Shown here: piece after piece, positions 1-57,335 of the stretch | How positions within the stretch are numbered: position 1 is the first letter of the stretch | Layout of the letters: every line of letters starts with the position of its first letter | From: Bacteroidales bacterium | Lineage (GTDB): Bacteria; Bacteroidota; Bacteroidia; Bacteroidales; Bacteroidaceae | DNA length: 57,335 bases | Assembly (NCBI GenBank): GCA_022772475.1 | Contig: JALEZQ010000059.1 | Coordinates: forward strand, 1-57,335 | Direction: 5' to 3' | Program-made: the position numbers and the translations under genes | Notes under the pieces: model-generated | What the model was told of the DNA's origin: nothing | Databases searched by the model: none | Seen by the model: only the letters and a program-made list of their open reading frames with translations

Positions 1-31
1 TTGCATTTCGCCCGAAAATGTAGTATCTTTG
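1..31 (+). promoter_or_regulatory. Putative promoter at window edge
   Basis: TTG at 1-3 and TATCTTTG at 24-31 are separated by 20 nt and fit the Bacteroidota -33/-7 consensus (TTTG, TAnnTTTG). The first T of TTTG would lie outside the window. Transcription would begin near 38, only about 10 nt before the terminator-like hairpin at 48-71, so full-length transcripts would need read-through. Confidence 0.5.
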
Positions 32-47
32 CTTAGCACAGTGCGAA

Positions 48-71
48 GGGCTCCCGATGGGGCCCTTTTTT
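48..71 (+). terminator. Intrinsic terminator-like hairpin
   Basis: GGGCTCC (48-54) pairs with GGGGCCC (59-65) around a 4-nt loop and is followed by six T. It could end a gene lying left of the window or attenuate the promoter at 1-31. Confidence 0.6.
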
Positions 72-115
72 CGTCTCCAAAAGGCCGTTTTACAGTTAGG
101 GCGAGGGAAAAAACG

Positions 116-186
116 GTCGCCCAAGTCGTGTTTTCTGTCGCCCAAATCGTGTTTCGCGTCGCCCAAGTCGTGCCGCCGGTCGCCCG
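116..186 (+). repeat. 21-bp tandem repeat, about 3.4 units
   Basis: Units begin with GTCGCCC at 116, 137, 158 and 179; the first three share GTCGCCCAA(G/A)TCGTG. The period is a multiple of three, so an overlapping short frame reads as a heptad-like VAQVV repeat, but I see no support for a gene. A related GTCGCCCAAACAGTG lies at 19338-19352. Confidence 0.85.
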
Positions 187-303
187 CTCCCCTTCCTCCA
201 CCGTTAAATATCCCTAAACTTTCCGCCCGAAAAACGGGCGCTGATCGAAAACTCTTGCGTAAAACGTTAGGCGCGCGCTGTGAGTGCAACAGTCCTAAAA
301 GGA

Positions 304-393
304 GGGTGTGTCAAAATGAAGATGGCTGAGCGGCGAGGCCGCTAAGAGGTGCCGCTCCGCAAAATCCCCGCTTGTGAGCATTTGGATACACCC
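304..393. repeat. MITE-like 90-bp element with imperfect terminal inverted repeats
   Basis: GGGTGTGTCAAAATG (304-318) is matched at 13 of 15 positions by the reverse complement of CATTTGGATACACCC (379-393). An inner hairpin pairs GAGCGGC (328-334) with GCCGCTC (351-357). The left end recurs in reverse orientation at 13313-13338, and a looser version lies at 19589-19608. No transposase gene is present. The family is unknown to me. Confidence 0.5.
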
Positions 394-468
394 TTGCCAC
401 CCCGCAAAACTTTTACCAGACAGCAATGATTTTTTTTGTGATTCCGAAAAAATCGGACTGTGCCGCCC

Positions 469-476
469 TACCTTTG
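469..476 (+). promoter_or_regulatory. Putative -7 element upstream of the P5-like gene
   Basis: TACCTTTG matches the TAnnTTTG core exactly. There is no TTTG at the expected 19-22 nt upstream; the nearest is 30 nt away. The P5-like gene starts 171 nt downstream. Confidence 0.4.
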
Positions 477-647
477 CATCGTTGTCGATAACAAACAGCC
501 ACCTCGCCATTCCGGGACCCCGGCGCAAGGTCCTGACGAGGGGAGATGAGGTTGGCGGCGTGTGCCGGCGAATGAGGCCAAACACAGTGAGTACACCGAC
601 CGCCGAAAATACATGTACAACTTTTTTATTTACACAAAACAAACCGT

Positions 648-1061
648 ATGGAAACGCTCAATCTTGGTCAGCAAAACCGCAATCCGCTCAACATCCGCTA
701 CAACGCCCGCAACCGTTGGCGGGGGCTGCACCCCACTACGCCCAACGTCCGTGGCTTCTGCAAATTCATCAGCGTGGCGCATGGCTATCGCGCCGCCGTC
801 GTCCTGATGAAAAACTATATCCGCCACTACGGCGCCGACACGCCGGCGAAAATCATTGCCCGCTGGGCGCCGCCAAGCGAGAACAACACGCGCTACTATA
901 TCGCTGCCGTCTGCGGGCGGAGCCGGCTGGACCCCAACGAGACCATCCGCATTGACGGGCCGCAGATAGGCCGCCTGATAGCCGCGATGGCGCGCCAGGA
1001 GACGGGAATGACCATCCAGCCCGAAGCCGTGGACGAACTGCGCCGACAGTTTGGCGTGTAG
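648..1061 (+). CDS. Phage-type structural protein P5-like protein
   Basis: 137 aa, soluble, no signal peptide. It resembles the small Bacteroides and Prevotella proteins usually annotated as structural protein P5: an N-terminal NPLNIRYN motif (residues 13-20) with a following W-R-G, a central GYRAA segment, and a WAPPSENNT segment near residue 80 followed by YYI. In phages, proteins of this kind are virion or lysis-associated; in Bacteroidales chromosomes they are common as domesticated or remnant genes next to DUF4248 genes, as here. No other phage gene is nearby, so an active prophage is not indicated. The start at ATG 648 is the only one that keeps the whole conserved N-terminus. Function in this cell is unknown. 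Confidence 0.65.
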   Translation: METLNLGQQNRNPLNIRYNARNRWRGLHPTTPNVRGFCKFISVAHGYRAAVVLMKNYIRHYGADTPAKIIARWAPPSENNTRYYIAAVCGRSRLDPNETIRIDGPQIGRLIAAMARQETGMTIQPEAVDELRRQFGV

Positions 1062-1177
1062 CCCCGCCCTTAGGCGAGCGCCGCGCAAGGGAATGAGGCG
1101 CATGGGAAACAGGCCCATGGGGAAAGGAGGCCCATGGGGAATGAGGCTAATTCTTCTTTGTCAATACTATAAAAACT

Positions 1178-1495
1178 ATGTTTATCGTTATGTTTACGTT
1201 TATCCATCCTACTTGTATGTCCAACCTGCCGCGTCGTCGCCGCTGTCCACGCCGTCCGCGCCATCCGCGCCATCCGCGCCATCCGTCGCCCATAGAGAAA
1301 TACGGCATGTTGCGCCGTGATGTCGCCATACAGTGCTTTGAGGGCAGTACGCCCGCAGTGGCGGTGGCCCGCCTGCGCCGCTGGATGCGCAGCGACCCGG
1401 AGATGTGGAACGAGCTGCAGAGCGCGGGCTACCGCCCCTACAGCCGGCGCTTTACGCCGGAACAGGTCAGCGTGCTGCGCCGCTATCTGCTATGA
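1178..1495 (+). CDS. DUF4248 family protein
   Basis: Up to 105 aa. The last 65 residues carry the DUF4248 pattern: an IEKYG segment, ALxxLRRW-like spacing (ARLRRWM), then GYRPYSRRFTPEQVSVLRRYL at the end. Family function is unknown; members are small, abundant in Bacteroidales and often sit beside P5-like or N-acetylmuramidase-like phage-derived genes, as here. The start is uncertain: ATG 1307 would cut into the conserved IEKYG part, so ATG 1178 or ATG 1217 is preferred. The N-terminal extension is low-complexity Arg/Pro/His encoded by 9-bp CGCCATCCG repeats (about 1256-1290), which may be non-native expansion. It is convergent with ispG, which ends 39 nt away. Confidence 0.6.
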   Translation: MFIVMFTFIHPTCMSNLPRRRRCPRRPRHPRHPRHPSPIEKYGMLRRDVAIQCFEGSTPAVAVARLRRWMRSDPEMWNELQSAGYRPYSRRFTPEQVSVLRRYLL

Positions 1496-1534
1496 GGCGG
1501 CAGCGCAACAAAGAAAAAGTGGCGTTTCGTGGCG

Positions 1535-3415
1535 TTATGCCTTGGCATCAGCCTCCGCCTTCGCGCGGTCCGCCTCAATGAGGGCCAGCAGATGGTCCAC
1601 CGCCTCTTCGGCGGGCAGGTTTTTCTCCACGCACACCTTGCCGCGGTAGAGGCTGATCTTGCCGCGGGCGGCACCGACGTAGCCGTAGTCGGCATCGGCC
1701 ATCTCGCCGGGGCCATTGACGATGCAGCCCATGATGGCAATCTTCAGACCGGTGAGGTGGCTCGTGGCGGCCTTGACGCGGGCAATGGTGCCCTGGAGGT
1801 CGTAGAGCGTACGGCCGCAGCCCGGACAACTGATATACTCCGTCTTGACGGTGCGCAGACGGGCGGCCTGAAGGATGGCGAAGGCGGTGTCGCACGCGAT
1901 GTTGTTGCTCAGCGCCTTCTTGCCCTTCGGCGCGGAGGTGAGCAGAGCCAGGCCGTCACAGAGACCGTCAAACAGCAGGGCGCCCATGTCGGCGGCAGCC
2001 TGCAGTTGGAACTGCTCGCGGTCGGCAGGGGCCGCCTGATAAAGACTATTCAGGATGACGGGCGCAGGGATGTGCTCGCGCCACAGTTCGTGGACGATGG
2101 CGCGCAGGTCGCCCGTGATGTTGCGATTGACCGGCGTGGCGATGACCACCATCTCCGGATGGGCGCGCAGGCAGGCTTTCACCTCGTCGTTGAGGGTAAG
2201 GTATTGCAGCAGCAGGAATTTCAGCGGAGCCTGACACATGCCCACGAGGTGGAGGTTTGACGTGTGGAACATGGGATAGGTGTGGGGCAGGCCGCGATAG
2301 TGGTCTGCGCTGACAATCCACTCGGGTTCGCCCTCGGCGGGCTTACCCTTGGGCATGTCGGGGAAGATGAGGTAGTCGGGCTGCACGGCGGTGGTGGGCT
2401 TGACGCCGTCGGCACACATTGCCACCACCACGGGGGCCGCATTGCCGCCGATGTTGTGCACGCGGCAGGTGGGGCGGCGGCGCGGGTTGCAGTAGTCGAA
2501 CTCGGGCGCCTGAGTGGCGGGAATCATGGGGTGGCCGCCGCGGGTGCGCATGACGTACTCGGCCAGACGGTAGGCCACGGGGAGTTCGGCTTCGGGCTCT
2601 TCGCTCAGCGACACGCGCAGGGTGTCGCCGATGCCGTCGCAGAGCAGGGCGCCGATGCCCACGGCGCTCTTGATACGGCCGTCTTCGCCCTCGCCGGCCT
2701 CGGTGACGCCGAGGTGCAGGGGGTAGTCCATCTTCTCGCGCTCCATGGCGCGGCACAGCAGGCGCACCGAGCGTACCATCACTGCGGTGTTGGAGGCCTT
2801 GATGGAGACTACGACGTCGGCAAACTGTTCCTTTTGGCATACGCGGAGAAACTCCATGCAGCTCTCGACGATGCCCTCGGGCGTATCGCCGTAGCGGCAC
2901 ATGATGCGGTCGGACAGCGAACCGTGGTTGACGCCGATGCGCAGCGCCGTATGGTGCTCGCGGCAGATGGCCAGCAACTTCTTGAAGCGCTCCTCAAGAC
3001 GTTGCAGTTCGGCGGCATACTCTTCGTCGGTATATTCCAGGTGCTTAAACTGGCGCGCCGGGTCAACGTAGTTGCCCGGGTTGATGCGCACCTTATCCAC
3101 GATGGTGGCGGCGACGTCGGCTACGGCGGGGTTGAAGTGGACGTCGGCCACTAAGGGTCCGTTGTAGCCGCGCCGGCGCAGGCCCTCCTGAATGGGGCGC
3201 AGGGCCTCCGCCTCACGAGTGCCCTGCGTGGTGAGGCGCACATAGTCGGCGCCGGCGTCGAAGATGCGGGCCGCCTGGGCAATGCAGCCTTCGACATCGG
3301 TCGTGGCGCAGGTCGTCATGCTCTGCAAGCGCAGGGGCTCGTCGCCACCCAGCGGGCGCGAGCCTACATTGACGCGGTGGGAACGGCGGGGGCAGAAATT
3401 GAAGAGGTCAATCAT
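1535..3415 (-). CDS. ispG: 4-hydroxy-3-methylbut-2-enyl diphosphate synthase (flavodoxin), long form
   Basis: 626 aa. Catalyses the reductive ring opening of MEcPP to HMBPP, the penultimate step of the MEP isoprenoid pathway, with a [4Fe-4S] cluster. The protein starts with a TIM-barrel half (residues about 5-290, with RINPGNY and IGVNHGSLS segments), followed by the extra middle domain that distinguishes the 600+ residue form of Bacteroidota, Chlamydiae and plants from the roughly 370-residue proteobacterial form. Cluster ligands are visible in SCPGCGRT (about residues 526-533) and GCIVNGPGE (about 560-568). The start ATG overlaps the purE stop codon as TGATG, implying translational coupling at the end of an rpoN-pap2-purE-ispG transcript. 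Confidence 0.95.
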   Translation of the reverse strand: MIDLFNFCPRRSHRVNVGSRPLGGDEPLRLQSMTTCATTDVEGCIAQAARIFDAGADYVRLTTQGTREAEALRPIQEGLRRRGYNGPLVADVHFNPAVADVAATIVDKVRINPGNYVDPARQFKHLEYTDEEYAAELQRLEERFKKLLAICREHHTALRIGVNHGSLSDRIMCRYGDTPEGIVESCMEFLRVCQKEQFADVVVSIKASNTAVMVRSVRLLCRAMEREKMDYPLHLGVTEAGEGEDGRIKSAVGIGALLCDGIGDTLRVSLSEEPEAELPVAYRLAEYVMRTRGGHPMIPATQAPEFDYCNPRRRPTCRVHNIGGNAAPVVVAMCADGVKPTTAVQPDYLIFPDMPKGKPAEGEPEWIVSADHYRGLPHTYPMFHTSNLHLVGMCQAPLKFLLLQYLTLNDEVKACLRAHPEMVVIATPVNRNITGDLRAIVHELWREHIPAPVILNSLYQAAPADREQFQLQAAADMGALLFDGLCDGLALLTSAPKGKKALSNNIACDTAFAILQAARLRTVKTEYISCPGCGRTLYDLQGTIARVKAATSHLTGLKIAIMGCIVNGPGEMADADYGYVGAARGKISLYRGKVCVEKNLPAEEAVDHLLALIEADRAKAEADAKA

Positions 3416-3921
3416 CAGTTGGTCTTGTGAGCATATTGTACGGCAGCCAGGTCGGCGTTGGCCTTGACTATTTTATTTTTCAGTCCACTCTTGTAGTCGC
3501 TCAGGCGCTGCGCCAGGGCCTCATCGCTGAGGGCCAGCATCTGTGCGGCGAGGATGGCGGCGTTGAGGGCACCGTTGACACCCGTCGTAGCCACGGGGAT
3601 GCCCGGCGGCATCTGTACGATGGAGAGCAGGGCGTCCAGACCGTCGAGCATACCCTTGATGGGCACGCCGATGACGGGCAGCGGCGTCGAGGCCGCGATG
3701 ACACCCGGCAGGGCTGCCGCCATGCCTGCGCCGGCGATGATGACCTTGACGCCGCGCGGGGCAGCCTCGCGGGCAAACTGCTCCACCTCGGCCGGCGTGC
3801 GGTGGGCCGACAGGGCGTTCATCTCAAAGAATATGCCCATTTCATCGAGAAATTGGGCCGCTTTTTCCATGACGGGCAGGTCGCTGGTGCTGCCCATGAT
3901 AATGCTTACTTGCGGAGTCAT
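3415..3921 (-). CDS. purE: N5-carboxyaminoimidazole ribonucleotide mutase
   Basis: 168 aa, the normal length for class I PurE. It converts N5-CAIR to CAIR in purine synthesis. The N-terminal phosphate-binding GSTSDLPVM (residues 10-18), SAHRTP (about 39-44) with the catalytic His, and GAGMAAALPGV are all present. The stop overlaps the ispG start by one base, and the upstream PAP2-like gene ends 36 nt away, so it is the third gene of the rpoN operon. No purK lies adjacent. Confidence 0.95.
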   Translation of the reverse strand: MTPQVSIIMGSTSDLPVMEKAAQFLDEMGIFFEMNALSAHRTPAEVEQFAREAAPRGVKVIIAGAGMAAALPGVIAASTPLPVIGVPIKGMLDGLDALLSIVQMPPGIPVATTGVNGALNAAILAAQMLALSDEALAQRLSDYKSGLKNKIVKANADLAAVQYAHKTN

Positions 3922-3957
3922 AATGGTTGGGAGAATGTGAGGGGTATGAGGGAATGT

Positions 3958-4575
3958 TTACAGATTCGTGATGGTGAAGAAGGCGCTGAGCCAGCCGAGG
4001 ATGACGCCCGCGAAGAGTTCGCCGAGCGTGTGCTGGCGCAGTATCAAGCGTGCGGTGCACACCAGGCCCGACAGCAGTACCGACAGGCAGAACATGGCCG
4101 TCAGATCGACGTTGAGCAGGAAGGAGAAGGCCATGATGGCGCCAATGAGGCCGCCCGAGGCCGCGGCATGCGTGCTGACCTTAAACAGCGGGTTGACCAG
4201 GGCGCAGGCCACCTGTACCGCCAGTGCGCCCGCCACGATGGACAGCATGAAGCGCGGCATACGCAGTTGGCCCATGATGTAAAACAGGGCCGCGTAGGAC
4301 GTGATAGACAGCACATAGGGCACGACGCGGCGCTCGCGGCGCGACAGTTCGCGGCGCGTCCAGCCATTGACCTTGCGGTAGGTGAAGATGCCGATGCGCG
4401 GCAGGAGCACGGTGAAGATGTATATCATCAGCAGCACCTGGGCGCTGAAGGACCACGGCATGTAGCGCAGGTAACTGAAGCATATCAGCACCGCCACCGC
4501 CAGTACGGGCAGGTAGAACGGCGAGAAGATGATGCTGGTGACCTGAGCGGCGATGAGGAGGAAACGGTTGGTCAT
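3958..4575 (-). CDS. PAP2-like integral membrane phosphatase family protein
   Basis: 205 aa with about six membrane segments. It carries degenerate type 2 phosphatidic acid phosphatase motifs: RxxRxxPY-like RRERRVVPY (about residues 79-87), STHAAASGG replacing PSGH (about 134-142), and RLILRQHTLGELFAG replacing SRxxxxxHxxxD (about 177-191), in which the final Asp is Glu. The substrate is unknown; undecaprenyl- or lipid-phosphate is the family theme. Placement between rpoN and purE in one apparent operon gives no direct clue, although the polyprenyl link to ispG is suggestive only. Confidence 0.65.
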   Translation of the reverse strand: MTNRFLLIAAQVTSIIFSPFYLPVLAVAVLICFSYLRYMPWSFSAQVLLMIYIFTVLLPRIGIFTYRKVNGWTRRELSRRERRVVPYVLSITSYAALFYIMGQLRMPRFMLSIVAGALAVQVACALVNPLFKVSTHAAASGGLIGAIMAFSFLLNVDLTAMFCLSVLLSGLVCTARLILRQHTLGELFAGVILGWLSAFFTITNL

Positions 4576-4642
4576 GGGCGTTGGGCAGGGGGGCGTAGAG
4601 GATGTGGGGACGCTTTAACTCGCGCTTTCGTTCGCGGCGCTT

Positions 4643-6142
4643 TTATTCGCGGCGCAGGCGGGCTACGGGGACGCCCATTTGTTCGCGATACTTGGCCACG
4701 GTGCGGCGGGCGATGTCGAGCCCTTGGGCCTGCAGGGCGGTGGCGATGGCCTCGTCGGCGAGGGGGTTGTGGCGGTCTTCGCCCTCGATGAGGCGGGCGA
4801 TGGCCGTCTTGACCTCGCGGCTGGAGAGCTCGTCGCCCGAGCGTGTGGTGATGCGGTTGAAGAAGAACTGCTTGAGGGGGTAGATGCCGTAGGCTGTCTC
4901 GACGTATTTGTCCGTCACCACGCGCGATACCGTCGAGATGTCCACGCCGGCCCGCGAGGCCACCTCGCGCAGCGTCAGGGGGACGAGGCGCGTATCGTCG
5001 TCATCGCTGACGAAGAAGTCGCGCTGCAGGTCGGCGATGGCCCGCATGACCATGAGCAGCGTGGCGCGGCGGCGGGCTACCAGACTGATGAACGTCTGTG
5101 CCGCCTCCACCTTTTGCCGGGCATAGACGTAGGCCTCCTGCTCGGCCCGCGAGGCTTTGTCGCGGTGGCGGGCGTAGGTGTTGAGGCTGTCGCGAAAGGC
5201 CGGACTGATGCGCAGTTCGGGCATGTCGCCCTGATTCAGACTGACGTCGGGCAGGCCGTCGCTGCCGATGCTGACGAAGAAGTCCGGGACGATGGCGGCG
5301 GCGTCGGCCACGGTGTCGTTGCCCAGGCTGCCGCCGGGGCGCGGGTTGAGGTGCGTCAGCAGGTGGCGCACGCCGTCCATCGCCGCGTCGTCCAGATTGA
5401 AGCGCTGGCGCAGCGCGTTCCAGTCGTGCGAGGCAAACGAGGTGAAGCCCTCCGTCAGCACGCGGCGGGCCGCCTCCTTGTAGGGCGAGCGGAGGTCGGG
5501 GTCGTCGAGCTGCAGCAGCAGGCATTCGCGCAGCGAGCGGGCCCCGATGCCCCGCGGCTCGAACGTCTGGAGGATGTGCAGCGCGCCCTCCAGTTCGTCG
5601 CGGTCCGTATAGACGTTGTGATAGACCGCCAGTTCGTCCGCCAGCGTGTCGAGGTCCTTGCGCAGCAGTCCGTCGTCATCGAGCGAGCCGATGAGATATT
5701 CCAGCAGTTGGCGCTGGTGCTCGTCCACGTTGTGCTCGCCAATCTGCGCCTGCAGGTCGTCCAAGGCACTTGTGGTGCCGGCGAAGCGCTGCTCGCGCTG
5801 TTCGCGCTGTTCGTCGGCCCGGTCGCGCAGGTAGGCCGGCACCTCGTCCTCGTTCATATAGTCGCTGAGCGAGTCGCGCAGTTCGCCGTTGGGCACCTCG
5901 TCCCATGCCGTGGCGTCGTCGCCGGCACCGTCGTCGTAGCCGTCGTCCGTGGTATCGCCGCCGTCGTTGTCGTGCGGCAGGTCGCTGCCCTCTTCGAGCG
6001 CGGCGTTGTCGAGCATCTCGTTTCGTATTCGCTCCGCCATGCTCGTCAGCGGCAGTTGCACGAGCGACGAGAGGGCCACCTGCAGCGTCGAGAGTTGCTG
6101 CACCTGGCTCTGCTTCAGTTCTTGTTGTAATTTCTGCGCCAT
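4643..6142 (-). CDS. rpoN: RNA polymerase sigma-54 factor
   Basis: 499 aa, full length. Region I is the Gln/Leu-rich N-terminus (residues 1-50), which inhibits isomerisation and contacts AAA+ activators. Region II is acidic (about 55-95, rich in D/E/G). Region III holds the core-binding part and the helix-turn-helix (LREVASRAGVDISTVSRVV, about 408-426). The C-terminal RpoN box ARRTVAKYRE lies at about 477-486 and reads the -24 element. It is the first gene of a minus-strand operon and has a TTTG-N19-TACCTTTG promoter at 6211-6241, a housekeeping-type promoter. No sigma-54 activator is encoded in this window. Confidence 0.96.
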   Translation of the reverse strand: MAQKLQQELKQSQVQQLSTLQVALSSLVQLPLTSMAERIRNEMLDNAALEEGSDLPHDNDGGDTTDDGYDDGAGDDATAWDEVPNGELRDSLSDYMNEDEVPAYLRDRADEQREQREQRFAGTTSALDDLQAQIGEHNVDEHQRQLLEYLIGSLDDDGLLRKDLDTLADELAVYHNVYTDRDELEGALHILQTFEPRGIGARSLRECLLLQLDDPDLRSPYKEAARRVLTEGFTSFASHDWNALRQRFNLDDAAMDGVRHLLTHLNPRPGGSLGNDTVADAAAIVPDFFVSIGSDGLPDVSLNQGDMPELRISPAFRDSLNTYARHRDKASRAEQEAYVYARQKVEAAQTFISLVARRRATLLMVMRAIADLQRDFFVSDDDDTRLVPLTLREVASRAGVDISTVSRVVTDKYVETAYGIYPLKQFFFNRITTRSGDELSSREVKTAIARLIEGEDRHNPLADEAIATALQAQGLDIARRTVAKYREQMGVPVARLRRE

Positions 6143-6210
6143 GCGGATCGGCCGTTTGTGGGGTTAGGGGATGAGGAGAGGGCGCCGCGCCATTGCGGCG
6201 TGGGCCATTG

Positions 6211-6241
6211 CAAAGGTACAGCAACGCCGGGGATGGGCAAA
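6211..6241 (-). promoter_or_regulatory. Promoter of rpoN operon
   Basis: On the minus strand TTTG (6241-6238) and TACCTTTG (6218-6211) are separated by 19 nt, an exact match to the Bacteroidota housekeeping consensus. The rpoN start codon is 68 nt downstream. Confidence 0.75.
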
Positions 6242-6302
6242 ACGAAAGGCCCACGATTTTACGCCGCGTGGCGCTGACACGCTTCAAATAGAGGAGATAG
6301 TA

Positions 6303-6344
6303 CAAAAAGGAGGAGGCTGACGCTGTGATAGCGCCAGCCTCCTC
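6303..6344 (-). terminator. Intrinsic terminator of the PCMD/OMP operon
   Basis: GCGCCAGCCTCCTC (6331-6344) pairs with GAGGAGGCTGACGC (6310-6323) with one mismatch, and the minus strand then reads CTTTTTGT. It ends the operon whose last gene stops at 6383. Confidence 0.8.
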
Positions 6345-6382
6345 TGTTTGGAAGATGTATGGGCGGGGTCAGCCCGCAGGAT

Positions 6383-8098
6383 TTATTTCACCACCTTCTT
6401 GCCGTTGACGATGTAGATGCCGCGCGGCAGACTGCTGTTGAGGCTGTCGGCCACACGCACGCCGCTCAGCGTATAGACGCCGCGGGCGCGGCTCGGAGCG
6501 TCGGTGGCGACGGTGCCGATGGCGTCGGGTACGGCGAAGCGGATGGTGTAGAGCGAGAAGTTGTCCGGGCATACGCTGATGTCGCCGCCCTCAACGCGCA
6601 GGGTGAGCGTCATCGTGGTGGGGTCGAAGGCCGGCATGACGCGGGCGCCGGCACCCGTCGGCTGTGCTTCCACCTGCAGTGCCGAGGGGTCGAGCGCCTG
6701 GCCTTCGGGCACGGGGATGACGAAGTCCTTGGCCTGCGTCACGTCGAGCGGCATGCCGTTGACAGCGAGCGAGCGGAGCGTGGTATAGTAGAGCATGCGC
6801 ACGCTGTCCACCTCGAGCGTATTGTCCCTGCCGATGGTGCTGCGGTCGGCGAAATAGTCGTTGGCCGAGAGGATGACGTTGAGTTTCTCGGGCGCCGTGC
6901 CGGCCTCCACGCTTTCGTTGTAGGTGAAGGGCACGAGCAGGTCCGTCCATTCGGCTGCGTCGCCCTCGATATAGGCTTCGGCCTTGGCGATGAGTGCGGC
7001 GTCGTCGCTCTTGCTCACGTTTCCGCCCGTGGCGGTGGTCAGCCCCAGGATATTGCGGTCGCGGTCCACCATCGTCGTGGTGACGGGTTTGGAGAGGCTG
7101 GTGTTGCCCGGCACGTTTTCTTGCGTGAAGGTGCCGCGCCAGGTGTAGGCGATGACTGAGGCGCGCTCACCAGCGTTGGCTGTGCCGTGGCTGCGCTTGT
7201 ACTTCAGGGCGATGGCGTCCGGACGTCCCTTGAACGCTACGCCGCCGAAGACGCCGCCGTCGGCGTCAGTCACCTTGATGATGGCTGAGGCGTTAGCTGT
7301 GGCCCATGTGGTGCCCAGACTGATGTAGGCCGGTACGATCTGCGAGGCCATGAAGGGGTTGGGTGTGTTGGTCAGTACGACGCTCTTGTTGCCGTCGGCC
7401 ACGGTGCCTGCCGAGGCTACCTTGGTGGCGCCCAGGCCGTTGATGCCCGACACGTTGCTCACCACCCAGCCTTCGGGCTGCGTGAAGCCCTTGCCCTCGA
7501 GGACGAGGTAGCCGTTCTGGCTGTCCCAGGGCTTGTTTTCCACCCATTCGCCGTCGAACGTGCCGTTGGCCAGGTGGTAGTCGGCCATGCTGCCCGTCTC
7601 GCCGCTGCCGCTGCCGCTCTGCTTAGCGCCGCGGAAGAGCACCTTGATGGGCACGTTCTGTGCGGGGTCGTTGAGGTCCACCAGCCATGTCACCGAGATG
7701 TAGGCCACGAGACTGTCGCCCTTGATGTAACTGCGGTTGCCGTCAATCTCCGTGTCGGCCACGATGGCGCCGCCCATGAGCGAGAGACGCTGCGGCGCTT
7801 CCTGTGCGAAGCGTACCAGTGTGCCGTCGGCCTGAAGACCGATGGCCGAGAGGAAAATGTCGCCCAGCGGCAGACCGGCGTAGGTGAAGTTGGGCAGCGT
7901 GAGGTCCACCTTGCCTGCCGTGGCGTTGGCGGCCACGGTGAGCCGTTGGTCGTCGGCGGCCTTGGTGTCGTCGTTGTAGATTTCCGAGGCGTCGGTGACG
8001 TAGAGTTCGCCCGAGTAGTTGCCGGCCACTTGGCTCTGTGCTGCTGCGGGCATCCATGCAGCCAATGCTGCAAAGGAGAGGAGTAGAAGTTTTTTCAT
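6383..8098 (-). CDS. Secreted calycin-like and PCMD domain protein with T9SS-like C-terminus
   Basis: 571 aa from ATG 8098 (MKKLLLLSFAAL signal peptide, cleavage probably after the Ala-Ala-Gln near residue 20); the open frame runs further upstream but into the preceding gene. Residues about 22-150 resemble the calycin-like barrel domain of Bacteroidota surface proteins (NYSGELYV start). Residues about 160-460 resemble a PCMD (putative carbohydrate metabolism) jelly-roll: W-aromatic spacing, SNVSG, and FKGRPDAIALKYKRS. The end (GVYTLSGVRVADSL, then LPRGIYIVNGKKVVK) is the short beta-strand tail typical of type IX secretion sorting or related Prevotella C-terminal domains. Last gene of a three-gene envelope operon. 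Ligand unknown; glycan binding is an inference. Confidence 0.75.
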   Translation of the reverse strand: MKKLLLLSFAALAAWMPAAAQSQVAGNYSGELYVTDASEIYNDDTKAADDQRLTVAANATAGKVDLTLPNFTYAGLPLGDIFLSAIGLQADGTLVRFAQEAPQRLSLMGGAIVADTEIDGNRSYIKGDSLVAYISVTWLVDLNDPAQNVPIKVLFRGAKQSGSGSGETGSMADYHLANGTFDGEWVENKPWDSQNGYLVLEGKGFTQPEGWVVSNVSGINGLGATKVASAGTVADGNKSVVLTNTPNPFMASQIVPAYISLGTTWATANASAIIKVTDADGGVFGGVAFKGRPDAIALKYKRSHGTANAGERASVIAYTWRGTFTQENVPGNTSLSKPVTTTMVDRDRNILGLTTATGGNVSKSDDAALIAKAEAYIEGDAAEWTDLLVPFTYNESVEAGTAPEKLNVILSANDYFADRSTIGRDNTLEVDSVRMLYYTTLRSLAVNGMPLDVTQAKDFVIPVPEGQALDPSALQVEAQPTGAGARVMPAFDPTTMTLTLRVEGGDISVCPDNFSLYTIRFAVPDAIGTVATDAPSRARGVYTLSGVRVADSLNSSLPRGIYIVNGKKVVK

Positions 8099-8141
8099 AA
8101 TTGTTCCGTTTAGGGGTTTGGGGAAAGGGAAATGCTGTGTG

Positions 8142-8924
8142 TTAGAAGAGGTAGGCGAAGCCCAGGCGTCCGTAGATGGGATAGAGGGGGAAGGTGACGC
8201 TACCGAAACTGCCGGGGAAGATGCCGTTGACACTCCATGCCACCTGTGCGCGAATGGCCAGATGGCGGTAAGCGCGGTATTCGCCACCGGCCTGCACGCC
8301 GTAGTTGAAGCGGCGCAGCGAGGAGGAGAAGTTGTACGACGCACTCGTCACCTCCATCTTCTCGCCCGTGGGGTCCTGGTCGCGGATGTAGCCGTCGTAG
8401 GCCGAGCCCGTGAAACTGCCGTGCAGGCGCAGCGAGACGAAGGGGCCGGCCTCGACGCTCCAGCGCTTGTCCAGACGGTAGGTCGCCAGCAGGGGGATGG
8501 TCAGGTAACTGTTGTCCACCTTCGTGCGGACATGTCCCGTCCATGCGCCGCGCACCTCACCCGATCCGTCGTCGTTCATGGCCTCCATGTGGTAGTTTTT
8601 CACGCGTGCCTTGGTGGTCATGCCCTTGTTTTCGAGCGTCACGCCGATGGCGATGCCCCATGGCGACTGGTGGAAGCGCTTCTCGGCGCGTCCCTCGATG
8701 GCCACCTGCAGGCCGGGGTCGTAACTGTCGATATGGCGTATCTCGCGGGGCAGCGGCAGGGGTGCCGTGCCGCCGATGTTGAAGCCCGCGCCGAGGCTGA
8801 CGTGCCAGCCCATCAGGGCGGCGCGCTCCAGGTTGCGGTCGGTGTCGGCCAGGCGGTCGTTCTGGGCCGTGGCGCAGAGGGCCGTGGCTATGGTGGCGGT
8901 GAGGATAATCAGGCGTTTGAGCAT
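8142..8924 (-). CDS. Outer-membrane beta-barrel protein
   Basis: 260 aa from ATG 8924 (MLKRLIILTATIATALCATAQ signal sequence). The body shows alternating polar and hydrophobic strands with aromatic girdle residues and ends in Phe (FAYLF), the classic C-terminal signal for BAM insertion. It is of the PorT/OmpW-like small barrel type. The open frame extends upstream to 9200, inside the preceding gene, but the signal peptide fixes the start. It sits 43 nt upstream of the calycin/PCMD gene and 86 nt downstream of the PCMD lipoprotein, so the three probably act together at the cell surface; the role is unknown. Confidence 0.75.
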   Translation of the reverse strand: MLKRLIILTATIATALCATAQNDRLADTDRNLERAALMGWHVSLGAGFNIGGTAPLPLPREIRHIDSYDPGLQVAIEGRAEKRFHQSPWGIAIGVTLENKGMTTKARVKNYHMEAMNDDGSGEVRGAWTGHVRTKVDNSYLTIPLLATYRLDKRWSVEAGPFVSLRLHGSFTGSAYDGYIRDQDPTGEKMEVTSASYNFSSSLRRFNYGVQAGGEYRAYRHLAIRAQVAWSVNGIFPGSFGSVTFPLYPIYGRLGFAYLF

Positions 8925-9010
8925 GGGAGTAAAGGAGATGAGAAGGAAGGGGAAGGGGAAGGGGATGAGGATGGTGGAGGAGGAAAGGGAAAAGACAAAG
9001 GCTGAGGGAC

Positions 9011-10189
9011 CTATTCTTCGCCCTCCCACACGATGCGCAGTTCGTCGATGCAGAGTTCGGAGCCTACGGCGCCGCGGAAGTAGTCGCCGTCCTGACTGGC
9101 CGAGGCCACGATGGCTATGGCGTAGCCGTCGCGGCGCAGGCGCTCCTCGCTGAAGGTCTTGCCCGGCTGCATGACGAAGGGCAGGCGGAAGTGCGTCCAT
9201 TCCGTCGGCTCGCCGGGGTCGGCCAGACGCGCCACGGCCACGATGCGCGGCGAGGTCAGCACGTCGTCGCCGTAGAGGGGCACCACATTGTCGGGCTCTA
9301 CCTCATAGAGCACGGAATAGATGGAGCAGGTGTCGCGCACTTCGGGGTGGGGCACCTGATTTTCGTCTGTATAGAGGTCGCCGGGGGTGTAGGTGTAGTA
9401 GCCCTCGAAGTAGAGCGGGCGTCCGCCCACCAGTTGCAGGCCGAAGCGTGTGGCCCGCAGGGGCTTGCTCATGGCGATGCCGGTGATGAACTCGCCGATG
9501 AAGAGGTTGCCCGCGGCGATGGGTTTCTTGGCCATCGCGCCGAACGAGCCTGTGGAGCGCGTCACCAGGCGCACGCCGTTGCCGCGGTAGCCCGGCGTGA
9601 GCACCGACGTGGGGAAGTCGGCGGGATTCTTGCCCATGCCCGTGATGGCATAGCCGCCGTTGCCCGACGCCCAGCAAGGGCGCTCGCCGTCGTCGCCGTC
9701 GAGCGTGTCGCGCTCAAACCAGGTGTAGTAGCGGCCCGAGGCGTCGAGGCGGAAGTCCTCGAACGAGCAGGTGCCGAGGGGCACGGGATAGTTGAATGCC
9801 ACATGGTAGTCTTTCGCCCACATGCCGTCTTCGGAGTGGGTGGTGTAGCGTTGCGGCGTGGCGAAGTTGCGCGTAGCGCCGTTGCCTTCCGCTTCGTTCC
9901 CGTCGGCGTCGGTATAGGTCAGGCGGGCCCCCGGCGTCAGCGTGAAGCGGGGGTCGAGGGCAGTGCGGTCCGTGCCTTTCTTGATGGTCACGGCCACGAG
10001 GTTGTTGCGCACGATGGGTTGGCCGATGATGGTGCCGCTGTGGGCTGCCGTCCATGTGGCGTCGATGCCCGTGATGTCGCATTCGGCGTTGAGGGCTTCG
10101 TCCTTGATGCACGACGTGAGGGCCATGCTGACGGCCAGGCAGAGCAGGGCGCAGCGCAGGGGGAAGATACGGTGCTGGGGGTGTGTCAT
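9011..10189 (-). CDS. PCMD domain surface lipoprotein
   Basis: 392 aa from ATG 10189. The lipobox is LTSC with Cys near residue 25, followed by IKDEALNAECDI, as in many Bacteroidales surface lipoproteins. A first beta-rich domain (about 30-135) resembles the Ig-like module that precedes PCMD domains. The PCMD domain follows (about 145-390): FEDFRLD, WASGNGGYAITG, RLVTRSTGSFG, RATRFGLQLVGGRPLYFEGYY, and a terminal ICIDELRIVWE-like strand (here LCIDELRIVWE). First gene of the operon, with a good promoter at 10269-10302. PCMD proteins are thought to bind carbohydrate, but this is not proven. Confidence 0.78.
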   Translation of the reverse strand: MTHPQHRIFPLRCALLCLAVSMALTSCIKDEALNAECDITGIDATWTAAHSGTIIGQPIVRNNLVAVTIKKGTDRTALDPRFTLTPGARLTYTDADGNEAEGNGATRNFATPQRYTTHSEDGMWAKDYHVAFNYPVPLGTCSFEDFRLDASGRYYTWFERDTLDGDDGERPCWASGNGGYAITGMGKNPADFPTSVLTPGYRGNGVRLVTRSTGSFGAMAKKPIAAGNLFIGEFITGIAMSKPLRATRFGLQLVGGRPLYFEGYYTYTPGDLYTDENQVPHPEVRDTCSIYSVLYEVEPDNVVPLYGDDVLTSPRIVAVARLADPGEPTEWTHFRLPFVMQPGKTFSEERLRRDGYAIAIVASASQDGDYFRGAVGSELCIDELRIVWEGEE

Positions 10190-10268
10190 GGCGTGTGGCT
10201 GAGGGAGGTAGGGGAATACTTGTACGACGGGGCGCTCGGCGTGGGAGCGGCCTTTTTCTTTAATACAC

Positions 10269-10302
10269 CAAAGGTACGGACATTTGCAATATATTAAGCA
10301 AA
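10269..10302 (-). promoter_or_regulatory. Promoter of the PCMD/OMP operon
   Basis: Minus-strand TACCTTTG (10276-10269) with TTTG (10302-10299) 22 nt upstream. The lipoprotein start is 79 nt downstream. The 10190-10528 gap holds otherwise only the dsbD terminator. Confidence 0.65.
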
Positions 10303-10419
10303 ACGGAAACAAGATTTAAGTTTCTTTTCACCTTCGTCAAGGCTTTCTCGGCCTTTTGTCATCTGCGGGAATCATTGCAGGGGGCTTGGCGCAGGGCTTA
10401 TGCTGTGGAATACAAACAA

Positions 10420-10456
10420 GACAGGTGTCGCGACGGCTGAGGTCGCGGCACCTGTC
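10420..10456 (-). terminator. Intrinsic terminator downstream of dsbD
   Basis: A 15-bp stem (10420-10434 with 10442-10456, one G-T pair) with a 7-nt loop; the minus strand continues CTTGTTTGTA. It lies 72 nt past the dsbD stop. Confidence 0.75.
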
Positions 10457-10528
10457 TGTGTGTAGGGCTGTGTTTAATCTGTTGGGGTCGATATATAATA
10501 GGCGTATGCCGGGCGTTGCCGCCGTGGC

Positions 10529-12613
10529 CTACTTTGCCTTGCTCTCGTCGTAGGCTTTGAGGCCGGCCTTGAGGAAGTCGGCAAAGTTTTGCGGGTTGGT
10601 GTCGAAGCCATACGACTTGACCAGCGGCTCGCCGTCGTTGCCCACGATGACGTAGAAGGGCTGTGCCGTGGCGCCAAACTTCGTGCCCTCGAGGTGGCTC
10701 CACAGGTCGCCCACGGTGCGCAGTTTCACCTGCTCGCCGTTGACCGTCTTGACGATGGGTTCGGGCAGGTCGGTCTTGTCATCGACGTAGAGCGAGATGA
10801 GGACGAAGTCGTCGTTGAGCATGTCGCTCACGCCGGCGTCGGTCCATACCGAGGCTTCCATCTGGCGGCAGTTGACGCAGCCGTAGCCGGTGAAGTCGAG
10901 GACAACGGGCTTGCCGGTCTTCTTGGCGTAGGCCATGCCCTCGTCGTAGTTCTTAAACTTCGGCTCGACGTGCACCTCGTACAGATTGAAGTCCTGCGTG
11001 GTGACGGGGGGCGAGAAGGCGCTGATGGCCTTCAGCGGAGCGCCCCAGAGGCCGGGAATCATGTAGATGGCGAAGGCAATGGAGGCCAGGGCCAGGAAGA
11101 AGCGGGGCACGCCGATGTGGGTGTCGTCATCGTCGTGGGGGAATTTGATTTTGCCGAGCAGGTAGAGGCCCAGCAATCCGAAGATGGCTATCCACAGGGC
11201 CAGGAAGGTCTCGCGGTCCAGGATGTGCCAGCCGTAGGCCAGGTCGGCCACGGAGAGGAACTTCAGGGCGAAGGCCAGTTCGAGGAAGCCCAGCGTCACC
11301 TTCACCACATTGAGCCAGCCGCCGCTCTTGGGCGCGCTCTTGAGCCATGTGGGGAAGAGGGCAAACAGCGTGAACGGCAGGGCCAGCGCCAGGGCGAAGC
11401 CCAGCATACCGATGGTCGGCGCCAGCGACACGCTGCCGGCGGTGCTCACCTCAACCAGCAGGAAGCCGATGATGGGACCTGTGCATGAGAAGCTCACCAG
11501 CGACAGGGCGAAGGCCATGAGGAAGATGCTCAGCAGGCCCGTCGTCGATTCGGCCTTGCTATCCACGGCGTTGCTCCACGACGAGGGCAGCGTAATCTCG
11601 AAACCGCCGAAGAAGCTGGCGGCGAAGAACACCAGCAGCAGGCAGAAGAAGATGTTGAAGACGGCCGACGTGGAGAGCGAGTTGAGCGCGGCGGCACCGA
11701 AGATGGAGGTGATGAGCAGACCCAGCGTGACGTAGATCACCACGATGGCTACGCCGTAGAGCATGGCGTCGCGCACACCGCTCTTCTTGTCCTTGCTGCG
11801 CTTGAGGAAGAAGCTCACCGTCATGGGGATGATGGGCCATACGCAGGGCGTGCAGAGGGCTACGAAACCGCCCAGCATACCCAGCAGGAAGATGTACCAC
11901 AGCGACATATCGCTCAGGTTCTTGCCGTCGAGTTCGCGCAGACGCTCTATGGACGAGCCCCACAGGTCGCCCTCGGTATCGTCGGCACTGATGTCGGCAG
12001 CAGCGGCAGCAGCGGCGCTGTCGGCGGGAGCGGCAGTGGCTTCGGCCTCAGCCTGTGCCTCGTCTGCGGATACGGACTTTTCATCCGCCTTGGCTGCGGC
12101 TTCGTCCTTGGCTGCGGGGACTTCCTTGGCGGCCGGTGCTTCTTTAGCGGCCGGTGCCGTGGCCTTCGGTCCGTCGGTGCCCTGGTGGCTCACCTCAATC
12201 TTGCCGGGCTGGCAGGCGCCTTCGCGGCAGATCTGGTACGACAGGTAGCCCTCGATGCTGTATCGGGCCTCCGTCAGCGTCACGCGCTGCGTCATCGTGG
12301 CCGAGCCTTCGTAATACTTGACGTCCATGTCGAAGATGTCGTCGTGCGCGGTCTTCAGACCCGGGCCGTCGGTCAGTTTGCCCTTCAGTTCGGCACCGCT
12401 CAGGGCATCCTTCTTGAACGAAGCGGGCATGGGACCGCCGGGCTCCATTGAGGCACCATACAGGTGCCAGCCGCTCTCCAGCTGGAACGTAAAGACGATG
12501 TCCAGTTCGGTAGCGCTGACTTTCTTGTAGCTCACGCTCGTCTTGACCTGCGCAATGGCGCTGAGGGCAACGAGCAAGAGCATGGACAGGAATGTAATGC
12601 GTTTTTTGATCAT
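10529..12613 (-). CDS. dsbD: Thiol:disulfide interchange protein DsbD
   Basis: 694 aa. Transfers reducing equivalents from cytoplasmic thioredoxin to the periplasm. Signal peptide at residues 1-21; N-terminal nDsbD-like domain with the Cys pair CREGAC (about 130-135); an Ala/Lys/Glu-rich linker (about 155-210); eight or so membrane segments (about 235-530) with LCTPCVWPIIP and SFSCTGPIIG holding the membrane Cys pair; and a C-terminal thioredoxin domain with GYGCVNCRQ (about 577-585). All three redox pairs are intact. The linker is long and low-complexity. Monocistronic, with its own promoter and terminator. Confidence 0.93.
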   Translation of the reverse strand: MIKKRITFLSMLLLVALSAIAQVKTSVSYKKVSATELDIVFTFQLESGWHLYGASMEPGGPMPASFKKDALSGAELKGKLTDGPGLKTAHDDIFDMDVKYYEGSATMTQRVTLTEARYSIEGYLSYQICREGACQPGKIEVSHQGTDGPKATAPAAKEAPAAKEVPAAKDEAAAKADEKSVSADEAQAEAEATAAPADSAAAAAAADISADDTEGDLWGSSIERLRELDGKNLSDMSLWYIFLLGMLGGFVALCTPCVWPIIPMTVSFFLKRSKDKKSGVRDAMLYGVAIVVIYVTLGLLITSIFGAAALNSLSTSAVFNIFFCLLLVFFAASFFGGFEITLPSSWSNAVDSKAESTTGLLSIFLMAFALSLVSFSCTGPIIGFLLVEVSTAGSVSLAPTIGMLGFALALALPFTLFALFPTWLKSAPKSGGWLNVVKVTLGFLELAFALKFLSVADLAYGWHILDRETFLALWIAIFGLLGLYLLGKIKFPHDDDDTHIGVPRFFLALASIAFAIYMIPGLWGAPLKAISAFSPPVTTQDFNLYEVHVEPKFKNYDEGMAYAKKTGKPVVLDFTGYGCVNCRQMEASVWTDAGVSDMLNDDFVLISLYVDDKTDLPEPIVKTVNGEQVKLRTVGDLWSHLEGTKFGATAQPFYVIVGNDGEPLVKSYGFDTNPQNFADFLKAGLKAYDESKAK

Positions 12614-12633
12614 AGGTGTGATTTTTTACGCGG

Positions 12634-12664
12634 CAAAGTTACGCCAATGCGGCTGAACAACAAA
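12634..12664 (-). promoter_or_regulatory. Promoter of dsbD
   Basis: Minus-strand TTTG (12664-12661), 19-nt spacer, TAACTTTG (12641-12634). The start codon is 20 nt downstream of the -7 element, so the leader is short. Confidence 0.75.
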
Positions 12665-12724
12665 GCCTTTGCCCCGCGTTTTTTATCTTGCCGCCCAATG
12701 GGCAGTGTGTTGTGTATGATTTAT

Positions 12725-13280
12725 AGACAACAACCTAAACAACCTATACAACAAGCAAAGTTGTTCTCGTTGTATAGGTTGTCGTGTTATATTTTAAGGA
12801 CGACAACTTGAACAACTTGTACAACAAGCAAAGTTGTCCCCGTTGTATAGGTTGTCGCGCTATATCTTTAGGACGACAACTGGAACAACTTGTACAACAA
12901 AGAAAGTTGTCCCCGTTGTTTTGATTGTCGTGTATTTTAAGGACGACAACTGGAACAACTTATACAACCAAGAAAGTTGTTCTCGTTGTTCTGGTTGTCG
13001 TGCTATATCTTTAGGACGACAACTGGAACAACTTGTACAACAAGCAAAGTTGTCCCCGTTGTGTTGGTTGTCGTGTATTTTAAGGACGACAACTTGAACA
13101 ACTTGTACAACAAGCAAAGTTGTCCCCGTTGTATAGGTTGTCGTGCTATATTTTAAGGACGACAACTGGAACAACTTATACAACCAAGAAAGTTGTTCTC
13201 GTTGTTCTGGTTGTCGTGTTATATTTTTAGGACAAAAACTGGAACGGCCTATACAAGAAGAGCAACCTCCGTTGTGGTGC
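12725..13280. repeat. Tandem array of about eight 70/73-bp ladder-hairpin units
   Basis: Units begin with GGACGACAAC at 12798, 12871, 12941, 13014, 13084 and 13157, preceded by a variant unit from 12725 and followed by a degenerate one from 13230. Spacings are 73, 70, 73, 70 and 73. Each unit has three ACAAC blocks spaced 9 nt, a 7-nt A-rich loop (AAGCAAA or CAAGAAA) and three GTTGT blocks spaced 9 nt, then an AT-rich linker of two lengths. The left and right halves pair as three short helices separated by symmetrical 4-nt internal loops. It lies between the rnr 3' end and the dsbD promoter. Open frames through it are by-products of the repeat. Confidence 0.93.
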
Positions 13281-13312
13281 AAGTTGGCGAGTGTGCAATT
13301 CACCCTTTCAAA

Positions 13313-13338
13313 CATCTTCATTTTGATACACCCTCCTC
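13313..13338 (-). repeat. Solo copy of the MITE-like end
   Basis: Read on the minus strand, GGAGGGTGT(A)TCAAAATG and the following AAGATG match 301-324 with a single difference. It lies just past the rnr stop codon. No partner end is found near it. Confidence 0.6.
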
Positions 13339-13362
13339 CTAACGGGGCGCCTCCTATCGACA

Positions 13363-15687
13363 TCAACGTGCGCGCTTGCTGCCGCGGCCCTTGTGCGCCT
13401 TCTTCTTGGCTTTGGCGGGCGCCGGCGCGGGGTCGGGCTGGCGGCGGGCATCCTGGCCCTCGGCCGAGAGCAGGGTGAAGTCGAGCTGGCGGCGGTCCAG
13501 GTTGGCGCGCTCCACACGGATGTGGACCTTGTCGCCCAGACTGTAGCGGCGGTGGTAACGGCGGCCGACAAGGCAGTAGTTGCGCTCGTCAAACTCGTAG
13601 TAGTCGTCCTGGAGCGTGCGCATGGGCACCATGCCTTCACACATGTTGTCGGTGAGCTCGACGTAGAGGCCAAACTCCGTGACGCCGGAGATGCTGCCGT
13701 CAAACTCCTGTCCGAGGCGGTCGGCCATAAACTCCACCTGCTTGTACTTGATGCTGGCGCGTTCGGCCGTGGCGGCAATCTGCTCCATGTTGGAGGCGTG
13801 CTCGCAGAGGTCCTCATACTTCGCCGCACTGGCCGAGCGGCCGCCCTCGGCATAGCGGGTGAGCAGACGGTGGACCATGGTGTCGGGATAGCGACGGATG
13901 GGCGAGGTGAAGTGGGTGTAGTATTGGAACATCAGACCGTAATGGCCGATGTTGTGCACGCTGTAGCGCGCCTTCATCATGGCGCGCAGGGCCACAATCT
14001 CGATGGCGTTCTCCTCCTTATGTCCCTTCACGTCCTCGAGCATCTGGTTGAGGCTCTTGCTGATGTCCGTCTTCGAGCCCTCGGTGCGCAGGCGGTAGCC
14101 AAACTTGGTGACGAAGGCCCGCAGTTTCTCCAGTTTTTCGGGGTCGGGCACGTCGTGGATGCGGTAAGGCAGGGTCTTGGGCTTCTTGCCCTTGGGCACG
14201 CGGCCGATGCTCTCTGCCACGCTACGGTTGGCCAGGAGCATAAACTCCTCCACCAGTTTGTTGGCATCTTTGGCCACCTTGACGTAGGTCGATATGGGGT
14301 GTCCCTTGTCATCCACCTCAAAGCGCACCTCCGAGCGGTCGAAGCCGATGGCGCCGTTTTTGAAACGCTGGCGGCGCAGACACTTCGCCAGACGGTTGAG
14401 CGTGATGAGTTCGTCGGCATACTCGCCCTCGAGCGGTGCCCCTTCGGGCAGCGGTTCGGGGTGTTCGCCCGGCTGGCTCAAGTCTTCGGCCGACGCCTGG
14501 CGGTTGCGCTCGAGGATGTGCTGCACCTCCTCGTAGGCAAAGCGGCGGTCGGAGCAGATGACGGCGTGCGCCAGGTGCCAGCGCAGGATGTGCGCCTGGT
14601 CGTCCATGACGAAGATGGCGGAGTAGGTCAGTTTCTCCTCGTTGGGGCGCAGGGAGCAGATGAAGTTGCACAGGCGCTCGGGGAGCATCGGTATGGTGCG
14701 GTCCACAAGATAGACGCTGGTGGCGCGTTTCTGCGCCTCGCGGTCGATGATGTCGCCCTCCTTGACATAGTGCGACACGTCGGCGATATGTACGCCCACC
14801 TCCCAGTGGCCGTCGTCGGTACGGCGGATGGACAGAGCGTCGTCAAAGTCTTTTGCATCGTGGGGGTCGATGGTGAAGGTGGTAACCTGGCGGAAGTCCT
14901 CGCGGCGCGCTATCTCCTCGGGGGTGATGCCCGGGTCGAGGCGTTCTGCCGCCCGCTCGACGTTGGCGGGATAGCGGTAGGGCAGGCCATACTGCGCCAG
15001 GATGGCGTGCATCTCGGCGTTGTTCTCGCCCTGGCGGCCCAGGATGTCCACCACGCGGCCGATGGGGCTCTTCGAGTTGTCGGGCCATTCGGTGATCTGC
15101 ACGACGGCCTTGTCGCCCGTCTTGCCGCCCTTGAGTTTGTCCTTCGGAATGAAGATGTCGCTGGCCAGCGTGCGGCTTTCGGTGATGAGGAAGGCAAAGT
15201 TCTTCTCCACCTGCAACTGGCCCACGAAGGTATCGTTGGCGCGCTCCAAAATCTCGATGACCTCGGCCTCTCGCGTATGTCCGGCGCGGCGTGCCAGCAT
15301 CGTCACCCTGACGCGGTCGCCGTCGAGGGCGTGCATGGCGTTGCGCTCGCACACCAGGATGCTCTTGCCGCCATCGTCGGGGATGAAGGCGTTGTGGCCG
15401 TTGCGCTTGCGCTGGAAGACGCCGTCCATGACGTTCGAGCGTATGGCGCTGCGGTAGTTGCCCTTGCCGTCGGTGGTCAGGTAGTCGTCGGCCACGAGGT
15501 CCTGCAGGGCGTCCATGACCACCATCTTGAGGGGGTGGTTGACGGCCTGGAGGGCGGCGAAGAGTTCTTTGACGCTGAAGTCCCTGTCGGGCTGCGCGGT
15601 AAAGATATCCATCAGCATGCGGTCGGCATCCTTTTTCTTGAGGCGTCGCGGGGCGGCGGTGCGGTCTTTCTTATTGGCTTTTCCCAT
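13363..15687 (-). CDS. rnr: Ribonuclease R (RNB family exoribonuclease)
   Basis: 774 aa from ATG 15687 (MGKANKKDRT); the frame continues upstream without support. 3'-to-5' processive exoribonuclease acting on structured RNA and in RNA quality control. An N-terminal winged-helix segment (about 15-75) is followed by cold-shock domains (about 80-230), the RNB catalytic domain (about 260-600) with the metal-binding DPHDAKDFDDALS, and a C-terminal S1 domain (about 650-730). The tail is Lys/Arg-rich (ending KRAR), as usual for RNase R. Upstream the minus strand has TTCCTTTG (15782-15775), one base off the -7 consensus. Confidence 0.94.
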   Translation of the reverse strand: MGKANKKDRTAAPRRLKKKDADRMLMDIFTAQPDRDFSVKELFAALQAVNHPLKMVVMDALQDLVADDYLTTDGKGNYRSAIRSNVMDGVFQRKRNGHNAFIPDDGGKSILVCERNAMHALDGDRVRVTMLARRAGHTREAEVIEILERANDTFVGQLQVEKNFAFLITESRTLASDIFIPKDKLKGGKTGDKAVVQITEWPDNSKSPIGRVVDILGRQGENNAEMHAILAQYGLPYRYPANVERAAERLDPGITPEEIARREDFRQVTTFTIDPHDAKDFDDALSIRRTDDGHWEVGVHIADVSHYVKEGDIIDREAQKRATSVYLVDRTIPMLPERLCNFICSLRPNEEKLTYSAIFVMDDQAHILRWHLAHAVICSDRRFAYEEVQHILERNRQASAEDLSQPGEHPEPLPEGAPLEGEYADELITLNRLAKCLRRQRFKNGAIGFDRSEVRFEVDDKGHPISTYVKVAKDANKLVEEFMLLANRSVAESIGRVPKGKKPKTLPYRIHDVPDPEKLEKLRAFVTKFGYRLRTEGSKTDISKSLNQMLEDVKGHKEENAIEIVALRAMMKARYSVHNIGHYGLMFQYYTHFTSPIRRYPDTMVHRLLTRYAEGGRSASAAKYEDLCEHASNMEQIAATAERASIKYKQVEFMADRLGQEFDGSISGVTEFGLYVELTDNMCEGMVPMRTLQDDYYEFDERNYCLVGRRYHRRYSLGDKVHIRVERANLDRRQLDFTLLSAEGQDARRQPDPAPAPAKAKKKAHKGRGSKRAR

Positions 15688-15869
15688 AGTGGTAAGGATT
15701 AGGGGGGGAGTTGTGGGCGGAGGCGATGAAACGGCTTTCCGCCGGCAGCGGCTTTCCCATGCCGCCGCTACCCACAAAGGAAGCGATTTTTCCGCAGACC
15801 GAAGGGCGTATTAAGAAATAATAACGCGATGGAAAGGAATTTTCTTTATAAATTCGCGCCGTCAACGCT

Positions 15870-16508
15870 ATGCTTAGACTCATCCTCCTCCTACTCATGC
15901 TTACGGCGGTCCTGCCCCATGCCTTGGCGCAGGACATCCCCGACATAGACGAGGTGCCGGCCGACGAGATGCCGGCGGCCACGCCTATCGAGCTCCGTGT
16001 GCTCAAAAGCCGCGTGGCCTACCGGGGCGACAGCGTGATGGCCATCATGCTGCCCACGTGCCACAAGTATCCCGTGATGGTCTTTAAGAACAACCGCGAA
16101 CGCGAGCGCTACAACCGCCTCGTGGCCAACGTGAAGAAACTGCTGCCGCTGGCCAAGTCGGCCAAGTATATCGTCATCGAGACCTACGAATACCTGCAGA
16201 CGCTGCCTGACAGCAAGGCGCGTGCCGAGCACCTCAAGCGCGTGGAGGAGGGACTGAAAAAGCAGTACGCCCCCACCCTTAAACGCCTCACACGCTCGCA
16301 GGGCCGCCTGCTGGTCAAACTCATCGACCGCGAGTGCGGACAGACGGGCTACAGCATCGCGCAGGCCTTCATCGGCTCGTTCAAGGCGAACGTCTATCAG
16401 ACCATGGCCTTCTGTTTCGGCCAGAGCCTGACCAAACACTACGACCCCGAGGGCGACGACCGCTTTGTCGAGCGCATCGTCCGCCTCATCGAGAGCGGAC
16501 AACTGTAG
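15870..16508 (+). CDS. DUF4294 family secreted protein
   Basis: 212 aa. A signal peptide (MLRLILLLLMLTAVLPHALA, about 20 residues) precedes a helical, basic domain typical of DUF4294: an RVAYRGDSVMAIMLPTCHKYPVM-like start (residues about 47-70), YxRLVANVKKLLPLAK (about 81-96), EYLQTLP, a central lysine-rich KKQYAPTLKRLTRSQGRLLVKLIDRE segment and ending in YDPEGDDRFVERIV. The family is confined to Bacteroidota and its function is unknown. Divergent from rnr and convergent with the small membrane protein gene, sharing a hairpin at 16532-16575. Confidence 0.8.
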   Translation: MLRLILLLLMLTAVLPHALAQDIPDIDEVPADEMPAATPIELRVLKSRVAYRGDSVMAIMLPTCHKYPVMVFKNNRERERYNRLVANVKKLLPLAKSAKYIVIETYEYLQTLPDSKARAEHLKRVEEGLKKQYAPTLKRLTRSQGRLLVKLIDRECGQTGYSIAQAFIGSFKANVYQTMAFCFGQSLTKHYDPEGDDRFVERIVRLIESGQL

Positions 16509-16526
16509 GCGCCACCCGCCCGCTGT

Positions 16527-16575
16527 AAAAGCACAATCCCCTTGCCTCTGCACCGGCAGAAGCAAGGGGATTGTG
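16527..16575 (-). terminator. Terminator hairpin shared by convergent genes
   Basis: CACAATCCCCTTGC (16532-16545) pairs perfectly with GCAAGGGGATTGTG (16562-16575), with a second short stem (TCTG/CAGA) above. The minus strand continues TTTTACAG, making it a better terminator for the minus-strand gene, but it also closes the DUF4294 gene 24 nt upstream. Confidence 0.75.
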
Positions 16576-16606
16576 TATAAGAGGCTATTCCACAGCGGCA
16601 TCGTCG

Positions 16607-16927
16607 CTACGCATTCTTCCTGCACTGCCTTACGGCCAGCGCGGCCCACAGCAGGCAGAGCGCACGGGCCGACAGCGGCATGACCACGGGAAAGACCAGC
16701 GCCCATACCGCCACCTGCGCATGGGTAAGACACAGGGCGTAGCGCGGCGTCACCTGCTCGCCGAGCATCCGGCTGTAGTAGCGGGCCAAACGGCCGAGCC
16801 ACACACTGCTTTCAACGCGCCGGCGCAGACTCAGCGAGCGGCGGCGGGACGGCATGACGCGGGAGGAAAGGGAGGAAGGGGCGGCCATCATGGGGCCGGC
16901 ACCGACGAGGACAGACTTGCTATTCAT
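16607..16927 (-). CDS. Small membrane protein of unknown function
   Basis: 106 aa from ATG 16927; an upstream extension to 16984 lacks support. The N-terminal half is basic and Ser/Arg-rich. From about residue 45 the sequence reads LARYYSRMLGEQVTPRYA, then one long or two short hydrophobic segments (VAVWALVFPVVMP and ALCLLWAALAV) and ends RQCRKNA. I do not recognise a named family, although the shape (short cytosolic helix, one or two membrane spans, basic tail) looks like a real conserved small protein. A TTCCTTTG near-consensus -7 lies at 16996-16989 and a terminator follows at 16575-16527. Confidence 0.5.
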   Translation of the reverse strand: MNSKSVLVGAGPMMAAPSSLSSRVMPSRRRSLSLRRRVESSVWLGRLARYYSRMLGEQVTPRYALCLTHAQVAVWALVFPVVMPLSARALCLLWAALAVRQCRKNA

Positions 16928-17019
16928 GGTGTCAAGATTTAGTGTTCCTTCATGGGCCAACGGCCGTCGTGGCCGTGGGTTCATGCCGCAAAGGAAGGGC
17001 TAAACTTTGACACTATCTG

Positions 17020-17928
17020 TCACTGCGCAATTTTCTGTGTTAAATTTTGGATGCGTTCGCGCATATATTGGGCAAATTCCGGCGAATCGACGATTTCGAT
17101 GTCTTCATAGAGGCCGAGGACAAAGCGGCCGATGCCCTTGTAGCTGCACACCTCGGTGGTGAAGAGGTGACGGCCGTCGGCCTGCTGCTTGAGCTGCGTC
17201 TCGGCGGCGGGATATTCCTCGAGGAGCAGGTTGGTGGCGAGCTGGCCGAGAAGGAGTTTGACCAGGAAGCGTTTCTCGCCGGTGAAGTGGAAGAGGTCCT
17301 GATAGAAGGGCTCGTGGGCATCCTTGTGCGTCCAGAGCAGATCGACCATCTCCACCCTCTTGGCGCGCGTGAGCTTGAAGGTCTTGTTTTGGCCTGTAGA
17401 AATCTCGTAGCAGCGCACCTCGTTGTTTTCGGGCAGGAAGAGATAGGGCTCTACGATGCGGTCGCTGACTTTTCCGCTGCTGGGCGATGAATACTGATGA
17501 AGGATGGCCACACGTTCTGTCATGATGGCCTGATAGATGACGGTAAGGTTGTGCGCCATGCGGTCATCCACGAGGTGGCGGGTCAGCACCTTGAAGTCGT
17601 ACAGATGGGCCAACTTCTGACGGAGATGGCGCACCTGGGGCGAATTGGACATCACCGAGTTGAGCACCTGACTAATGGTTACGGCCTCATCTTCGGTGAA
17701 GCGGGCATAGTTGCCCAGTTCTTCAAAGAAAGGGCTGGCTGGGTCCACACTATAGCGCGTACCCTCCTTACGCAGAATGAAGCCCGCCTGCCTAAACGAA
17801 CCCATATAGCGGTAGATTGACCGCTTTGTCATCTTCAGGCTCTCGCTCAACTCTTCCACGGTCTGACGTCGATTCTGCGTCAGGGTCATCAGCAGCCGCA
17901 ACTGCCTGTCGAATCTGTCTTGTTCCAT
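17020..17928 (-). CDS. WYL-domain transcriptional regulator
   Basis: 302 aa from ATG 17928 (MEQDRFDRQL). The N-terminal HTH (about residues 10-65) has the DeoR-like pattern TVEELSESLKMTKRSIYRYMGSF. The middle and C-terminal part is a WYL sensor region with VEPYLFLPENNEVRCYEIS (the W-Y-L positions are degenerate) and a terminal WCX-like domain. Such proteins bind ligands, sometimes nucleic acid or nucleotides, and regulate neighbouring or DNA-repair and defence genes. Targets here are not evident; the nearest divergent gene is the RlpA-like one. A TAACTTCG, one base off the -7 consensus, lies at 17971-17964. Confidence 0.85.
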   Translation of the reverse strand: MEQDRFDRQLRLLMTLTQNRRQTVEELSESLKMTKRSIYRYMGSFRQAGFILRKEGTRYSVDPASPFFEELGNYARFTEDEAVTISQVLNSVMSNSPQVRHLRQKLAHLYDFKVLTRHLVDDRMAHNLTVIYQAIMTERVAILHQYSSPSSGKVSDRIVEPYLFLPENNEVRCYEISTGQNKTFKLTRAKRVEMVDLLWTHKDAHEPFYQDLFHFTGEKRFLVKLLLGQLATNLLLEEYPAAETQLKQQADGRHLFTTEVCSYKGIGRFVLGLYEDIEIVDSPEFAQYMRERIQNLTQKIAQ

Positions 17929-18467
17929 AATGTAAAATATCCGTTCCGTTATGTTTAGTGGGACGAAGTTACGAAACTTATTCCAATAAACGGTCACTTT
18001 CCCCGGCCACAGGGGTATTGTGGCACACCCTTTTATATTTTTTTAGCAAAAGCCCGCCGCGTTAAAACAAATCTTAGCACAGATTGTCACAAGGCCTAAA
18101 CAGTAAATTACCCCCCCCATTCCCGACATGCGGTTATGTCCGCGTAAACGGCCGTGGCCAACCGCGACACGAAAAGCGGCACCAGGGCGAAGCAGGGCCA
18201 TCGGCAGCCTCTCGGAGGCCAAACCGCACACCCACAGGCCGCCATGCGCAGAAGCAAAACGAGGGGACAAAGGTGGGAAAATGGCAGACGCGCGTGGCAA
18301 AACGGCGCAGCGAAGTGTTAAAAATCGCACTAAGATGGTGATAATTAGGGAGCAGGCTGGAAACGAAAGGAAATAAATTCGTACCTTTGCCGTGCAAACC
18401 CCACAGAGAGCGCCGTCCGCAGTGCCTGCGGCAGCACAGAGAGCCCTCTGTCCGAACGCACATCATT
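17929..18467. other. Divergent intergenic region between WYL regulator and rlpA
   Basis: No gene seen. Contains a run of eight C (18111-18118), a GGCACACCC with following T-run (18018-18042) weakly like the MITE-like end, and the TACCTTTG core at 18382-18389. Confidence 0.5.
18382..18389 (+). promoter_or_regulatory. -7 element upstream of rlpA
   Basis: Exact TACCTTTG, 78 nt before the rlpA start. No clear TTTG at the -33 position. Confidence 0.5.
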
Positions 18468-19004
18468 ATGACATTACGCAAATTCCTCCTGGGCCTCATC
18501 GCCCTCATCTTTTCTACCACCTACGCCGAAGCCCAGAGCCACAGCAAGAGCGTCGGCAACGCCACATACTACGGCAACAAGTTTCACGGCCGCCGCACCA
18601 GCGACGGTTCTACCTACCACCGCGACAGCCTGACCTGCGCCCACCGCACGCTGCCTTTCGGCACGATGATCCGCGTGCGCAACATGGCCAACGGCCGCGA
18701 GGTCGTGGTGAAGGTGACCGACCGCGGCCCCTTTGCTCGCGGCCGCATCGTCGATCTCTCCTACGCCGCCGCCAAGAAGATCGATATGATTCAGGCCGGC
18801 GTCACCCGCGTGGAGGTGGTGCCCGTCAACAACAAGAAGCGCACGGACAACGGCAGCACCGGCGTCAGCGCTAAGGGCCCGAAGATATTCGACTACAACA
18901 CGGGCGATTTCTGCAGTCTCACCACCTGGATGCAGCGCCGCACCGCGGAGAGTACGCCTGCCGGCACCGACAGCCGCTATACCTACCTCACGCCGCTCCG
19001 CTGA
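18468..19004 (+). CDS. rlpA: Septal ring lytic transglycosylase RlpA-like protein
   Basis: 178 aa from ATG 18468 (MTLRKFLLGLIALIF signal peptide, cleaved near AEAQ). The double-psi beta-barrel domain (about residues 30-120) carries the RlpA signature: G-xATYYGNKFHGRRTSDG, LTCAHRTLPFGTMIRVRN and VKVTDRGPFARGRIVDLSYAAA, including the Asp of TDRGPF that is catalytic in active RlpA. There is no SPOR domain; the C-terminal 55 residues are of low complexity. The upstream frame lacks a signal sequence. It probably cleaves or binds denuded peptidoglycan glycans in the periplasm. Confidence 0.85.
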   Translation: MTLRKFLLGLIALIFSTTYAEAQSHSKSVGNATYYGNKFHGRRTSDGSTYHRDSLTCAHRTLPFGTMIRVRNMANGREVVVKVTDRGPFARGRIVDLSYAAAKKIDMIQAGVTRVEVVPVNNKKRTDNGSTGVSAKGPKIFDYNTGDFCSLTTWMQRRTAESTPAGTDSRYTYLTPLR

Positions 19005-19293
19005 CCAAGCGCTGTGGCCGCACTGCGCCGCCACGCCCCTACCCCGCAAGACGGGCGCGAGCAGAAGTGTGCAATGCTGCACTTAACATTCGTTAACCGC
19101 GAGAATGCCCGCGAAACCCACCGCCTCTCCCCGCCGCCGGAAATAACGCCGGCATGGCGCGTTTGGTTTTGACAGAACATCGCACAAAACAGCAGCAGCC
19201 CCCTCCCTTCCGTTAATTCTACTAAAAAATCGGCATTTTCACCCCGGAAACGGTCCTCAGCGACCGGCCGAAGAGATAGCGATTTGCGCATCA

Positions 19294-19337
19294 CTGTAAG
19301 CGTTACAGGATTTTCTGTAACGCTTACAGTTTTTTTT
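19294..19337 (+). terminator. Twin 15-bp palindromes followed by eight T
   Basis: CTGTAAGCGTTACAG (19294-19308) and CTGTAACGCTTACAG (19315-19329) are perfect reverse complements, and each is itself a palindrome apart from its middle base. Together they make a 15-bp stem with a 6-nt loop followed by T(8), as in an intrinsic terminator. Their centres are 21 bp apart, which also fits a tandem operator on one DNA face. Confidence 0.75.
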
Positions 19338-19352
19338 GTCGCCCAAACAGTG

Positions 19353-19392
19353 GCGCCGCGATGCGGTTTCGGCCTGCCGCGGCGCTTTTTTT
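19353..19392 (+). terminator. Second terminator-like hairpin
   Basis: GCGCCGCG (19353-19360) pairs with CGCGGCGC (19378-19385), followed by seven T. It lies directly after the twin palindromes with no gene between. Confidence 0.6.
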
Positions 19393-19530
19393 GCTTCTCT
19401 TTGCAGCGTCGCGGCTGTTCACGTTATTGGCCACAAAACTCACGTTTTGTGCACAGTGTGCAATTTTTGCGAGGGCGAGAATGCCGCTGCCGTGAAGTAC
19501 ACCGAGCCTCTCAAGCGGGGAATTTGCGGA

Positions 19531-19590
19531 GCGGCGCCGCTTAGTAGGGCCATGTCCATTGACATGCCACCGGGGCGCAGTTTAGTAGGG
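19531..19590. repeat. Dispersed palindromic repeat, copy 1
   Basis: A CTTAGTAGGGCCATGTCC core followed by ATTGACATGCCAC and GGGGCGCAG nearly matches 56784-56826 near the right end of the window. The palindrome CATGTC-CATT-GACATG is at its centre. Confidence 0.75.
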
Positions 19591-19726
19591 AAGGTGTGTC
19601 ATAATTGCCCTTTTTAACGCTGGCGCAATTTTACGGCGGCCTTTTCACCTCACGCCACCCGCCTCAATAGGGTTGGGCGGGAAGGAAATACTTTTGCCCG
19701 GTGGCGATAGTTTCAAATGTTATCGC

Positions 19727-19734
19727 TATTTTTG
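19727..19734 (+). promoter_or_regulatory. -7 element upstream of the methyltransferase cassette
   Basis: TATTTTTG fits TAnnTTTG and lies 88 nt before the methyltransferase start. No good -33 is seen. Confidence 0.4.
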
Positions 19735-19822
19735 CAAATGAAGATTGCTCTTGAGCCATAGTCTGCGTTTGTTTAGGATAGATGCTCAAGAACAGACCTG
19801 TTTCCACATTTATAACGAAGAT

Positions 19823-20818
19823 ATGGCCAACAAGAATCTGAATAAGGCGAAGGAGGCTAAAAAGGATGAGTTTTACACTCAACTTGAAGACATCAACAAC
19901 GAGTTGAGGCATTACCGCGAGCATTTCCGCGGCAAGACCGTGCTGTGCAATTGTGATGACCCGCGCGTCAGCAATTTCTTCACCTATTTTGCCTACAACT
20001 TCGAACTTCTCGGTCTGAAGAAGCTCATCACCACATGCTACAAGAACCAAGACGTCGATTTGTTTTCGCAGGGTCAATGCGAGAAAGCGGTATATCTTGT
20101 TTACGAAGGCGATAAGAATGGCAACCATATCCCTGATGCGGAAGAAATTGGGGTGTTGCCCCTAAAGGGTGATGGCGACTTCCGGAGCCGCGAGTGCATC
20201 GAGCTTCTGAAGGAGGCCGACATCGTCGTCACCAACCCGCCGTTCTCTCTGTTTAGGGAGTATGTGGCGCAGCTGATGGCGTATGACAAGAAGTTTTTGA
20301 TTATTGGTCACCAGAATGCTATCAAGTACAAGGAGATATTTCCTCTCATACAGCAGAACAAGATATGGCTGGGCTACGGCTTTAAGGGAGGGGCCGCCCA
20401 TTTTATCTCACATTATGAGGACAAGGCAACGGCCGGTGACCATCGTGAGGGCATGATACGTGTCTCGGGCGTGACTTGGTTTACTAACTTAGAAATCAAA
20501 AAGCGCCATGAAGACCTTATCTTGTATAAGAAGTACACACCTGAGGAATTTCCTAAATACATCAATTATGATGCTATTGAGGTTGGAAAGACTGCCGACA
20601 TTCCATGCGATTATATGGGTCTTATGGGAGTTCCTATAACTTTCTTGGATAAATATAATCCTGATCAATTTGAGATAATTGGCAAGAGTTCTGATTTAGG
20701 AGATATGACTCACATCAGACAAATGGACAATGCTCAAGGTGGAGGCCCTTGCTTTTATATCATGAAGAATGATACTCCAACAAGAATGTATGAACGCATT
20801 GCTATCCGTCGAAAATAA
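19823..20818 (+). CDS. EcoRI-family adenine-specific DNA methyltransferase
   Basis: 331 aa from ATG 19823 (MANKNLNKAKEAKKDEFYTQ); the frame extends 26 codons upstream without support. It transfers a methyl group from SAM to adenine N6. The N-terminal FYTQLEDINNELRHY, a VLCNCDDPRVSNF segment (residues about 40-52), the catalytic motif NPPFSLFREY (about 140-149) and KKFLIIGHQNAIKYKEIFPLI agree with M.EcoRI-type enzymes, whose usual length is about 325 aa. EcoRI methylase marks GAATTC; whether this homologue does is inference. No EcoRI-type endonuclease is present. The 3' third is clearly AT-richer than the flanking chromosome. First gene of a three-gene cassette; dinD starts 9 nt downstream. 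Confidence 0.9.
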   Translation: MANKNLNKAKEAKKDEFYTQLEDINNELRHYREHFRGKTVLCNCDDPRVSNFFTYFAYNFELLGLKKLITTCYKNQDVDLFSQGQCEKAVYLVYEGDKNGNHIPDAEEIGVLPLKGDGDFRSRECIELLKEADIVVTNPPFSLFREYVAQLMAYDKKFLIIGHQNAIKYKEIFPLIQQNKIWLGYGFKGGAAHFISHYEDKATAGDHREGMIRVSGVTWFTNLEIKKRHEDLILYKKYTPEEFPKYINYDAIEVGKTADIPCDYMGLMGVPITFLDKYNPDQFEIIGKSSDLGDMTHIRQMDNAQGGGPCFYIMKNDTPTRMYERIAIRRK

Positions 20819-20827
20819 TAGACTGTC

Positions 20828-21685
20828 ATGAAATCCGAAGAGATCATCGCGTTGTTCCGTCAGTTTGAATCTATCGCGAACGAATACGAAGGCGTGGAGT
20901 GCTGGAGCGCGCGCGAGTTGTCCAACCTGTTGGGGTATGCCCAATGGCGCAACTTTGAGAATATCATAGAAAAGGCCAAAGCCGCATGTGAGAATGCAGG
21001 GCAAGAAACGGGCTATCATTTTGCTGACGTCAGCAAAATGATAAGTTTGGCTAAAGGTGCTCAGCGTGAGGTGAATGACTATATGCTGACGCGCTATGCC
21101 TGCTACCTTATTGCGCAAAATGGCGACCCACGGAAGCCACAAGTGGCCTTTGCACAAAACTATTTTGCGGTGCAGACACGCCGGGCCGAACTGGTGCAGA
21201 AACGTATATTGGACCATGAGCGCGTCGTTGCACGAGCTAAGTTGGCCGAAACGGAAAGCCGCTTGTCGGGCATCCTGTATGAACGTGGCGTGGACAGCAA
21301 GGGGTTCGGCATCATCCGCTCCAAAGGCGACAAGGCTTTGTTTCACTTAGACACCGCATTGTTGAAACGCAAATTGGGAGCGCCGGACAGTAGGCCCTTG
21401 GCAGACTTCCTCCCGACGATTAGCATCAAGGCAAAAGACTTCGCCGCAGAGATGACTTCTGTCAATGTGCAGCAGAAAGATTTGCATGGGCAGGAGCAAA
21501 TCACCCGCGAACATGTGGACAACAATACGGCGGTACGGAATATGCTGTTGCAACGCGGCATCGTTCCTGAACTATTGCCGCCGGGAGAGGACATCAAGAA
21601 GGTGGAACGCCGCTTGAAGTCGGAAGAAAAGACATTGGCCAAGGGGTCAGGCGCAAAAACAAAGTCGAAGAAAGGAAAAGAATAG
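20828..21685 (+). CDS. dinD: DNA damage-inducible protein D
   Basis: 285 aa, normal length. The N-terminal half is a Bro-N/KilA-like fold: [24 protein letters not shown] (residues about 24-47), then [38 protein letters not shown] (about 68-105), the DinD hallmark. The C-terminal half ([19 protein letters not shown], and [19 protein letters not shown]) matches the rest of the family; the tail is Lys-rich. E. coli DinD disassembles RecA filaments, and homologues are often mobile or sit next to restriction genes. It lies between a methyltransferase and a DUF262-HNH nuclease with 9- and 3-nt gaps, so the three are surely co-transcribed. No LexA gene is seen here. Confidence 0.9.
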
Positions 21686-21688
21686 GAT

Positions 21689-22798
21689 ATGCAGATAGAA
21701 CTGAAGTCGATAGCCATACGCGACTTGATAGATGGCTACAGCAACGATGCCGATACCGGCGTCAAAGGTTATGGCGGAAAGTTGGACATCCGGCCGCCCT
21801 ATCAACGCGAGTTCAGATATGACTTGAAGCAGCAGCAGGCTGTTGTGGAAACCATCCTGAAGGGATTTCCGCTCAACATCATGTATTGGAATGCCTGCGA
21901 AGATGGCCGCTATGAAATGATTGACGGGCAGCAGCGCACGCTGTCCATCTGTGAGTACTTCTGCCACGATTTCCACATCGTGGACCCGGACCGTGGCACG
22001 CTGTACTTCGCGTCACTGAGCGATGAGGAGAAGGACCGGTTTTTGAACTACGAGCTCACGGTCTATTTCTGTAAAGGGACGGACAAAGAGCGGTTAGACT
22101 GGTTCAGGGTCATCAACATCGCCGGAGAGAAATTGCTCGACCAAGAGCTGCTGAACGCCGTATATACCGGGCCGTTTGTGACGGACGCCCGCCGGTATTT
22201 CTCCAAAACAGGCTGCCCGGCCTTCAAACTCGGTGCGGATTTCCTGAACGGTACAGCCATTGAGCAGGCTTATCTTTCCACCATCCTGAAATGGGCGGCC
22301 CGCCACGACGGCATAGCCAAAGTGGACGACTATATGGCGCAGCATCAGTTCGACCCCAATGCCAACAAACTGTGGGCTTACTTTGTGGCCATCATCACAT
22401 GGATTCGCTCCACCTTCCCCACATACCGCCGCGAGATGAAAGGCCTGGATTGGGGCGCTATGTACGATGAGTTTGGCGAGGGCGTTTACGATACGGAGGC
22501 GCTGGAGAAGCAGATTCGCGACCTCATGGAAGACGACGAGATTATGAAGAAGTCGGGCATCTACCGTTATGTGCTGAGCGGCGACTTGCGCGACCTCAGT
22601 TTCCGCGCCTTCGACAAAAAGCAGAAGCGCCAAGCCTATGAGCGGCAAAAGGGCATTTGCGTCCATTGCCACAAGCACTTCGAAATAGAAGAAATGGAGG
22701 CAGACCACATTAAGCCATGGAAAGAAGGCGGTACTACCGTGGCAGAAAACTGCCAAATGCTTTGCAGAAATTGCAACCGAATAAAAGGCAGCAAGTGA
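21689..22798 (+). CDS. DUF262 and HNH endonuclease domain protein
   Basis: 369 aa. The N-terminal DUF262 (ParB-like, as in GmrS and related antiviral proteins) spans about residues 5-230 with PPYQREFRYD (about 35-44), a GFPLNIMYW strand and the signature IDGQQRT (about 78-84). The C-terminal zinc-bound HNH domain (about 315-369) has CVHCHKHFE, ADHIKPWKEGG with the catalytic His, and CRNCNRIKG. It differs from GmrSD, whose second domain is DUF1524; here the nuclease is a McrA-like HNH fused on one chain. By family, DUF262 binds or hydrolyses NTP and controls the nuclease. With the adjacent methylase it is the likely effector of a self/non-self system; the target is unknown. Confidence 0.88.
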   Translation: MQIELKSIAIRDLIDGYSNDADTGVKGYGGKLDIRPPYQREFRYDLKQQQAVVETILKGFPLNIMYWNACEDGRYEMIDGQQRTLSICEYFCHDFHIVDPDRGTLYFASLSDEEKDRFLNYELTVYFCKGTDKERLDWFRVINIAGEKLLDQELLNAVYTGPFVTDARRYFSKTGCPAFKLGADFLNGTAIEQAYLSTILKWAARHDGIAKVDDYMAQHQFDPNANKLWAYFVAIITWIRSTFPTYRREMKGLDWGAMYDEFGEGVYDTEALEKQIRDLMEDDEIMKKSGIYRYVLSGDLRDLSFRAFDKKQKRQAYERQKGICVHCHKHFEIEEMEADHIKPWKEGGTTVAENCQMLCRNCNRIKGSK

Positions 22799-22962
22799 GG
22801 CTACGTCCCAATCACGTGGTTGAAGGCGAAAGTTTGAAGAAGACCTTTAGCACAACGGGCAACAACGTGAAGGGCGGGCCGGACGCGACGTGATTTTAAT
22901 GTGGCCGATAAGCGTTGAAGTTGGGCTGGGGTCGGCAAGTGACGCCGCCCCGCCAACACACA

Positions 22963-22996
22963 GAACGCCCCGCAGCGGTGATGCTGCGGGGCGTTC
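22963..22996 (-). terminator. Terminator of rpsO
   Basis: A perfect 14-bp stem GAACGCCCCGCAGC/GCTGCGGGGCGTTC with a 6-nt loop. The minus strand continues TGTGTGTTGG. It may also stop the cassette from the plus side. The gap 22799-22962 shows nothing else. Confidence 0.75.
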
Positions 22997-23019
22997 GTTG
23001 TGGTTGCGGCAAGAAGGGA

Positions 23020-23289
23020 TTACTTGCGGAGGCCAAGGGCCTTGACGATGGCACGGTAGCGCTCGATGTCCTTGTGCTTAAGGTAGTTGAGGAGGGCGCG
23101 GCGCTTACCTACAAGTGCTACGAGGGCACGTTCGGTAGTATGATCTTTACGGTTGGCCTTCATGTGTTCCGTCAGATGGGCAATACGGTATGAGAACAAG
23201 GCCACCTGGCTCTCAGCCGAGCCGGTATCCGTGTTGGACGTTCCGTACTTGCCAAAGATCTCTTGCTTCTTTTCAGAATCTAAGTACAT
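23020..23289 (-). CDS. rpsO: 30S ribosomal protein S15
   Basis: 89 aa from ATG 23289 (MYLDSEKKQEIF), the standard length. Primary 16S rRNA binder of the small-subunit platform. Family residues GTSNTDTGSAESQVALFSYRI (split here: GTSNTDTGS at 17-25), HMKANRKDH (about 42-50) and GKRRALLNYL (about 61-70) are intact. The same frame stays open for another 290 codons upstream, antisense to the OmpH-like gene, but that part is a shadow. Promoter at 23337-23368 and terminator at 22963-22996 make it monocistronic. Confidence 0.96.
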   Translation of the reverse strand: MYLDSEKKQEIFGKYGTSNTDTGSAESQVALFSYRIAHLTEHMKANRKDHTTERALVALVGKRRALLNYLKHKDIERYRAIVKALGLRK

Positions 23290-23336
23290 AATGTGTAGTG
23301 AAGTTAGGATATGATAGTATGCTGTATTAGCGGCTG

Positions 23337-23368
23337 CAAAATTACGTACTTCCTTTGGCACGGCCAAA
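23337..23368 (-). promoter_or_regulatory. Promoter of rpsO
   Basis: Minus-strand TTTG (23368-23365), 20-nt spacer, TAATTTTG (23344-23337); the start codon is 47 nt further on. Confidence 0.7.
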
Positions 23369-23438
23369 TTATTCGGCGTCTTTTTCTGTGTAATCGTTTT
23401 CGTGCCAAGGGTTTTACGGGAAACCGAGAAATATGTCG

Positions 23439-23446
23439 TACATTTG
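23439..23446 (+). promoter_or_regulatory. -7 element upstream of the OmpH-like gene
   Basis: TACATTTG, 65 nt before the start codon. A TTTT at 23412-23415 is a weak -33. A second near-match TACCTTTT is at 23488-23495. Confidence 0.4.
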
Positions 23447-23511
23447 CAGCGGCCGATGGTCCTCAGGCATTGTCCGCGGCGCCGTCGTACCTTTTCCAAA
23501 AGTATTTCGTC

Positions 23512-24108
23512 ATGACCAAACACTTTTTTCTTATTGCGTTGGCCCTTCTGGGCTTCGGCATTGAGGCGGCGTCGCAGAGCGACAGCAGCGCCGTGGCCGT
23601 TCCCGACGCCGTGTCGCCCACGGTGGTGGTGCCTACGGCGCCGGCCCTGCGCTTCGGCCACATCCGTTATGATTCGCTGCTGCACGCCATGCCCGAATAT
23701 GGGGCTATGGAGGTGCGGATGAAGCAACTGCGCGAGCGCTACAACGAGGAGATAGCCTACAGCGAACTGGCCTTCAAGCGTCAGTTTGCCGAGTTTCTGG
23801 AGGGTCAGAAGCGCTTTCCCGAGAACATTCTGCTCAAGCGCCAGCGTGACCTTCAGCAGGCCATGGAGCGCAGCATAGCCTTCCGCCACGAGGCCGACAG
23901 CATACTGCGGGCGGCGCGTACCGAGATGGAGCGCCCCGTGCGCGAAATGCTCAATCAGGCCATCCGGCTGGTGGGCATAGAGCGGAAATATACCTGCATC
24001 GTCAATACGGACGGCAACGAACTGCCCTTCCTCAACCCCGAGGCCAGCGAGGATGCTACGCTCTTCATCACCGAAAAACTGATCCTGCTGCGCTCGGGCA
24101 AGCGCTGA
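23512..24108 (+). CDS. OmpH/Skp-like periplasmic chaperone family protein
   Basis: 198 aa from ATG 23512 (MTKHFFLIALALLGFG signal peptide). Architecture is that of Skp/OmpH: a short beta strand (RFGHIRYDSLLHAMPEY, about residues 46-62, equivalent to the IAxVDxxxVxxxxPE start), then two long charged coiled-coil arms (about 65-150, MKQLRERYNEEIAYSELAFKRQ and KRQRDLQQAMERS parts) and a closing strand (CIVNTDGNELPFLNP). Skp carries unfolded outer-membrane proteins to BAM. A longer upstream frame has no signal sequence and is not used. Confidence 0.82.
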   Translation: MTKHFFLIALALLGFGIEAASQSDSSAVAVPDAVSPTVVVPTAPALRFGHIRYDSLLHAMPEYGAMEVRMKQLRERYNEEIAYSELAFKRQFAEFLEGQKRFPENILLKRQRDLQQAMERSIAFRHEADSILRAARTEMERPVREMLNQAIRLVGIERKYTCIVNTDGNELPFLNPEASEDATLFITEKLILLRSGKR

Positions 24109-24181
24109 CCCTTCCCCGAGCGGGAGGCAGCGGCCTGACGGACAGCGCCCAATAGCAATTATTTTCATTCACCCCCATCCT

Positions 24182-25030
24182 ATGGCAAGCACCGACAGCC
24201 GGTTTGCCGCCACGAGCGGCGCCATCGGCGTTTTCGATTCGGGCTACGGCGGCCTGACCATCCTGCGGCAGATGCGCCAGCTGATGCCGCAATACGACTA
24301 TGTCTATCTTGGCGACAACGCCCGTGCGCCCTACGGCTCGCGCTCGTTCGACGTCATCTACCGCTATACGCTGCAGTGCGTCGAGGCGCTCTTTGCGCAG
24401 GGTTGCCAGTTGGTTATCCTGGCGTGCAACACGGCCTCGGCCAAGGCGCTGCGCAGCATCCAGCAGATTGACCTGGCACGCATTGACCCCGAGCGCCGCG
24501 TGCTGGGCGTCATCCGCCCGACGGTAGAGGCCGTGTGCGACATGACGCAGACACGCCACGTGGGCGTGCTGGCCACGGTGGGCACTATCAACTCGGGGTC
24601 CTACGAGATGGAAATCCACAAGTGCGCCGCCGACATTGTGGTGACGGGACAGGCCTGCCCTATGTGGGTGCCGCTGGTGGAGAACGACGAGTACGACTCG
24701 CCCGGCGCGGACTACTTCGTACGCAAGCGCATCGAGGGCATTCTGCGCACCGACCCGCTCATCGACACGCTGGTGCTGGCCTGCACGCACTACCCGCTGC
24801 TGATGAACAAAATTGTGAAATACACGCCGCCGGGCGTGCGCATCGTGCCGCAGGGCGACTATGTGTCGTACAGTCTGCGCCGCTACCTGCAGCGCCACCC
24901 CGAGATGGCTGACCGCTGTACCACGACGGGCCACTGCCGTTTCCTCACCACGGAAGACCCGGAAAAGTTTACCGAGAGCGCCACGCTCTTCATGCACGAA
25001 CGGGTGACGGCCGAGCACATCGAACTGTAG
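24182..25030 (+). CDS. murI: Glutamate racemase
   Basis: 282 aa. Interconverts L- and D-glutamate to supply D-Glu for peptidoglycan. GVFDSGYGGLTIL (residues about 16-28) carries the conserved Asp and Ser; the two catalytic cysteines are in LACNTASAKAL (about 80-90) and LACTHYPLL (about 199-207). Start ATG 24182 gives a normal N-terminus with a short extra lead. It follows the OmpH-like gene by 73 nt and precedes the epimerase by 48 nt, the latter gap containing a run of nine C. Confidence 0.94.
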   Translation: MASTDSRFAATSGAIGVFDSGYGGLTILRQMRQLMPQYDYVYLGDNARAPYGSRSFDVIYRYTLQCVEALFAQGCQLVILACNTASAKALRSIQQIDLARIDPERRVLGVIRPTVEAVCDMTQTRHVGVLATVGTINSGSYEMEIHKCAADIVVTGQACPMWVPLVENDEYDSPGADYFVRKRIEGILRTDPLIDTLVLACTHYPLLMNKIVKYTPPGVRIVPQGDYVSYSLRRYLQRHPEMADRCTTTGHCRFLTTEDPEKFTESATLFMHERVTAEHIEL

Positions 25031-25078
25031 CGTCTCGGCCTTCGCCCCTTTCCCCCCCCCAAGATTTCTTCATCCCCT

Positions 25079-26086
25079 ATGCCAAGCATACTCATCACCG
25101 GTGCCAGCGGTTTCATCGGCAGTTTCATCGTCGAGGAGGCCCTGGCTCAAGGCTTCGAGGTATGGGCTGCGGTGCGTTCCACCAGTAGCCGCCAGTACCT
25201 CACCGACGCGCGCATCCGGTTCATCACCCTGAGCCTCGGCGACGAGGCCGCCCTGCGCCGCGAGGTGGCCGACCACGTCGCGGCGCACGGCCCGTGGCAG
25301 TATGTGGTCCATGCTGCCGGCGCCACGAAATGCCTGTCGAAGGCCGACTTTTTCCGCACCAACACCGAGGGCACGGAGCGCCTGGCGCGCGTGCTCACCG
25401 AGAGCGGCGCCCTCAAGGGCCGTATGGTGTTCATCAGTTCGCTGAGCGTCATGGGCGCCCCACACGAGGGCAGCAAGCAGGCCATCACCGAGCGCGACAC
25501 GCCGCATCCCAACACGGCATACGGCCGCAGCAAACTCGAGGCCGAGCAGCGGCTGGCCGCCATAGCCGGCCTGGACTATGTCGTGCTGCGCCCCACAGGC
25601 GTCTATGGGCCGCGTGAGCGCGACTACTTCCTTATGGCCAAGAGCATCTGCCGCCATATCGACACGAGCGTCGGTCTGCGCCCGCAGCGCCTGACGTTCA
25701 TCTATGTGCTCGACCTGGTGCAGGCCGTCTTCCTGGCCCTGACCCGCGGCGAGCGCGGCGACGTGTTCCACCTGAGCGATGGCCGCGACTACAACCAGCG
25801 CGCCTACTCGGACCTGCTGCAGAAGGCCCTCGGCGTGCGCGGCGTATGGCATCTGCGCCTGCCGCTGTGGGTGCTGCGCGTGGCCTGTTTCGCCGGCGAG
25901 ACGATGGCACACGTCACCCACAAGCCCTCGACCCTTAACAACGACAAGTATCACATCATGAAGCAACGCAACTGGCGCTGCGACATCTCCCACGCCGAGA
26001 GCGTCCTGGGCTACCGCCCGCGCTACACCCTGGCCCTGGGCGTGAGCGAAAGCGTGGCTTGGTATAAGAAAGCACAATGGCTCTGA
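25079..26086 (+). CDS. NAD-dependent epimerase/dehydratase family protein (possible ceramide or ketosphinganine reductase)
   Basis: 335 aa, extended short-chain dehydrogenase. NAD(P)-binding GASGFIGSFI (residues about 8-17), VVHAAGATK (about 76-84), and active-site Ser...YGRSK (Tyr about 148, Lys 152) are intact; RPTGVYGPRERDY follows. No family member is identified precisely. Its stop overlaps the next gene, a PAP2/IPC-synthase-like protein, by 10 nt, so both are translated together. In Bacteroidota, enzymes of this fold reduce 3-ketosphinganine or oxidised ceramide, which would fit that neighbour; a sugar-nucleotide epimerase is the alternative. Confidence 0.8.
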   Translation: MPSILITGASGFIGSFIVEEALAQGFEVWAAVRSTSSRQYLTDARIRFITLSLGDEAALRREVADHVAAHGPWQYVVHAAGATKCLSKADFFRTNTEGTERLARVLTESGALKGRMVFISSLSVMGAPHEGSKQAITERDTPHPNTAYGRSKLEAEQRLAAIAGLDYVVLRPTGVYGPRERDYFLMAKSICRHIDTSVGLRPQRLTFIYVLDLVQAVFLALTRGERGDVFHLSDGRDYNQRAYSDLLQKALGVRGVWHLRLPLWVLRVACFAGETMAHVTHKPSTLNNDKYHIMKQRNWRCDISHAESVLGYRPRYTLALGVSESVAWYKKAQWL

Positions 26087-27072
26087 CGCTCTCTGCCCTG
26101 ATGCCCCTATCTCTGACGCCGCGCCGCGCGGGTCTGAGCGGCGTGGAGAAGGCCACGCTGGCCTACCTCGTCATGACGACGGCCGTCATCGCCATCATGG
26201 CGGGCCGTCTGGCCGACGTCGGGGGACTGCTCCTGTTACGCCTGGCCATTGCCGGCGGCCTGGTGCTGACGGTCGGGTTTTACCGCCTGCGGCCGTGCCG
26301 GCTGACGCTGCTGCTGCGCTACCTCTTTCCGCTGTCGCTGCTCTCGGTGTGGTATCCCGACACCTATGCCTTCTGCAGTACGCTGCCCTATCTGGATCAC
26401 GCCTTCGCCGCCGCCGACCAGTGGCTCTTCGGTTGCCAGCCAGCGCTGACCTTCAGCGCCGCCCTGCCGCAGAAGATATGGAGCGAGTTGTTCCACCTGG
26501 GCTACTTCTCCTACTATCTGATGATTGCCGGCGCCGTGCTCTCGCCGCTGCTGTTGGCCCGCGAGCGCTTCAGTCGTACGGCCTTCATCGTGATGGCCAC
26601 GTTCTTCCTTTATTATACTATCTACCTGTTCCTTCCCGTGTCCGGTCCGCAGTACTACTTCTGCGCCATCGGTCTGGACCAGGCGGCGGTGGGCCATTTC
26701 CCCGCCGTTGCCGACGGCTACTTTGCCCTGCATCAGCAGATGCTGCCCTCGCCGGGCCCCGATGGCCTGTTCCGCACGTTAGTGGAGCAGGCACAGGCGG
26801 GCGGCGAGCGCCCCACGGCGGCCTTCCCCTCGTCGCACGTCGGCGCGGCGACGGTGCTGATGCTGCTGATGTACCGCACGCGGCGGTGGCTGACGTGGCT
26901 CATGATGCCGCTGTACCTGCTGCTGGTGGGCGCCACGGTCTATATTCAGGCGCACTACCTGGTGGATGTCTTCGGCGGACTGGCCACAGGGGTCCTCTTC
27001 TACATCATCCTGGACCGCCTCTACCCGCATGTCGAGCGGCGCTTCGCCGGCACGCGGCCGCCCTTCGCCTGA
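26077..27072 (+). CDS. PAP2 superfamily membrane protein, inositol phosphoceramide synthase-like
   Basis: 331 aa with about seven or eight membrane segments. The C-terminal catalytic motifs are of the Aur1/PAP2_3 type: AFPSSHVGAATVL (about residues 248-260) and HYLVDVFGG (about 293-301), giving the His-His-Asp triad; an N-terminal SGPQYYF segment (about 189-195) is the first motif. This pattern is nearer to lipid head-group transferases (inositol phosphoceramide synthase) than to simple phosphatases such as the 3958-4575 protein. The start ATG overlaps the previous gene by 10 nt. Bacteroidales make sphingolipids, so a sphingolipid head-group role is a fair but untested inference. Confidence 0.75.
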   Translation: MALTLSALMPLSLTPRRAGLSGVEKATLAYLVMTTAVIAIMAGRLADVGGLLLLRLAIAGGLVLTVGFYRLRPCRLTLLLRYLFPLSLLSVWYPDTYAFCSTLPYLDHAFAAADQWLFGCQPALTFSAALPQKIWSELFHLGYFSYYLMIAGAVLSPLLLARERFSRTAFIVMATFFLYYTIYLFLPVSGPQYYFCAIGLDQAAVGHFPAVADGYFALHQQMLPSPGPDGLFRTLVEQAQAGGERPTAAFPSSHVGAATVLMLLMYRTRRWLTWLMMPLYLLLVGATVYIQAHYLVDVFGGLATGVLFYIILDRLYPHVERRFAGTRPPFA

Positions 27073-27136
27073 CGTGGGGCCGACACCTCAAGCCTATATT
27101 CACACATTAACTATCACTTACACCCCCTTTTCTCTT

Positions 27137-28531
27137 ATGAAACGTACCCTTCTCTCCCTGCTCCTCCTGGCCCCGGCGGCCCTGCTGACGGCCCAGACCA
27201 CGGGCGGCATCAGCGCCGGTATGCTGGAGCAAATCAAGAAAGCACAGCCCCAGGACGCCGGCCAGCAGGCCCTGCGCAATGCCGTAACGGGCGCCAGCCT
27301 GCAGTCGCTGGCCATGCCGATGAGCGCACGCAGCGCCGGCGACACCCACTTCTCGCACCGTGTGCGCACCAAGGGCATCACCGACCAGCAGAAGTCGGGC
27401 CGCTGCTGGCTCTTCACGGGCCTCAACGTCATGCGTTCGCGCATGATTACGAAGTACAACCTCGGCGCCTTCGAGTTTTCGCAGTCCTACTGCTTCTTCT
27501 ACGACCAGTTGGAGAAGTCGAACCTCTTCCTCCAGAGCGCCATCGACCTGGCGAAGTTGCCGATGGACGACAAGAAGGTGGACTGGCTGTTCCACAACCC
27601 GCTCTCGGACGGCGGCACCTTCTGCGGCGTGCAGGATGTGGTGACGAAGTACGGTCTGGTGCCGGCCGAGGTGATGCCTGAGACTTTCTCGGCCAACAAC
27701 ACCAGTCAGATGTCCACCCTCATCGCCACCAAACTGCGCGAGTACGGTCTCGAACTGCGCGCCATGGTGGCCAACGGCGCCAAGGCCAAGGCCCTCAACG
27801 ACCGCAAGACGCAGATGCTCGGCACGGTCTATCACATGCTGTCGCTCTGCCTGGGCGAACCGCCCGTATCGTTCACCTGGACGCGCAAGGATGCGCAGGG
27901 CAACCCCGTCGATACGCGCGAATATACGCCGCTGTCGTTCTATCAGACTTATGTCGGCGCTGACCTCAAGGGCAACTATGTCATGCTCATGAACGACCCC
28001 TCGCGCCCCTACCACAAGACCTACACCATCGACATGGACCGCCACAGTTACGACGGCCAGCAGTGGACCTACCTCAACCTGCCCATGGAGGAAATCAAGG
28101 CCATGGCCATCGCCTCTATCAAGGACAGCACGATGATGTACTACTCGTGCGACGTGGGTAAGTTCCTCAACAGCAAGACGGGCGTGCTCAGCCTCGACAA
28201 CTTCGACTACGCCTCGCTCATGGGCACCACGTTCCCCATGAACAAGGCCGACCGCATCCGCACCTTCGCCTCGGCGTCGTCGCACGCCATGACGCTCGTG
28301 GCCGTTGACCTCGACGCCAATGGCAAGCCGAAGAAATGGATGGTGGAGAACTCGTGGGGCCCGTCGTCGGGCTACCAGGGCCATCTCATCATGACCGACG
28401 AGTGGTTTGACGAGTACTCGTTCCGCCTCGTCGTGGAGCGCAAGTACGTCCCCGCCGCCACCCTCGAACTGCTCAAGCAGAAGCCCACGGTGCTCCCCGC
28501 TTGGGACCCGCTCTTCCAGATGGAGGAATAA
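27137..28531 (+). CDS. pepC: Aminopeptidase C / bleomycin hydrolase-type peptidase (family C1B)
   Basis: 464 aa from ATG 27137 (MKRTLLSLLLLAPAALLTAQ signal peptide). The papain-fold catalytic residues are all present: QKSGRCWLF (Gln and Cys, about residues 84-92), SHAMTLVAVD (His, about 383-392) and ENSWG (Asn, about 405-409). Cytosolic PepC lacks a signal peptide; this exported form is common in Bacteroidales and probably trims peptides in the periplasm. An in-frame upstream extension to 26966 overlaps the PAP2 gene and is not used. The C-terminus is slightly long compared with the self-processing tail of yeast enzymes. Confidence 0.9.
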   Translation: MKRTLLSLLLLAPAALLTAQTTGGISAGMLEQIKKAQPQDAGQQALRNAVTGASLQSLAMPMSARSAGDTHFSHRVRTKGITDQQKSGRCWLFTGLNVMRSRMITKYNLGAFEFSQSYCFFYDQLEKSNLFLQSAIDLAKLPMDDKKVDWLFHNPLSDGGTFCGVQDVVTKYGLVPAEVMPETFSANNTSQMSTLIATKLREYGLELRAMVANGAKAKALNDRKTQMLGTVYHMLSLCLGEPPVSFTWTRKDAQGNPVDTREYTPLSFYQTYVGADLKGNYVMLMNDPSRPYHKTYTIDMDRHSYDGQQWTYLNLPMEEIKAMAIASIKDSTMMYYSCDVGKFLNSKTGVLSLDNFDYASLMGTTFPMNKADRIRTFASASSHAMTLVAVDLDANGKPKKWMVENSWGPSSGYQGHLIMTDEWFDEYSFRLVVERKYVPAATLELLKQKPTVLPAWDPLFQMEE

Positions 28532-28545
28532 GCGCCGCTCAATAA

Positions 28546-28586
28546 CGCAGGGGGCTGCCGTCCGTGATGGATGGCAGCCCCCTGCG
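28546..28586. terminator. Bidirectional terminator between pepC and nadB
   Basis: CGCAGGGGGCTGCC pairs perfectly with GGCAGCCCCCTGCG around a 13-nt loop, midway between convergent genes. It lacks a strong T-run on either strand. Confidence 0.65.
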
Positions 28587-28615
28587 CGTTGATGCGGCTC
28601 TCCGGGCTTTCCGGC

Positions 28616-30205
28616 TTAGTGCTGGTCGTAGGCGTGCTTGGGATAGTCGATGGTGTAGTGCAGGCCGCGGCTCTCCTTGCGCTCGATGGCCTGACGCGTG
28701 ATGAGGTAGCCCACGTTGATCATGTTGCGGAGCTCGCAGATGTCGCGGGTGGCCTTGACGCGCTTGAAGAGTTCCTCGGTCTCCTCGTAGAGCAGGTCGA
28801 GGCGCACCCAGGCCCGCTTGAGGCGCAGGTCGCTGCGGACGATGCCGACGTAGGCCGACATCACCTGCTCCACCTCCTTGGCATCCTGGGCGATGAGCAC
28901 CTTCTCCTCGTTGCTGAGCGTACCCTCGTCGTTCCACTCGGGCACGCGGTCGTTGAAGGTATATTCGTCGATGTGCTCCAGCGTGTGGCGCGCCGCCGTC
29001 TCGGCATAGACCACGGCCTCGACGAGCGAGTTTGACGCCAGACGGTTGCCGCCGTGCAGACCGGTGCACGAGCATTCGCCCAGGGCATAGAGGCGCTGGA
29101 TGCTCGAGCAACCGTTGAGATCGACCTTGATGCCGCCGCAGAGGTAGTGGGCACAGGGCGCCACGGGGATGTACTGCTTGGTGATGTCGATGCCGATGCT
29201 CAGACACTTGGCGTAGATGTTGGGGAAGTGGTGCTTGGTCTCCTCGGGGTCCTTGTGGGTGACGTCCAGGCAGACGTGGTCCAGGCCGTGCTTCTTCATC
29301 TCCTTGTCGATGGCGCGCGCCACGATGTCGCGCGGGGCAAGGGACAGGCGCTTGTCGTATTTCTGCATGAACTCCTCGCCGTTGGGCAGGCGCAGGATGC
29401 CGCCGTAGCCGCGCATGGCCTCGGTGATGAGGTAGGCGGGATGCGTCTCGCCGGGGTGGAAGAGGGCTGTGGGGTGAAACTGGATAAACTCCATGTCCTG
29501 CACCGTGGCCTTGGCGCGATAGGCCATGGCGATGCCGTCGCCCGTGGCAATCTCGGGGTTGGTGGTCGAGGCATAGACGGCCCCGCAGCCGCCGGTGCAG
29601 AGCACGGTGACGCGCGAGAGGAAGGTGTCAATCTTCTTCGTGTCGGGGTCGAGGATGTAGGCGCCGTAGCATTCGATGTCGGGCGTGCGGCGTGTCACCT
29701 CAATGCCCAGGTGGTGCTGGGTGATAATCTCTACGGCGAAGTGGTTTTCGAGCAGGGTGATGGCGGGGCAGTTTTTCACCGCCTCGATGAGTCCGCGCTG
29801 TATCTCGAAGCCCGTGTCGTCGGCGTGGTGGAGGATGCGAAACTCCGAGTGTCCGCCCTCGCGATGCAGGTCGAAGGTGCCGTCGTCCTTCTTGTCGAAG
29901 TTGACGCCCCACTCCACGAGGCGGCGTATGGCGCCCGGTGCCCGGCGCACCACCTGCTCGACGGCGGCGGGGTCGCTGATGTAGTCGCCGGCCACCATGG
30001 TGTCGCGCACGTGCTTGTCGAAGGTATCTACCTCCATGTTGGTCACGGCGGCGATGCCGCCCTGCGCCTTGGCCGTATTGGCCTCTTCGATAGAGGTTTT
30101 GCAGACGAGGGCCACCTTACCTTTGCCCGAGGCGGCCACCTGGAGGGCGTAACTCATTCCGGCCACGCCGGAACCGATTACGAGGAAGTCGAATTTGCGT
30201 ATCAT
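28616..30205 (-). CDS. nadB: L-aspartate oxidase
   Basis: 529 aa. FAD enzyme that oxidises L-aspartate to iminoaspartate, the first step of de novo NAD synthesis. The FAD-binding GSGVAGMSYAL (residues about 11-21), TAKAQGGIAAV (about 44-54), HREGGHS (about 113-119), and CGGIKVDLNG followed by LYALGECSCTGLHGGNRLASNSL (about 355-390) are all typical. The partner nadA lies 3 kb away on the other strand, with an M16 peptidase between. A TAACTTCG at 30244-30237 is one base off the -7 consensus. Confidence 0.95.
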   Translation of the reverse strand: MIRKFDFLVIGSGVAGMSYALQVAASGKGKVALVCKTSIEEANTAKAQGGIAAVTNMEVDTFDKHVRDTMVAGDYISDPAAVEQVVRRAPGAIRRLVEWGVNFDKKDDGTFDLHREGGHSEFRILHHADDTGFEIQRGLIEAVKNCPAITLLENHFAVEIITQHHLGIEVTRRTPDIECYGAYILDPDTKKIDTFLSRVTVLCTGGCGAVYASTTNPEIATGDGIAMAYRAKATVQDMEFIQFHPTALFHPGETHPAYLITEAMRGYGGILRLPNGEEFMQKYDKRLSLAPRDIVARAIDKEMKKHGLDHVCLDVTHKDPEETKHHFPNIYAKCLSIGIDITKQYIPVAPCAHYLCGGIKVDLNGCSSIQRLYALGECSCTGLHGGNRLASNSLVEAVVYAETAARHTLEHIDEYTFNDRVPEWNDEGTLSNEEKVLIAQDAKEVEQVMSAYVGIVRSDLRLKRAWVRLDLLYEETEELFKRVKATRDICELRNMINVGYLITRQAIERKESRGLHYTIDYPKHAYDQH

Positions 30206-30262
30206 TGTGTCAATGTTTTCGCGTCGTTATGCCCTGCGAAGTTACAGATTTTTGCGTTATAC

Positions 30263-30283
30263 GCGCCGCCGCGGCGCTTTTTT
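30263..30283 (+). terminator. Orphan terminator-like hairpin
   Basis: GCGCCG/CGGCGC with a 3-nt loop and six T, inside the divergent nadB/M16 region and therefore not downstream of any plus-strand gene. It closely resembles the hairpin at 19353-19392. Confidence 0.5.
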
Positions 30284-30318
30284 CTGCGCTGCGGGGCACC
30301 TATCTATAAGAAAGTGCG

Positions 30319-30326
30319 TACCTTTG
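30319..30326 (+). promoter_or_regulatory. -7 element upstream of the M16 peptidase
   Basis: Exact TACCTTTG, 33 nt before the start codon. No clear -33. Confidence 0.5.
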
Positions 30327-30359
30327 CGCACATTTCCGAACTATCATACCCTACAGATT

Positions 30360-33185
30360 ATGAAAAAGTTTAAGTTCATGCTGCTGCTCGTGGCCCTGCT
30401 CTTCGGCTTCCATGCCGAGGCGCCGGCGCAGATGATGCAGCCGCTGCCCACCGACCCGGGCGTCCGCATGGGCAGACTGGAGAACGGTCTGACCTATTAC
30501 ATCCGCCACAACGCGCTGCCTGAGAAGCGCGTCAACTTCTACATCGCCCAGAAAGTGGGCTCGGTGCAGGAGGAAGACAGCCAGCGCGGTCTGGCCCACT
30601 TCCTGGAGCACATGTGCTTCAACGGCACCACCAACTTTCCCGGCAACAGCATCGTCAGCTACTGCGAGCGCATCGGCGTGAAGTTCGGTCAGGACCTCAA
30701 CGCCTATACCAGCACCGACGAGACCGTCTATCGCATCAGCAACGTGCCCGTCAGCGAGAGCAACACCGACTCGTGCCTGCTCATCCTCCACGACTGGGCC
30801 GACGGCCTGCTGCTCCAGGATGCCGAGATCGACAAGGAGCGCGGCGTCATCCACGAGGAGTGGCGCATGCGTTCCAGCGCCATGATGCGCATGTACGAGA
30901 AGCTGCTGCCCGAGATTTATCCCGGCTCGCGCTACGGCCAGCGTCTGCCCATCGGCACGATGGAGGTCATCGACAACTTCAAGTATAAGGAACTGCGCGA
31001 CTACTACGAGCGCTGGTACCGTCCCGACCTGCAGGGCATCGTCGTTGTCGGCGACATCGACGTCGATGCTGTCGAGGCCAAGATCAAGGCCATCTTCTCG
31101 CCCATCAAGATGCCCGAGAACGCCGAGCCTTACGTCCACTATCCCGTGCCCGACAACGCCGAGCCTATCTACGCCATCGCCACCGACAAGGAGCAGGCCA
31201 CCGGCACCATCGCGCTCATCTTCAAGCAGGACGCCCTGCCCGAAGAGTTGGCCGCCAGTATGGGCAAGATTTTGATGGACATGTCCACCAGCGTCGTCAC
31301 CAGCGTCCTCAACGAGCGTCTGAACGAACTGGCCAACAAGCCCGGCTGTCCCTTCATCGCCGCCCAGGCCGACTACTCCAACTTCATCCTCTCTAAGACC
31401 AAGGACTGCTTCATGGTCTATGTCGTGCCTAAGGCCGGTCAGGACACCGCCGCCGTACACGCCGTGATGGTGGAGGTGGAGCGTGCCGCCCGCCACGGCT
31501 TCACGCCGTCCGAACTGCAGCGCGCCAAAGACGAGTATGTCAACGCCATCGAGCAGCTCTACGACAACCGCGAGAAGCAGGAGCACGATTTCTTCGCCCA
31601 GCGCTGCATCCGCCACTTCCTGCAGAGCTATGCCATGCCCGACCTGTCCACCCAGTTCCAGATGACGAAGATGCTGGCTCAGCAGATTCCCGCCGACATG
31701 TACTCGATGATCATGAAGGACTATGCCGCCCACGTGGATAGCAACTTCATCTGCATGGCCATGTATCCCGAGAAGGAGGGTGTCGCCGTGCCCACAGCCG
31801 CCGACCTGCGCCAGGCCGTTGAGCGCGCCGCCGCCGAGGACATCCAGGCTTATGTAGATAACACCAAGAACGAGCCCCTCGTGGCCCGCCTGCCCAAGCC
31901 CGGCAAGATCAAGGGCGAGCGTCAGGCCGACTTCGGCTACACCGAATGGACCCTGGCCAACGGTGCCCGCGTCTATTTCAAGAAGACCGACTTCGACGAC
32001 AGCAAGGTGCTCTTCTCGGCCGTCAGCCGCGGCGGACGCAGCCTCACCTCGGTGGCCGACTCGGCCAGCATCGCCATCTATGACGAGGCCATGGAGGCCG
32101 TCGGTCTGGGCGGCTTCACCTCCACCGAACTGTCGAAGGCACTCGCCGGCAAGCGCGTCAGCCTCCACGCCAGCCTCGGCGAGACCAGCGAAACGCTGGA
32201 AGGCGCCTCTACCCCCAAGGACCTCCGTACGCTCTTCGAACTGATCCACCTGCAGTTTGCCCCCGCCATGGACGACAGCGACGCCTACAACGCCTTCATC
32301 GAGGCCAAGAAGGTTTCGCTGCAGCAGGCTGCCGAGCAGCCCGTCATGGTATGGCTCGACACCGTGCGCAACGTCATCTCCAACTACCACCCCGGTGCCG
32401 TCCGCGCCTCGTTGGCCAACATCGACAAGGCCTCCTACGCCACCATCCGCCGCATCCACGACGAGCGCTTCAACGCCGGCGGCGACTTCGACTACTTCTT
32501 CACCGGCGCCATCGACACCGACTCGCTCCGCCTCTTCGTCGAGCAGTACATCGCACCCCTCAAGAGCGTGAAGAAACGCGAAGCCTACATGAACCGCCAC
32601 ATCGTGCCCCCCACCGGCAAGCTCAGCAAGGACGTGGTCATCAAGATGCAGACGCCCCAGGCCTACATGCTCCGCGTCTATACCGGTCCCGAGGCTTACA
32701 GCCAGAAGAAGGCCGAGGTGATGAACATGCTCGCCTCCATCCTGGACCAGCGCTACATCAAGAGCATCCGCGAGGAAGCCGGCTATGCCTACAGCGTATC
32801 GGCCAACGGCAGCCAAGACTTCGGTCTGAACCCCTCCTACATGCTCCAGGTAGTATGCCCCTTCAAGCCCGCCGCCCGCGACAGCGTCCTGCTGCTCATC
32901 GATGCCGACATTGACCGCATCGCCGCCGAGGGTGTCACGGCCGAGGAGATGGACAAGGTGACCAAGTTTGAACTGAAGGAACTGGACGACAACCAGAAGA
33001 AGAACGACTACTGGCATGGTCTGATTTCCGACCGCATCGTCGAGGGCATCGACCGCGGCACGGGTCGCGCCGACCTCATCCGCAGCATCACCAGCGACGA
33101 CGTCAAGGCCTGCGCCCGCGACATCATCCGCGGCCGTGGCAACTGCGTCACCCTGACGCTCATGCCCGCCGACCTGAAGGAATAG
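30360..33185 (+). CDS. M16 family zinc peptidase
   Basis: 941 aa from ATG 30360 (MKKFKFMLLLVALLFGFHAEA signal peptide). The inverted zinc motif HFLEH (about residues 79-83) with the downstream Glu in the EIDKERGVIHEEWRM segment (about 154-168) marks an active N-terminal peptidase domain; two pairs of M16 domains follow, the second pair inactive as usual (about 520-930). It is the pitrilysin/insulinase clamshell type, about 930-950 aa in Bacteroidales, and exported, probably degrading peptides in the periplasm. A 15-bp hairpin follows at 33244-33279. The long antisense frame on the other strand is a shadow of GC-rich codons. Confidence 0.93.
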   Translation: MKKFKFMLLLVALLFGFHAEAPAQMMQPLPTDPGVRMGRLENGLTYYIRHNALPEKRVNFYIAQKVGSVQEEDSQRGLAHFLEHMCFNGTTNFPGNSIVSYCERIGVKFGQDLNAYTSTDETVYRISNVPVSESNTDSCLLILHDWADGLLLQDAEIDKERGVIHEEWRMRSSAMMRMYEKLLPEIYPGSRYGQRLPIGTMEVIDNFKYKELRDYYERWYRPDLQGIVVVGDIDVDAVEAKIKAIFSPIKMPENAEPYVHYPVPDNAEPIYAIATDKEQATGTIALIFKQDALPEELAASMGKILMDMSTSVVTSVLNERLNELANKPGCPFIAAQADYSNFILSKTKDCFMVYVVPKAGQDTAAVHAVMVEVERAARHGFTPSELQRAKDEYVNAIEQLYDNREKQEHDFFAQRCIRHFLQSYAMPDLSTQFQMTKMLAQQIPADMYSMIMKDYAAHVDSNFICMAMYPEKEGVAVPTAADLRQAVERAAAEDIQAYVDNTKNEPLVARLPKPGKIKGERQADFGYTEWTLANGARVYFKKTDFDDSKVLFSAVSRGGRSLTSVADSASIAIYDEAMEAVGLGGFTSTELSKALAGKRVSLHASLGETSETLEGASTPKDLRTLFELIHLQFAPAMDDSDAYNAFIEAKKVSLQQAAEQPVMVWLDTVRNVISNYHPGAVRASLANIDKASYATIRRIHDERFNAGGDFDYFFTGAIDTDSLRLFVEQYIAPLKSVKKREAYMNRHIVPPTGKLSKDVVIKMQTPQAYMLRVYTGPEAYSQKKAEVMNMLASILDQRYIKSIREEAGYAYSVSANGSQDFGLNPSYMLQVVCPFKPAARDSVLLLIDADIDRIAAEGVTAEEMDKVTKFELKELDDNQKKNDYWHGLISDRIVEGIDRGTGRADLIRSITSDDVKACARDIIRGRGNCVTLTLMPADLKE

Positions 33186-33243
33186 GCGCCACGCCCTCTC
33201 CACGCCACATACCGCCGGCACAACCCCGTGCCGCCAACCTCAA

Positions 33244-33279
33244 CGAAGCCCCTGCCGCATTTTCGCGGCGGGGGCTTCG
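33244..33279 (+). terminator. Hairpin after the M16 gene
   Basis: CGAAGCCCC-T-GCCGC pairs with GCGGC-G-GGGGCTTCG around ATTTTC. There is no T-run. The last bases (CTTCG) double as the likely -33 element of the nadA promoter. Confidence 0.55.
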
Positions 33280-33306
33280 CCGTTGACGGGGAATGCACTA
33301 CCTTTG
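33276..33306 (+). promoter_or_regulatory. Promoter of nadA-pdxB
   Basis: TTCG (33276-33279), 19-nt spacer, TACCTTTG (33299-33306); nadA starts 51 nt downstream. Confidence 0.6.
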
Positions 33307-33357
33307 CAACGAAAAAGTATAGAATACTCCTAACCCCCAATATCAACCCACCGCCCT

Positions 33358-34356
33358 ATGGAAGCCGTCAAAGAAAGTTGGAAAGCCAAAGGCTACATCG
33401 ACGAGCCCGTCCCCGAGGGAACGGACCTCAAAGCCGCCATCCGACAACTGTGTAAAGAAAAGAACGCCGTCATCCTGGCCCACTACTATACCGAAGGAGA
33501 CCTGCAGGACATCGCCGATTTCGTCGGCGACAGTCTGGCTCTGGCACGGCAGGCCGCACGCACCGAGGCCGACATCATCGTCATGTGTGGCGTCCACTTC
33601 ATGGCCGAGACCAACAAGATTCTCAGTCCGGAGAAGAAAGTCCTCATCCCCGACCTCAACGCCACCTGCTCGCTGGCCGAGAGTTGTCCGGCCGACGCCT
33701 TCGCCGCTTTCGTCAAGGCCCACCCCGACCACAAGGTCATCTCCTACGTCAACACCTCCGCCGCCACCAAGGCCGTGACCGACGTGGTGGTGACCTCGGG
33801 CAATGCCCGCGAGATCGTGGAGAGTTTTCCGAAGGAGCAGAAACTCATCTTCGGCCCCGACCGCAACCTCGGCGCCTATATCAACAGCATCACGGGCCGC
33901 GACATGCTGCTCTGGGACGGTGCCTGCCACGTGCACGAGCGCTTCTCCACGGCCAAACTGGTGGCGCTGATGAAGGAGCACCCCGGCGCCAAGGTCCTGG
34001 TACACCCCGAGTGCAAGGGCCCCGTGGTCAAACTGGCCGACGTCGTGGGCTCGACGGCCGCCCTGCTGAAGTATGCCATCCAGAGCGAGGCCGACACCTT
34101 CCTCGTCGTCACCGAGAGCGGCATCCTGCACGAGATGCAGCGCCGCGCCCCCGGCAAGACCTTCATCCCCGTGCCGCCCGACGACAGCACCTGCGGCTGC
34201 AACGAGTGCAACTACATGCGCCTCATCACCCTCAAGAAGGTCTATAACAGTCTGCGCTACGAGTGGCCCGAAGTGCACGTCAGCGCCGACATCGCCGCTG
34301 CCGCCGTCAAGCCCATCGAGCGTATGCTCGACATCTCGGCCCGCTTGGGCCTGTAA
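33358..34356 (+). CDS. nadA: Quinolinate synthase
   Basis: 332 aa. Condenses iminoaspartate with DHAP to quinolinate using a [4Fe-4S] cluster. ILAHYYTEGDLQDIADFVGDSLALA (starting about residue 39), GVHFMAETNKILSPEKKVLIPDLNATCSLAESC (about 80-112, first Cys ligand), HPECKGPV (about 219-226, second) and STCGCNECNYMRL (about 279-291, third) are intact. The trailing pdxB starts 15 nt after the stop, so NAD and PLP precursor genes share a transcript. Confidence 0.96.
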   Translation: MEAVKESWKAKGYIDEPVPEGTDLKAAIRQLCKEKNAVILAHYYTEGDLQDIADFVGDSLALARQAARTEADIIVMCGVHFMAETNKILSPEKKVLIPDLNATCSLAESCPADAFAAFVKAHPDHKVISYVNTSAATKAVTDVVVTSGNAREIVESFPKEQKLIFGPDRNLGAYINSITGRDMLLWDGACHVHERFSTAKLVALMKEHPGAKVLVHPECKGPVVKLADVVGSTAALLKYAIQSEADTFLVVTESGILHEMQRRAPGKTFIPVPPDDSTCGCNECNYMRLITLKKVYNSLRYEWPEVHVSADIAAAAVKPIERMLDISARLGL

Positions 34357-34371
34357 CCCCCTCCCTTGCCT

Positions 34372-35442
34372 ATGCGTCTGCTCATTGACGACAAGATACC
34401 CTTCATCCACGGCCAGGCCGAACGTCTCGGCACCGTGCGCTACATGCCCGGCGCCGCCATCAGCCGTGACGATGCCATGCAGGCCGACGTCCTCATTGTC
34501 CGCACGCGCACCCGCTGCGACGCCGCCCTGCTCGACGGCACCCCCGTGCGCTTCATCGCCACCGCCACCATCGGCTACGACCACCTGGACCGCGACTACC
34601 TCAGCCGCGCCGGCATAGGCTGGGCCAACTGCCCCGGCTGCAACGCCACGAGCGTGGCACAGTATGTCGCCACGGCCCTGTTGCCCCTCATCGACAGCGG
34701 CCGGTTGCCCGAGCGCCCCACCGTGGGCATCGTCGGCGTGGGCCATGTGGGCACCGCCGTGGCCCTGCACCTGCGGCAGATGGGTTTCCCCCTGCTGCTC
34801 TGCGACCCGCCGCGCCGGGAGCGCGCCCGCCACGGCACACCCTGCGCCGCGCCCCACACCGCCATCGCCGACGACGCTTGCACGGCCACGATGGAACAGT
34901 TGGCGGCCGAGGCCGACGTCATCACCTTCCACGTGCCGCTGACCGACGGCGGCCCGTATGCCACGCGCCACCTGGCCGACGCCCGTTTCTTCGCCGCCCT
35001 GCAGCGCCGCCCCGTCGTCATCAACGCCGCCCGCGGTGAGGTGGCCGACAACACCGCCTGGGTCGAGGCCCTCGACCGCCATCTGACGGGCCCCGCCATC
35101 GTCGATACGTGGGAAAACGAGCCCCACATCCTCCCCGCCCTGCTCCGCCGCGCCTACATCGCCACGCCCCATATCGCCGGCTACTCGGCCGACGGCAAGG
35201 CCCGCGGCACGCAGATGGCCCTCGAGGCCGTGGCGCGCCACATGGGCTGCGCCGAGACCTTCGCCATAGCGCCGCCGCCACTGCCCGACGGTTTCCGCTA
35301 TTGGCAGGGCACGCCCGAGGCCGACCTGCTGCGCCACCCCGCCCTGCGCCGCTACGACCCGCGCCGCGACAGCGAGGCCCTCAAAGCCTGCCCCGAGGCC
35401 TTCGAGCGCCTGCGCGGCGACTACCCCCTGCGCCGCGAATAA
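34372..35442 (+). CDS. pdxB: Erythronate-4-phosphate dehydrogenase
   Basis: 356 aa from ATG 34372; a TTG two codons earlier is unlikely. It oxidises 4-phosphoerythronate in DXP-dependent PLP synthesis. The N-terminal MRLLIDDKIPFI, NCPGCNATSVAQYV (about residues 85-98), NAD-binding VGIVGVGHVGTAVA (about 118-131), FHVPLTDGG (about 187-195), and the catalytic Arg, Glu and His (NAARGE near 219, ENEPHI near 248, HIAG near 266) are as expected for PdxB, as is the extra C-terminal dimerisation part. High GC, strongly Ala/Arg biased. Confidence 0.93.
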   Translation: MRLLIDDKIPFIHGQAERLGTVRYMPGAAISRDDAMQADVLIVRTRTRCDAALLDGTPVRFIATATIGYDHLDRDYLSRAGIGWANCPGCNATSVAQYVATALLPLIDSGRLPERPTVGIVGVGHVGTAVALHLRQMGFPLLLCDPPRRERARHGTPCAAPHTAIADDACTATMEQLAAEADVITFHVPLTDGGPYATRHLADARFFAALQRRPVVINAARGEVADNTAWVEALDRHLTGPAIVDTWENEPHILPALLRRAYIATPHIAGYSADGKARGTQMALEAVARHMGCAETFAIAPPPLPDGFRYWQGTPEADLLRHPALRRYDPRRDSEALKACPEAFERLRGDYPLRRE

Positions 35443-35490
35443 GGGCGGGCCGCGGCCCACGCTTCTTTGGCGCCGCGGCGCAAAACAATT

Positions 35491-35665
35491 TTGCCAACCC
35501 CCTTGGCAATCCGATTGCCAGCCGCTGGTAAAACGATTGCCAGCCGCTGGCAATCGCGTTGCCGGCCGCTGGCAATAAAATTCCCAACCCGCTTGGGAAT
35601 CGCATTCCCAGCCGCTGGGAATCGTGTTCCCAGCCCTTGGGAATCGTGTTCCCAGCCGCTGGGAA
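35491..35665. repeat. Eight regularly spaced palindromes in tandem
   Basis: Palindromes start at 35491, 35515, 35537, 35559, 35581, 35605, 35627 and 35649 (steps 24, 22, 22, 22, 24, 22, 22). The first four are of the type TTGCCAGCCGCTGGCAA, the last four TTCCCAGCCGCTGGGAA, each a 7-bp arm pair with a 3-nt centre; units 1 and 5 have a longer 5-nt centre (CCCCC or CCCGC). The linker is mostly TCGTG or TCGCG-like. It fills the gap between pdxB and the nuclease-helicase gene, 64 nt before the latter's start. Confidence 0.95.
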
Positions 35666-35728
35666 TCGGCGTACCCACCTTCCCCCTTCCTTTTCCTTCC
35701 CCTTTCCTTCATTCACCATCCCGCCCCC

Positions 35729-38700
35729 ATGTCTCAGCCCTACCGGCCCGAACCGCCCCAAGCCTTCTTTCAGGCGTATGCCGACGCCGCCACGCGAGGC
35801 AGCGCCGCCGAGGGCTACGGCCGTATGGCGCAGACGTTCAATGAGTTTCTGCGTCAGCACACCGAGGCCGCGGGGATCCACTTCGCCGGCACCTTTGCCA
35901 AGACCGACCACCTGCTCAAGGCCCACGACGCCCCCGAGGCCCTGCGTGCCGCCGTGCATCAGGCCCGCATCCGCCTGCGGCGCCGCGCCCTCATCGACGA
36001 GGCCACGCTGGCTGAGGGCCGCCGCGCCGATGCCGCCGCGCTCTGCCACCTGGCGGCGCTGACCTGCGGCGTGGCCGTGCCCGAGAGCATAGCGCGCCTG
36101 CTGCCGCCCCCTGCCGCTGCGCCGCGCCGCACGGCGGTGAAGATGGCGGCCTGCGTACGCGCCGTCGTGGTGCGGCGCGATGACGCGCTGGTCTTCCTCC
36201 GCGCCGACGGCGACGAGGGGCGCACGCTATGCCTCGACCTGGCACGGCCGGCACGCGGCGCAGGCGGCCCGAACCGCCTCTATCTGGCGCCGATGCTGGC
36301 CGAGGGCAGGCAGGTGAACCTCATCGCCCCCGTGCTGCTGGCCGACGGCGAGCACGTCGAGGCCGAACTGGTGGTGCTCGAGCCGGACTATCTCATGGAC
36401 GTATCGGCCGTCGCTGCCTGTGCCGAAGACTATGGCGACACGCCGCTGACGGCCCTTGTCCGCCGTCTGACGCCGCACGACGACACCGACGCCACACTGC
36501 TCGGTACGCTGGCGGGACAGTTGCTCGACGACGAGATGCGCCACGCCCCCGACGGCGCCCGCTATGAGGACAGCGTGAGCCGCTTCTTCCGCTACAAGCC
36601 GCTGGCGCTGCTCACCACGCCGCTCGAGGCCGACTTCCACCAGCGGGCGCGCCAACAGCAGCAGCACATACGCCGCGCCCTGACGCAGACGCTGCCGCAG
36701 GCGGTGCCGGGCTTCGACCTGCGCCACGCCATGGTGGAGCCGTCGTTCTTCTCCGAAGCGCTGGGCCTGCAGGGGCGTATGGACTTCCTGCAATGGGACG
36801 GCCGCGTCATCATGGAACAGAAGTCGGGCAAGTGCGGCTACCCCCAGCAGCGGCCCGACGTGCCGGTGCTGGCGCGCAAGCACTATGTGCAGGTGCTGCT
36901 CTACGTCGCCATGCTGCGCCACCTGCACGGCGCGCAGCCGGACCTGACGCACAACATGCAGGCCTTTCTGCTCTACTCGCGATACGCCGAGAGTCTGGAG
37001 GCCGTGGGCTATGCCCCGACGGTGGTGTTTGAGGCCATGCGCCTGCGCAACCGCATCGTGGGCATGGAGCACCACCTGGCCTCGGCGGGCTACGGCCTGC
37101 TCACCACCCTCACGGCCGACCGCCTGAACGAGAACGCCTGCCAGAGCCGCCTGTGGCGCGAATGGCAGCGGCCGGCCATCGAGCAGACGCTCACGCCGCT
37201 GCGCCAGGCATCGCCCTTGGAGCGCGCCTACTGTCTGCGCCTGCTGGCTTTCCTCTCGCGCGAACACCTGCTGGCCAAGACGGGGAATGCACGGAAGGAA
37301 AATTCGGGTTTTGCGGCCACATGGCACGACGCACCCGACGACAAGCGGGCGGCGGGAAACATCTACGACGGCCTGCACATGGTGGAGCCCGCGGGGAACG
37401 AAGGCGAAAGCGACGATGCCACGGACGGCGCGCCGCGCACGGTGACGCACGTGGTGCTGGCCTTCGGCGAACGGCCCGACGACGGCATGAGCAACTTCCG
37501 CACGGGTGACATCGTCCTGCTCTACCCCTATCGGCCGGGCGAGGAGCCCGACGTGCGCCGCACGATGGTGTTTCGCGCCACGCTGACCGACGTGCGCGAC
37601 GGCCATATCCGGCTGACGCTGCGCGCCGAACAGACGGACGCCCGCGTCTTCACCATGCACCACGGCGCCCTGTGGGCCATCGAGCACGACTTCATGGAGG
37701 CGTCGTTCGCCCCGCTCTACCTCTCCACCCGGCATTTCCTCACCGCCCCGCAGGAGCGCCGCGACCTGCTGATGATGCAGCGCCGCCCGCGCACCGACGC
37801 CTCGCTGACGCTGCGCGGCTGCTACGGCGACTTCGACACGCTGACGCTCAGGGCACGCCAGGCGCGCGACTTATTCCTCATCGTCGGGCCGCCGGGGACG
37901 GGAAAGACGAGTTTCGGACTGGTGAACACGCTGCGCGAAGAACTGCATGACGCCGAGGCATCGGTGCTGCTCATGGCCTATACCAACCGCGCGGTAGATG
38001 AGATATGCAGTAAGTTGGCCGAGGCCGACCTGCCCTTCATCCGCCTGGGCGGCGCGGCGGTATGTCCGGCGCCCTACCGCCGCCATCTGCTGGGCGAACA
38101 GGCCACGGCGGCGGCCTCGCTGACGGCGATGAAGGCGGTGCTGCAGCGCACGCCCATCATCGTGGGCACGACGACGGCGGTGACGGCCTCGGCGGCCCTC
38201 TTTGCCGTGAAACACTTCACGCTGGCCATCATCGACGAGGCGTCGCAGATTCTGGAGCCCCACATCCTCACGCCGCTGTCGGCCACGCACCAGGGGCGGC
38301 CGGCCATCGACCGCTTCGTGCTCATCGGCGACCATAAGCAGTTGCCGGCGGTGGTGCAGCAGACGGCGCGCGAGAGCGCCGTGGAGGACGAGGCGCTGCG
38401 GGCCATCGGACTGACGGACTGCCGTCTGTCGCTCTTCGAACGCCTGCTGCACCGCTACGGCGACGACCCGGCGGTGTGCTACACCCTGACGCGGCAGGGA
38501 CGTATGCACCGCGACATCGCCCTCTTCCCCAACATGGCGTTCTACGGCGGCCGCCTGCACACAGTGCCGCTGCCCCATCAGGAACGGCCTCTGCCGCCTA
38601 TCGACGCCACGGCCATGGCACCGGCCGAGGTGCTGCTGCTGAGCCACCGCGTGCTCTTCATGGACGTGCCGCTGCCGCCGGTAGCCGTATCGGACAAGGT

Positions 38701-39169
38701 CAACACCACCGAGGCGGCCATCATCGCCGCCATCGTGGCGCGAATGCAGCGCCGCATGGGTGCGGCCTTCGTGCCGCAGCAATCGGTGGGCATCATCGTG
38801 CCCTACCGCCACCAGATAGCGGCCATACGCCGCGCCATGGAGCGCGAGGGGGTGACAGGGGCGGCAGACATCACCATCGACACCGTGGAGCGATACCAGG
38901 GCAGTCAGCGCGACACCATCATCTACGGCTTCACCGTGCAGCGCCACGCCCAACTGGACTTCCTCACCGAGCACACCTTCACCGAAGACGGCATGACCAT
39001 CGACCGCAAACTGAACGTAGCGATGACGCGGGCCCGCGAGCACCTCTACCTCGTAGGCCACGCCCCGCTGCTGGCCCATATCGCCACCTTCGCCGCCCTC
39101 ATCGACTTCTGCCGCGCCCGCCACGCCTTCTGCCGCGTCACGCCGGCCGGTTTTGCCGCGTGCAGATGA
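35729..39169 (+). CDS. Dna2-like PD-(D/E)XK nuclease and superfamily 1 helicase
   Basis: 1146 aa from ATG 35729 (MSQPYRPEPP); the frame runs further up through the palindromic repeats, which I exclude. The nuclease core of RecB type is at about residues 345-415: LQGRMDFLQWDG, then MEQKSGKCG (catalytic Glu and Lys) and YVQVLLYVAML. The SF1B helicase follows: Walker A GPPGTGKTS (about 719), AIIDEASQ (about 834), GDHKQLPAVVQQ, RQGRMHRDIALFPN, ERYQGSQRDTIIYG (about 1055) and NVAMTRAREHLYLVG (about 1097). Domain order matches eukaryotic Dna2 and bacterial nuclease-helicases of repair or defence. The four-Cys Fe-S cage of Dna2 is not obvious. The N-terminal 300 residues are unassigned. Confidence 0.85.
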   Translation: MSQPYRPEPPQAFFQAYADAATRGSAAEGYGRMAQTFNEFLRQHTEAAGIHFAGTFAKTDHLLKAHDAPEALRAAVHQARIRLRRRALIDEATLAEGRRADAAALCHLAALTCGVAVPESIARLLPPPAAAPRRTAVKMAACVRAVVVRRDDALVFLRADGDEGRTLCLDLARPARGAGGPNRLYLAPMLAEGRQVNLIAPVLLADGEHVEAELVVLEPDYLMDVSAVAACAEDYGDTPLTALVRRLTPHDDTDATLLGTLAGQLLDDEMRHAPDGARYEDSVSRFFRYKPLALLTTPLEADFHQRARQQQQHIRRALTQTLPQAVPGFDLRHAMVEPSFFSEALGLQGRMDFLQWDGRVIMEQKSGKCGYPQQRPDVPVLARKHYVQVLLYVAMLRHLHGAQPDLTHNMQAFLLYSRYAESLEAVGYAPTVVFEAMRLRNRIVGMEHHLASAGYGLLTTLTADRLNENACQSRLWREWQRPAIEQTLTPLRQASPLERAYCLRLLAFLSREHLLAKTGNARKENSGFAATWHDAPDDKRAAGNIYDGLHMVEPAGNEGESDDATDGAPRTVTHVVLAFGERPDDGMSNFRTGDIVLLYPYRPGEEPDVRRTMVFRATLTDVRDGHIRLTLRAEQTDARVFTMHHGALWAIEHDFMEASFAPLYLSTRHFLTAPQERRDLLMMQRRPRTDASLTLRGCYGDFDTLTLRARQARDLFLIVGPPGTGKTSFGLVNTLREELHDAEASVLLMAYTNRAVDEICSKLAEADLPFIRLGGAAVCPAPYRRHLLGEQATAAASLTAMKAVLQRTPIIVGTTTAVTASAALFAVKHFTLAIIDEASQILEPHILTPLSATHQGRPAIDRFVLIGDHKQLPAVVQQTARESAVEDEALRAIGLTDCRLSLFERLLHRYGDDPAVCYTLTRQGRMHRDIALFPNMAFYGGRLHTVPLPHQERPLPPIDATAMAPAEVLLLSHRVLFMDVPLPPVAVSDKVNTTEAAIIAAIVARMQRRMGAAFVPQQSVGIIVPYRHQIAAIRRAMEREGVTGAADITIDTVERYQGSQRDTIIYGFTVQRHAQLDFLTEHTFTEDGMTIDRKLNVAMTRAREHLYLVGHAPLLAHIATFAALIDFCRARHAFCRVTPAGFAACR

Positions 39170-39177
39170 CAGGTTTT

Positions 39178-39209
39178 GGCCTTTTTACGGCGCAGAAGAA
39201 AAAAAGGCC
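39178..39209 (+). terminator. Weak terminator after the nuclease-helicase
   Basis: GGCCTTTTT pairs with AAAAAGGCC across a 14-nt loop, 9 nt after the stop codon. AT-rich stem; efficiency doubtful. Confidence 0.4.
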
Positions 39210-39216
39210 CACAGGG

Positions 39217-39249
39217 CTTGCCTTTTGTGATAGAAATTCCGTACTTTTG
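39217..39249 (+). promoter_or_regulatory. Promoter of the dcw cluster
   Basis: CTTG (39217-39220), 21-nt spacer, TACTTTTG (39242-39249). rsmH starts 137 nt downstream, with the 23-bp repeats in the leader. Confidence 0.5.
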
Positions 39250-39286
39250 ACTTCCTTTAGACCGATGTGCCCCGGCGTCAACGACA

Positions 39287-39370
39287 CGCCCCCGTGCGTC
39301 CGGCGTCACCGCCCCCGTGCGTCCGGCGTCAGCGCCCCCGTGCGTCCGGCGTCAGCCGGCACGCCCCCTA
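39287..39370. repeat. Three 23-bp tandem repeats in the rsmH leader
   Basis: Units at 39287, 39310 and 39333 begin CGCCCCCGTGCGTCCGGC and end GTCA(C/G). The last continues CCGGCACGCCCCC. The same sequence recurs inside the ftsL coding region (40455-40488) and, diverged, before ftsW (47714-47752). Confidence 0.9.
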
Positions 39371-39386
39371 ACCCCAGCCTCTTCCC

Positions 39387-40310
39387 ATGACCATCATCTC
39401 CTCCTATCACGTGCCCGTCATGCTTCACCCCAGCGTGGACGCCCTGGACCTGCAGCCCGGGGGAACGTATGTCGATGTGACCTTCGGCGGCGGCGGACAC
39501 AGCCGCGAGATTCTGCGACGCATGGACGCCGGCGCCCACCTGTACAGTTTCGACCAGGATGCTGACGCCGAGCGCAATATCCCGCAGGGCGACAGCCGCT
39601 TCACCTTCGTGCGCAGCAACTTCCGCTTCCTGGCCAACTGGATGCGCTACTATGGCGTCGAAGCCGTGGACGGCATCCTGGCCGACCTCGGCGTGTCGAG
39701 CCACCACTTCGACGACGAGACGCGGGGATTCTCCTTCCGCTTCGATGCCCCGCTGGACATGCGGATGAATGCCCGCGACGGCATGACGGCAGCGCAGGTG
39801 GTCAACACCTACGACGAGGAGCGCCTGGCGGACCTGCTGCGCCTCTACGGCGAACTGAAAAACGGACGCCAAATGGCGGCGGCCATCTGCCGGGCACGGG
39901 CCAAGGGCGAGATGCGCACCGTGGCACAGCTCATCGAGGCGGTAGAGCCGCTCGTGGGACGCGACCGAAAGAAGAAGGACCTGGCGAAGGTATTTCAGGC
40001 TCTGCGCATCGAGGTGAACCACGAGATGGACGCCCTGGCGGAGATGCTCGAGGCGGCCAAGGACGTGCTGCGGCCCGGCGGACGGCTGGTGGTGCTGACG
40101 TACCACTCGCTGGAGGACCGCATGGTGAAAAACTTCCTCCGCGCCGGACGCATTGACGGCAAGCAGGAGCAGGACTTCTACGGCAACCGCCTGAGCGCCA
40201 TGCGCCCGCTGGGTGGAAAAGCACTGACGCCATCAGCGGAAGAACAGGAGGAGAACCCAAGAAGCCGCAGCGCCAAACTGCGCGTCGGCATCAAGACAGA
40301 AGAGAAGTAG
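39387..40310 (+). CDS. rsmH: 16S rRNA (cytosine(1402)-N(4))-methyltransferase
   Basis: 307 aa. Methylates C1402 in the ribosomal P site. YHVPVMLHPSVDAL (residues about 7-20), SAM-binding YVDVTFGGGGHSREIL (about 31-46), DGILADLGVSSHHFD (about 95-109), LDMRMNARDGMTAAQVVNTY, and the end motif LVVLTYHSLEDRMVKNF are intact. First gene of the cell-division cluster. No mraZ precedes it, unlike in many bacteria; the Dna2-like gene lies there instead. Confidence 0.95.
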   Translation: MTIISSYHVPVMLHPSVDALDLQPGGTYVDVTFGGGGHSREILRRMDAGAHLYSFDQDADAERNIPQGDSRFTFVRSNFRFLANWMRYYGVEAVDGILADLGVSSHHFDDETRGFSFRFDAPLDMRMNARDGMTAAQVVNTYDEERLADLLRLYGELKNGRQMAAAICRARAKGEMRTVAQLIEAVEPLVGRDRKKKDLAKVFQALRIEVNHEMDALAEMLEAAKDVLRPGGRLVVLTYHSLEDRMVKNFLRAGRIDGKQEQDFYGNRLSAMRPLGGKALTPSAEEQEENPRSRSAKLRVGIKTEEK

Positions 40311-40330
40311 GCACACCGCCGTTTTACCCT

Positions 40331-40341
40331 CCCCCCCCCCC
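40331..40341 (+). repeat. Run of eleven C upstream of ftsL
   Basis: Homopolymer of 11 C, 38 nt before the ftsL start codon. Long enough for replication or transcription slippage. Runs of eight and nine C also lie at 18111-18118 and 25052-25060. Confidence 0.85.
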
Positions 40342-40379
40342 GAGAAACAACATACCACAACCGCGCCCCCTACCCAACC

Positions 40380-41072
40380 ATGAAGCATAAAGAGAAAGAA
40401 CAGTTGCCGGACGAACTGCTGGCGCGCGCCATGGCGCAAGCCGACAGCGACAGCGCCCCTGTGCGTCCGGCGTCAGCCGGCACGCCCGATGATAGTCAGG
40501 ACGACGTACCCGCCGACGGCACGCCGGCAGAAGGACCGGCAGAAGGACCGGCAGAAGAACCGGCAGAAGGACCGGACGACGCCGATGCCCGGGCTGACCA
40601 AGCCGATGACGACGCCCCAACCGACGCCAAGGACAATGCGCCCACCGACCGCAAGACGCGGCGCAGACAACGCCGCAAGGAACGGGAGGAGCGGGCACGC
40701 GAGACCATCAAGCGCCTGACCGACATCGACGACGAGGAGGAGCACTTCACGCTGTCGATGCGCACGCTGGCCGGAGGCGACATCTTCGGCAGCCGCTTCT
40801 TCCACCGCCAAATCGGCTACCTGCTGCTGCTCACCCTGCTGGCCGTCATCTATGTCACCAACCGCTACGCCTGCCAACGCGAGGAGATAGAGCGCGAAAA
40901 ACTCTGCGACATCCTATCCGACAGGCAGTTTAAGGCCTTCACGGCGCAGAGCGAACTGACCGAATACTCCATGCAGAGCAACATCGAGGCCAACCTCGCC
41001 GACACCACCCTGCAGGCTAACGTGCGGCCCCGGCTGCTGCTGCCCGTAGATAGTCTGGCGGACGAAGAATAG
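40380..41072 (+). CDS. ftsL: FtsL-like cell division protein with repeat-expanded N-terminus
   Basis: 230 aa, against roughly 100-150 usual for Bacteroidota FtsL-like proteins. The conserved part is residues about 120-230: FTLSMRTLAGGDIFGSRFFHRQ, one membrane segment (IGYLLLLTLLAVIYVTN, about 142-158) and an extracytoplasmic coiled coil (REEIEREKLCDILSDRQFKA). The cytosolic N-terminal 110 residues are low-complexity acidic/Pro/Ala, and include SAPVRPASAGTP (about 26-37), which is the translation of the intergenic GC-rich repeat, then PAEGP repeats from a 12-bp tandem (40523-40574). FtsL bridges FtsQ and FtsW-FtsI in the divisome. Lies between rsmH and ftsI, in the expected position. Confidence 0.82.
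   Translation: MKHKEKEQLPDELLARAMAQADSDSAPVRPASAGTPDDSQDDVPADGTPAEGPAEGPAEEPAEGPDDADARADQADDDAPTDAKDNAPTDRKTRRRQRRKEREERARETIKRLTDIDDEEEHFTLSMRTLAGGDIFGSRFFHRQIGYLLLLTLLAVIYVTNRYACQREEIEREKLCDILSDRQFKAFTAQSELTEYSMQSNIEANLADTTLQANVRPRLLLPVDSLADEE
40455..40574 (+). repeat. Repeat insertion and 12-bp tandem repeats inside ftsL
   Basis: 40455-40488 is a copy of the 23-bp GC-rich repeat with its right-hand CCGGCACGCCC. 40527-40574 holds four units of CCGGCAGAAGGA or its variant. Both keep the reading frame. Confidence 0.85.
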
Positions 41073-41149
41073 TATTCTTCCTCCCGCAACAGCCGCTACA
41101 ACCTTTTCCCTACATCCCCTACTCCCCCGTCCACCACACGCCACAGTCT

Positions 41150-43519
41150 ATGGATTTCCAGAGCAAAAAAATAATGCCCCGCTTCTCGCTCGTCGTCCTG
41201 CTGATGAGCATCGCCGGTATATGCGCCCTCGGCAAGGCCATCTACACCATGACAATAGGTCGCGAACGGTGGGTCAGCATGAAGAGCATTCTGGTCAAGG
41301 AAGGCCGCACACTGCCCGCCAAACGCGGCAACATCCTGGCCGCCGACGGCAGCATCCTGGCCGCCTCGCTGCCCGAATACAAGATATACATCGACTTCAT
41401 GTCGTCCGAGAAAGACTCGCTGGCCAAAATAAAGGACCAAAAACTGCGCGACTCCATCCTGACCCACAAGGTGGATACCATCTGCGAGGTGATGCACGAG
41501 GTGTTTCCCGACATCATCCCCGACAGCCTCAAGGCGCATCTGCTGCGCGGACGCAAACTGAAGAGACGCTACTGGCCGGTATATGTAAACAAGGTGACAA
41601 AACTCAAACTTGGCCCCTACCAGAACCGCCAAATTTCCTACATCGAATACAGCAAAATACGGACGCTGCCCCTCTTCAACCGCAAGTCGAGCACAACATT
41701 CCTTAAGGTGGACTTGCGCCGCCGCCCCTACGGCGAGATGGCCAACCGCACCATTGGCTACTTCAAAGACTCGGCACGCTACGGCCTGGAACTGGCGTTC
41801 GACAGCATCCTGAGAGGCAAGCCCGGCCTGTACCACCGCCATAAGGTGATGGACAGCTACATCGACATCGTGGACCAGCAGGCCGAAGACGGCTACGACA
41901 TACAGACCACGCTCGACGTGGGCCTGCAGCAGATCGTAGAAAAGGCCCTACGCCGACAACTGGACGAAAACGTCTGCACCTCGGCCCTCTGCGTCCTGAT
42001 GGAGGTAGAGACGGGCGACGTCAAGGCCATCTGCAACCTGACGCGCCACGCCGACGGCAGCCACCACGAAGACACGCCGCTGGCCATCACCGACCTGTAC
42101 GAACCGGGGTCGGTGTTTAAGCCGCAGTCGTTCCTCGTAGCCTTCGACGACGGAAAGATAAGCATGAACAACCACGTCGATACGGGCAACGGCATCTACA
42201 AGTTCGGCCGCGCGGCCATGAAGGACCACAACTGGAAGAACGGCGGCTACGGCGTACTCTCCGTGCCGATGATTATCGCCAACTCGTCCAACATTGGCGT
42301 GAGCCGCCTTATCGACAGCAACTATGGCGGCAACCCGCGCGCATTCGTGGATGGCCTCTACCGCATCGGCTCTGCCGAAGACCTGCAAGTGCCCATCCCG
42401 GGCTACCAAAAGCCGCGCATCCGCCGGCCGGGCGAGGGAAGCTACTGGGCCCGAACCACCCTGCCGTGGATGAGCATCGGCTACGAGGTGCAGGTGACGC
42501 CCATCAACACGGTGACGATGTACAACGGCATTGCCAACAACGGCCGCCTGATGCGCCCGCGCTTCGTCAAGGCTATCATGCGCGATGGGGTGGTGGTGCG
42601 CGAACTGCCCCCCGTGGTGCTGCGCGAACACATGGCCAAGCCCGAAGCCATACGCAACATACAGATATGTCTCGAAACCGTGGTCACCGACGGCGTGGGT
42701 AAGAAAGCACGCTCGAAACGCTTCGGCGTGGCGGGCAAGACGGGTACGGCACAGGTGCACCGCGGCGGACACAAGACGAACGAACTGTTCGTCACCTTCG
42801 TGGGCTACTTCCCCACCAGCAAGCCGAAGTACAGCTGCATCGTCTGCGTTCGCAAGAGCGGACCTGCCGGCGGCGGCTTGAACTGCGCTCCGGTGTTCCG
42901 CGAAGTGGCCGAGACGGTGATGTCGCTCGACAGCGTGGCCGACTACACCTCCACCCGCGACACCACGGCCCACGCCAAGGCCGTACACATCGCCGGCAAC
43001 ATGCGCTCCACCGACCGCCTGATGGCCATGCTCAGTATGCCGCAAGCCCCGCTGGCGGCAGGAAGCAGCGCATGGGGCACGTATGAATACCTCAACGGCC
43101 ACGCCGTGGCCACACCGGCGACCGCCACGCCCGACAGCATCATGCCCAACGTCATGGGCTACGGCCTGCGCGACGCCATGGTACGCCTCGAGCAGATGGG
43201 ACTGCGCGTAAAGTGTCAGGGCAGCGGCCGCGTAGCGGCACAGTCGGTACACGCCGGCGATAAGGTGAAACGCGGCACCACCGTCACGCTGACGCTTGAG
43301 CAGCCCAAGCACAAAGGCAAGAAGCCGGCAGCACCAAAGCCGGCGCCAAAGCCCGCCGCGCCCGACACCACCACGGCAAAGCCTGGGGCCAAGCCCGAGG
43401 CCAAACCACAAAAACCGGAGACAAAACCGAAAAACAAGGCTGAAGCCAAACCAAAGGCAAAGAGCGAAAACAAACCCAAGGCAAAGCCTACAGAACAGAA
43501 AAAGAAGAAGAAATCCTAA
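41150..43519 (+). CDS. ftsI: Penicillin-binding protein, FtsI type with PASTA domain
   Basis: 789 aa. Septal class B PBP: N-terminal membrane anchor (residues about 10-35), dimerisation region ([16 protein letters not shown], about 58-73), transpeptidase domain with SVFK (active Ser about 321), SSN (about 380) and KTGTAQ (about 530-535), and one PASTA domain (about 664-722, [19 protein letters not shown] start). The last 65 residues are an unusual Lys/Pro/Ala tail ending in five Lys, with tandem KPxAKP-like repeats, facing the periplasm. The stop precedes murE by 4 nt. It crosslinks septal peptidoglycan with FtsW. Confidence 0.93.
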
Positions 43520-43523
43520 CGAT

Positions 43524-44984
43524 ATGAAACTTGCGCAACTCTTAGAACGCGTCGCCATCCTCAGCAGCAAGGGGACGCTCGACGCAGAAATCACCGGCAT
43601 CGAAACGGACTCGCGTCAGGTGAAGGCCGGCAACCTCTTCGTCGCCGTCAAAGGCACACAGACGGACGGACACGCCTATATCGACAAGGCCGTGGCCGCC
43701 GGCGCAGCCGCCATACTCGTCATGGACATGCCCGACGACGTGCCCGCTGACAGCGCCGTGACCTACGTTCAGGTGGCCGACACCGAAGCCATCGTCGGAG
43801 AGGTGGCCACCACCTTCTACGGCAACCCCACGGCACGCCTGCGCTTGGTGGGCGTCACGGGAACGAACGGCAAGACGACCATCGCCACCTTGCTCTACCA
43901 CATGTTCCGCGCCATGGGCCACAAATGCGGCCTGTGCTCGACGGTATGCAACTATATCGACGGCGAGGCCGTGCCCACTGAGCATACCACGCCCGACCCC
44001 ATCACCCTCAACCGCCTGCTGGCACGCATGGCCGACGCGGGATGCGAGTATGCCTTCATGGAGTGCAGTTCGCACGCCATACACCAGCACCGCATCGGCG
44101 GCCTGACCTTCGCCGGAGGCATCTTCACCAACCTGACACGCGACCACCTGGACTACCACAAGACCTTCGAGAACTACCGCGACGCCAAGAAGGCCTTCTT
44201 TGACGCCCTGCCGGCCACAGCCTTCGCCATCACCAACGCGGACGACCGCAACGGTATGGTGATGGTGCAAAACTGCAAGGCCGCCGTCCGCACCTACTCC
44301 ACCCGCGCCGCGGCAGACATCAAGGGACGCATCGTCGAGGAGAGCATCGAGGGCATGCTCATCAGCATCGACGGCACGGAGGTGAGCGTGGCCTTCGTGG
44401 GCCGCTTCAACGTGTCGAACCTGCTGGCGGTCTATGGCGCCGCCCTCATGCTGGGCAAGGAGCGCGGCGAGGTGCTCCGCATCCTCTCTACGCTCAAGCC
44501 CGTCAACGGCCGCTTCGAGACCATACGCTCGCCCAAGGGATGCAGCGCCGTCATCGACTATGCCCACACGCCCGATGCCCTGGCCAACGTGCTGACGGCC
44601 ATCAACGAGGTGGTCAACGGCAAGGGACAGGTCATCACCGTATGCGGCGCCGGCGGCAACCGCGACAAGGGCAAGCGCCCCCTCATGGCACAGGAGGCAG
44701 CCAACCGCAGTGACCGCGTCATCATCACCAGCGACAACCCGCGCTTCGAGGAACCGCAGGACATCATCAACGACATGCTGGCCGGACTGGACGACACGCA
44801 ACGTCAGAAGGTCATCGCCATCACCGACCGACGCGAAGCCATACGCGCCGCGGCCATGATGGCGCAGAAGGGCGACGTCATCCTCATCGCCGGCAAGGGC
44901 CACGAGCCCTACCAGGACGTCAAGGGCGTCAAGCACCACTTCGACGACCACGAGGAGGTACGCGCCGCCTTCGGCATAGCCTAA
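43524..44984 (+). CDS. murE: UDP-MurNAc-L-Ala-D-Glu:meso-diaminopimelate ligase
   Basis: 486 aa from ATG 43524; an open extension to 43296 overlaps the PBP tail and is rejected. Adds the third residue of the stem peptide. ATP-binding [15 protein letters not shown] (about residues 110-124), the substrate-carbamylated Lys region ([14 protein letters not shown], about 293-306), and SDNPRFEEP (about 402-410); the DNPR motif indicates meso-DAP rather than lysine as substrate, which agrees with dapB in this window. Confidence 0.96.
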
Positions 44985-45053
44985 CATTTCACAAGATCCA
45001 AGGTCCACAATCTCCGAGACTCACATCTCACAACGATTCAGACATCCTCTATC

Positions 45054-46328
45054 ATGCTGTATTATCTCTTCCGCTTCCTGGAGCAATGGGGCGTGCCCGG
45101 CTCCAACATGTGGTCGTACATCTCGTTCCGCTCGCTGCTGGCCCTGATTGTCGCTCTCATCGTCTCGGCATGGTTCGGCGAGTACTTCATAAAATGGATG
45201 AAACGCCACAACATCACCGAGGTGCAGCGCGACGCCAAGATCGATCCCTTCGGCGTACAGAAAATCAACGTGCCGTCGATGGGTGGCATCATCATCATCG
45301 TGGCCATCCTGGTGCCCTGTCTGCTGCTGGGACGACTGCGCAACATCTACATGATTCTGATGCTCGTCAGCCTGGTATGGCTCGGCGCCCTGGGCTTCAT
45401 CGACGACTATATCAAAAACTATAAGAAGAATAAGGCCGGTCTGCCGGGCAAGTTCAAGATTCTCGGGCAGGTTCTCCTCGGCCTCTTCGTCGGCCTCGTG
45501 CTCTATGCAAGCCCCGACGCCAAAATCAGGGAGAACGTCGAGGTGCAGTATGAAGGCGGCACGCGCACCGAGGTGGTGCACAAGAGCGAGGCCGTCAAGA
45601 GCACCAAGACCACCATCCCCTTCCTCAAGAACAACAATCTTGACTACACGGAGATGATGGCATGGTGCGGCGACTACAAGGGCATCGCCGGATGGATTCT
45701 CTTCGTCATCATGACGGTCATCGTCATCACCGCCGTGAGCAACGGCGCCAACCTCAACGACGGCATGGACGGCATGGCGGCGGGCAACAGCGCCATCATC
45801 TGTATAGCGCTCGGCATATTGGCCTATGTGTCGAGCCATATCGAATATGCGGCCTACCTCAATATCATGTACATCCCCGGTTCGCAGGAACTGGTCATCT
45901 TCATCTGCGCCATGGTGGGCGCGCTCATCGGCTTCCTGTGGTACAACGCCTACCCCGCACAAATCTTCATGGGCGACACGGGCTCGCTGACCATCGGCGG
46001 CGTCATCGCCGTGCTGGCCGTCATCATCCACAAGGAACTGCTGGTGCCCATCCTCTGCGGCGTCTTTCTGGTGGAGAGCCTCAGCGTCATCCTGCAGGTG
46101 CGCTACTTCCAGACGGGCAAGCGCAAGGGCGTATGCCGGCGCCTGTTCAAACGAACGCCTATCCACGACAACTTCCGCATGCTGCCCGAACAGCTCGACC
46201 CCAACTGCCACTACGTCCTGCGCAACTGGCCGCACGGCGCCTGGCACGAGTCGAAAATCACGGTGCGCTTCTGGATTGTCACCATCATCCTGGCCGCCAC
46301 GACCATCATCACGCTTAAGATAAGATAA
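45054..46328 (+). CDS. mraY: Phospho-N-acetylmuramoyl-pentapeptide transferase
   Basis: 424 aa, about ten membrane spans. Transfers phospho-MurNAc-pentapeptide to undecaprenyl phosphate, making lipid I. VPSMGGIIII (about 75-84), GFIDDYIKNY (about 115-124, catalytic Asp pair), NLNDGMDGMAAG (about 232-243), NAYPAQIFMGDTGSLTIGG (about 298-316) and PIHDNFR near the C-terminus carry the family motifs. The 50-residue insert at about 155-205 is usual for Bacteroidota MraY. murE ends 69 nt upstream; murD starts 26 nt downstream. Confidence 0.96.
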   Translation: MLYYLFRFLEQWGVPGSNMWSYISFRSLLALIVALIVSAWFGEYFIKWMKRHNITEVQRDAKIDPFGVQKINVPSMGGIIIIVAILVPCLLLGRLRNIYMILMLVSLVWLGALGFIDDYIKNYKKNKAGLPGKFKILGQVLLGLFVGLVLYASPDAKIRENVEVQYEGGTRTEVVHKSEAVKSTKTTIPFLKNNNLDYTEMMAWCGDYKGIAGWILFVIMTVIVITAVSNGANLNDGMDGMAAGNSAIICIALGILAYVSSHIEYAAYLNIMYIPGSQELVIFICAMVGALIGFLWYNAYPAQIFMGDTGSLTIGGVIAVLAVIIHKELLVPILCGVFLVESLSVILQVRYFQTGKRKGVCRRLFKRTPIHDNFRMLPEQLDPNCHYVLRNWPHGAWHESKITVRFWIVTIILAATTIITLKIR

Positions 46329-46354
46329 CAGACTAAGATTCAAGATACGCTTTT

Positions 46355-47689
46355 ATGAAGTTCATCGCTTTGGGAGCCGCCGAGAGCGGCGTAGGCGCCG
46401 CCATACTGGCCCGCGACAAGGGCTACGACGTATTCGTATCAGACATGGGGAGCATCAAGCCCCGCTACAAGCAGATGCTCGACGCCGAGGGCATAGCCTG
46501 GGAAGAGGGCGGCCACACGGCCGAACGCATCCTGCAGGCCGACCTGGTGGTCAAGAGCCCGGGCATCCCCGACACGGCACCCATGGTGGCGGCGCTGCGC
46601 GAACGCGGCGTGCCGGTCATCAGCGAGATTGAGTTTGCCGCTCGCTACACCGACGCCCGTATGATCTGCATCACGGGAAGCAACGGCAAGACCACGACGA
46701 CGAGCCTGGTCTATCACATCTTGAAAAACAAGGCCGGCATGGACGTGGGGCTGGCGGGCAACATCGGCCACAGCCTGGCGCTGCAGGTGGCCCGCGAACC
46801 GCACGCCGCGTATGTCATCGAACTGTCGTCGTTCCAGCTCGACGGCATGTACGACTTCCGCGCCAACGTGGCCGTGCTGCTCAACATCACGCCGGACCAT
46901 CTGGACCGCTACGGCTTCGTCATGCAAAACTACGTCAACTCGAAGATGCGCATCATGCAAAACCAGCAGGCGGGCGACACCTTCATCTACTGGACGGGCG
47001 ACCAGCACATCCCCCACGAACTGTCGCTGCGCCCCACGGCGGCGACGGTCCTGCCCTTCTCCGACGCACCCGAGGCGGGCTCGACGGGCTATGCCGACGA
47101 CGGCACGTTCCGCCTCACCGCCCCCGTGCCCTTCACCATGCCGATGAGTCGCTTCTCGCTGCCGGGCCTGCACAACCTGCGCAACGGACTGGCGGCGGCA
47201 CAGGCGGCGCTGGCCGCCGGCGCCCCGGCCGAGGCGGTAGAGGCCGGTCTGGCCGACTTCCCCGGCGTGGAGCACCGTCTGGAGCGCGTGGCCACCGTCG
47301 GCGGCGTGCACTATGTCAACGACAGCAAGGCCACCAACGTCGATGCCTGCCACGTGGCCCTCGAGGCCATGCCGGCGCCCATCGTGCTCATCGTCGGCGG
47401 CAAGGACAAGGGCAACGACTATGCCGACATCCTGCCGCTGGTCAAGGAGAAATGCCGCGCCGTGGTCTATCTCGGTGCCGACAACAGCAAACTGCACGCG
47501 GCGTTCGACGGCCTGGGCCTGCCCATCGCCGACACGGCCTCCATGGCCGACTGCGTGGCGGCCTGCGCCCGTCTGGCCCACGAGGGCGACACCGTGCTGC
47601 TCAGCCCCTGCTGCGCCAGCTTCGACCTGTTCCGCAACATGGAAGACCGCGGCGAGCAGTTCAAGGAGCGCGTCAAGGCCCTGGGCTGA
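46355..47689 (+). CDS. murD: UDP-N-acetylmuramoyl-L-alanine--D-glutamate ligase
   Basis: 444 aa. Adds the D-Glu provided by MurI. N-terminal Rossmann LGAAESGVGAAILA (about residues 6-19), ATP loop ITGSNGKTTTTSLVYH (about 105-120), ITPDHLDRYG (about 179-188), HNLRNGLAAAQAA (about 273-285) and YVNDSKATNVDA (about 325-336) are intact. Followed after 42 nt by ftsW, in which gap lies a hairpin repeat. Confidence 0.96.
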   Translation: MKFIALGAAESGVGAAILARDKGYDVFVSDMGSIKPRYKQMLDAEGIAWEEGGHTAERILQADLVVKSPGIPDTAPMVAALRERGVPVISEIEFAARYTDARMICITGSNGKTTTTSLVYHILKNKAGMDVGLAGNIGHSLALQVAREPHAAYVIELSSFQLDGMYDFRANVAVLLNITPDHLDRYGFVMQNYVNSKMRIMQNQQAGDTFIYWTGDQHIPHELSLRPTAATVLPFSDAPEAGSTGYADDGTFRLTAPVPFTMPMSRFSLPGLHNLRNGLAAAQAALAAGAPAEAVEAGLADFPGVEHRLERVATVGGVHYVNDSKATNVDACHVALEAMPAPIVLIVGGKDKGNDYADILPLVKEKCRAVVYLGADNSKLHAAFDGLGLPIADTASMADCVAACARLAHEGDTVLLSPCCASFDLFRNMEDRGEQFKERVKALG

Positions 47690-47713
47690 CGGCATGCCTC
47701 CCGCGCTGACGGC

Positions 47714-47752
47714 GCCAAGCCCCTGTGCGTGATGGCATCAGCCGTCACGCCC
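47714..47752. repeat. Diverged copy of the GC-rich hairpin repeat
   Basis: GCGTGATGGC (47728-47737) pairs with GCCGTCACGC (47742-47751) around ATCA. The flanking CCCCTGTGCGT and CACGCCCCCT relate it to the repeats at 39287 and 40455. It contains the GTG/ATG start candidates of ftsW. Confidence 0.7.
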
Positions 47753-49096
47753 CCTCGTTACTTCCTCTATTATTCACCGAAACGTAAAACCTTCTCTCTC
47801 GTGCCAATCACTTCCAAACGCGTGTTTCAAGGCGACATCGTGGTCTGGGTCATCTTCTTCCTGCTGTGCATCATCTCGCTCATCGAGGTGTATAGCGCCG
47901 CCGCCACCCTGACTTACAAGAGCGGCGACTACATCGCACCGCTGATCAAGCAGGCCGGTTTCCTGGGCTTCGGCACCATCGTCGTCTGGTTTTTCCACAG
48001 CGTACCCTGCCGTTTCTTCCGTCTCATCCCCATCCCGGGCTGGATACTGAGCATCGTCCTGCTGTCGCTGACCTTTGTGGTCGGCACCACAGAGAACGAG
48101 AGTTCGCGCTGGATAAACATCGGTTTCCAGTTTCAGCCTTCCGAACTGGCCAAGGGCACGGCCGTCATCGGCACGGCCTTCTTCCTGTCGATGGAGCGCA
48201 CAGCGCAGGGGGCCAGTCCGCGGGCGCTGAGTTATATCCTCACGTTCACGCTGCCCATCATCCTGCTCATCTTCCCCGAAAACTTCTCCACAGCAGGCCT
48301 GCTCTTCGCCACAATATACCTCATGCTGTTCATCGGCCGCATTCCCATGCGCCAGATGGGCCGCCTGACGGGCCTCATGGTGGCCATCGGCGCACTGGCC
48401 ATAGCCTTGGTGACGATTCTGCCGCAGAAGACGCTCGACTCGGTCAATTTCCTCCACCGCTTAGACACGTGGAAAGGACGCATCATGGGCGCCACGCCCG
48501 AGGCGGAAATGAACGATACCATCTATCTGCGCACCCACAAGCAGGAGGCACATGCCGCCATCGCCATCGCCACGAGCAACGTGGTGGGCAAACTGCCGGG
48601 CAACTCGGAGGAGCGCGACCACCTCTCGCAGGCCTTCTCCGACTTCATCTACGCCATCATCATCGAGGAGATGGGCATCGAGGGCGGTCTGCTGGTCGTC
48701 GTGCTCTACATCGTGTTGCTGGTACGAGCGGGACGCATAGCGAGCCGGTGCGAGCGAAACTTCCCGGCCTTCATGGCCATGGGCCTGGCCATCATGCTGG
48801 TGATGCAAGCCATGATCAACGTGCTGGTGGCCACGGGCATCGCCCCCGTCACAGGACAGCCGCTGCCGCTCATCAGCCGCGGCGGTACCTCCACGCTGGT
48901 CAACTGCGCCTACATCGGCATCATCCTCAGCGTCTCGCGCTATGCACGCAAGGTGCCGGAAGAGAACGACAAGGCGAAGGTCAACGCCCTGACAGCAGAT
49001 GCCGGAAACAGCGGCAATGACGGGAATGACGCCAAGCCAGACGCCGACACCGACGCGCACCACGAAGCCTTTACCGACAACAAGGGCATGGCCTGA
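47732..49096 (+). CDS. ftsW: Cell division lipid II polymerase FtsW
   Basis: 454 aa from ATG 47732; GTG 47729 and GTG 47801 are alternatives. SEDS-family glycosyltransferase with ten membrane segments, working with FtsI at the septum. VFQGDIVVWVIFFLLCIISLIEVYSAA begins the first segment (from about residue 33); SSRWINIGFQFQPSELAK (about 128-145) and the large loop with SDFIYAIIIEEMGIEGG (about 306-322) and TGQPLPLISRGGTS (about 376-389) are the SEDS signatures. The C-terminal 60 residues are polar. ATG 47732 lies within the hairpin repeat; the first 23 residues have no FtsW similarity, so the functional start may be GTG 47801. The usual murG-murC-ftsQ-ftsA-ftsZ do not follow. Confidence 0.92.
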   Translation: MASAVTPPRYFLYYSPKRKTFSLVPITSKRVFQGDIVVWVIFFLLCIISLIEVYSAAATLTYKSGDYIAPLIKQAGFLGFGTIVVWFFHSVPCRFFRLIPIPGWILSIVLLSLTFVVGTTENESSRWINIGFQFQPSELAKGTAVIGTAFFLSMERTAQGASPRALSYILTFTLPIILLIFPENFSTAGLLFATIYLMLFIGRIPMRQMGRLTGLMVAIGALAIALVTILPQKTLDSVNFLHRLDTWKGRIMGATPEAEMNDTIYLRTHKQEAHAAIAIATSNVVGKLPGNSEERDHLSQAFSDFIYAIIIEEMGIEGGLLVVVLYIVLLVRAGRIASRCERNFPAFMAMGLAIMLVMQAMINVLVATGIAPVTGQPLPLISRGGTSTLVNCAYIGIILSVSRYARKVPEENDKAKVNALTADAGNSGNDGNDAKPDADTDAHHEAFTDNKGMA

Positions 49097-49152
49097 CAGC
49101 CCCCCTATCCCCTTTCACGCTCTATCTACGCTCTCCACTCTCCCCACACAGC

Positions 49153-49845
49153 ATGAAACAACGACTCTTCTCCTTGCTGCTGGCTCTGCTCACGCTATGC
49201 CCCGCAGCCATCGCCGCCAAACGCCCCCGCGTGTGCCTCGAAACCTCGCTGGGAAAGATTGTCATCGAACTCTTCAACGAGACGCCGCGACACCGCGACA
49301 ACTTCCTCAAACTGGTCCGCGAGGGCTACTACGACGGCCTGCTCTTCCACCGCGTCATCGAGAACTTCATGATACAGACGGGCGATCCCGACAGCCGCAA
49401 TGCCCCCGCGGGCAAAAAACTGGGCGAGGGCGGACCGAACTACACCCTGCCCATCGAGATTGGCCTGCCCTACTTCTTCCACTGCCGCGGCGCCGTGGCG
49501 GCCGCACGCGAGGGCGACGAGGTCAACCCGAAGCGCGAAAGCAGCGGCTCGCAGTTTTATATCGTATGGGGCAAGCGCTACTCGACGGCCGAACTGCAGA
49601 AAATGCGCCAGCATGTGCAGGACATGACGGGCGGCGCGGCCGATTTCACCGAGGAGATGGAGAACACCTACCGCCGCGACGGCGGCACGCCCTTCCTCGA
49701 CGGACAGTACACGGTATTCGGCCGCGTGGTCAAGGGGCTGAAAATCGTAGACCACATACAGCAGGCCGACACCGACGCCAACGACCGCCCCATGACGGAC
49801 ATACGCATCATCCGCGCCACCATCATCGGCGGCAAGAAACAGTGA
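49153..49845 (+). CDS. Exported cyclophilin-type peptidyl-prolyl isomerase
   Basis: 230 aa. Signal peptide MKQRLFSLLLALLTLCPAAIA, then a cyclophilin domain: VCLETSLGKIVIELF, LLFHRVIENFMIQTGDP (about residues 56-72), ESSGSQFYIVWG (about 134-145) and the extra helical insertion YSTAELQKMRQHVQDM seen in Bacteroidales members, then TPFLDGQYTVFGRVVKGLKIVD. It accelerates proline isomerisation of exported proteins. The catalytic Arg of FHRV and the GSQF motif are retained. Confidence 0.93.
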   Translation: MKQRLFSLLLALLTLCPAAIAAKRPRVCLETSLGKIVIELFNETPRHRDNFLKLVREGYYDGLLFHRVIENFMIQTGDPDSRNAPAGKKLGEGGPNYTLPIEIGLPYFFHCRGAVAAAREGDEVNPKRESSGSQFYIVWGKRYSTAELQKMRQHVQDMTGGAADFTEEMENTYRRDGGTPFLDGQYTVFGRVVKGLKIVDHIQQADTDANDRPMTDIRIIRATIIGGKKQ

Positions 49846-49881
49846 GGCGGGCGGCATGACGCCCATCTGAACAAAAATCGC

Positions 49882-49889
49882 TAACTTTG
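49882..49889 (+). promoter_or_regulatory. -7 element of ruvB, implying a near-leaderless mRNA
   Basis: TAACTTTG only 9 nt before the ruvB ATG. With the usual 4-8 nt from -7 to start of transcription, the leader would be about 1-5 nt. No -33 TTTG is seen. Confidence 0.45.
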
Positions 49890-49898
49890 CCTGCAACT

Positions 49899-50942
49899 AT
49901 GGCAGACGACACTTTCGACATACGTTCCACGCAGCAGCCGACGGCCAAGTCGGACCGCGACTTTGAAAACGCCCTGCGACCGCTGGCCTTCGAGGACTTC
50001 AGCGGACAGCAGAAGGTGGTGGACAACCTGCGCATCTTTGTCGAGGCGGCCAAATACCGCGGCGAACCGCTGGACCACACACTGCTCCACGGACCGCCGG
50101 GACTGGGCAAGACGACGCTGTCGAACATCATCGCCAACGAGCTCGGCGTAGGGTTCAAGGTGACCTCGGGGCCCGTCCTCGACAAGCCGGGCGACCTGGC
50201 AGGCCTCCTCACGGGCCTCGAGCCGAACGACGTGCTCTTCATCGACGAGATACACCGCCTGGCACCCGTCGTGGAGGAATATCTCTACTCGGCCATGGAG
50301 GACTATAAGATAGACATCCTCATCGACCGCGGACCGGCAGCACGCTCCATACAGATTGATCTCAACCCCTTCACCCTTGTCGGCGCCACCACGCGCAGCG
50401 GCCTGCTCACGGCACCGCTGCGTGCCCGCTTCGGCATCAACCTGCACCTGGAGTATTACGATACGCAGACGCTCTCGGCCATCCTCCACCGCTCGGCATC
50501 CATCATGGGCGTGCCGATGAGCATCGAGGCGGCGGCCGAGATAGCCTCACGTTCACGCGGCACACCGCGTATCGCCAACGCCCTGCTGCGCCGCGTGCGC
50601 GACTTTGCACAGGTCAAGGGCAACGGACGCATCGACATGCAGATTGCCCGCTATGCCCTCGAGGCGCTCAACATCGACCGCCACGGACTGGACGAGATTG
50701 ACAACAAAATTCTCACCACCATCATCGACAAGTTCAAGGGCGGCCCCGTGGGCCTCACTACCATCGCCACGGCCATCGGCGAGGACGCCGGCACGCTGGA
50801 GGAGGTGTATGAGCCTTTCCTCATCAAGGAGGGCTTCCTCAAACGCACACCGCGTGGCCGAGAGGTGACGGAGGCGGCATACATCCATCTGGGGCGTCAG
50901 CCGCGGGCACCGCAGCCCTACCAGCCCTCGCTCTTCGACTGA
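49899..50942 (+). CDS. ruvB: Holliday junction branch migration ATPase RuvB
   Basis: 347 aa from ATG 49899; a TTG four codons earlier overlaps the promoter core. AAA+ motor of Ruv[15 protein letters not shown] (about residues 27-38), Walker [19 protein letters not shown] (about 63-80), Walker [11 protein letters not shown] (about 113-122), sensor 1 [20 protein letters not shown] with the Arg finger (about 161-180), and the C-terminal winged helix with [17 protein letters not shown]. ybeY follows after 15 nt. ruvA and ruvC are not in the window. Confidence 0.96.
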
Positions 50943-50957
50943 CTTATCCTCTATCGC

Positions 50958-51395
50958 ATGATAACCTACCAAACCATCGACATACGCATGCCGGCCATCG
51001 CCCGCCGCGAAGTGACGCGCTGGGTACGCGCCGTAGCGGCCACCTACGGCAAGACCGTGGGCGACGTGGCCTACATCTTCTGCGACGACGAGAAAATTCT
51101 CGAGGTCAACCGCCAGTACCTTCAGCACGACTACTACACGGATATCATCACCTTCGACTATACCGAGGCCAACCGCATCGGCGGCGACCTCTTCATCAGC
51201 GTCGATACCGTGCGCACCAACGCCGAGGGGCTGGGCAAGGACTACAGCGACGAACTGCACCGCGTCATCATCCACGGCATCCTGCACCTCTGCGGCATCA
51301 ACGACAAGGGACCGGGCGAACGCCAGGTGATGGAGGCGGCGGAAGACCGCGCACTGGCCCTCCTGGCCGACATGCGCCGCACCGAACAACCATAA
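50958..51395 (+). CDS. ybeY: Endoribonuclease YbeY, rRNA maturation factor
   Basis: 145 aa. Metal-dependent RNase for 16S rRNA 3' processing and ribosome quality control. DYYTDIITFDY (about residues 56-66), GGDLFISVDTVRTNA (about 75-89) and HGILHLCGIND (about 98-108) are the family motifs. The third metal ligand position, His in E. coli, is Asp here, a change I believe to be common in Bacteroidota. Coupled to ruvB. Confidence 0.93.
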   Translation: MITYQTIDIRMPAIARREVTRWVRAVAATYGKTVGDVAYIFCDDEKILEVNRQYLQHDYYTDIITFDYTEANRIGGDLFISVDTVRTNAEGLGKDYSDELHRVIIHGILHLCGINDKGPGERQVMEAAEDRALALLADMRRTEQP

Positions 51396-51418
51396 ACACC
51401 CATAGAAACTCTATAAGC

Positions 51419-51450
51419 TCTAGAAAATCTAGAGAATCTAGAAAATCTAG
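51419..51450. repeat. 9-bp tandem repeats in the tyrS leader
   Basis: TCTAGAAAA, TCTAGAGAA, TCTAGAAAA and TCTAG follow each other with a strict 9-bp period. The stretch is AT-rich and sits 31 nt before tyrS. Confidence 0.8.
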
Positions 51451-51480
51451 CCCCCAGAACAAACAATACACACAGACCAT

Positions 51481-52776
51481 ATGAACTTTGTAGACGAATT
51501 GCGGTGGCGCGGTATGCTCCACCAAATGATGCCGGGCACGGAGGAACTGCTGGCCCGCGAACAAGTGACGGCTTACGTGGGTATCGACCCCACGGCCGAC
51601 TCGCTCCATATCGGGCACCTCTGCTCCGTCATGATGCTCCGCCATTTCCAGCGCGCCGGACATAAGCCCCTGGCGCTCGTCGGCGGTGCCACGGGCATGA
51701 TCGGCGACCCCTCGGGCAAGAGCGCCGAGCGCAACCTCCTCACCGAGGAGACGCTGCGCCATAACGTCAGCTGCATCAAGGCCCAGCTGGCCCACTTCCT
51801 CGACTTCAACTCGGACGCGCCCAACGCTGCCGAACTGGTCAACAACTACGACTGGATGAAAGACTTCTCCTTCCTCGACTTCGCACGCGAGGTGGGCAAG
51901 CACATCACCGTCAACTATATGATGGCCAAGGACAGCGTCAAGAAGCGCCTCAACGGCGAGGCACGCGACGGCCTCTCGTTCACCGAATTTACCTACCAGC
52001 TGCTTCAGGGTTACGACTTCCTGCACCTCTTCCGTGAGAAGAACTGCCGCCTCCAGATGGGTGGCTCTGACCAGTGGGGCAACATCACCACGGGCACCGA
52101 ACTCATCCGCCGCACGCTGGGCGCCGAGGCCGAGGCCTTCGCCCTGACCTGCCCGCTCATCACCAAGGCCGACGGCCGCAAGTTTGGCAAGACAGAGGAG
52201 GGCAACGTATGGCTCGACCGCCGCTACACCACGCCCTACAAGTTCTACCAGTTCTGGCTCAACGTGGGCGACGACGAGGCCGAACGCTACATCAAGATCT
52301 TCACCTCGCTGAGCAAGGAGGAAATCGACGCCCTCATCGCCGAGCACCGCACGGACCCCGGCCGCCGCATCCTGCAGAAGCGTCTGGGCGAAGAGGTGAC
52401 CTGCATGGTCCACTCGCGCGAAGACTACGAGATGGCGGTCGAAGCCTCGGGCATCCTCTTCGGCAAGGCCACGAAGGAGAGCCTGCTGCACCTCGACGAG
52501 GCCACGCTGCTGAGCGTCTTCGACGGCGTACCGCAGTTTGAGGTGGACCGCAGCGCGGCCATCGGCGCCAAGGCGGCCGACCTCCTGGCCGAAACCACCA
52601 AGTGCTTCGCCAGCAAGGGCGAGATGCGCAAACTCGTGCAGGGCGGCGGCGTCAGCCTCAACAAGGAGAAACTGCAGGCCCCCGACCGCGTCATCGAAGA
52701 GACCGACCTCATCGGCGGCAAGTACATCATCGTACAGCGCGGCAAGAAAAACTACTTCCTGCTCATCGTCAGATAA
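51481..52776 (+). CDS. tyrS: Tyrosyl-tRNA synthetase
   Basis: 431 aa, bacterial TyrRS. Class I HIGH motif as LHIGHL (about residues 38-43), [12 protein letters not shown] (about 142-153), [12 protein letters not shown] (about 195-206), KMSKS equivalent KFGKT (about 235-239), and a C-terminal S4 RNA-binding domain ([13 protein letters not shown], about 382-394). The AT-rich leader holds 9-bp repeats, and a strong terminator follows at 52786-52845. No T-box is seen. Confidence 0.96.
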
Positions 52777-52785
52777 CACCCCTGC

Positions 52786-52845
52786 CTGCGGCGGCCCGCG
52801 GTGCGCATACACCCAGCGCGCCACCGGCCGCCGCAGCGTTTTTTT
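52786..52845 (+). terminator. Strong intrinsic terminator after tyrS
   Basis: CTGCGGCGGCC (52786-52796) pairs with GGCCGCCGCAG (52826-52836), then CG and seven T. 10 nt past the stop codon. Confidence 0.85.
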
Positions 52846-52872
52846 ATCACGCACAAACACACTGCTTACTCC

Positions 52873-53625
52873 ATGAAAATTGCTCTCATCGGCTACGGCA
52901 AGATGGGCCACATGATAGAACGCATAGCCCGTCAGCGCGGCCACGACATCGTGTCCATCATCGACATCGACAACCGCGACGACTTCGACAGCGACGCCTT
53001 CCGCAGCGCCGACGTCGCCATCGAGTTTACCACCCCCACCGCGGCCTACGACAACTACGTCCGCGCCTTCGCTCAGGGCGTCAAGGTGGTCAGCGGCTCT
53101 ACGGGCTGGCAGAAGGAGCACCTGGACGACGTCAAGCGCCTCATCGCCGAGGGCAACACCCTGTTCTGGGCATCCAACTTCTCGGTGGGCGTGGCCATCT
53201 TCGCCGCCGTCAGCCGCTACCTGGCACGCATCATGAACGCCTTCCCGCAGTATGACGCCACCATGGTCGAGACGCACCACGTCCATAAACTCGACGCCCC
53301 GAGCGGCACAGCCATCACCCTGGCCGAGGGCATCTGCGCCAATCTCGACCGCAAGGCCACATGGGCCATGGGCACCCTCACCGCGCCCGACGGCAGCGTC
53401 AGCGGCACCACCGACGTGCCGGCCGACCGCCTGCGCATCGACGCCATACGCCGCGGCGAGGTGCCGGGCATCCACTCCATCACCTACGACAGCCCGGCCG
53501 ACTGCATCACCATCACCCACGATGCCCACTCCCGCGAAGGCTTCGCCCTCGGCGCCGTCCTCGCCGCCGAATATACGCTGACACACCAGGGCCTGCTCTC
53601 TACCGACGACCTCTTCTCCTTCTAA
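52873..53625 (+). CDS. dapB: 4-hydroxy-tetrahydrodipicolinate reductase
   Basis: 250 aa from ATG 52873. Reduces HTPA to tetrahydrodipicolinate in lysine/DAP synthesis. NAD(P)-binding IALIGYGKMGHMIE (residues 3-16), GSTGWQKEH (about 78-86), SNFSVGVAIF (about 101-110), catalytic ETHHVHKLDAPSGTA (about 135-149). Shorter than E. coli DapB (273 aa), as is usual in Bacteroidota. The longer upstream frame runs through the tyrS terminator and is discarded. lepB starts 9 nt after the stop. Confidence 0.95.
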   Translation: MKIALIGYGKMGHMIERIARQRGHDIVSIIDIDNRDDFDSDAFRSADVAIEFTTPTAAYDNYVRAFAQGVKVVSGSTGWQKEHLDDVKRLIAEGNTLFWASNFSVGVAIFAAVSRYLARIMNAFPQYDATMVETHHVHKLDAPSGTAITLAEGICANLDRKATWAMGTLTAPDGSVSGTTDVPADRLRIDAIRRGEVPGIHSITYDSPADCITITHDAHSREGFALGAVLAAEYTLTHQGLLSTDDLFSF

Positions 53626-53634
53626 CGCCACGCC

Positions 53635-55146
53635 ATGTCCGACACCAACACCTCTCCCAACACCAACGCCACCGGCACCACCACCGGCACAGCCCCCACG
53701 CCCGCTGACGGCGGACGCCTGACGCCACGCCGCAAGGGCTGGCTGAAATTTGCCTTCTGGGGCACGCTCTACCTCCTCTTCCTCCTCTGGGTGGGCTCGT
53801 GGATGGGCCTTCTGGTCCTGCCCTTCATCTTCGACGCCTTCGTCACGAAGCGCATACCCTGGACGTGGTGGAAACAGTCGCCCAACCCCGTCGTGCGCGT
53901 CGTCATGAGTTGGGTGGATGCCATCGTCTTCGCCCTCGTGGCCATCTACTTCATCAACCAGTTCTTCTTCCAAAACTTCGTCATCCCCTCGTCGTCGCTG
54001 GAGAAGACGCTGCTCACGGGCGACTACCTGCTGGTGTCCAAACTATCCTACGGCCCGCGCATCCCCAACACCCCGCTGGGCATGCCCCTCACGCTCAACA
54101 CCATGCCCGTCACGGGCGGCAAGAGCTACCTCGACTGGCCCCACTGGGCCTACCGCCGCGTCCGTGGTCTGGGGCAGGTGGAGCTGAACGACATCGTCGT
54201 GTTCAACTATCCCTCCGGCGATACCGTGGCGGCCAACTATCAGAACCAGGACTTCTACACCCTCTGCTACGGCATCGGCGCCAGCCTCGGCCAACAGATG
54301 GGACAGTACAAGGCGCTCACGCCTTCCACCCCCATCGCCGAGCAGCAGACCGAATATGCCCGCCGCTATGCCCTGGGCCGCCAGTACATCGCCGCCAACC
54401 CCGGCGAGTTCGGCCGCATCATGAGCCGTCCCTGCGACCGCCGCGACACCTACGTCAAGCGCTGCGTCGGCCTGCCCGGACAGCGCCTGCAGATACGCCA
54501 CGACACCATCTTCCTTGACGGCAAGCCCAACGTCCAGCCCGAGCATGTGCAGTATCGCTACGACGTGCAGTTCCTCTGCCCTCTTGACGAAGAGACCATC
54601 CGCGAACTCGATATCACGCAGGAGGAACTGGGCTATGCCACCGGCGGTCAGGGATTCCCCATGACCGACGCCGTCAAGCAGACCCTCGTCGAGCGCGGCA
54701 TCATCGCCCCCAACCCGCCACGCTTCCCGCTGGCACAGGGCGACGAACTCTTCCCGCTCAACATGGCCAAGACATGGACCACGGCCAACTATGGTCCCGT
54801 ATGGATTCCGCGCCGCGGCGCCGTGCTGCGCCTCACACCGGCCAACCTGCCCATCTACGAACGTTGCATCCGCGTCTATGAGGACAACGACCTGGAGGTG
54901 CGCGACGGCAAGATATACATCAACGGCGAGCAGACCGACACCTACCGCTTCAAGATGGACTACTACTTCATGATGGGCGACAACCGCGACAACTCGGCCG
55001 ACAGCCGCTTCTGGGGCTTCGTGCCCGAAGACCATGTGGTGGGCAAGCCCCTGCTGGTATGGCTGTCGCTCTCGCCGGACTACGGCCTCTTCAGCGGCAA
55101 GATACGCTGGAGCCGCCTGTTCAAGTACGTGGGCAACATCAAGTAA
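53635..55146 (+). CDS. lepB: Signal peptidase I
   Basis: 503 aa, longer than the 320-aa E. coli enzyme because of inserts between the catalytic boxes, a Bacteroidota trait. N-terminal two membrane segments (residues about 35-65 and 90-118), nucleophile Ser in IPSSSLEKTL (Ser about 122), general base Lys in TYVKRCVGLPG (Lys about 277), and box E MGDNRDNSADSRFWGFV (about 444-460). Cleaves signal peptides of exported proteins. The first 30 residues are Thr/Asn/Pro-rich. The start ATG 53635 lies close to dapB, so dapB-lepB-lepB2-wbqC is likely an operon. Confidence 0.93.
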   Translation: MSDTNTSPNTNATGTTTGTAPTPADGGRLTPRRKGWLKFAFWGTLYLLFLLWVGSWMGLLVLPFIFDAFVTKRIPWTWWKQSPNPVVRVVMSWVDAIVFALVAIYFINQFFFQNFVIPSSSLEKTLLTGDYLLVSKLSYGPRIPNTPLGMPLTLNTMPVTGGKSYLDWPHWAYRRVRGLGQVELNDIVVFNYPSGDTVAANYQNQDFYTLCYGIGASLGQQMGQYKALTPSTPIAEQQTEYARRYALGRQYIAANPGEFGRIMSRPCDRRDTYVKRCVGLPGQRLQIRHDTIFLDGKPNVQPEHVQYRYDVQFLCPLDEETIRELDITQEELGYATGGQGFPMTDAVKQTLVERGIIAPNPPRFPLAQGDELFPLNMAKTWTTANYGPVWIPRRGAVLRLTPANLPIYERCIRVYEDNDLEVRDGKIYINGEQTDTYRFKMDYYFMMGDNRDNSADSRFWGFVPEDHVVGKPLLVWLSLSPDYGLFSGKIRWSRLFKYVGNIK

Positions 55147-55189
55147 GCCCACGCCCTCCCGCTCTCCTATCCCGACCGTCAGACCGTCT

Positions 55190-55717
55190 ATGCGCCTCAT
55201 CCGCCGCCGTGCGGGCCGGCACGTCGCCCCGCCCTGGCTGCGCAACGCCCGCCGCGCGCTGCGCCGCATCCTCTGGCCCGCCATCATCGCCGTGGGCCTG
55301 ATGTGGACGGTACGCACCTTCGTCATCGGCCACTATGCCGTCACCACCTATGGCGACGGACTGGAGACGGGCGACCGCATCCTCGTTGACCGCCGCGCCT
55401 ACGGCTGGCAGACGGCGGCCGGCAGTCTGGTGGGCTACCACTGTCTGGGCGAGCGTATGCCCGCCATGAACGACCTCATCGTCTATACCGACACCCTGGG
55501 ACGCCCGCAGACGGGGCGCGTCAACGCCCTCCCCGGCGACACCATCTACCTGCCGCACTACGGCATCCTTCCGCCCCGCGTCCTCCGCGCCGGCGAGACC
55601 CTCGTGGCCCGCGAGCAAGTGGTGGGCCGCGTATGGGCCGTCACCTTCTCCATCATCCCCGACGCGCCCTTCTACCGCTGTCTCGACCCCCGGCGCTTCT
55701 TCGTCCGCATACGCTGA
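55190..55717 (+). CDS. S26-like signal peptidase paralogue lacking catalytic residues
   Basis: 175 aa from ATG 55190. One N-terminal membrane anchor (ILWPAIIAVGLMWTVRTFVIG, about residues 27-47), then the S26 fold with TGDRILVDRRAYG (about 58-70) and GRVNALPGDTIYL (about 106-118). Aligning GD and LPGD with the neighbouring lepB puts Thr in place of the nucleophile Ser and Gly in place of the general-base Lys, and box E is missing. It is probably not a peptidase; a regulatory or scaffolding role beside lepB is possible. Located 43 nt after lepB. The open frame starting at 55034 inside lepB is not used. Confidence 0.8.
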   Translation: MRLIRRRAGRHVAPPWLRNARRALRRILWPAIIAVGLMWTVRTFVIGHYAVTTYGDGLETGDRILVDRRAYGWQTAAGSLVGYHCLGERMPAMNDLIVYTDTLGRPQTGRVNALPGDTIYLPHYGILPPRVLRAGETLVAREQVVGRVWAVTFSIIPDAPFYRCLDPRRFFVRIR

Positions 55718-55803
55718 TTCTTCTCCGCCTACGCTAAATCGGCGGCCTTCGCCAAGCCCTCTCCCGTCATCTTCCTCTTTCTATCCTCATCTTCCTATCC
55801 CCT

Positions 55804-56439
55804 GTGCGTCCCGTCCTCCTCACCTCGGCCTTCCTGCCACCCATACAGTACTTCGCCCGGCTCTATGCCGCGCCGACCATATATATGGAGCGGCACGACC
55901 ACTACGTGAAACAGACCTACCGCAACCGCTGCCACATCGCCGGTCCCGACGGCATCCAGACGCTCACCATCCCCATCGTCCACGACGCCACGGTGCGGCA
56001 GACTACCGGCAGCGTGCGCCTGAGCGACCATGGCGACTGGCGCCGCCTGCACTGGCAGGCCCTGACCAGCGCCTACGACAACAGTCCGTTTTTCGAGGAA
56101 TATGCGGCCGATTTGCGCCCCATCTACGACGCGGGGTATGAATACCTATCCGACTTTAACGACGCGCTCTGCGGGCAGATATGCCGCCTTCTCGGCCTTA
56201 CGCCGACCATCATCCCCACCACATCCTATGCCGATGCCGCAGCCCTCGGCGCCGACGACCTGCGCGAGGCCATCCGTCCCAAGCGCCCGTGGCAGGACGA
56301 CGCCGCCTTCCGCGCCGTGCCCTACTATCAGGTCTTCGCCGCCCGCACGGGCTTTCTGCCCAACCTGAGCATCATCGACCTGCTCTTCAATATGGGCCCC
56401 GAAGCCCGCCTCATCCTCCGCGAGAGCATAATGGCGTAG
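55804..56439 (+). CDS. WbqC family protein
   Basis: 211 aa from GTG 55804, giving VRPVLLTSAFLPPIQYFARLY; no ATG exists upstream in a suitable position. The start PPIQYFA, RNRCHIAGPDGIQTLTIPI (about residues 40-58), and YDNSPFFEEY (about 93-102) then DFNDALCGQI are WbqC-family features. The family was named from an O-antigen locus, and its biochemical role is uncertain. In Bacteroidales it regularly follows lepB and the S26 paralogue, as here; the conservation suggests a functional link to the envelope. Confidence 0.85.
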   Translation: MRPVLLTSAFLPPIQYFARLYAAPTIYMERHDHYVKQTYRNRCHIAGPDGIQTLTIPIVHDATVRQTTGSVRLSDHGDWRRLHWQALTSAYDNSPFFEEYAADLRPIYDAGYEYLSDFNDALCGQICRLLGLTPTIIPTTSYADAAALGADDLREAIRPKRPWQDDAAFRAVPYYQVFAARTGFLPNLSIIDLLFNMGPEARLILRESIMA

Positions 56440-56766
56440 TGAGAGAGGTTGCAAAATTACATCACGTACGCACCGCGCTTCACGTTGTCTCCGGTTGTGC
56501 AAGAGGCGTTGCTCCAACTTGCACCCTCAATCACGCAGATGGACGTAGCAACACCACATGCCGATTTTGAGCCTCACTTGCCGCCTTTTATCCGGTTGCA
56601 ATTTCTGCAAAGCATGTAACCCAACTTCAACGCCGCATACTATTTTCAGTCTCCATTCAGCCTGATTCGCGCACGCTCATACGTACAATACATTGAGCAA
56701 CCATGCCCACTCTCTGCATAGTCCTTGCCAATGGTCTTTGTAATACCCACAGAAGTGGAATTTGTA

Positions 56767-57081
56767 GACATGGCACCGGGAGCGCAGCTTAGTAGTGCCA
56801 TGTCCATTGACATGGCACTGGGGCGCAGCCGCGTTTTTTTTCGGCAAAGAATAGGTGTCGCGGCCGACGCCGCGACGCGTGCTGAGTGCCACGTCAATGG
56901 ACATGGCACTACTACGCGGCCTCACCCATTGACGTGCCATTCCCGGCGCAGCCGCGTTCCTGCGGCAAAGAAAAGGCGTCGCGGCCGACGCCGCGACAAG
57001 AACTGAGTGCCACGTCAATGGACATGGCACTACTACGCGGCCTCACCCATTGACGTGCCACTCGCGGCGCAGCCGCGTTTG
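56767..57081. repeat. Dispersed palindromic repeat cluster with 121-bp period
   Basis: GAGTGCCACGTCAATGGAC occurs at 56884 and 57005, exactly 121 bp apart, each followed by the same ATGGCACTACTACGCGGC run and CCATTGACGTGCCA, then GGCGCAGCCGCG and a GTCGCGGCCGACGCCGCGAC palindrome. A left variant contains AGTGCCATGTC-CATT-GACATGGCACT with perfect 11-bp arms (56794-56819). Related copy at 19531-19590. Confidence 0.92.
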
Positions 57082-57315
57082 TCCATAGCCTACGGTCGCT
57101 TGCCGCTGGGTTATGAACTCTCCCTCCTGCGGAGGTCGAGGGATGGCCTTCAGCCATCCTGCGCCTCAAACCGCGTTGTGGCCGTCTCCGCTGCCAGAAT
57201 GTATCCACGTTACAAAAACGAAATCTGTAGTACCCACGCGAAAATCGCCAAAACGCAACGACATGACGTGCAAATAATATCGGAAAACAGACGTTGAAAT
57301 TGGACTAATAATATA

Positions 57316-57335
57316 CACGACAACATAAACAACGG
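57316..57335. repeat. Probable start of a second ACAAC/GTTGT hairpin array (truncated)
   Basis: The last bases read ACGACAACATAAACAACGG: two ACAAC blocks 9 nt apart preceded by CACG, as at the start of units in the 12725-13280 array, and an AT-rich linker-like run precedes it. Cut by the window end. Confidence 0.5.

Follow-up and report, generated by a model that had tools for sequence, protein, structure and literature searches.

An EcoRI-family methylase (M) and a DUF262-HNH nuclease (R), encoded in the window (the whole stretch of 57,335 nucleotides analysed), form a widespread two-gene restriction-modification pair. Taken as a whole, the most likely reading is that the methylase carries the specificity for both modification and restriction, R being a constant nuclease and the DinD protein encoded between them an optional insertion. 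It is also rather more probable than its contrary, if by less, that this represents a separate restriction-modification architecture, where a single-chain, two-segment methylase guides a constant NTPase-HNH (DUF262) nuclease, and where the junction between M and R is a slot for second-line defence genes (DinD, Fic).

In the window, three intact genes lie on the + strand in the order M-D-R; the tight spacing originally noticed is found as such, with 9 nt between M and D and 3 nt between D and R. M (19823..20818, 331 aa) is an EcoRI-family adenine-specific DNA methylase with an NPPF motif, unchanged in 64 of the 64 sequences aligned; the ATG at 19823 is preferred as its start over 19727 or 19745. 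It matches the Pfam EcoRI_methylase model PF13651 from end to end (E 3.5e-139, profile positions 1-345 of 345) and the full-length PADLOC model MTase_II (E 1.4e-117). Two hypervariable segments of M, also read on the + strand, are candidate target-reading segments 1 and 2: HV1 (20381..20473, residues ~187-217) and HV2 (20684..20785, residues ~288-321). D (20828..21685, + strand, 285 aa) scores 350.7 bits against NCBIfam NF008573, above the cut-off of 242, and is thus an equivalog of DinD (DNA damage-inducible protein D); it also matches the PADLOC candidate model PDC-S13 (E 2.4e-117). R (21689..22798, + strand, 369 aa) joins a DUF262 (GmrSD_N) domain (PF03235, E 1.4e-17) to a C-terminal HNH nuclease domain (PF01844, E 9.9e-14), and matches the full-length PADLOC model REase_II (E 2.9e-128). 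The family names first given to the three proteins are borne out by these matches.

The lower GC content, previously noticed relative to the neighbouring genes, is evident against the window (0.452 for M, 0.519 for D and 0.533 for R, vs 0.619), and would be consistent with acquisition. The left flank, described at first as repeat-rich, does contain six direct matches of 10-17 nt, each in two copies, and four inverted pairs; these repeats are weak, and one of the pairs, at 19293-19330, is terminator-like, being a perfect inverted repeat of 16 nt with a T run after it. Inspection by eye of the ORFs listed near the operon revealed no EcoRI-type endonuclease, as already reported in the original prediction. 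No clean empty site was shown by the same-genus genomes, 38 of 41 of which matched at the rpsO region: in the rpsO stretches of 19 relatives, S15 is present in 19 out of 19, while RlpA, OmpH, the WYL-type regulator, M, D and R are present in none.

Relatives of R were collected from genome_contigs (84,980 species) in a scan based on an alignment of 12 R sequences, R being picked by two conserved peptides: 587 stretches matched, 581 of them encode relatives, and the best 80 of the 581 were used. Two further samples, of 19 loci from close relatives and 29 order-wide loci, bring the total to 128 loci, mostly metagenome-assembled. Adjacent methylase and nuclease genes, as in Type II systems, are found in 79 of the best 80 of 581 loci, always with M upstream of R on the same strand; the remaining one (L025) ends at a contig end. 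The gap between the two genes has a median of 5 nt, and does not exceed 27 nt in 58 of these 79 loci. M lies beside R in all 29 order-wide loci, some of them cut by contig ends. In the close-relative sample, M or R is missing from the stretch in 5 of 19 loci: four correspond to contig ends, while the fifth (L009), considered as a possible orphan R, was rejected as such, since M sits further upstream, separated from R by a four-helix-bundle-like and a transposase-like ORF, both named by eye. Titles among the best 80 of 581 include Bacteroidales, Clostridia, Alphaproteobacteria, Methylobacter, Rothia, Fibrobacter and candidate phyla, and the pair is also annotated on plasmids. The proposal that methylase and DUF262-HNH nuclease belong together is therefore sustained by their adjacency in almost every locus examined, in several phyla. 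At one further locus (L140), a methylase is annotated without any nuclease beside it: M can occur without R.

R might instead be a Type IV-like enzyme, directed against modified phage DNA and merely neighboured by an unrelated methylase, since GmrSD and BrxU are reported to cleave modified DNA with no methylase involved (PMC4619093, PMC10952713); the position of M, constant over several phyla in the best 80 of 581 loci and so close to R, makes this explanation very improbable.

The pair itself is already known, and to call the locus "undescribed" was too strong: besides the full-length PADLOC models, an adjacent pair of this type on the Sulfitobacter indolifex replicon pDSM14862_g (L195) was suggested, in 2022, as a possibly novel restriction-modification system (PMC9025767). 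The same two genes are adjacent there, with no DinD, and neither segment exchange nor a constant nuclease is described in the accessible part of that report. Likewise, in the open literature, to the extent that its texts could be accessed (subscription papers, preprints and REBASE being outside this scope), no EcoRI-family methylase was found described as exchanging segments next to a constant DUF262-HNH nuclease.

The third gene had been put forward as part of a candidate defence system, to be refuted if homologues of the three genes rarely co-occur. When co-occurrence is checked, DinD occupies the M-R junction, or immediately precedes R, in 5 of the 128 loci (L024, L025, L082, L143, L158), 80 of the 128 being the best 80 of 581 and four having the M-R junction hidden by a contig end: the three genes are not usually together, and what stands is the two-gene core. 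One of the five (L024) is a near-identical copy of the window, 99% identical over 3.3 kb. A tree of 32 DinD proteins indicates at least two origins in the slot, one for the window, L025 and L143, the other for L082 and L158. In the latter two loci, a relic of the R 5' end (37 nt in L082, 51 nt in L158) is preserved between the M stop and dinD, with scores of 54 and 79, respectively, vs shuffle maxima of 34 and 27: here, therefore, dinD entered an older M-R operon. No such relic rises above shuffles in 16 of the 18 loci tested, L024 included, and it was discarded as a general mark of cargo between M and R. DinD was added to the pair later and is optional in the slot. A dedicated three-gene defence system with an essential DinD would agree with the tight spacing in the window, with the triad recurring in L206 (M 77%, D 89%, R 84%) and L207, and with the repeated entry of DinD into the slot, which may thus be a favoured one; it is contradicted by the 123 of 128 loci where DinD is missing (counted with the hidden junctions and the best-80 sample just described), and by R proteins from loci without DinD, up to 85-87% identical to that of the window (L002, L026, L141, L142; 87% for L141 and L142) and hence as close to it as those accompanied by DinD (L143, 84%; L025, 85%). 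An essential DinD is accordingly given very little credence.

DinD is one of several defence-like genes that occupy the M-R slot. Other cargo there includes Fic in L052, with ORFs near-identical to it in L057, L058 and L063, AAA_21/AAA_15 along with a sub-threshold DUF4276 match in L038, PIN and RelE in L028, and several unrecognised genes. As for DinD in other contexts, 65 of 395 genomes matched, 29 other DinD loci were taken, and neighbours were scanned at 15 of these, the choice being made partly by eye. Restriction genes are next to DinD in 7 of these 15 (L114, L119, L121, L127, L128, L129, L134), in the form of N6_Mtase, Methylase_S, N6_N4_Mtase, ResIII (a broad model) or ISP-coupler matches. 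A DinD-HsdS fusion is reported from an active Type I system (PMC4996451), and E. coli DinD is reported to inhibit RecA filaments (PMC10602874). In the M-R operon, DinD may hinder the RecA-dependent rescue of cut DNA, or serve as a second-line effector.

The variability of M was evaluated on the full-length proteins, available for 67 of the best 80 (of 581) loci, L025 having none and 12 being partial, split or short; 38 of the 48 further loci were also usable (in 5 the stretch lacks M or R, and another 5 are split or partial). Over the 67 proteins, ten-residue mean identities are 0.28-0.45 in HV1 and 0.11-0.29 in HV2, with conserved blocks between them; the segment boundaries depend on the alignment, and residues 81-110 are moderately variable too (0.43-0.51). 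R shows a single low ten-residue stretch, 261-270, whose mean identity of 0.30 is as low as in HV1; elsewhere values are 0.44 or above. The specificity pattern that emerges from these comparisons is not visible from one sequence.

Near-identical R proteins are found beside methylases with different segments. Nine pairs of loci have R 97-100% identical, and HV1 identity is below 0.45 in 7 and HV2 identity in 8 of them; several of the nine belong to a single group of metagenome-assembled genomes, while named-strain pairs reach 84% in R. The R proteins of the four loci L050, L052, L057 and L058 are 98-99% identical, the five pairs listed having 4-6 differences each; in all six pairs, HV1 is at most 0.30 and HV2 at most 0.15. 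Chimerism of metagenome-assembled genomes may explain mismatched M and R at single loci; a like mismatch is also seen, at lower R identity, in complete plasmids and in genomes of named strains, as in the named-strain pair L030/L043 (R 0.84, HV1 0.21, HV2 0.22).

The two segments also assort independently of each other. HV1 is kept while HV2 differs in L050/L098 (1.00 vs 0.08) and L035/L038 (0.80 vs 0.10), and HV1 and HV2 have a partial correlation of 0.04 (105 M-R pairs, 103 once two near-duplicates were taken out, here as in the control described below). Overall, 22 HV1 and 56 HV2 classes generate 88 combinations in 115 loci, ten plasmid loci included. The HV1 of the window belongs to the commonest class (16 of 70), while its HV2 has no close match, the best being 0.42 (L030). 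Since pairs of loci are not independent of one another, all pair counts are to be taken as descriptive. From this distribution of conservation, HV1 and HV2 are candidates for the segments that set the recognition sequence.

In an ordinary Type II system, R would read its own sequence, and a few scattered R residues would change in step with HV1 and HV2. PADLOC does class both proteins as Type II, the variable stretch 261-270 could be seen as suited to such a role, and both segments are shared by some of the pairs with close R. Yet no co-variation with HV1 or HV2 is found in any 20-residue R window, 261-280 included (partial correlations from -0.10 to 0.09), and R proteins with just 4-6 differences accompany methylases with unrelated segments. 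Since HV1 and HV2 vary freely beside near-identical R proteins, and no R window co-varies with them, R is probably devoid of sequence specificity of its own, its targets being taken from M.

A control is offered by the methylase family itself. An EcoRI-family methylase is likewise at work in the true EcoRI system, where the endonuclease recognises its site unaided. Six loci with an R.EcoRI partner were compared (E. coli, Klebsiella pneumoniae, K. michiganensis, Leuconostoc, Staphylococcus rostri, Rhodococcus; R identities 60-92%), L173, which has a methylase of another kind, being excluded. Both segments are kept at 0.55 or above in all 15 pairs (HV1 at least 0.61, HV2 at least 0.72), and each of them exceeds the identity of the methylase core in 15 out of 15. 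With DUF262-HNH partners, in a similar range of R identities (60-93%), both segments reach 0.55 in 26 of 2437 pairs. The locus with the nearest R has both segments alike in 5 of 113 cases, and in 5 of 38 where R is at least 88% identical; among close pairs, both segments are alike in 1 of 9 at R 0.97 or above and in 6 of 50 at 0.88 or above. Segments frozen with R.EcoRI and free with DUF262-HNH point to HV1 and HV2 as target readers, unconstrained by the DUF262-HNH partner. As a true Type II partner does freeze the segments, an ordinary Type II nature of the pair is considered unlikely.

EcoRI and M-R systems have the methylase family in common, and both M.EcoRI segments recur (0.81 for HV1, 0.94 for HV2) beside a DUF262-HNH gene in L054; L082 has an EcoRI-like HV2 only (0.89). 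They differ in the nuclease, which is DUF262-HNH rather than R.EcoRI, in the M-R segments not being frozen, and in gene order, M preceding R here and following it in the EcoRI-type locus L138. The S. indolifex pair, compared to L054, has identities of 0.68 in R, 0.25 in HV1 and 0.14 in HV2; PacBio data from that organism report GAATTC as unmethylated, and an m6A motif, GGCATC, as assigned to no enzyme (PMC9025767).

In 55 R sequences, aligned after exclusion of L089 (internal stop in R) and several other rows, the invariant residues are DGQQR 79-83, D339, H340, N354 and N363. Against the PDB, the structural model of R (pLDDT 89.5) matches the fold of BrxU alone at E <= 0.001 (8.5e-4, with a TM-score of just 0.23), followed, at E above 0.01, by ParB and HNH proteins. 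Unlike a Type III Res, which is a helicase-nuclease, R gives no helicase match, only GmrSD_N and HNH-type models being found. For M (pLDDT 82.5, with low confidence in HV1) the fold search against the PDB gave nothing at E <= 0.001, the best match being at 9.2e-3; a sequence search of solved structures found none for M or D, and matched R in the HNH region only. In GmrSD, BrxU and SspE, the DUF262 domain is reported to handle NTPs and to govern the nuclease (PMC10952713). This kinship suggests another reading, where R, in an SspE-like manner, senses the presence or absence of methylation rather than a sequence, and nicks or cuts unmarked DNA, M only writing the mark. R does belong to the DUF262 nuclease group with SspE and BrxU (PMC10952713), and such sensing would also make it indifferent to the M segments; R, on the other side, would need a way to know that unmarked DNA ought to carry a mark, and the adjacency of M and R fits a complex at least equally well. 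Mark sensing is regarded as quite unlikely, even more so than the Type II reading.

According to the favoured proposal, with M guiding R, the methylase would read its target through two exchangeable segments, HV1 and HV2, and methylate adenine on host DNA, while R, a constant and specificity-poor nuclease, would act on unmodified targets encountered by M or by an M-R complex. Binding or hydrolysis of NTP by the ParB-like DUF262 domain probably licenses the HNH cut. The recognition sequence would be changed by swapping methylase segments, leaving the nuclease unaltered.

Judging from sequence comparison, the pair probably follows a Type I/III logic built from parts labelled as Type II, an NTPase-HNH nuclease replacing the helicase. 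As in Type III (Mod/Res) systems, the specificity appears to lie wholly in a methylase beside a constant nuclease, if the segments do read the target, and DinD may be inserted, as in L119, between methylase and ResIII gene; unlike Type III, R has no helicase match and M is of the EcoRI family. As in Type I systems with a two-TRD HsdS, there are two independently assorting candidate target segments, and accessory genes are nested in the operon; unlike Type I, the segments lie in the methylase itself, R has no translocase domain, and, in the loci inspected by eye, no HsdS gene lies between the two genes or next to them. With the DUF262 + DUF1524 enzymes GmrSD, BrxU and SspE, R shares a DUF262 domain with DGQQR and HNH-type catalytic residues; it differs from them in its C-terminal domain, a PF01844 HNH and not DUF1524, and in being accompanied by a methylase gene, the Type IV enzyme GmrSD having no cognate methylase. 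Segments of Type I S and Type III Mod proteins are known to shuffle (PMC3983042), while in Type II pairs endonuclease and methylase are reported to recognise the site differently (PMC4081073).

Finally, the specificity of classical Type II systems is hard to change, because two unrelated proteins must change together. The M-R family seems to have escaped this constraint without a helicase. If this is true, it is a compact system, where the site of cutting is set by short, swappable methylase segments, and the way restriction systems gain new specificities becomes directly testable in this family. The 88 segment combinations suggest many unread recognition sequences, and genes labelled as Type II in present defence catalogues may follow a different logic.

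In the window, a terminator-like hairpin (19293-19330) lies between the EcoRI-family methylase gene and a gene named by eye as RlpA-like; its 16-nt inverted repeat is perfect, and a run of T comes after it.

The junction between the methylase and DUF262-HNH nuclease genes is occupied, in four Paludibacteraceae loci (L052, L057, L058 and L063, at about 4021-4950), by a Fic-family gene: the assignment comes from a scan of the L052 copy, the other three being near-identical ORFs. The layout of L119 (234-3843) is Type III-like, with DinD placed between genes for an N6_N4 methylase and for ResIII.

A methylase/DUF262-HNH pair of the same kind is present within the human-gut 'Bacteriophage sp.' record MT835503.1, deposited as phage (L023, 584-2823). 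On a Chryseobacterium taklimakanense plasmid (L022, 3059-5083) the methylase gives matches in two frames and is not annotated; the adjoining DUF262-HNH gene looks intact. A true EcoRI-type endonuclease and methylase pair is found on a Rhodococcus pyridinivorans plasmid (L172, 2501-5825), where an additional gene, annotated as coding for a DUF262 protein, lies 0.8 kb downstream.

Finally, on a plasmid of Variovorax sp. SRS16 (L204, 2550-5273), two tandem EcoRI-family methylases precede a single DUF262-HNH gene. Both hypervariable segments, HV1 and HV2, which are candidates for target reading, differ between the tandem methylases, and the two may be served by one DUF262-HNH nuclease.
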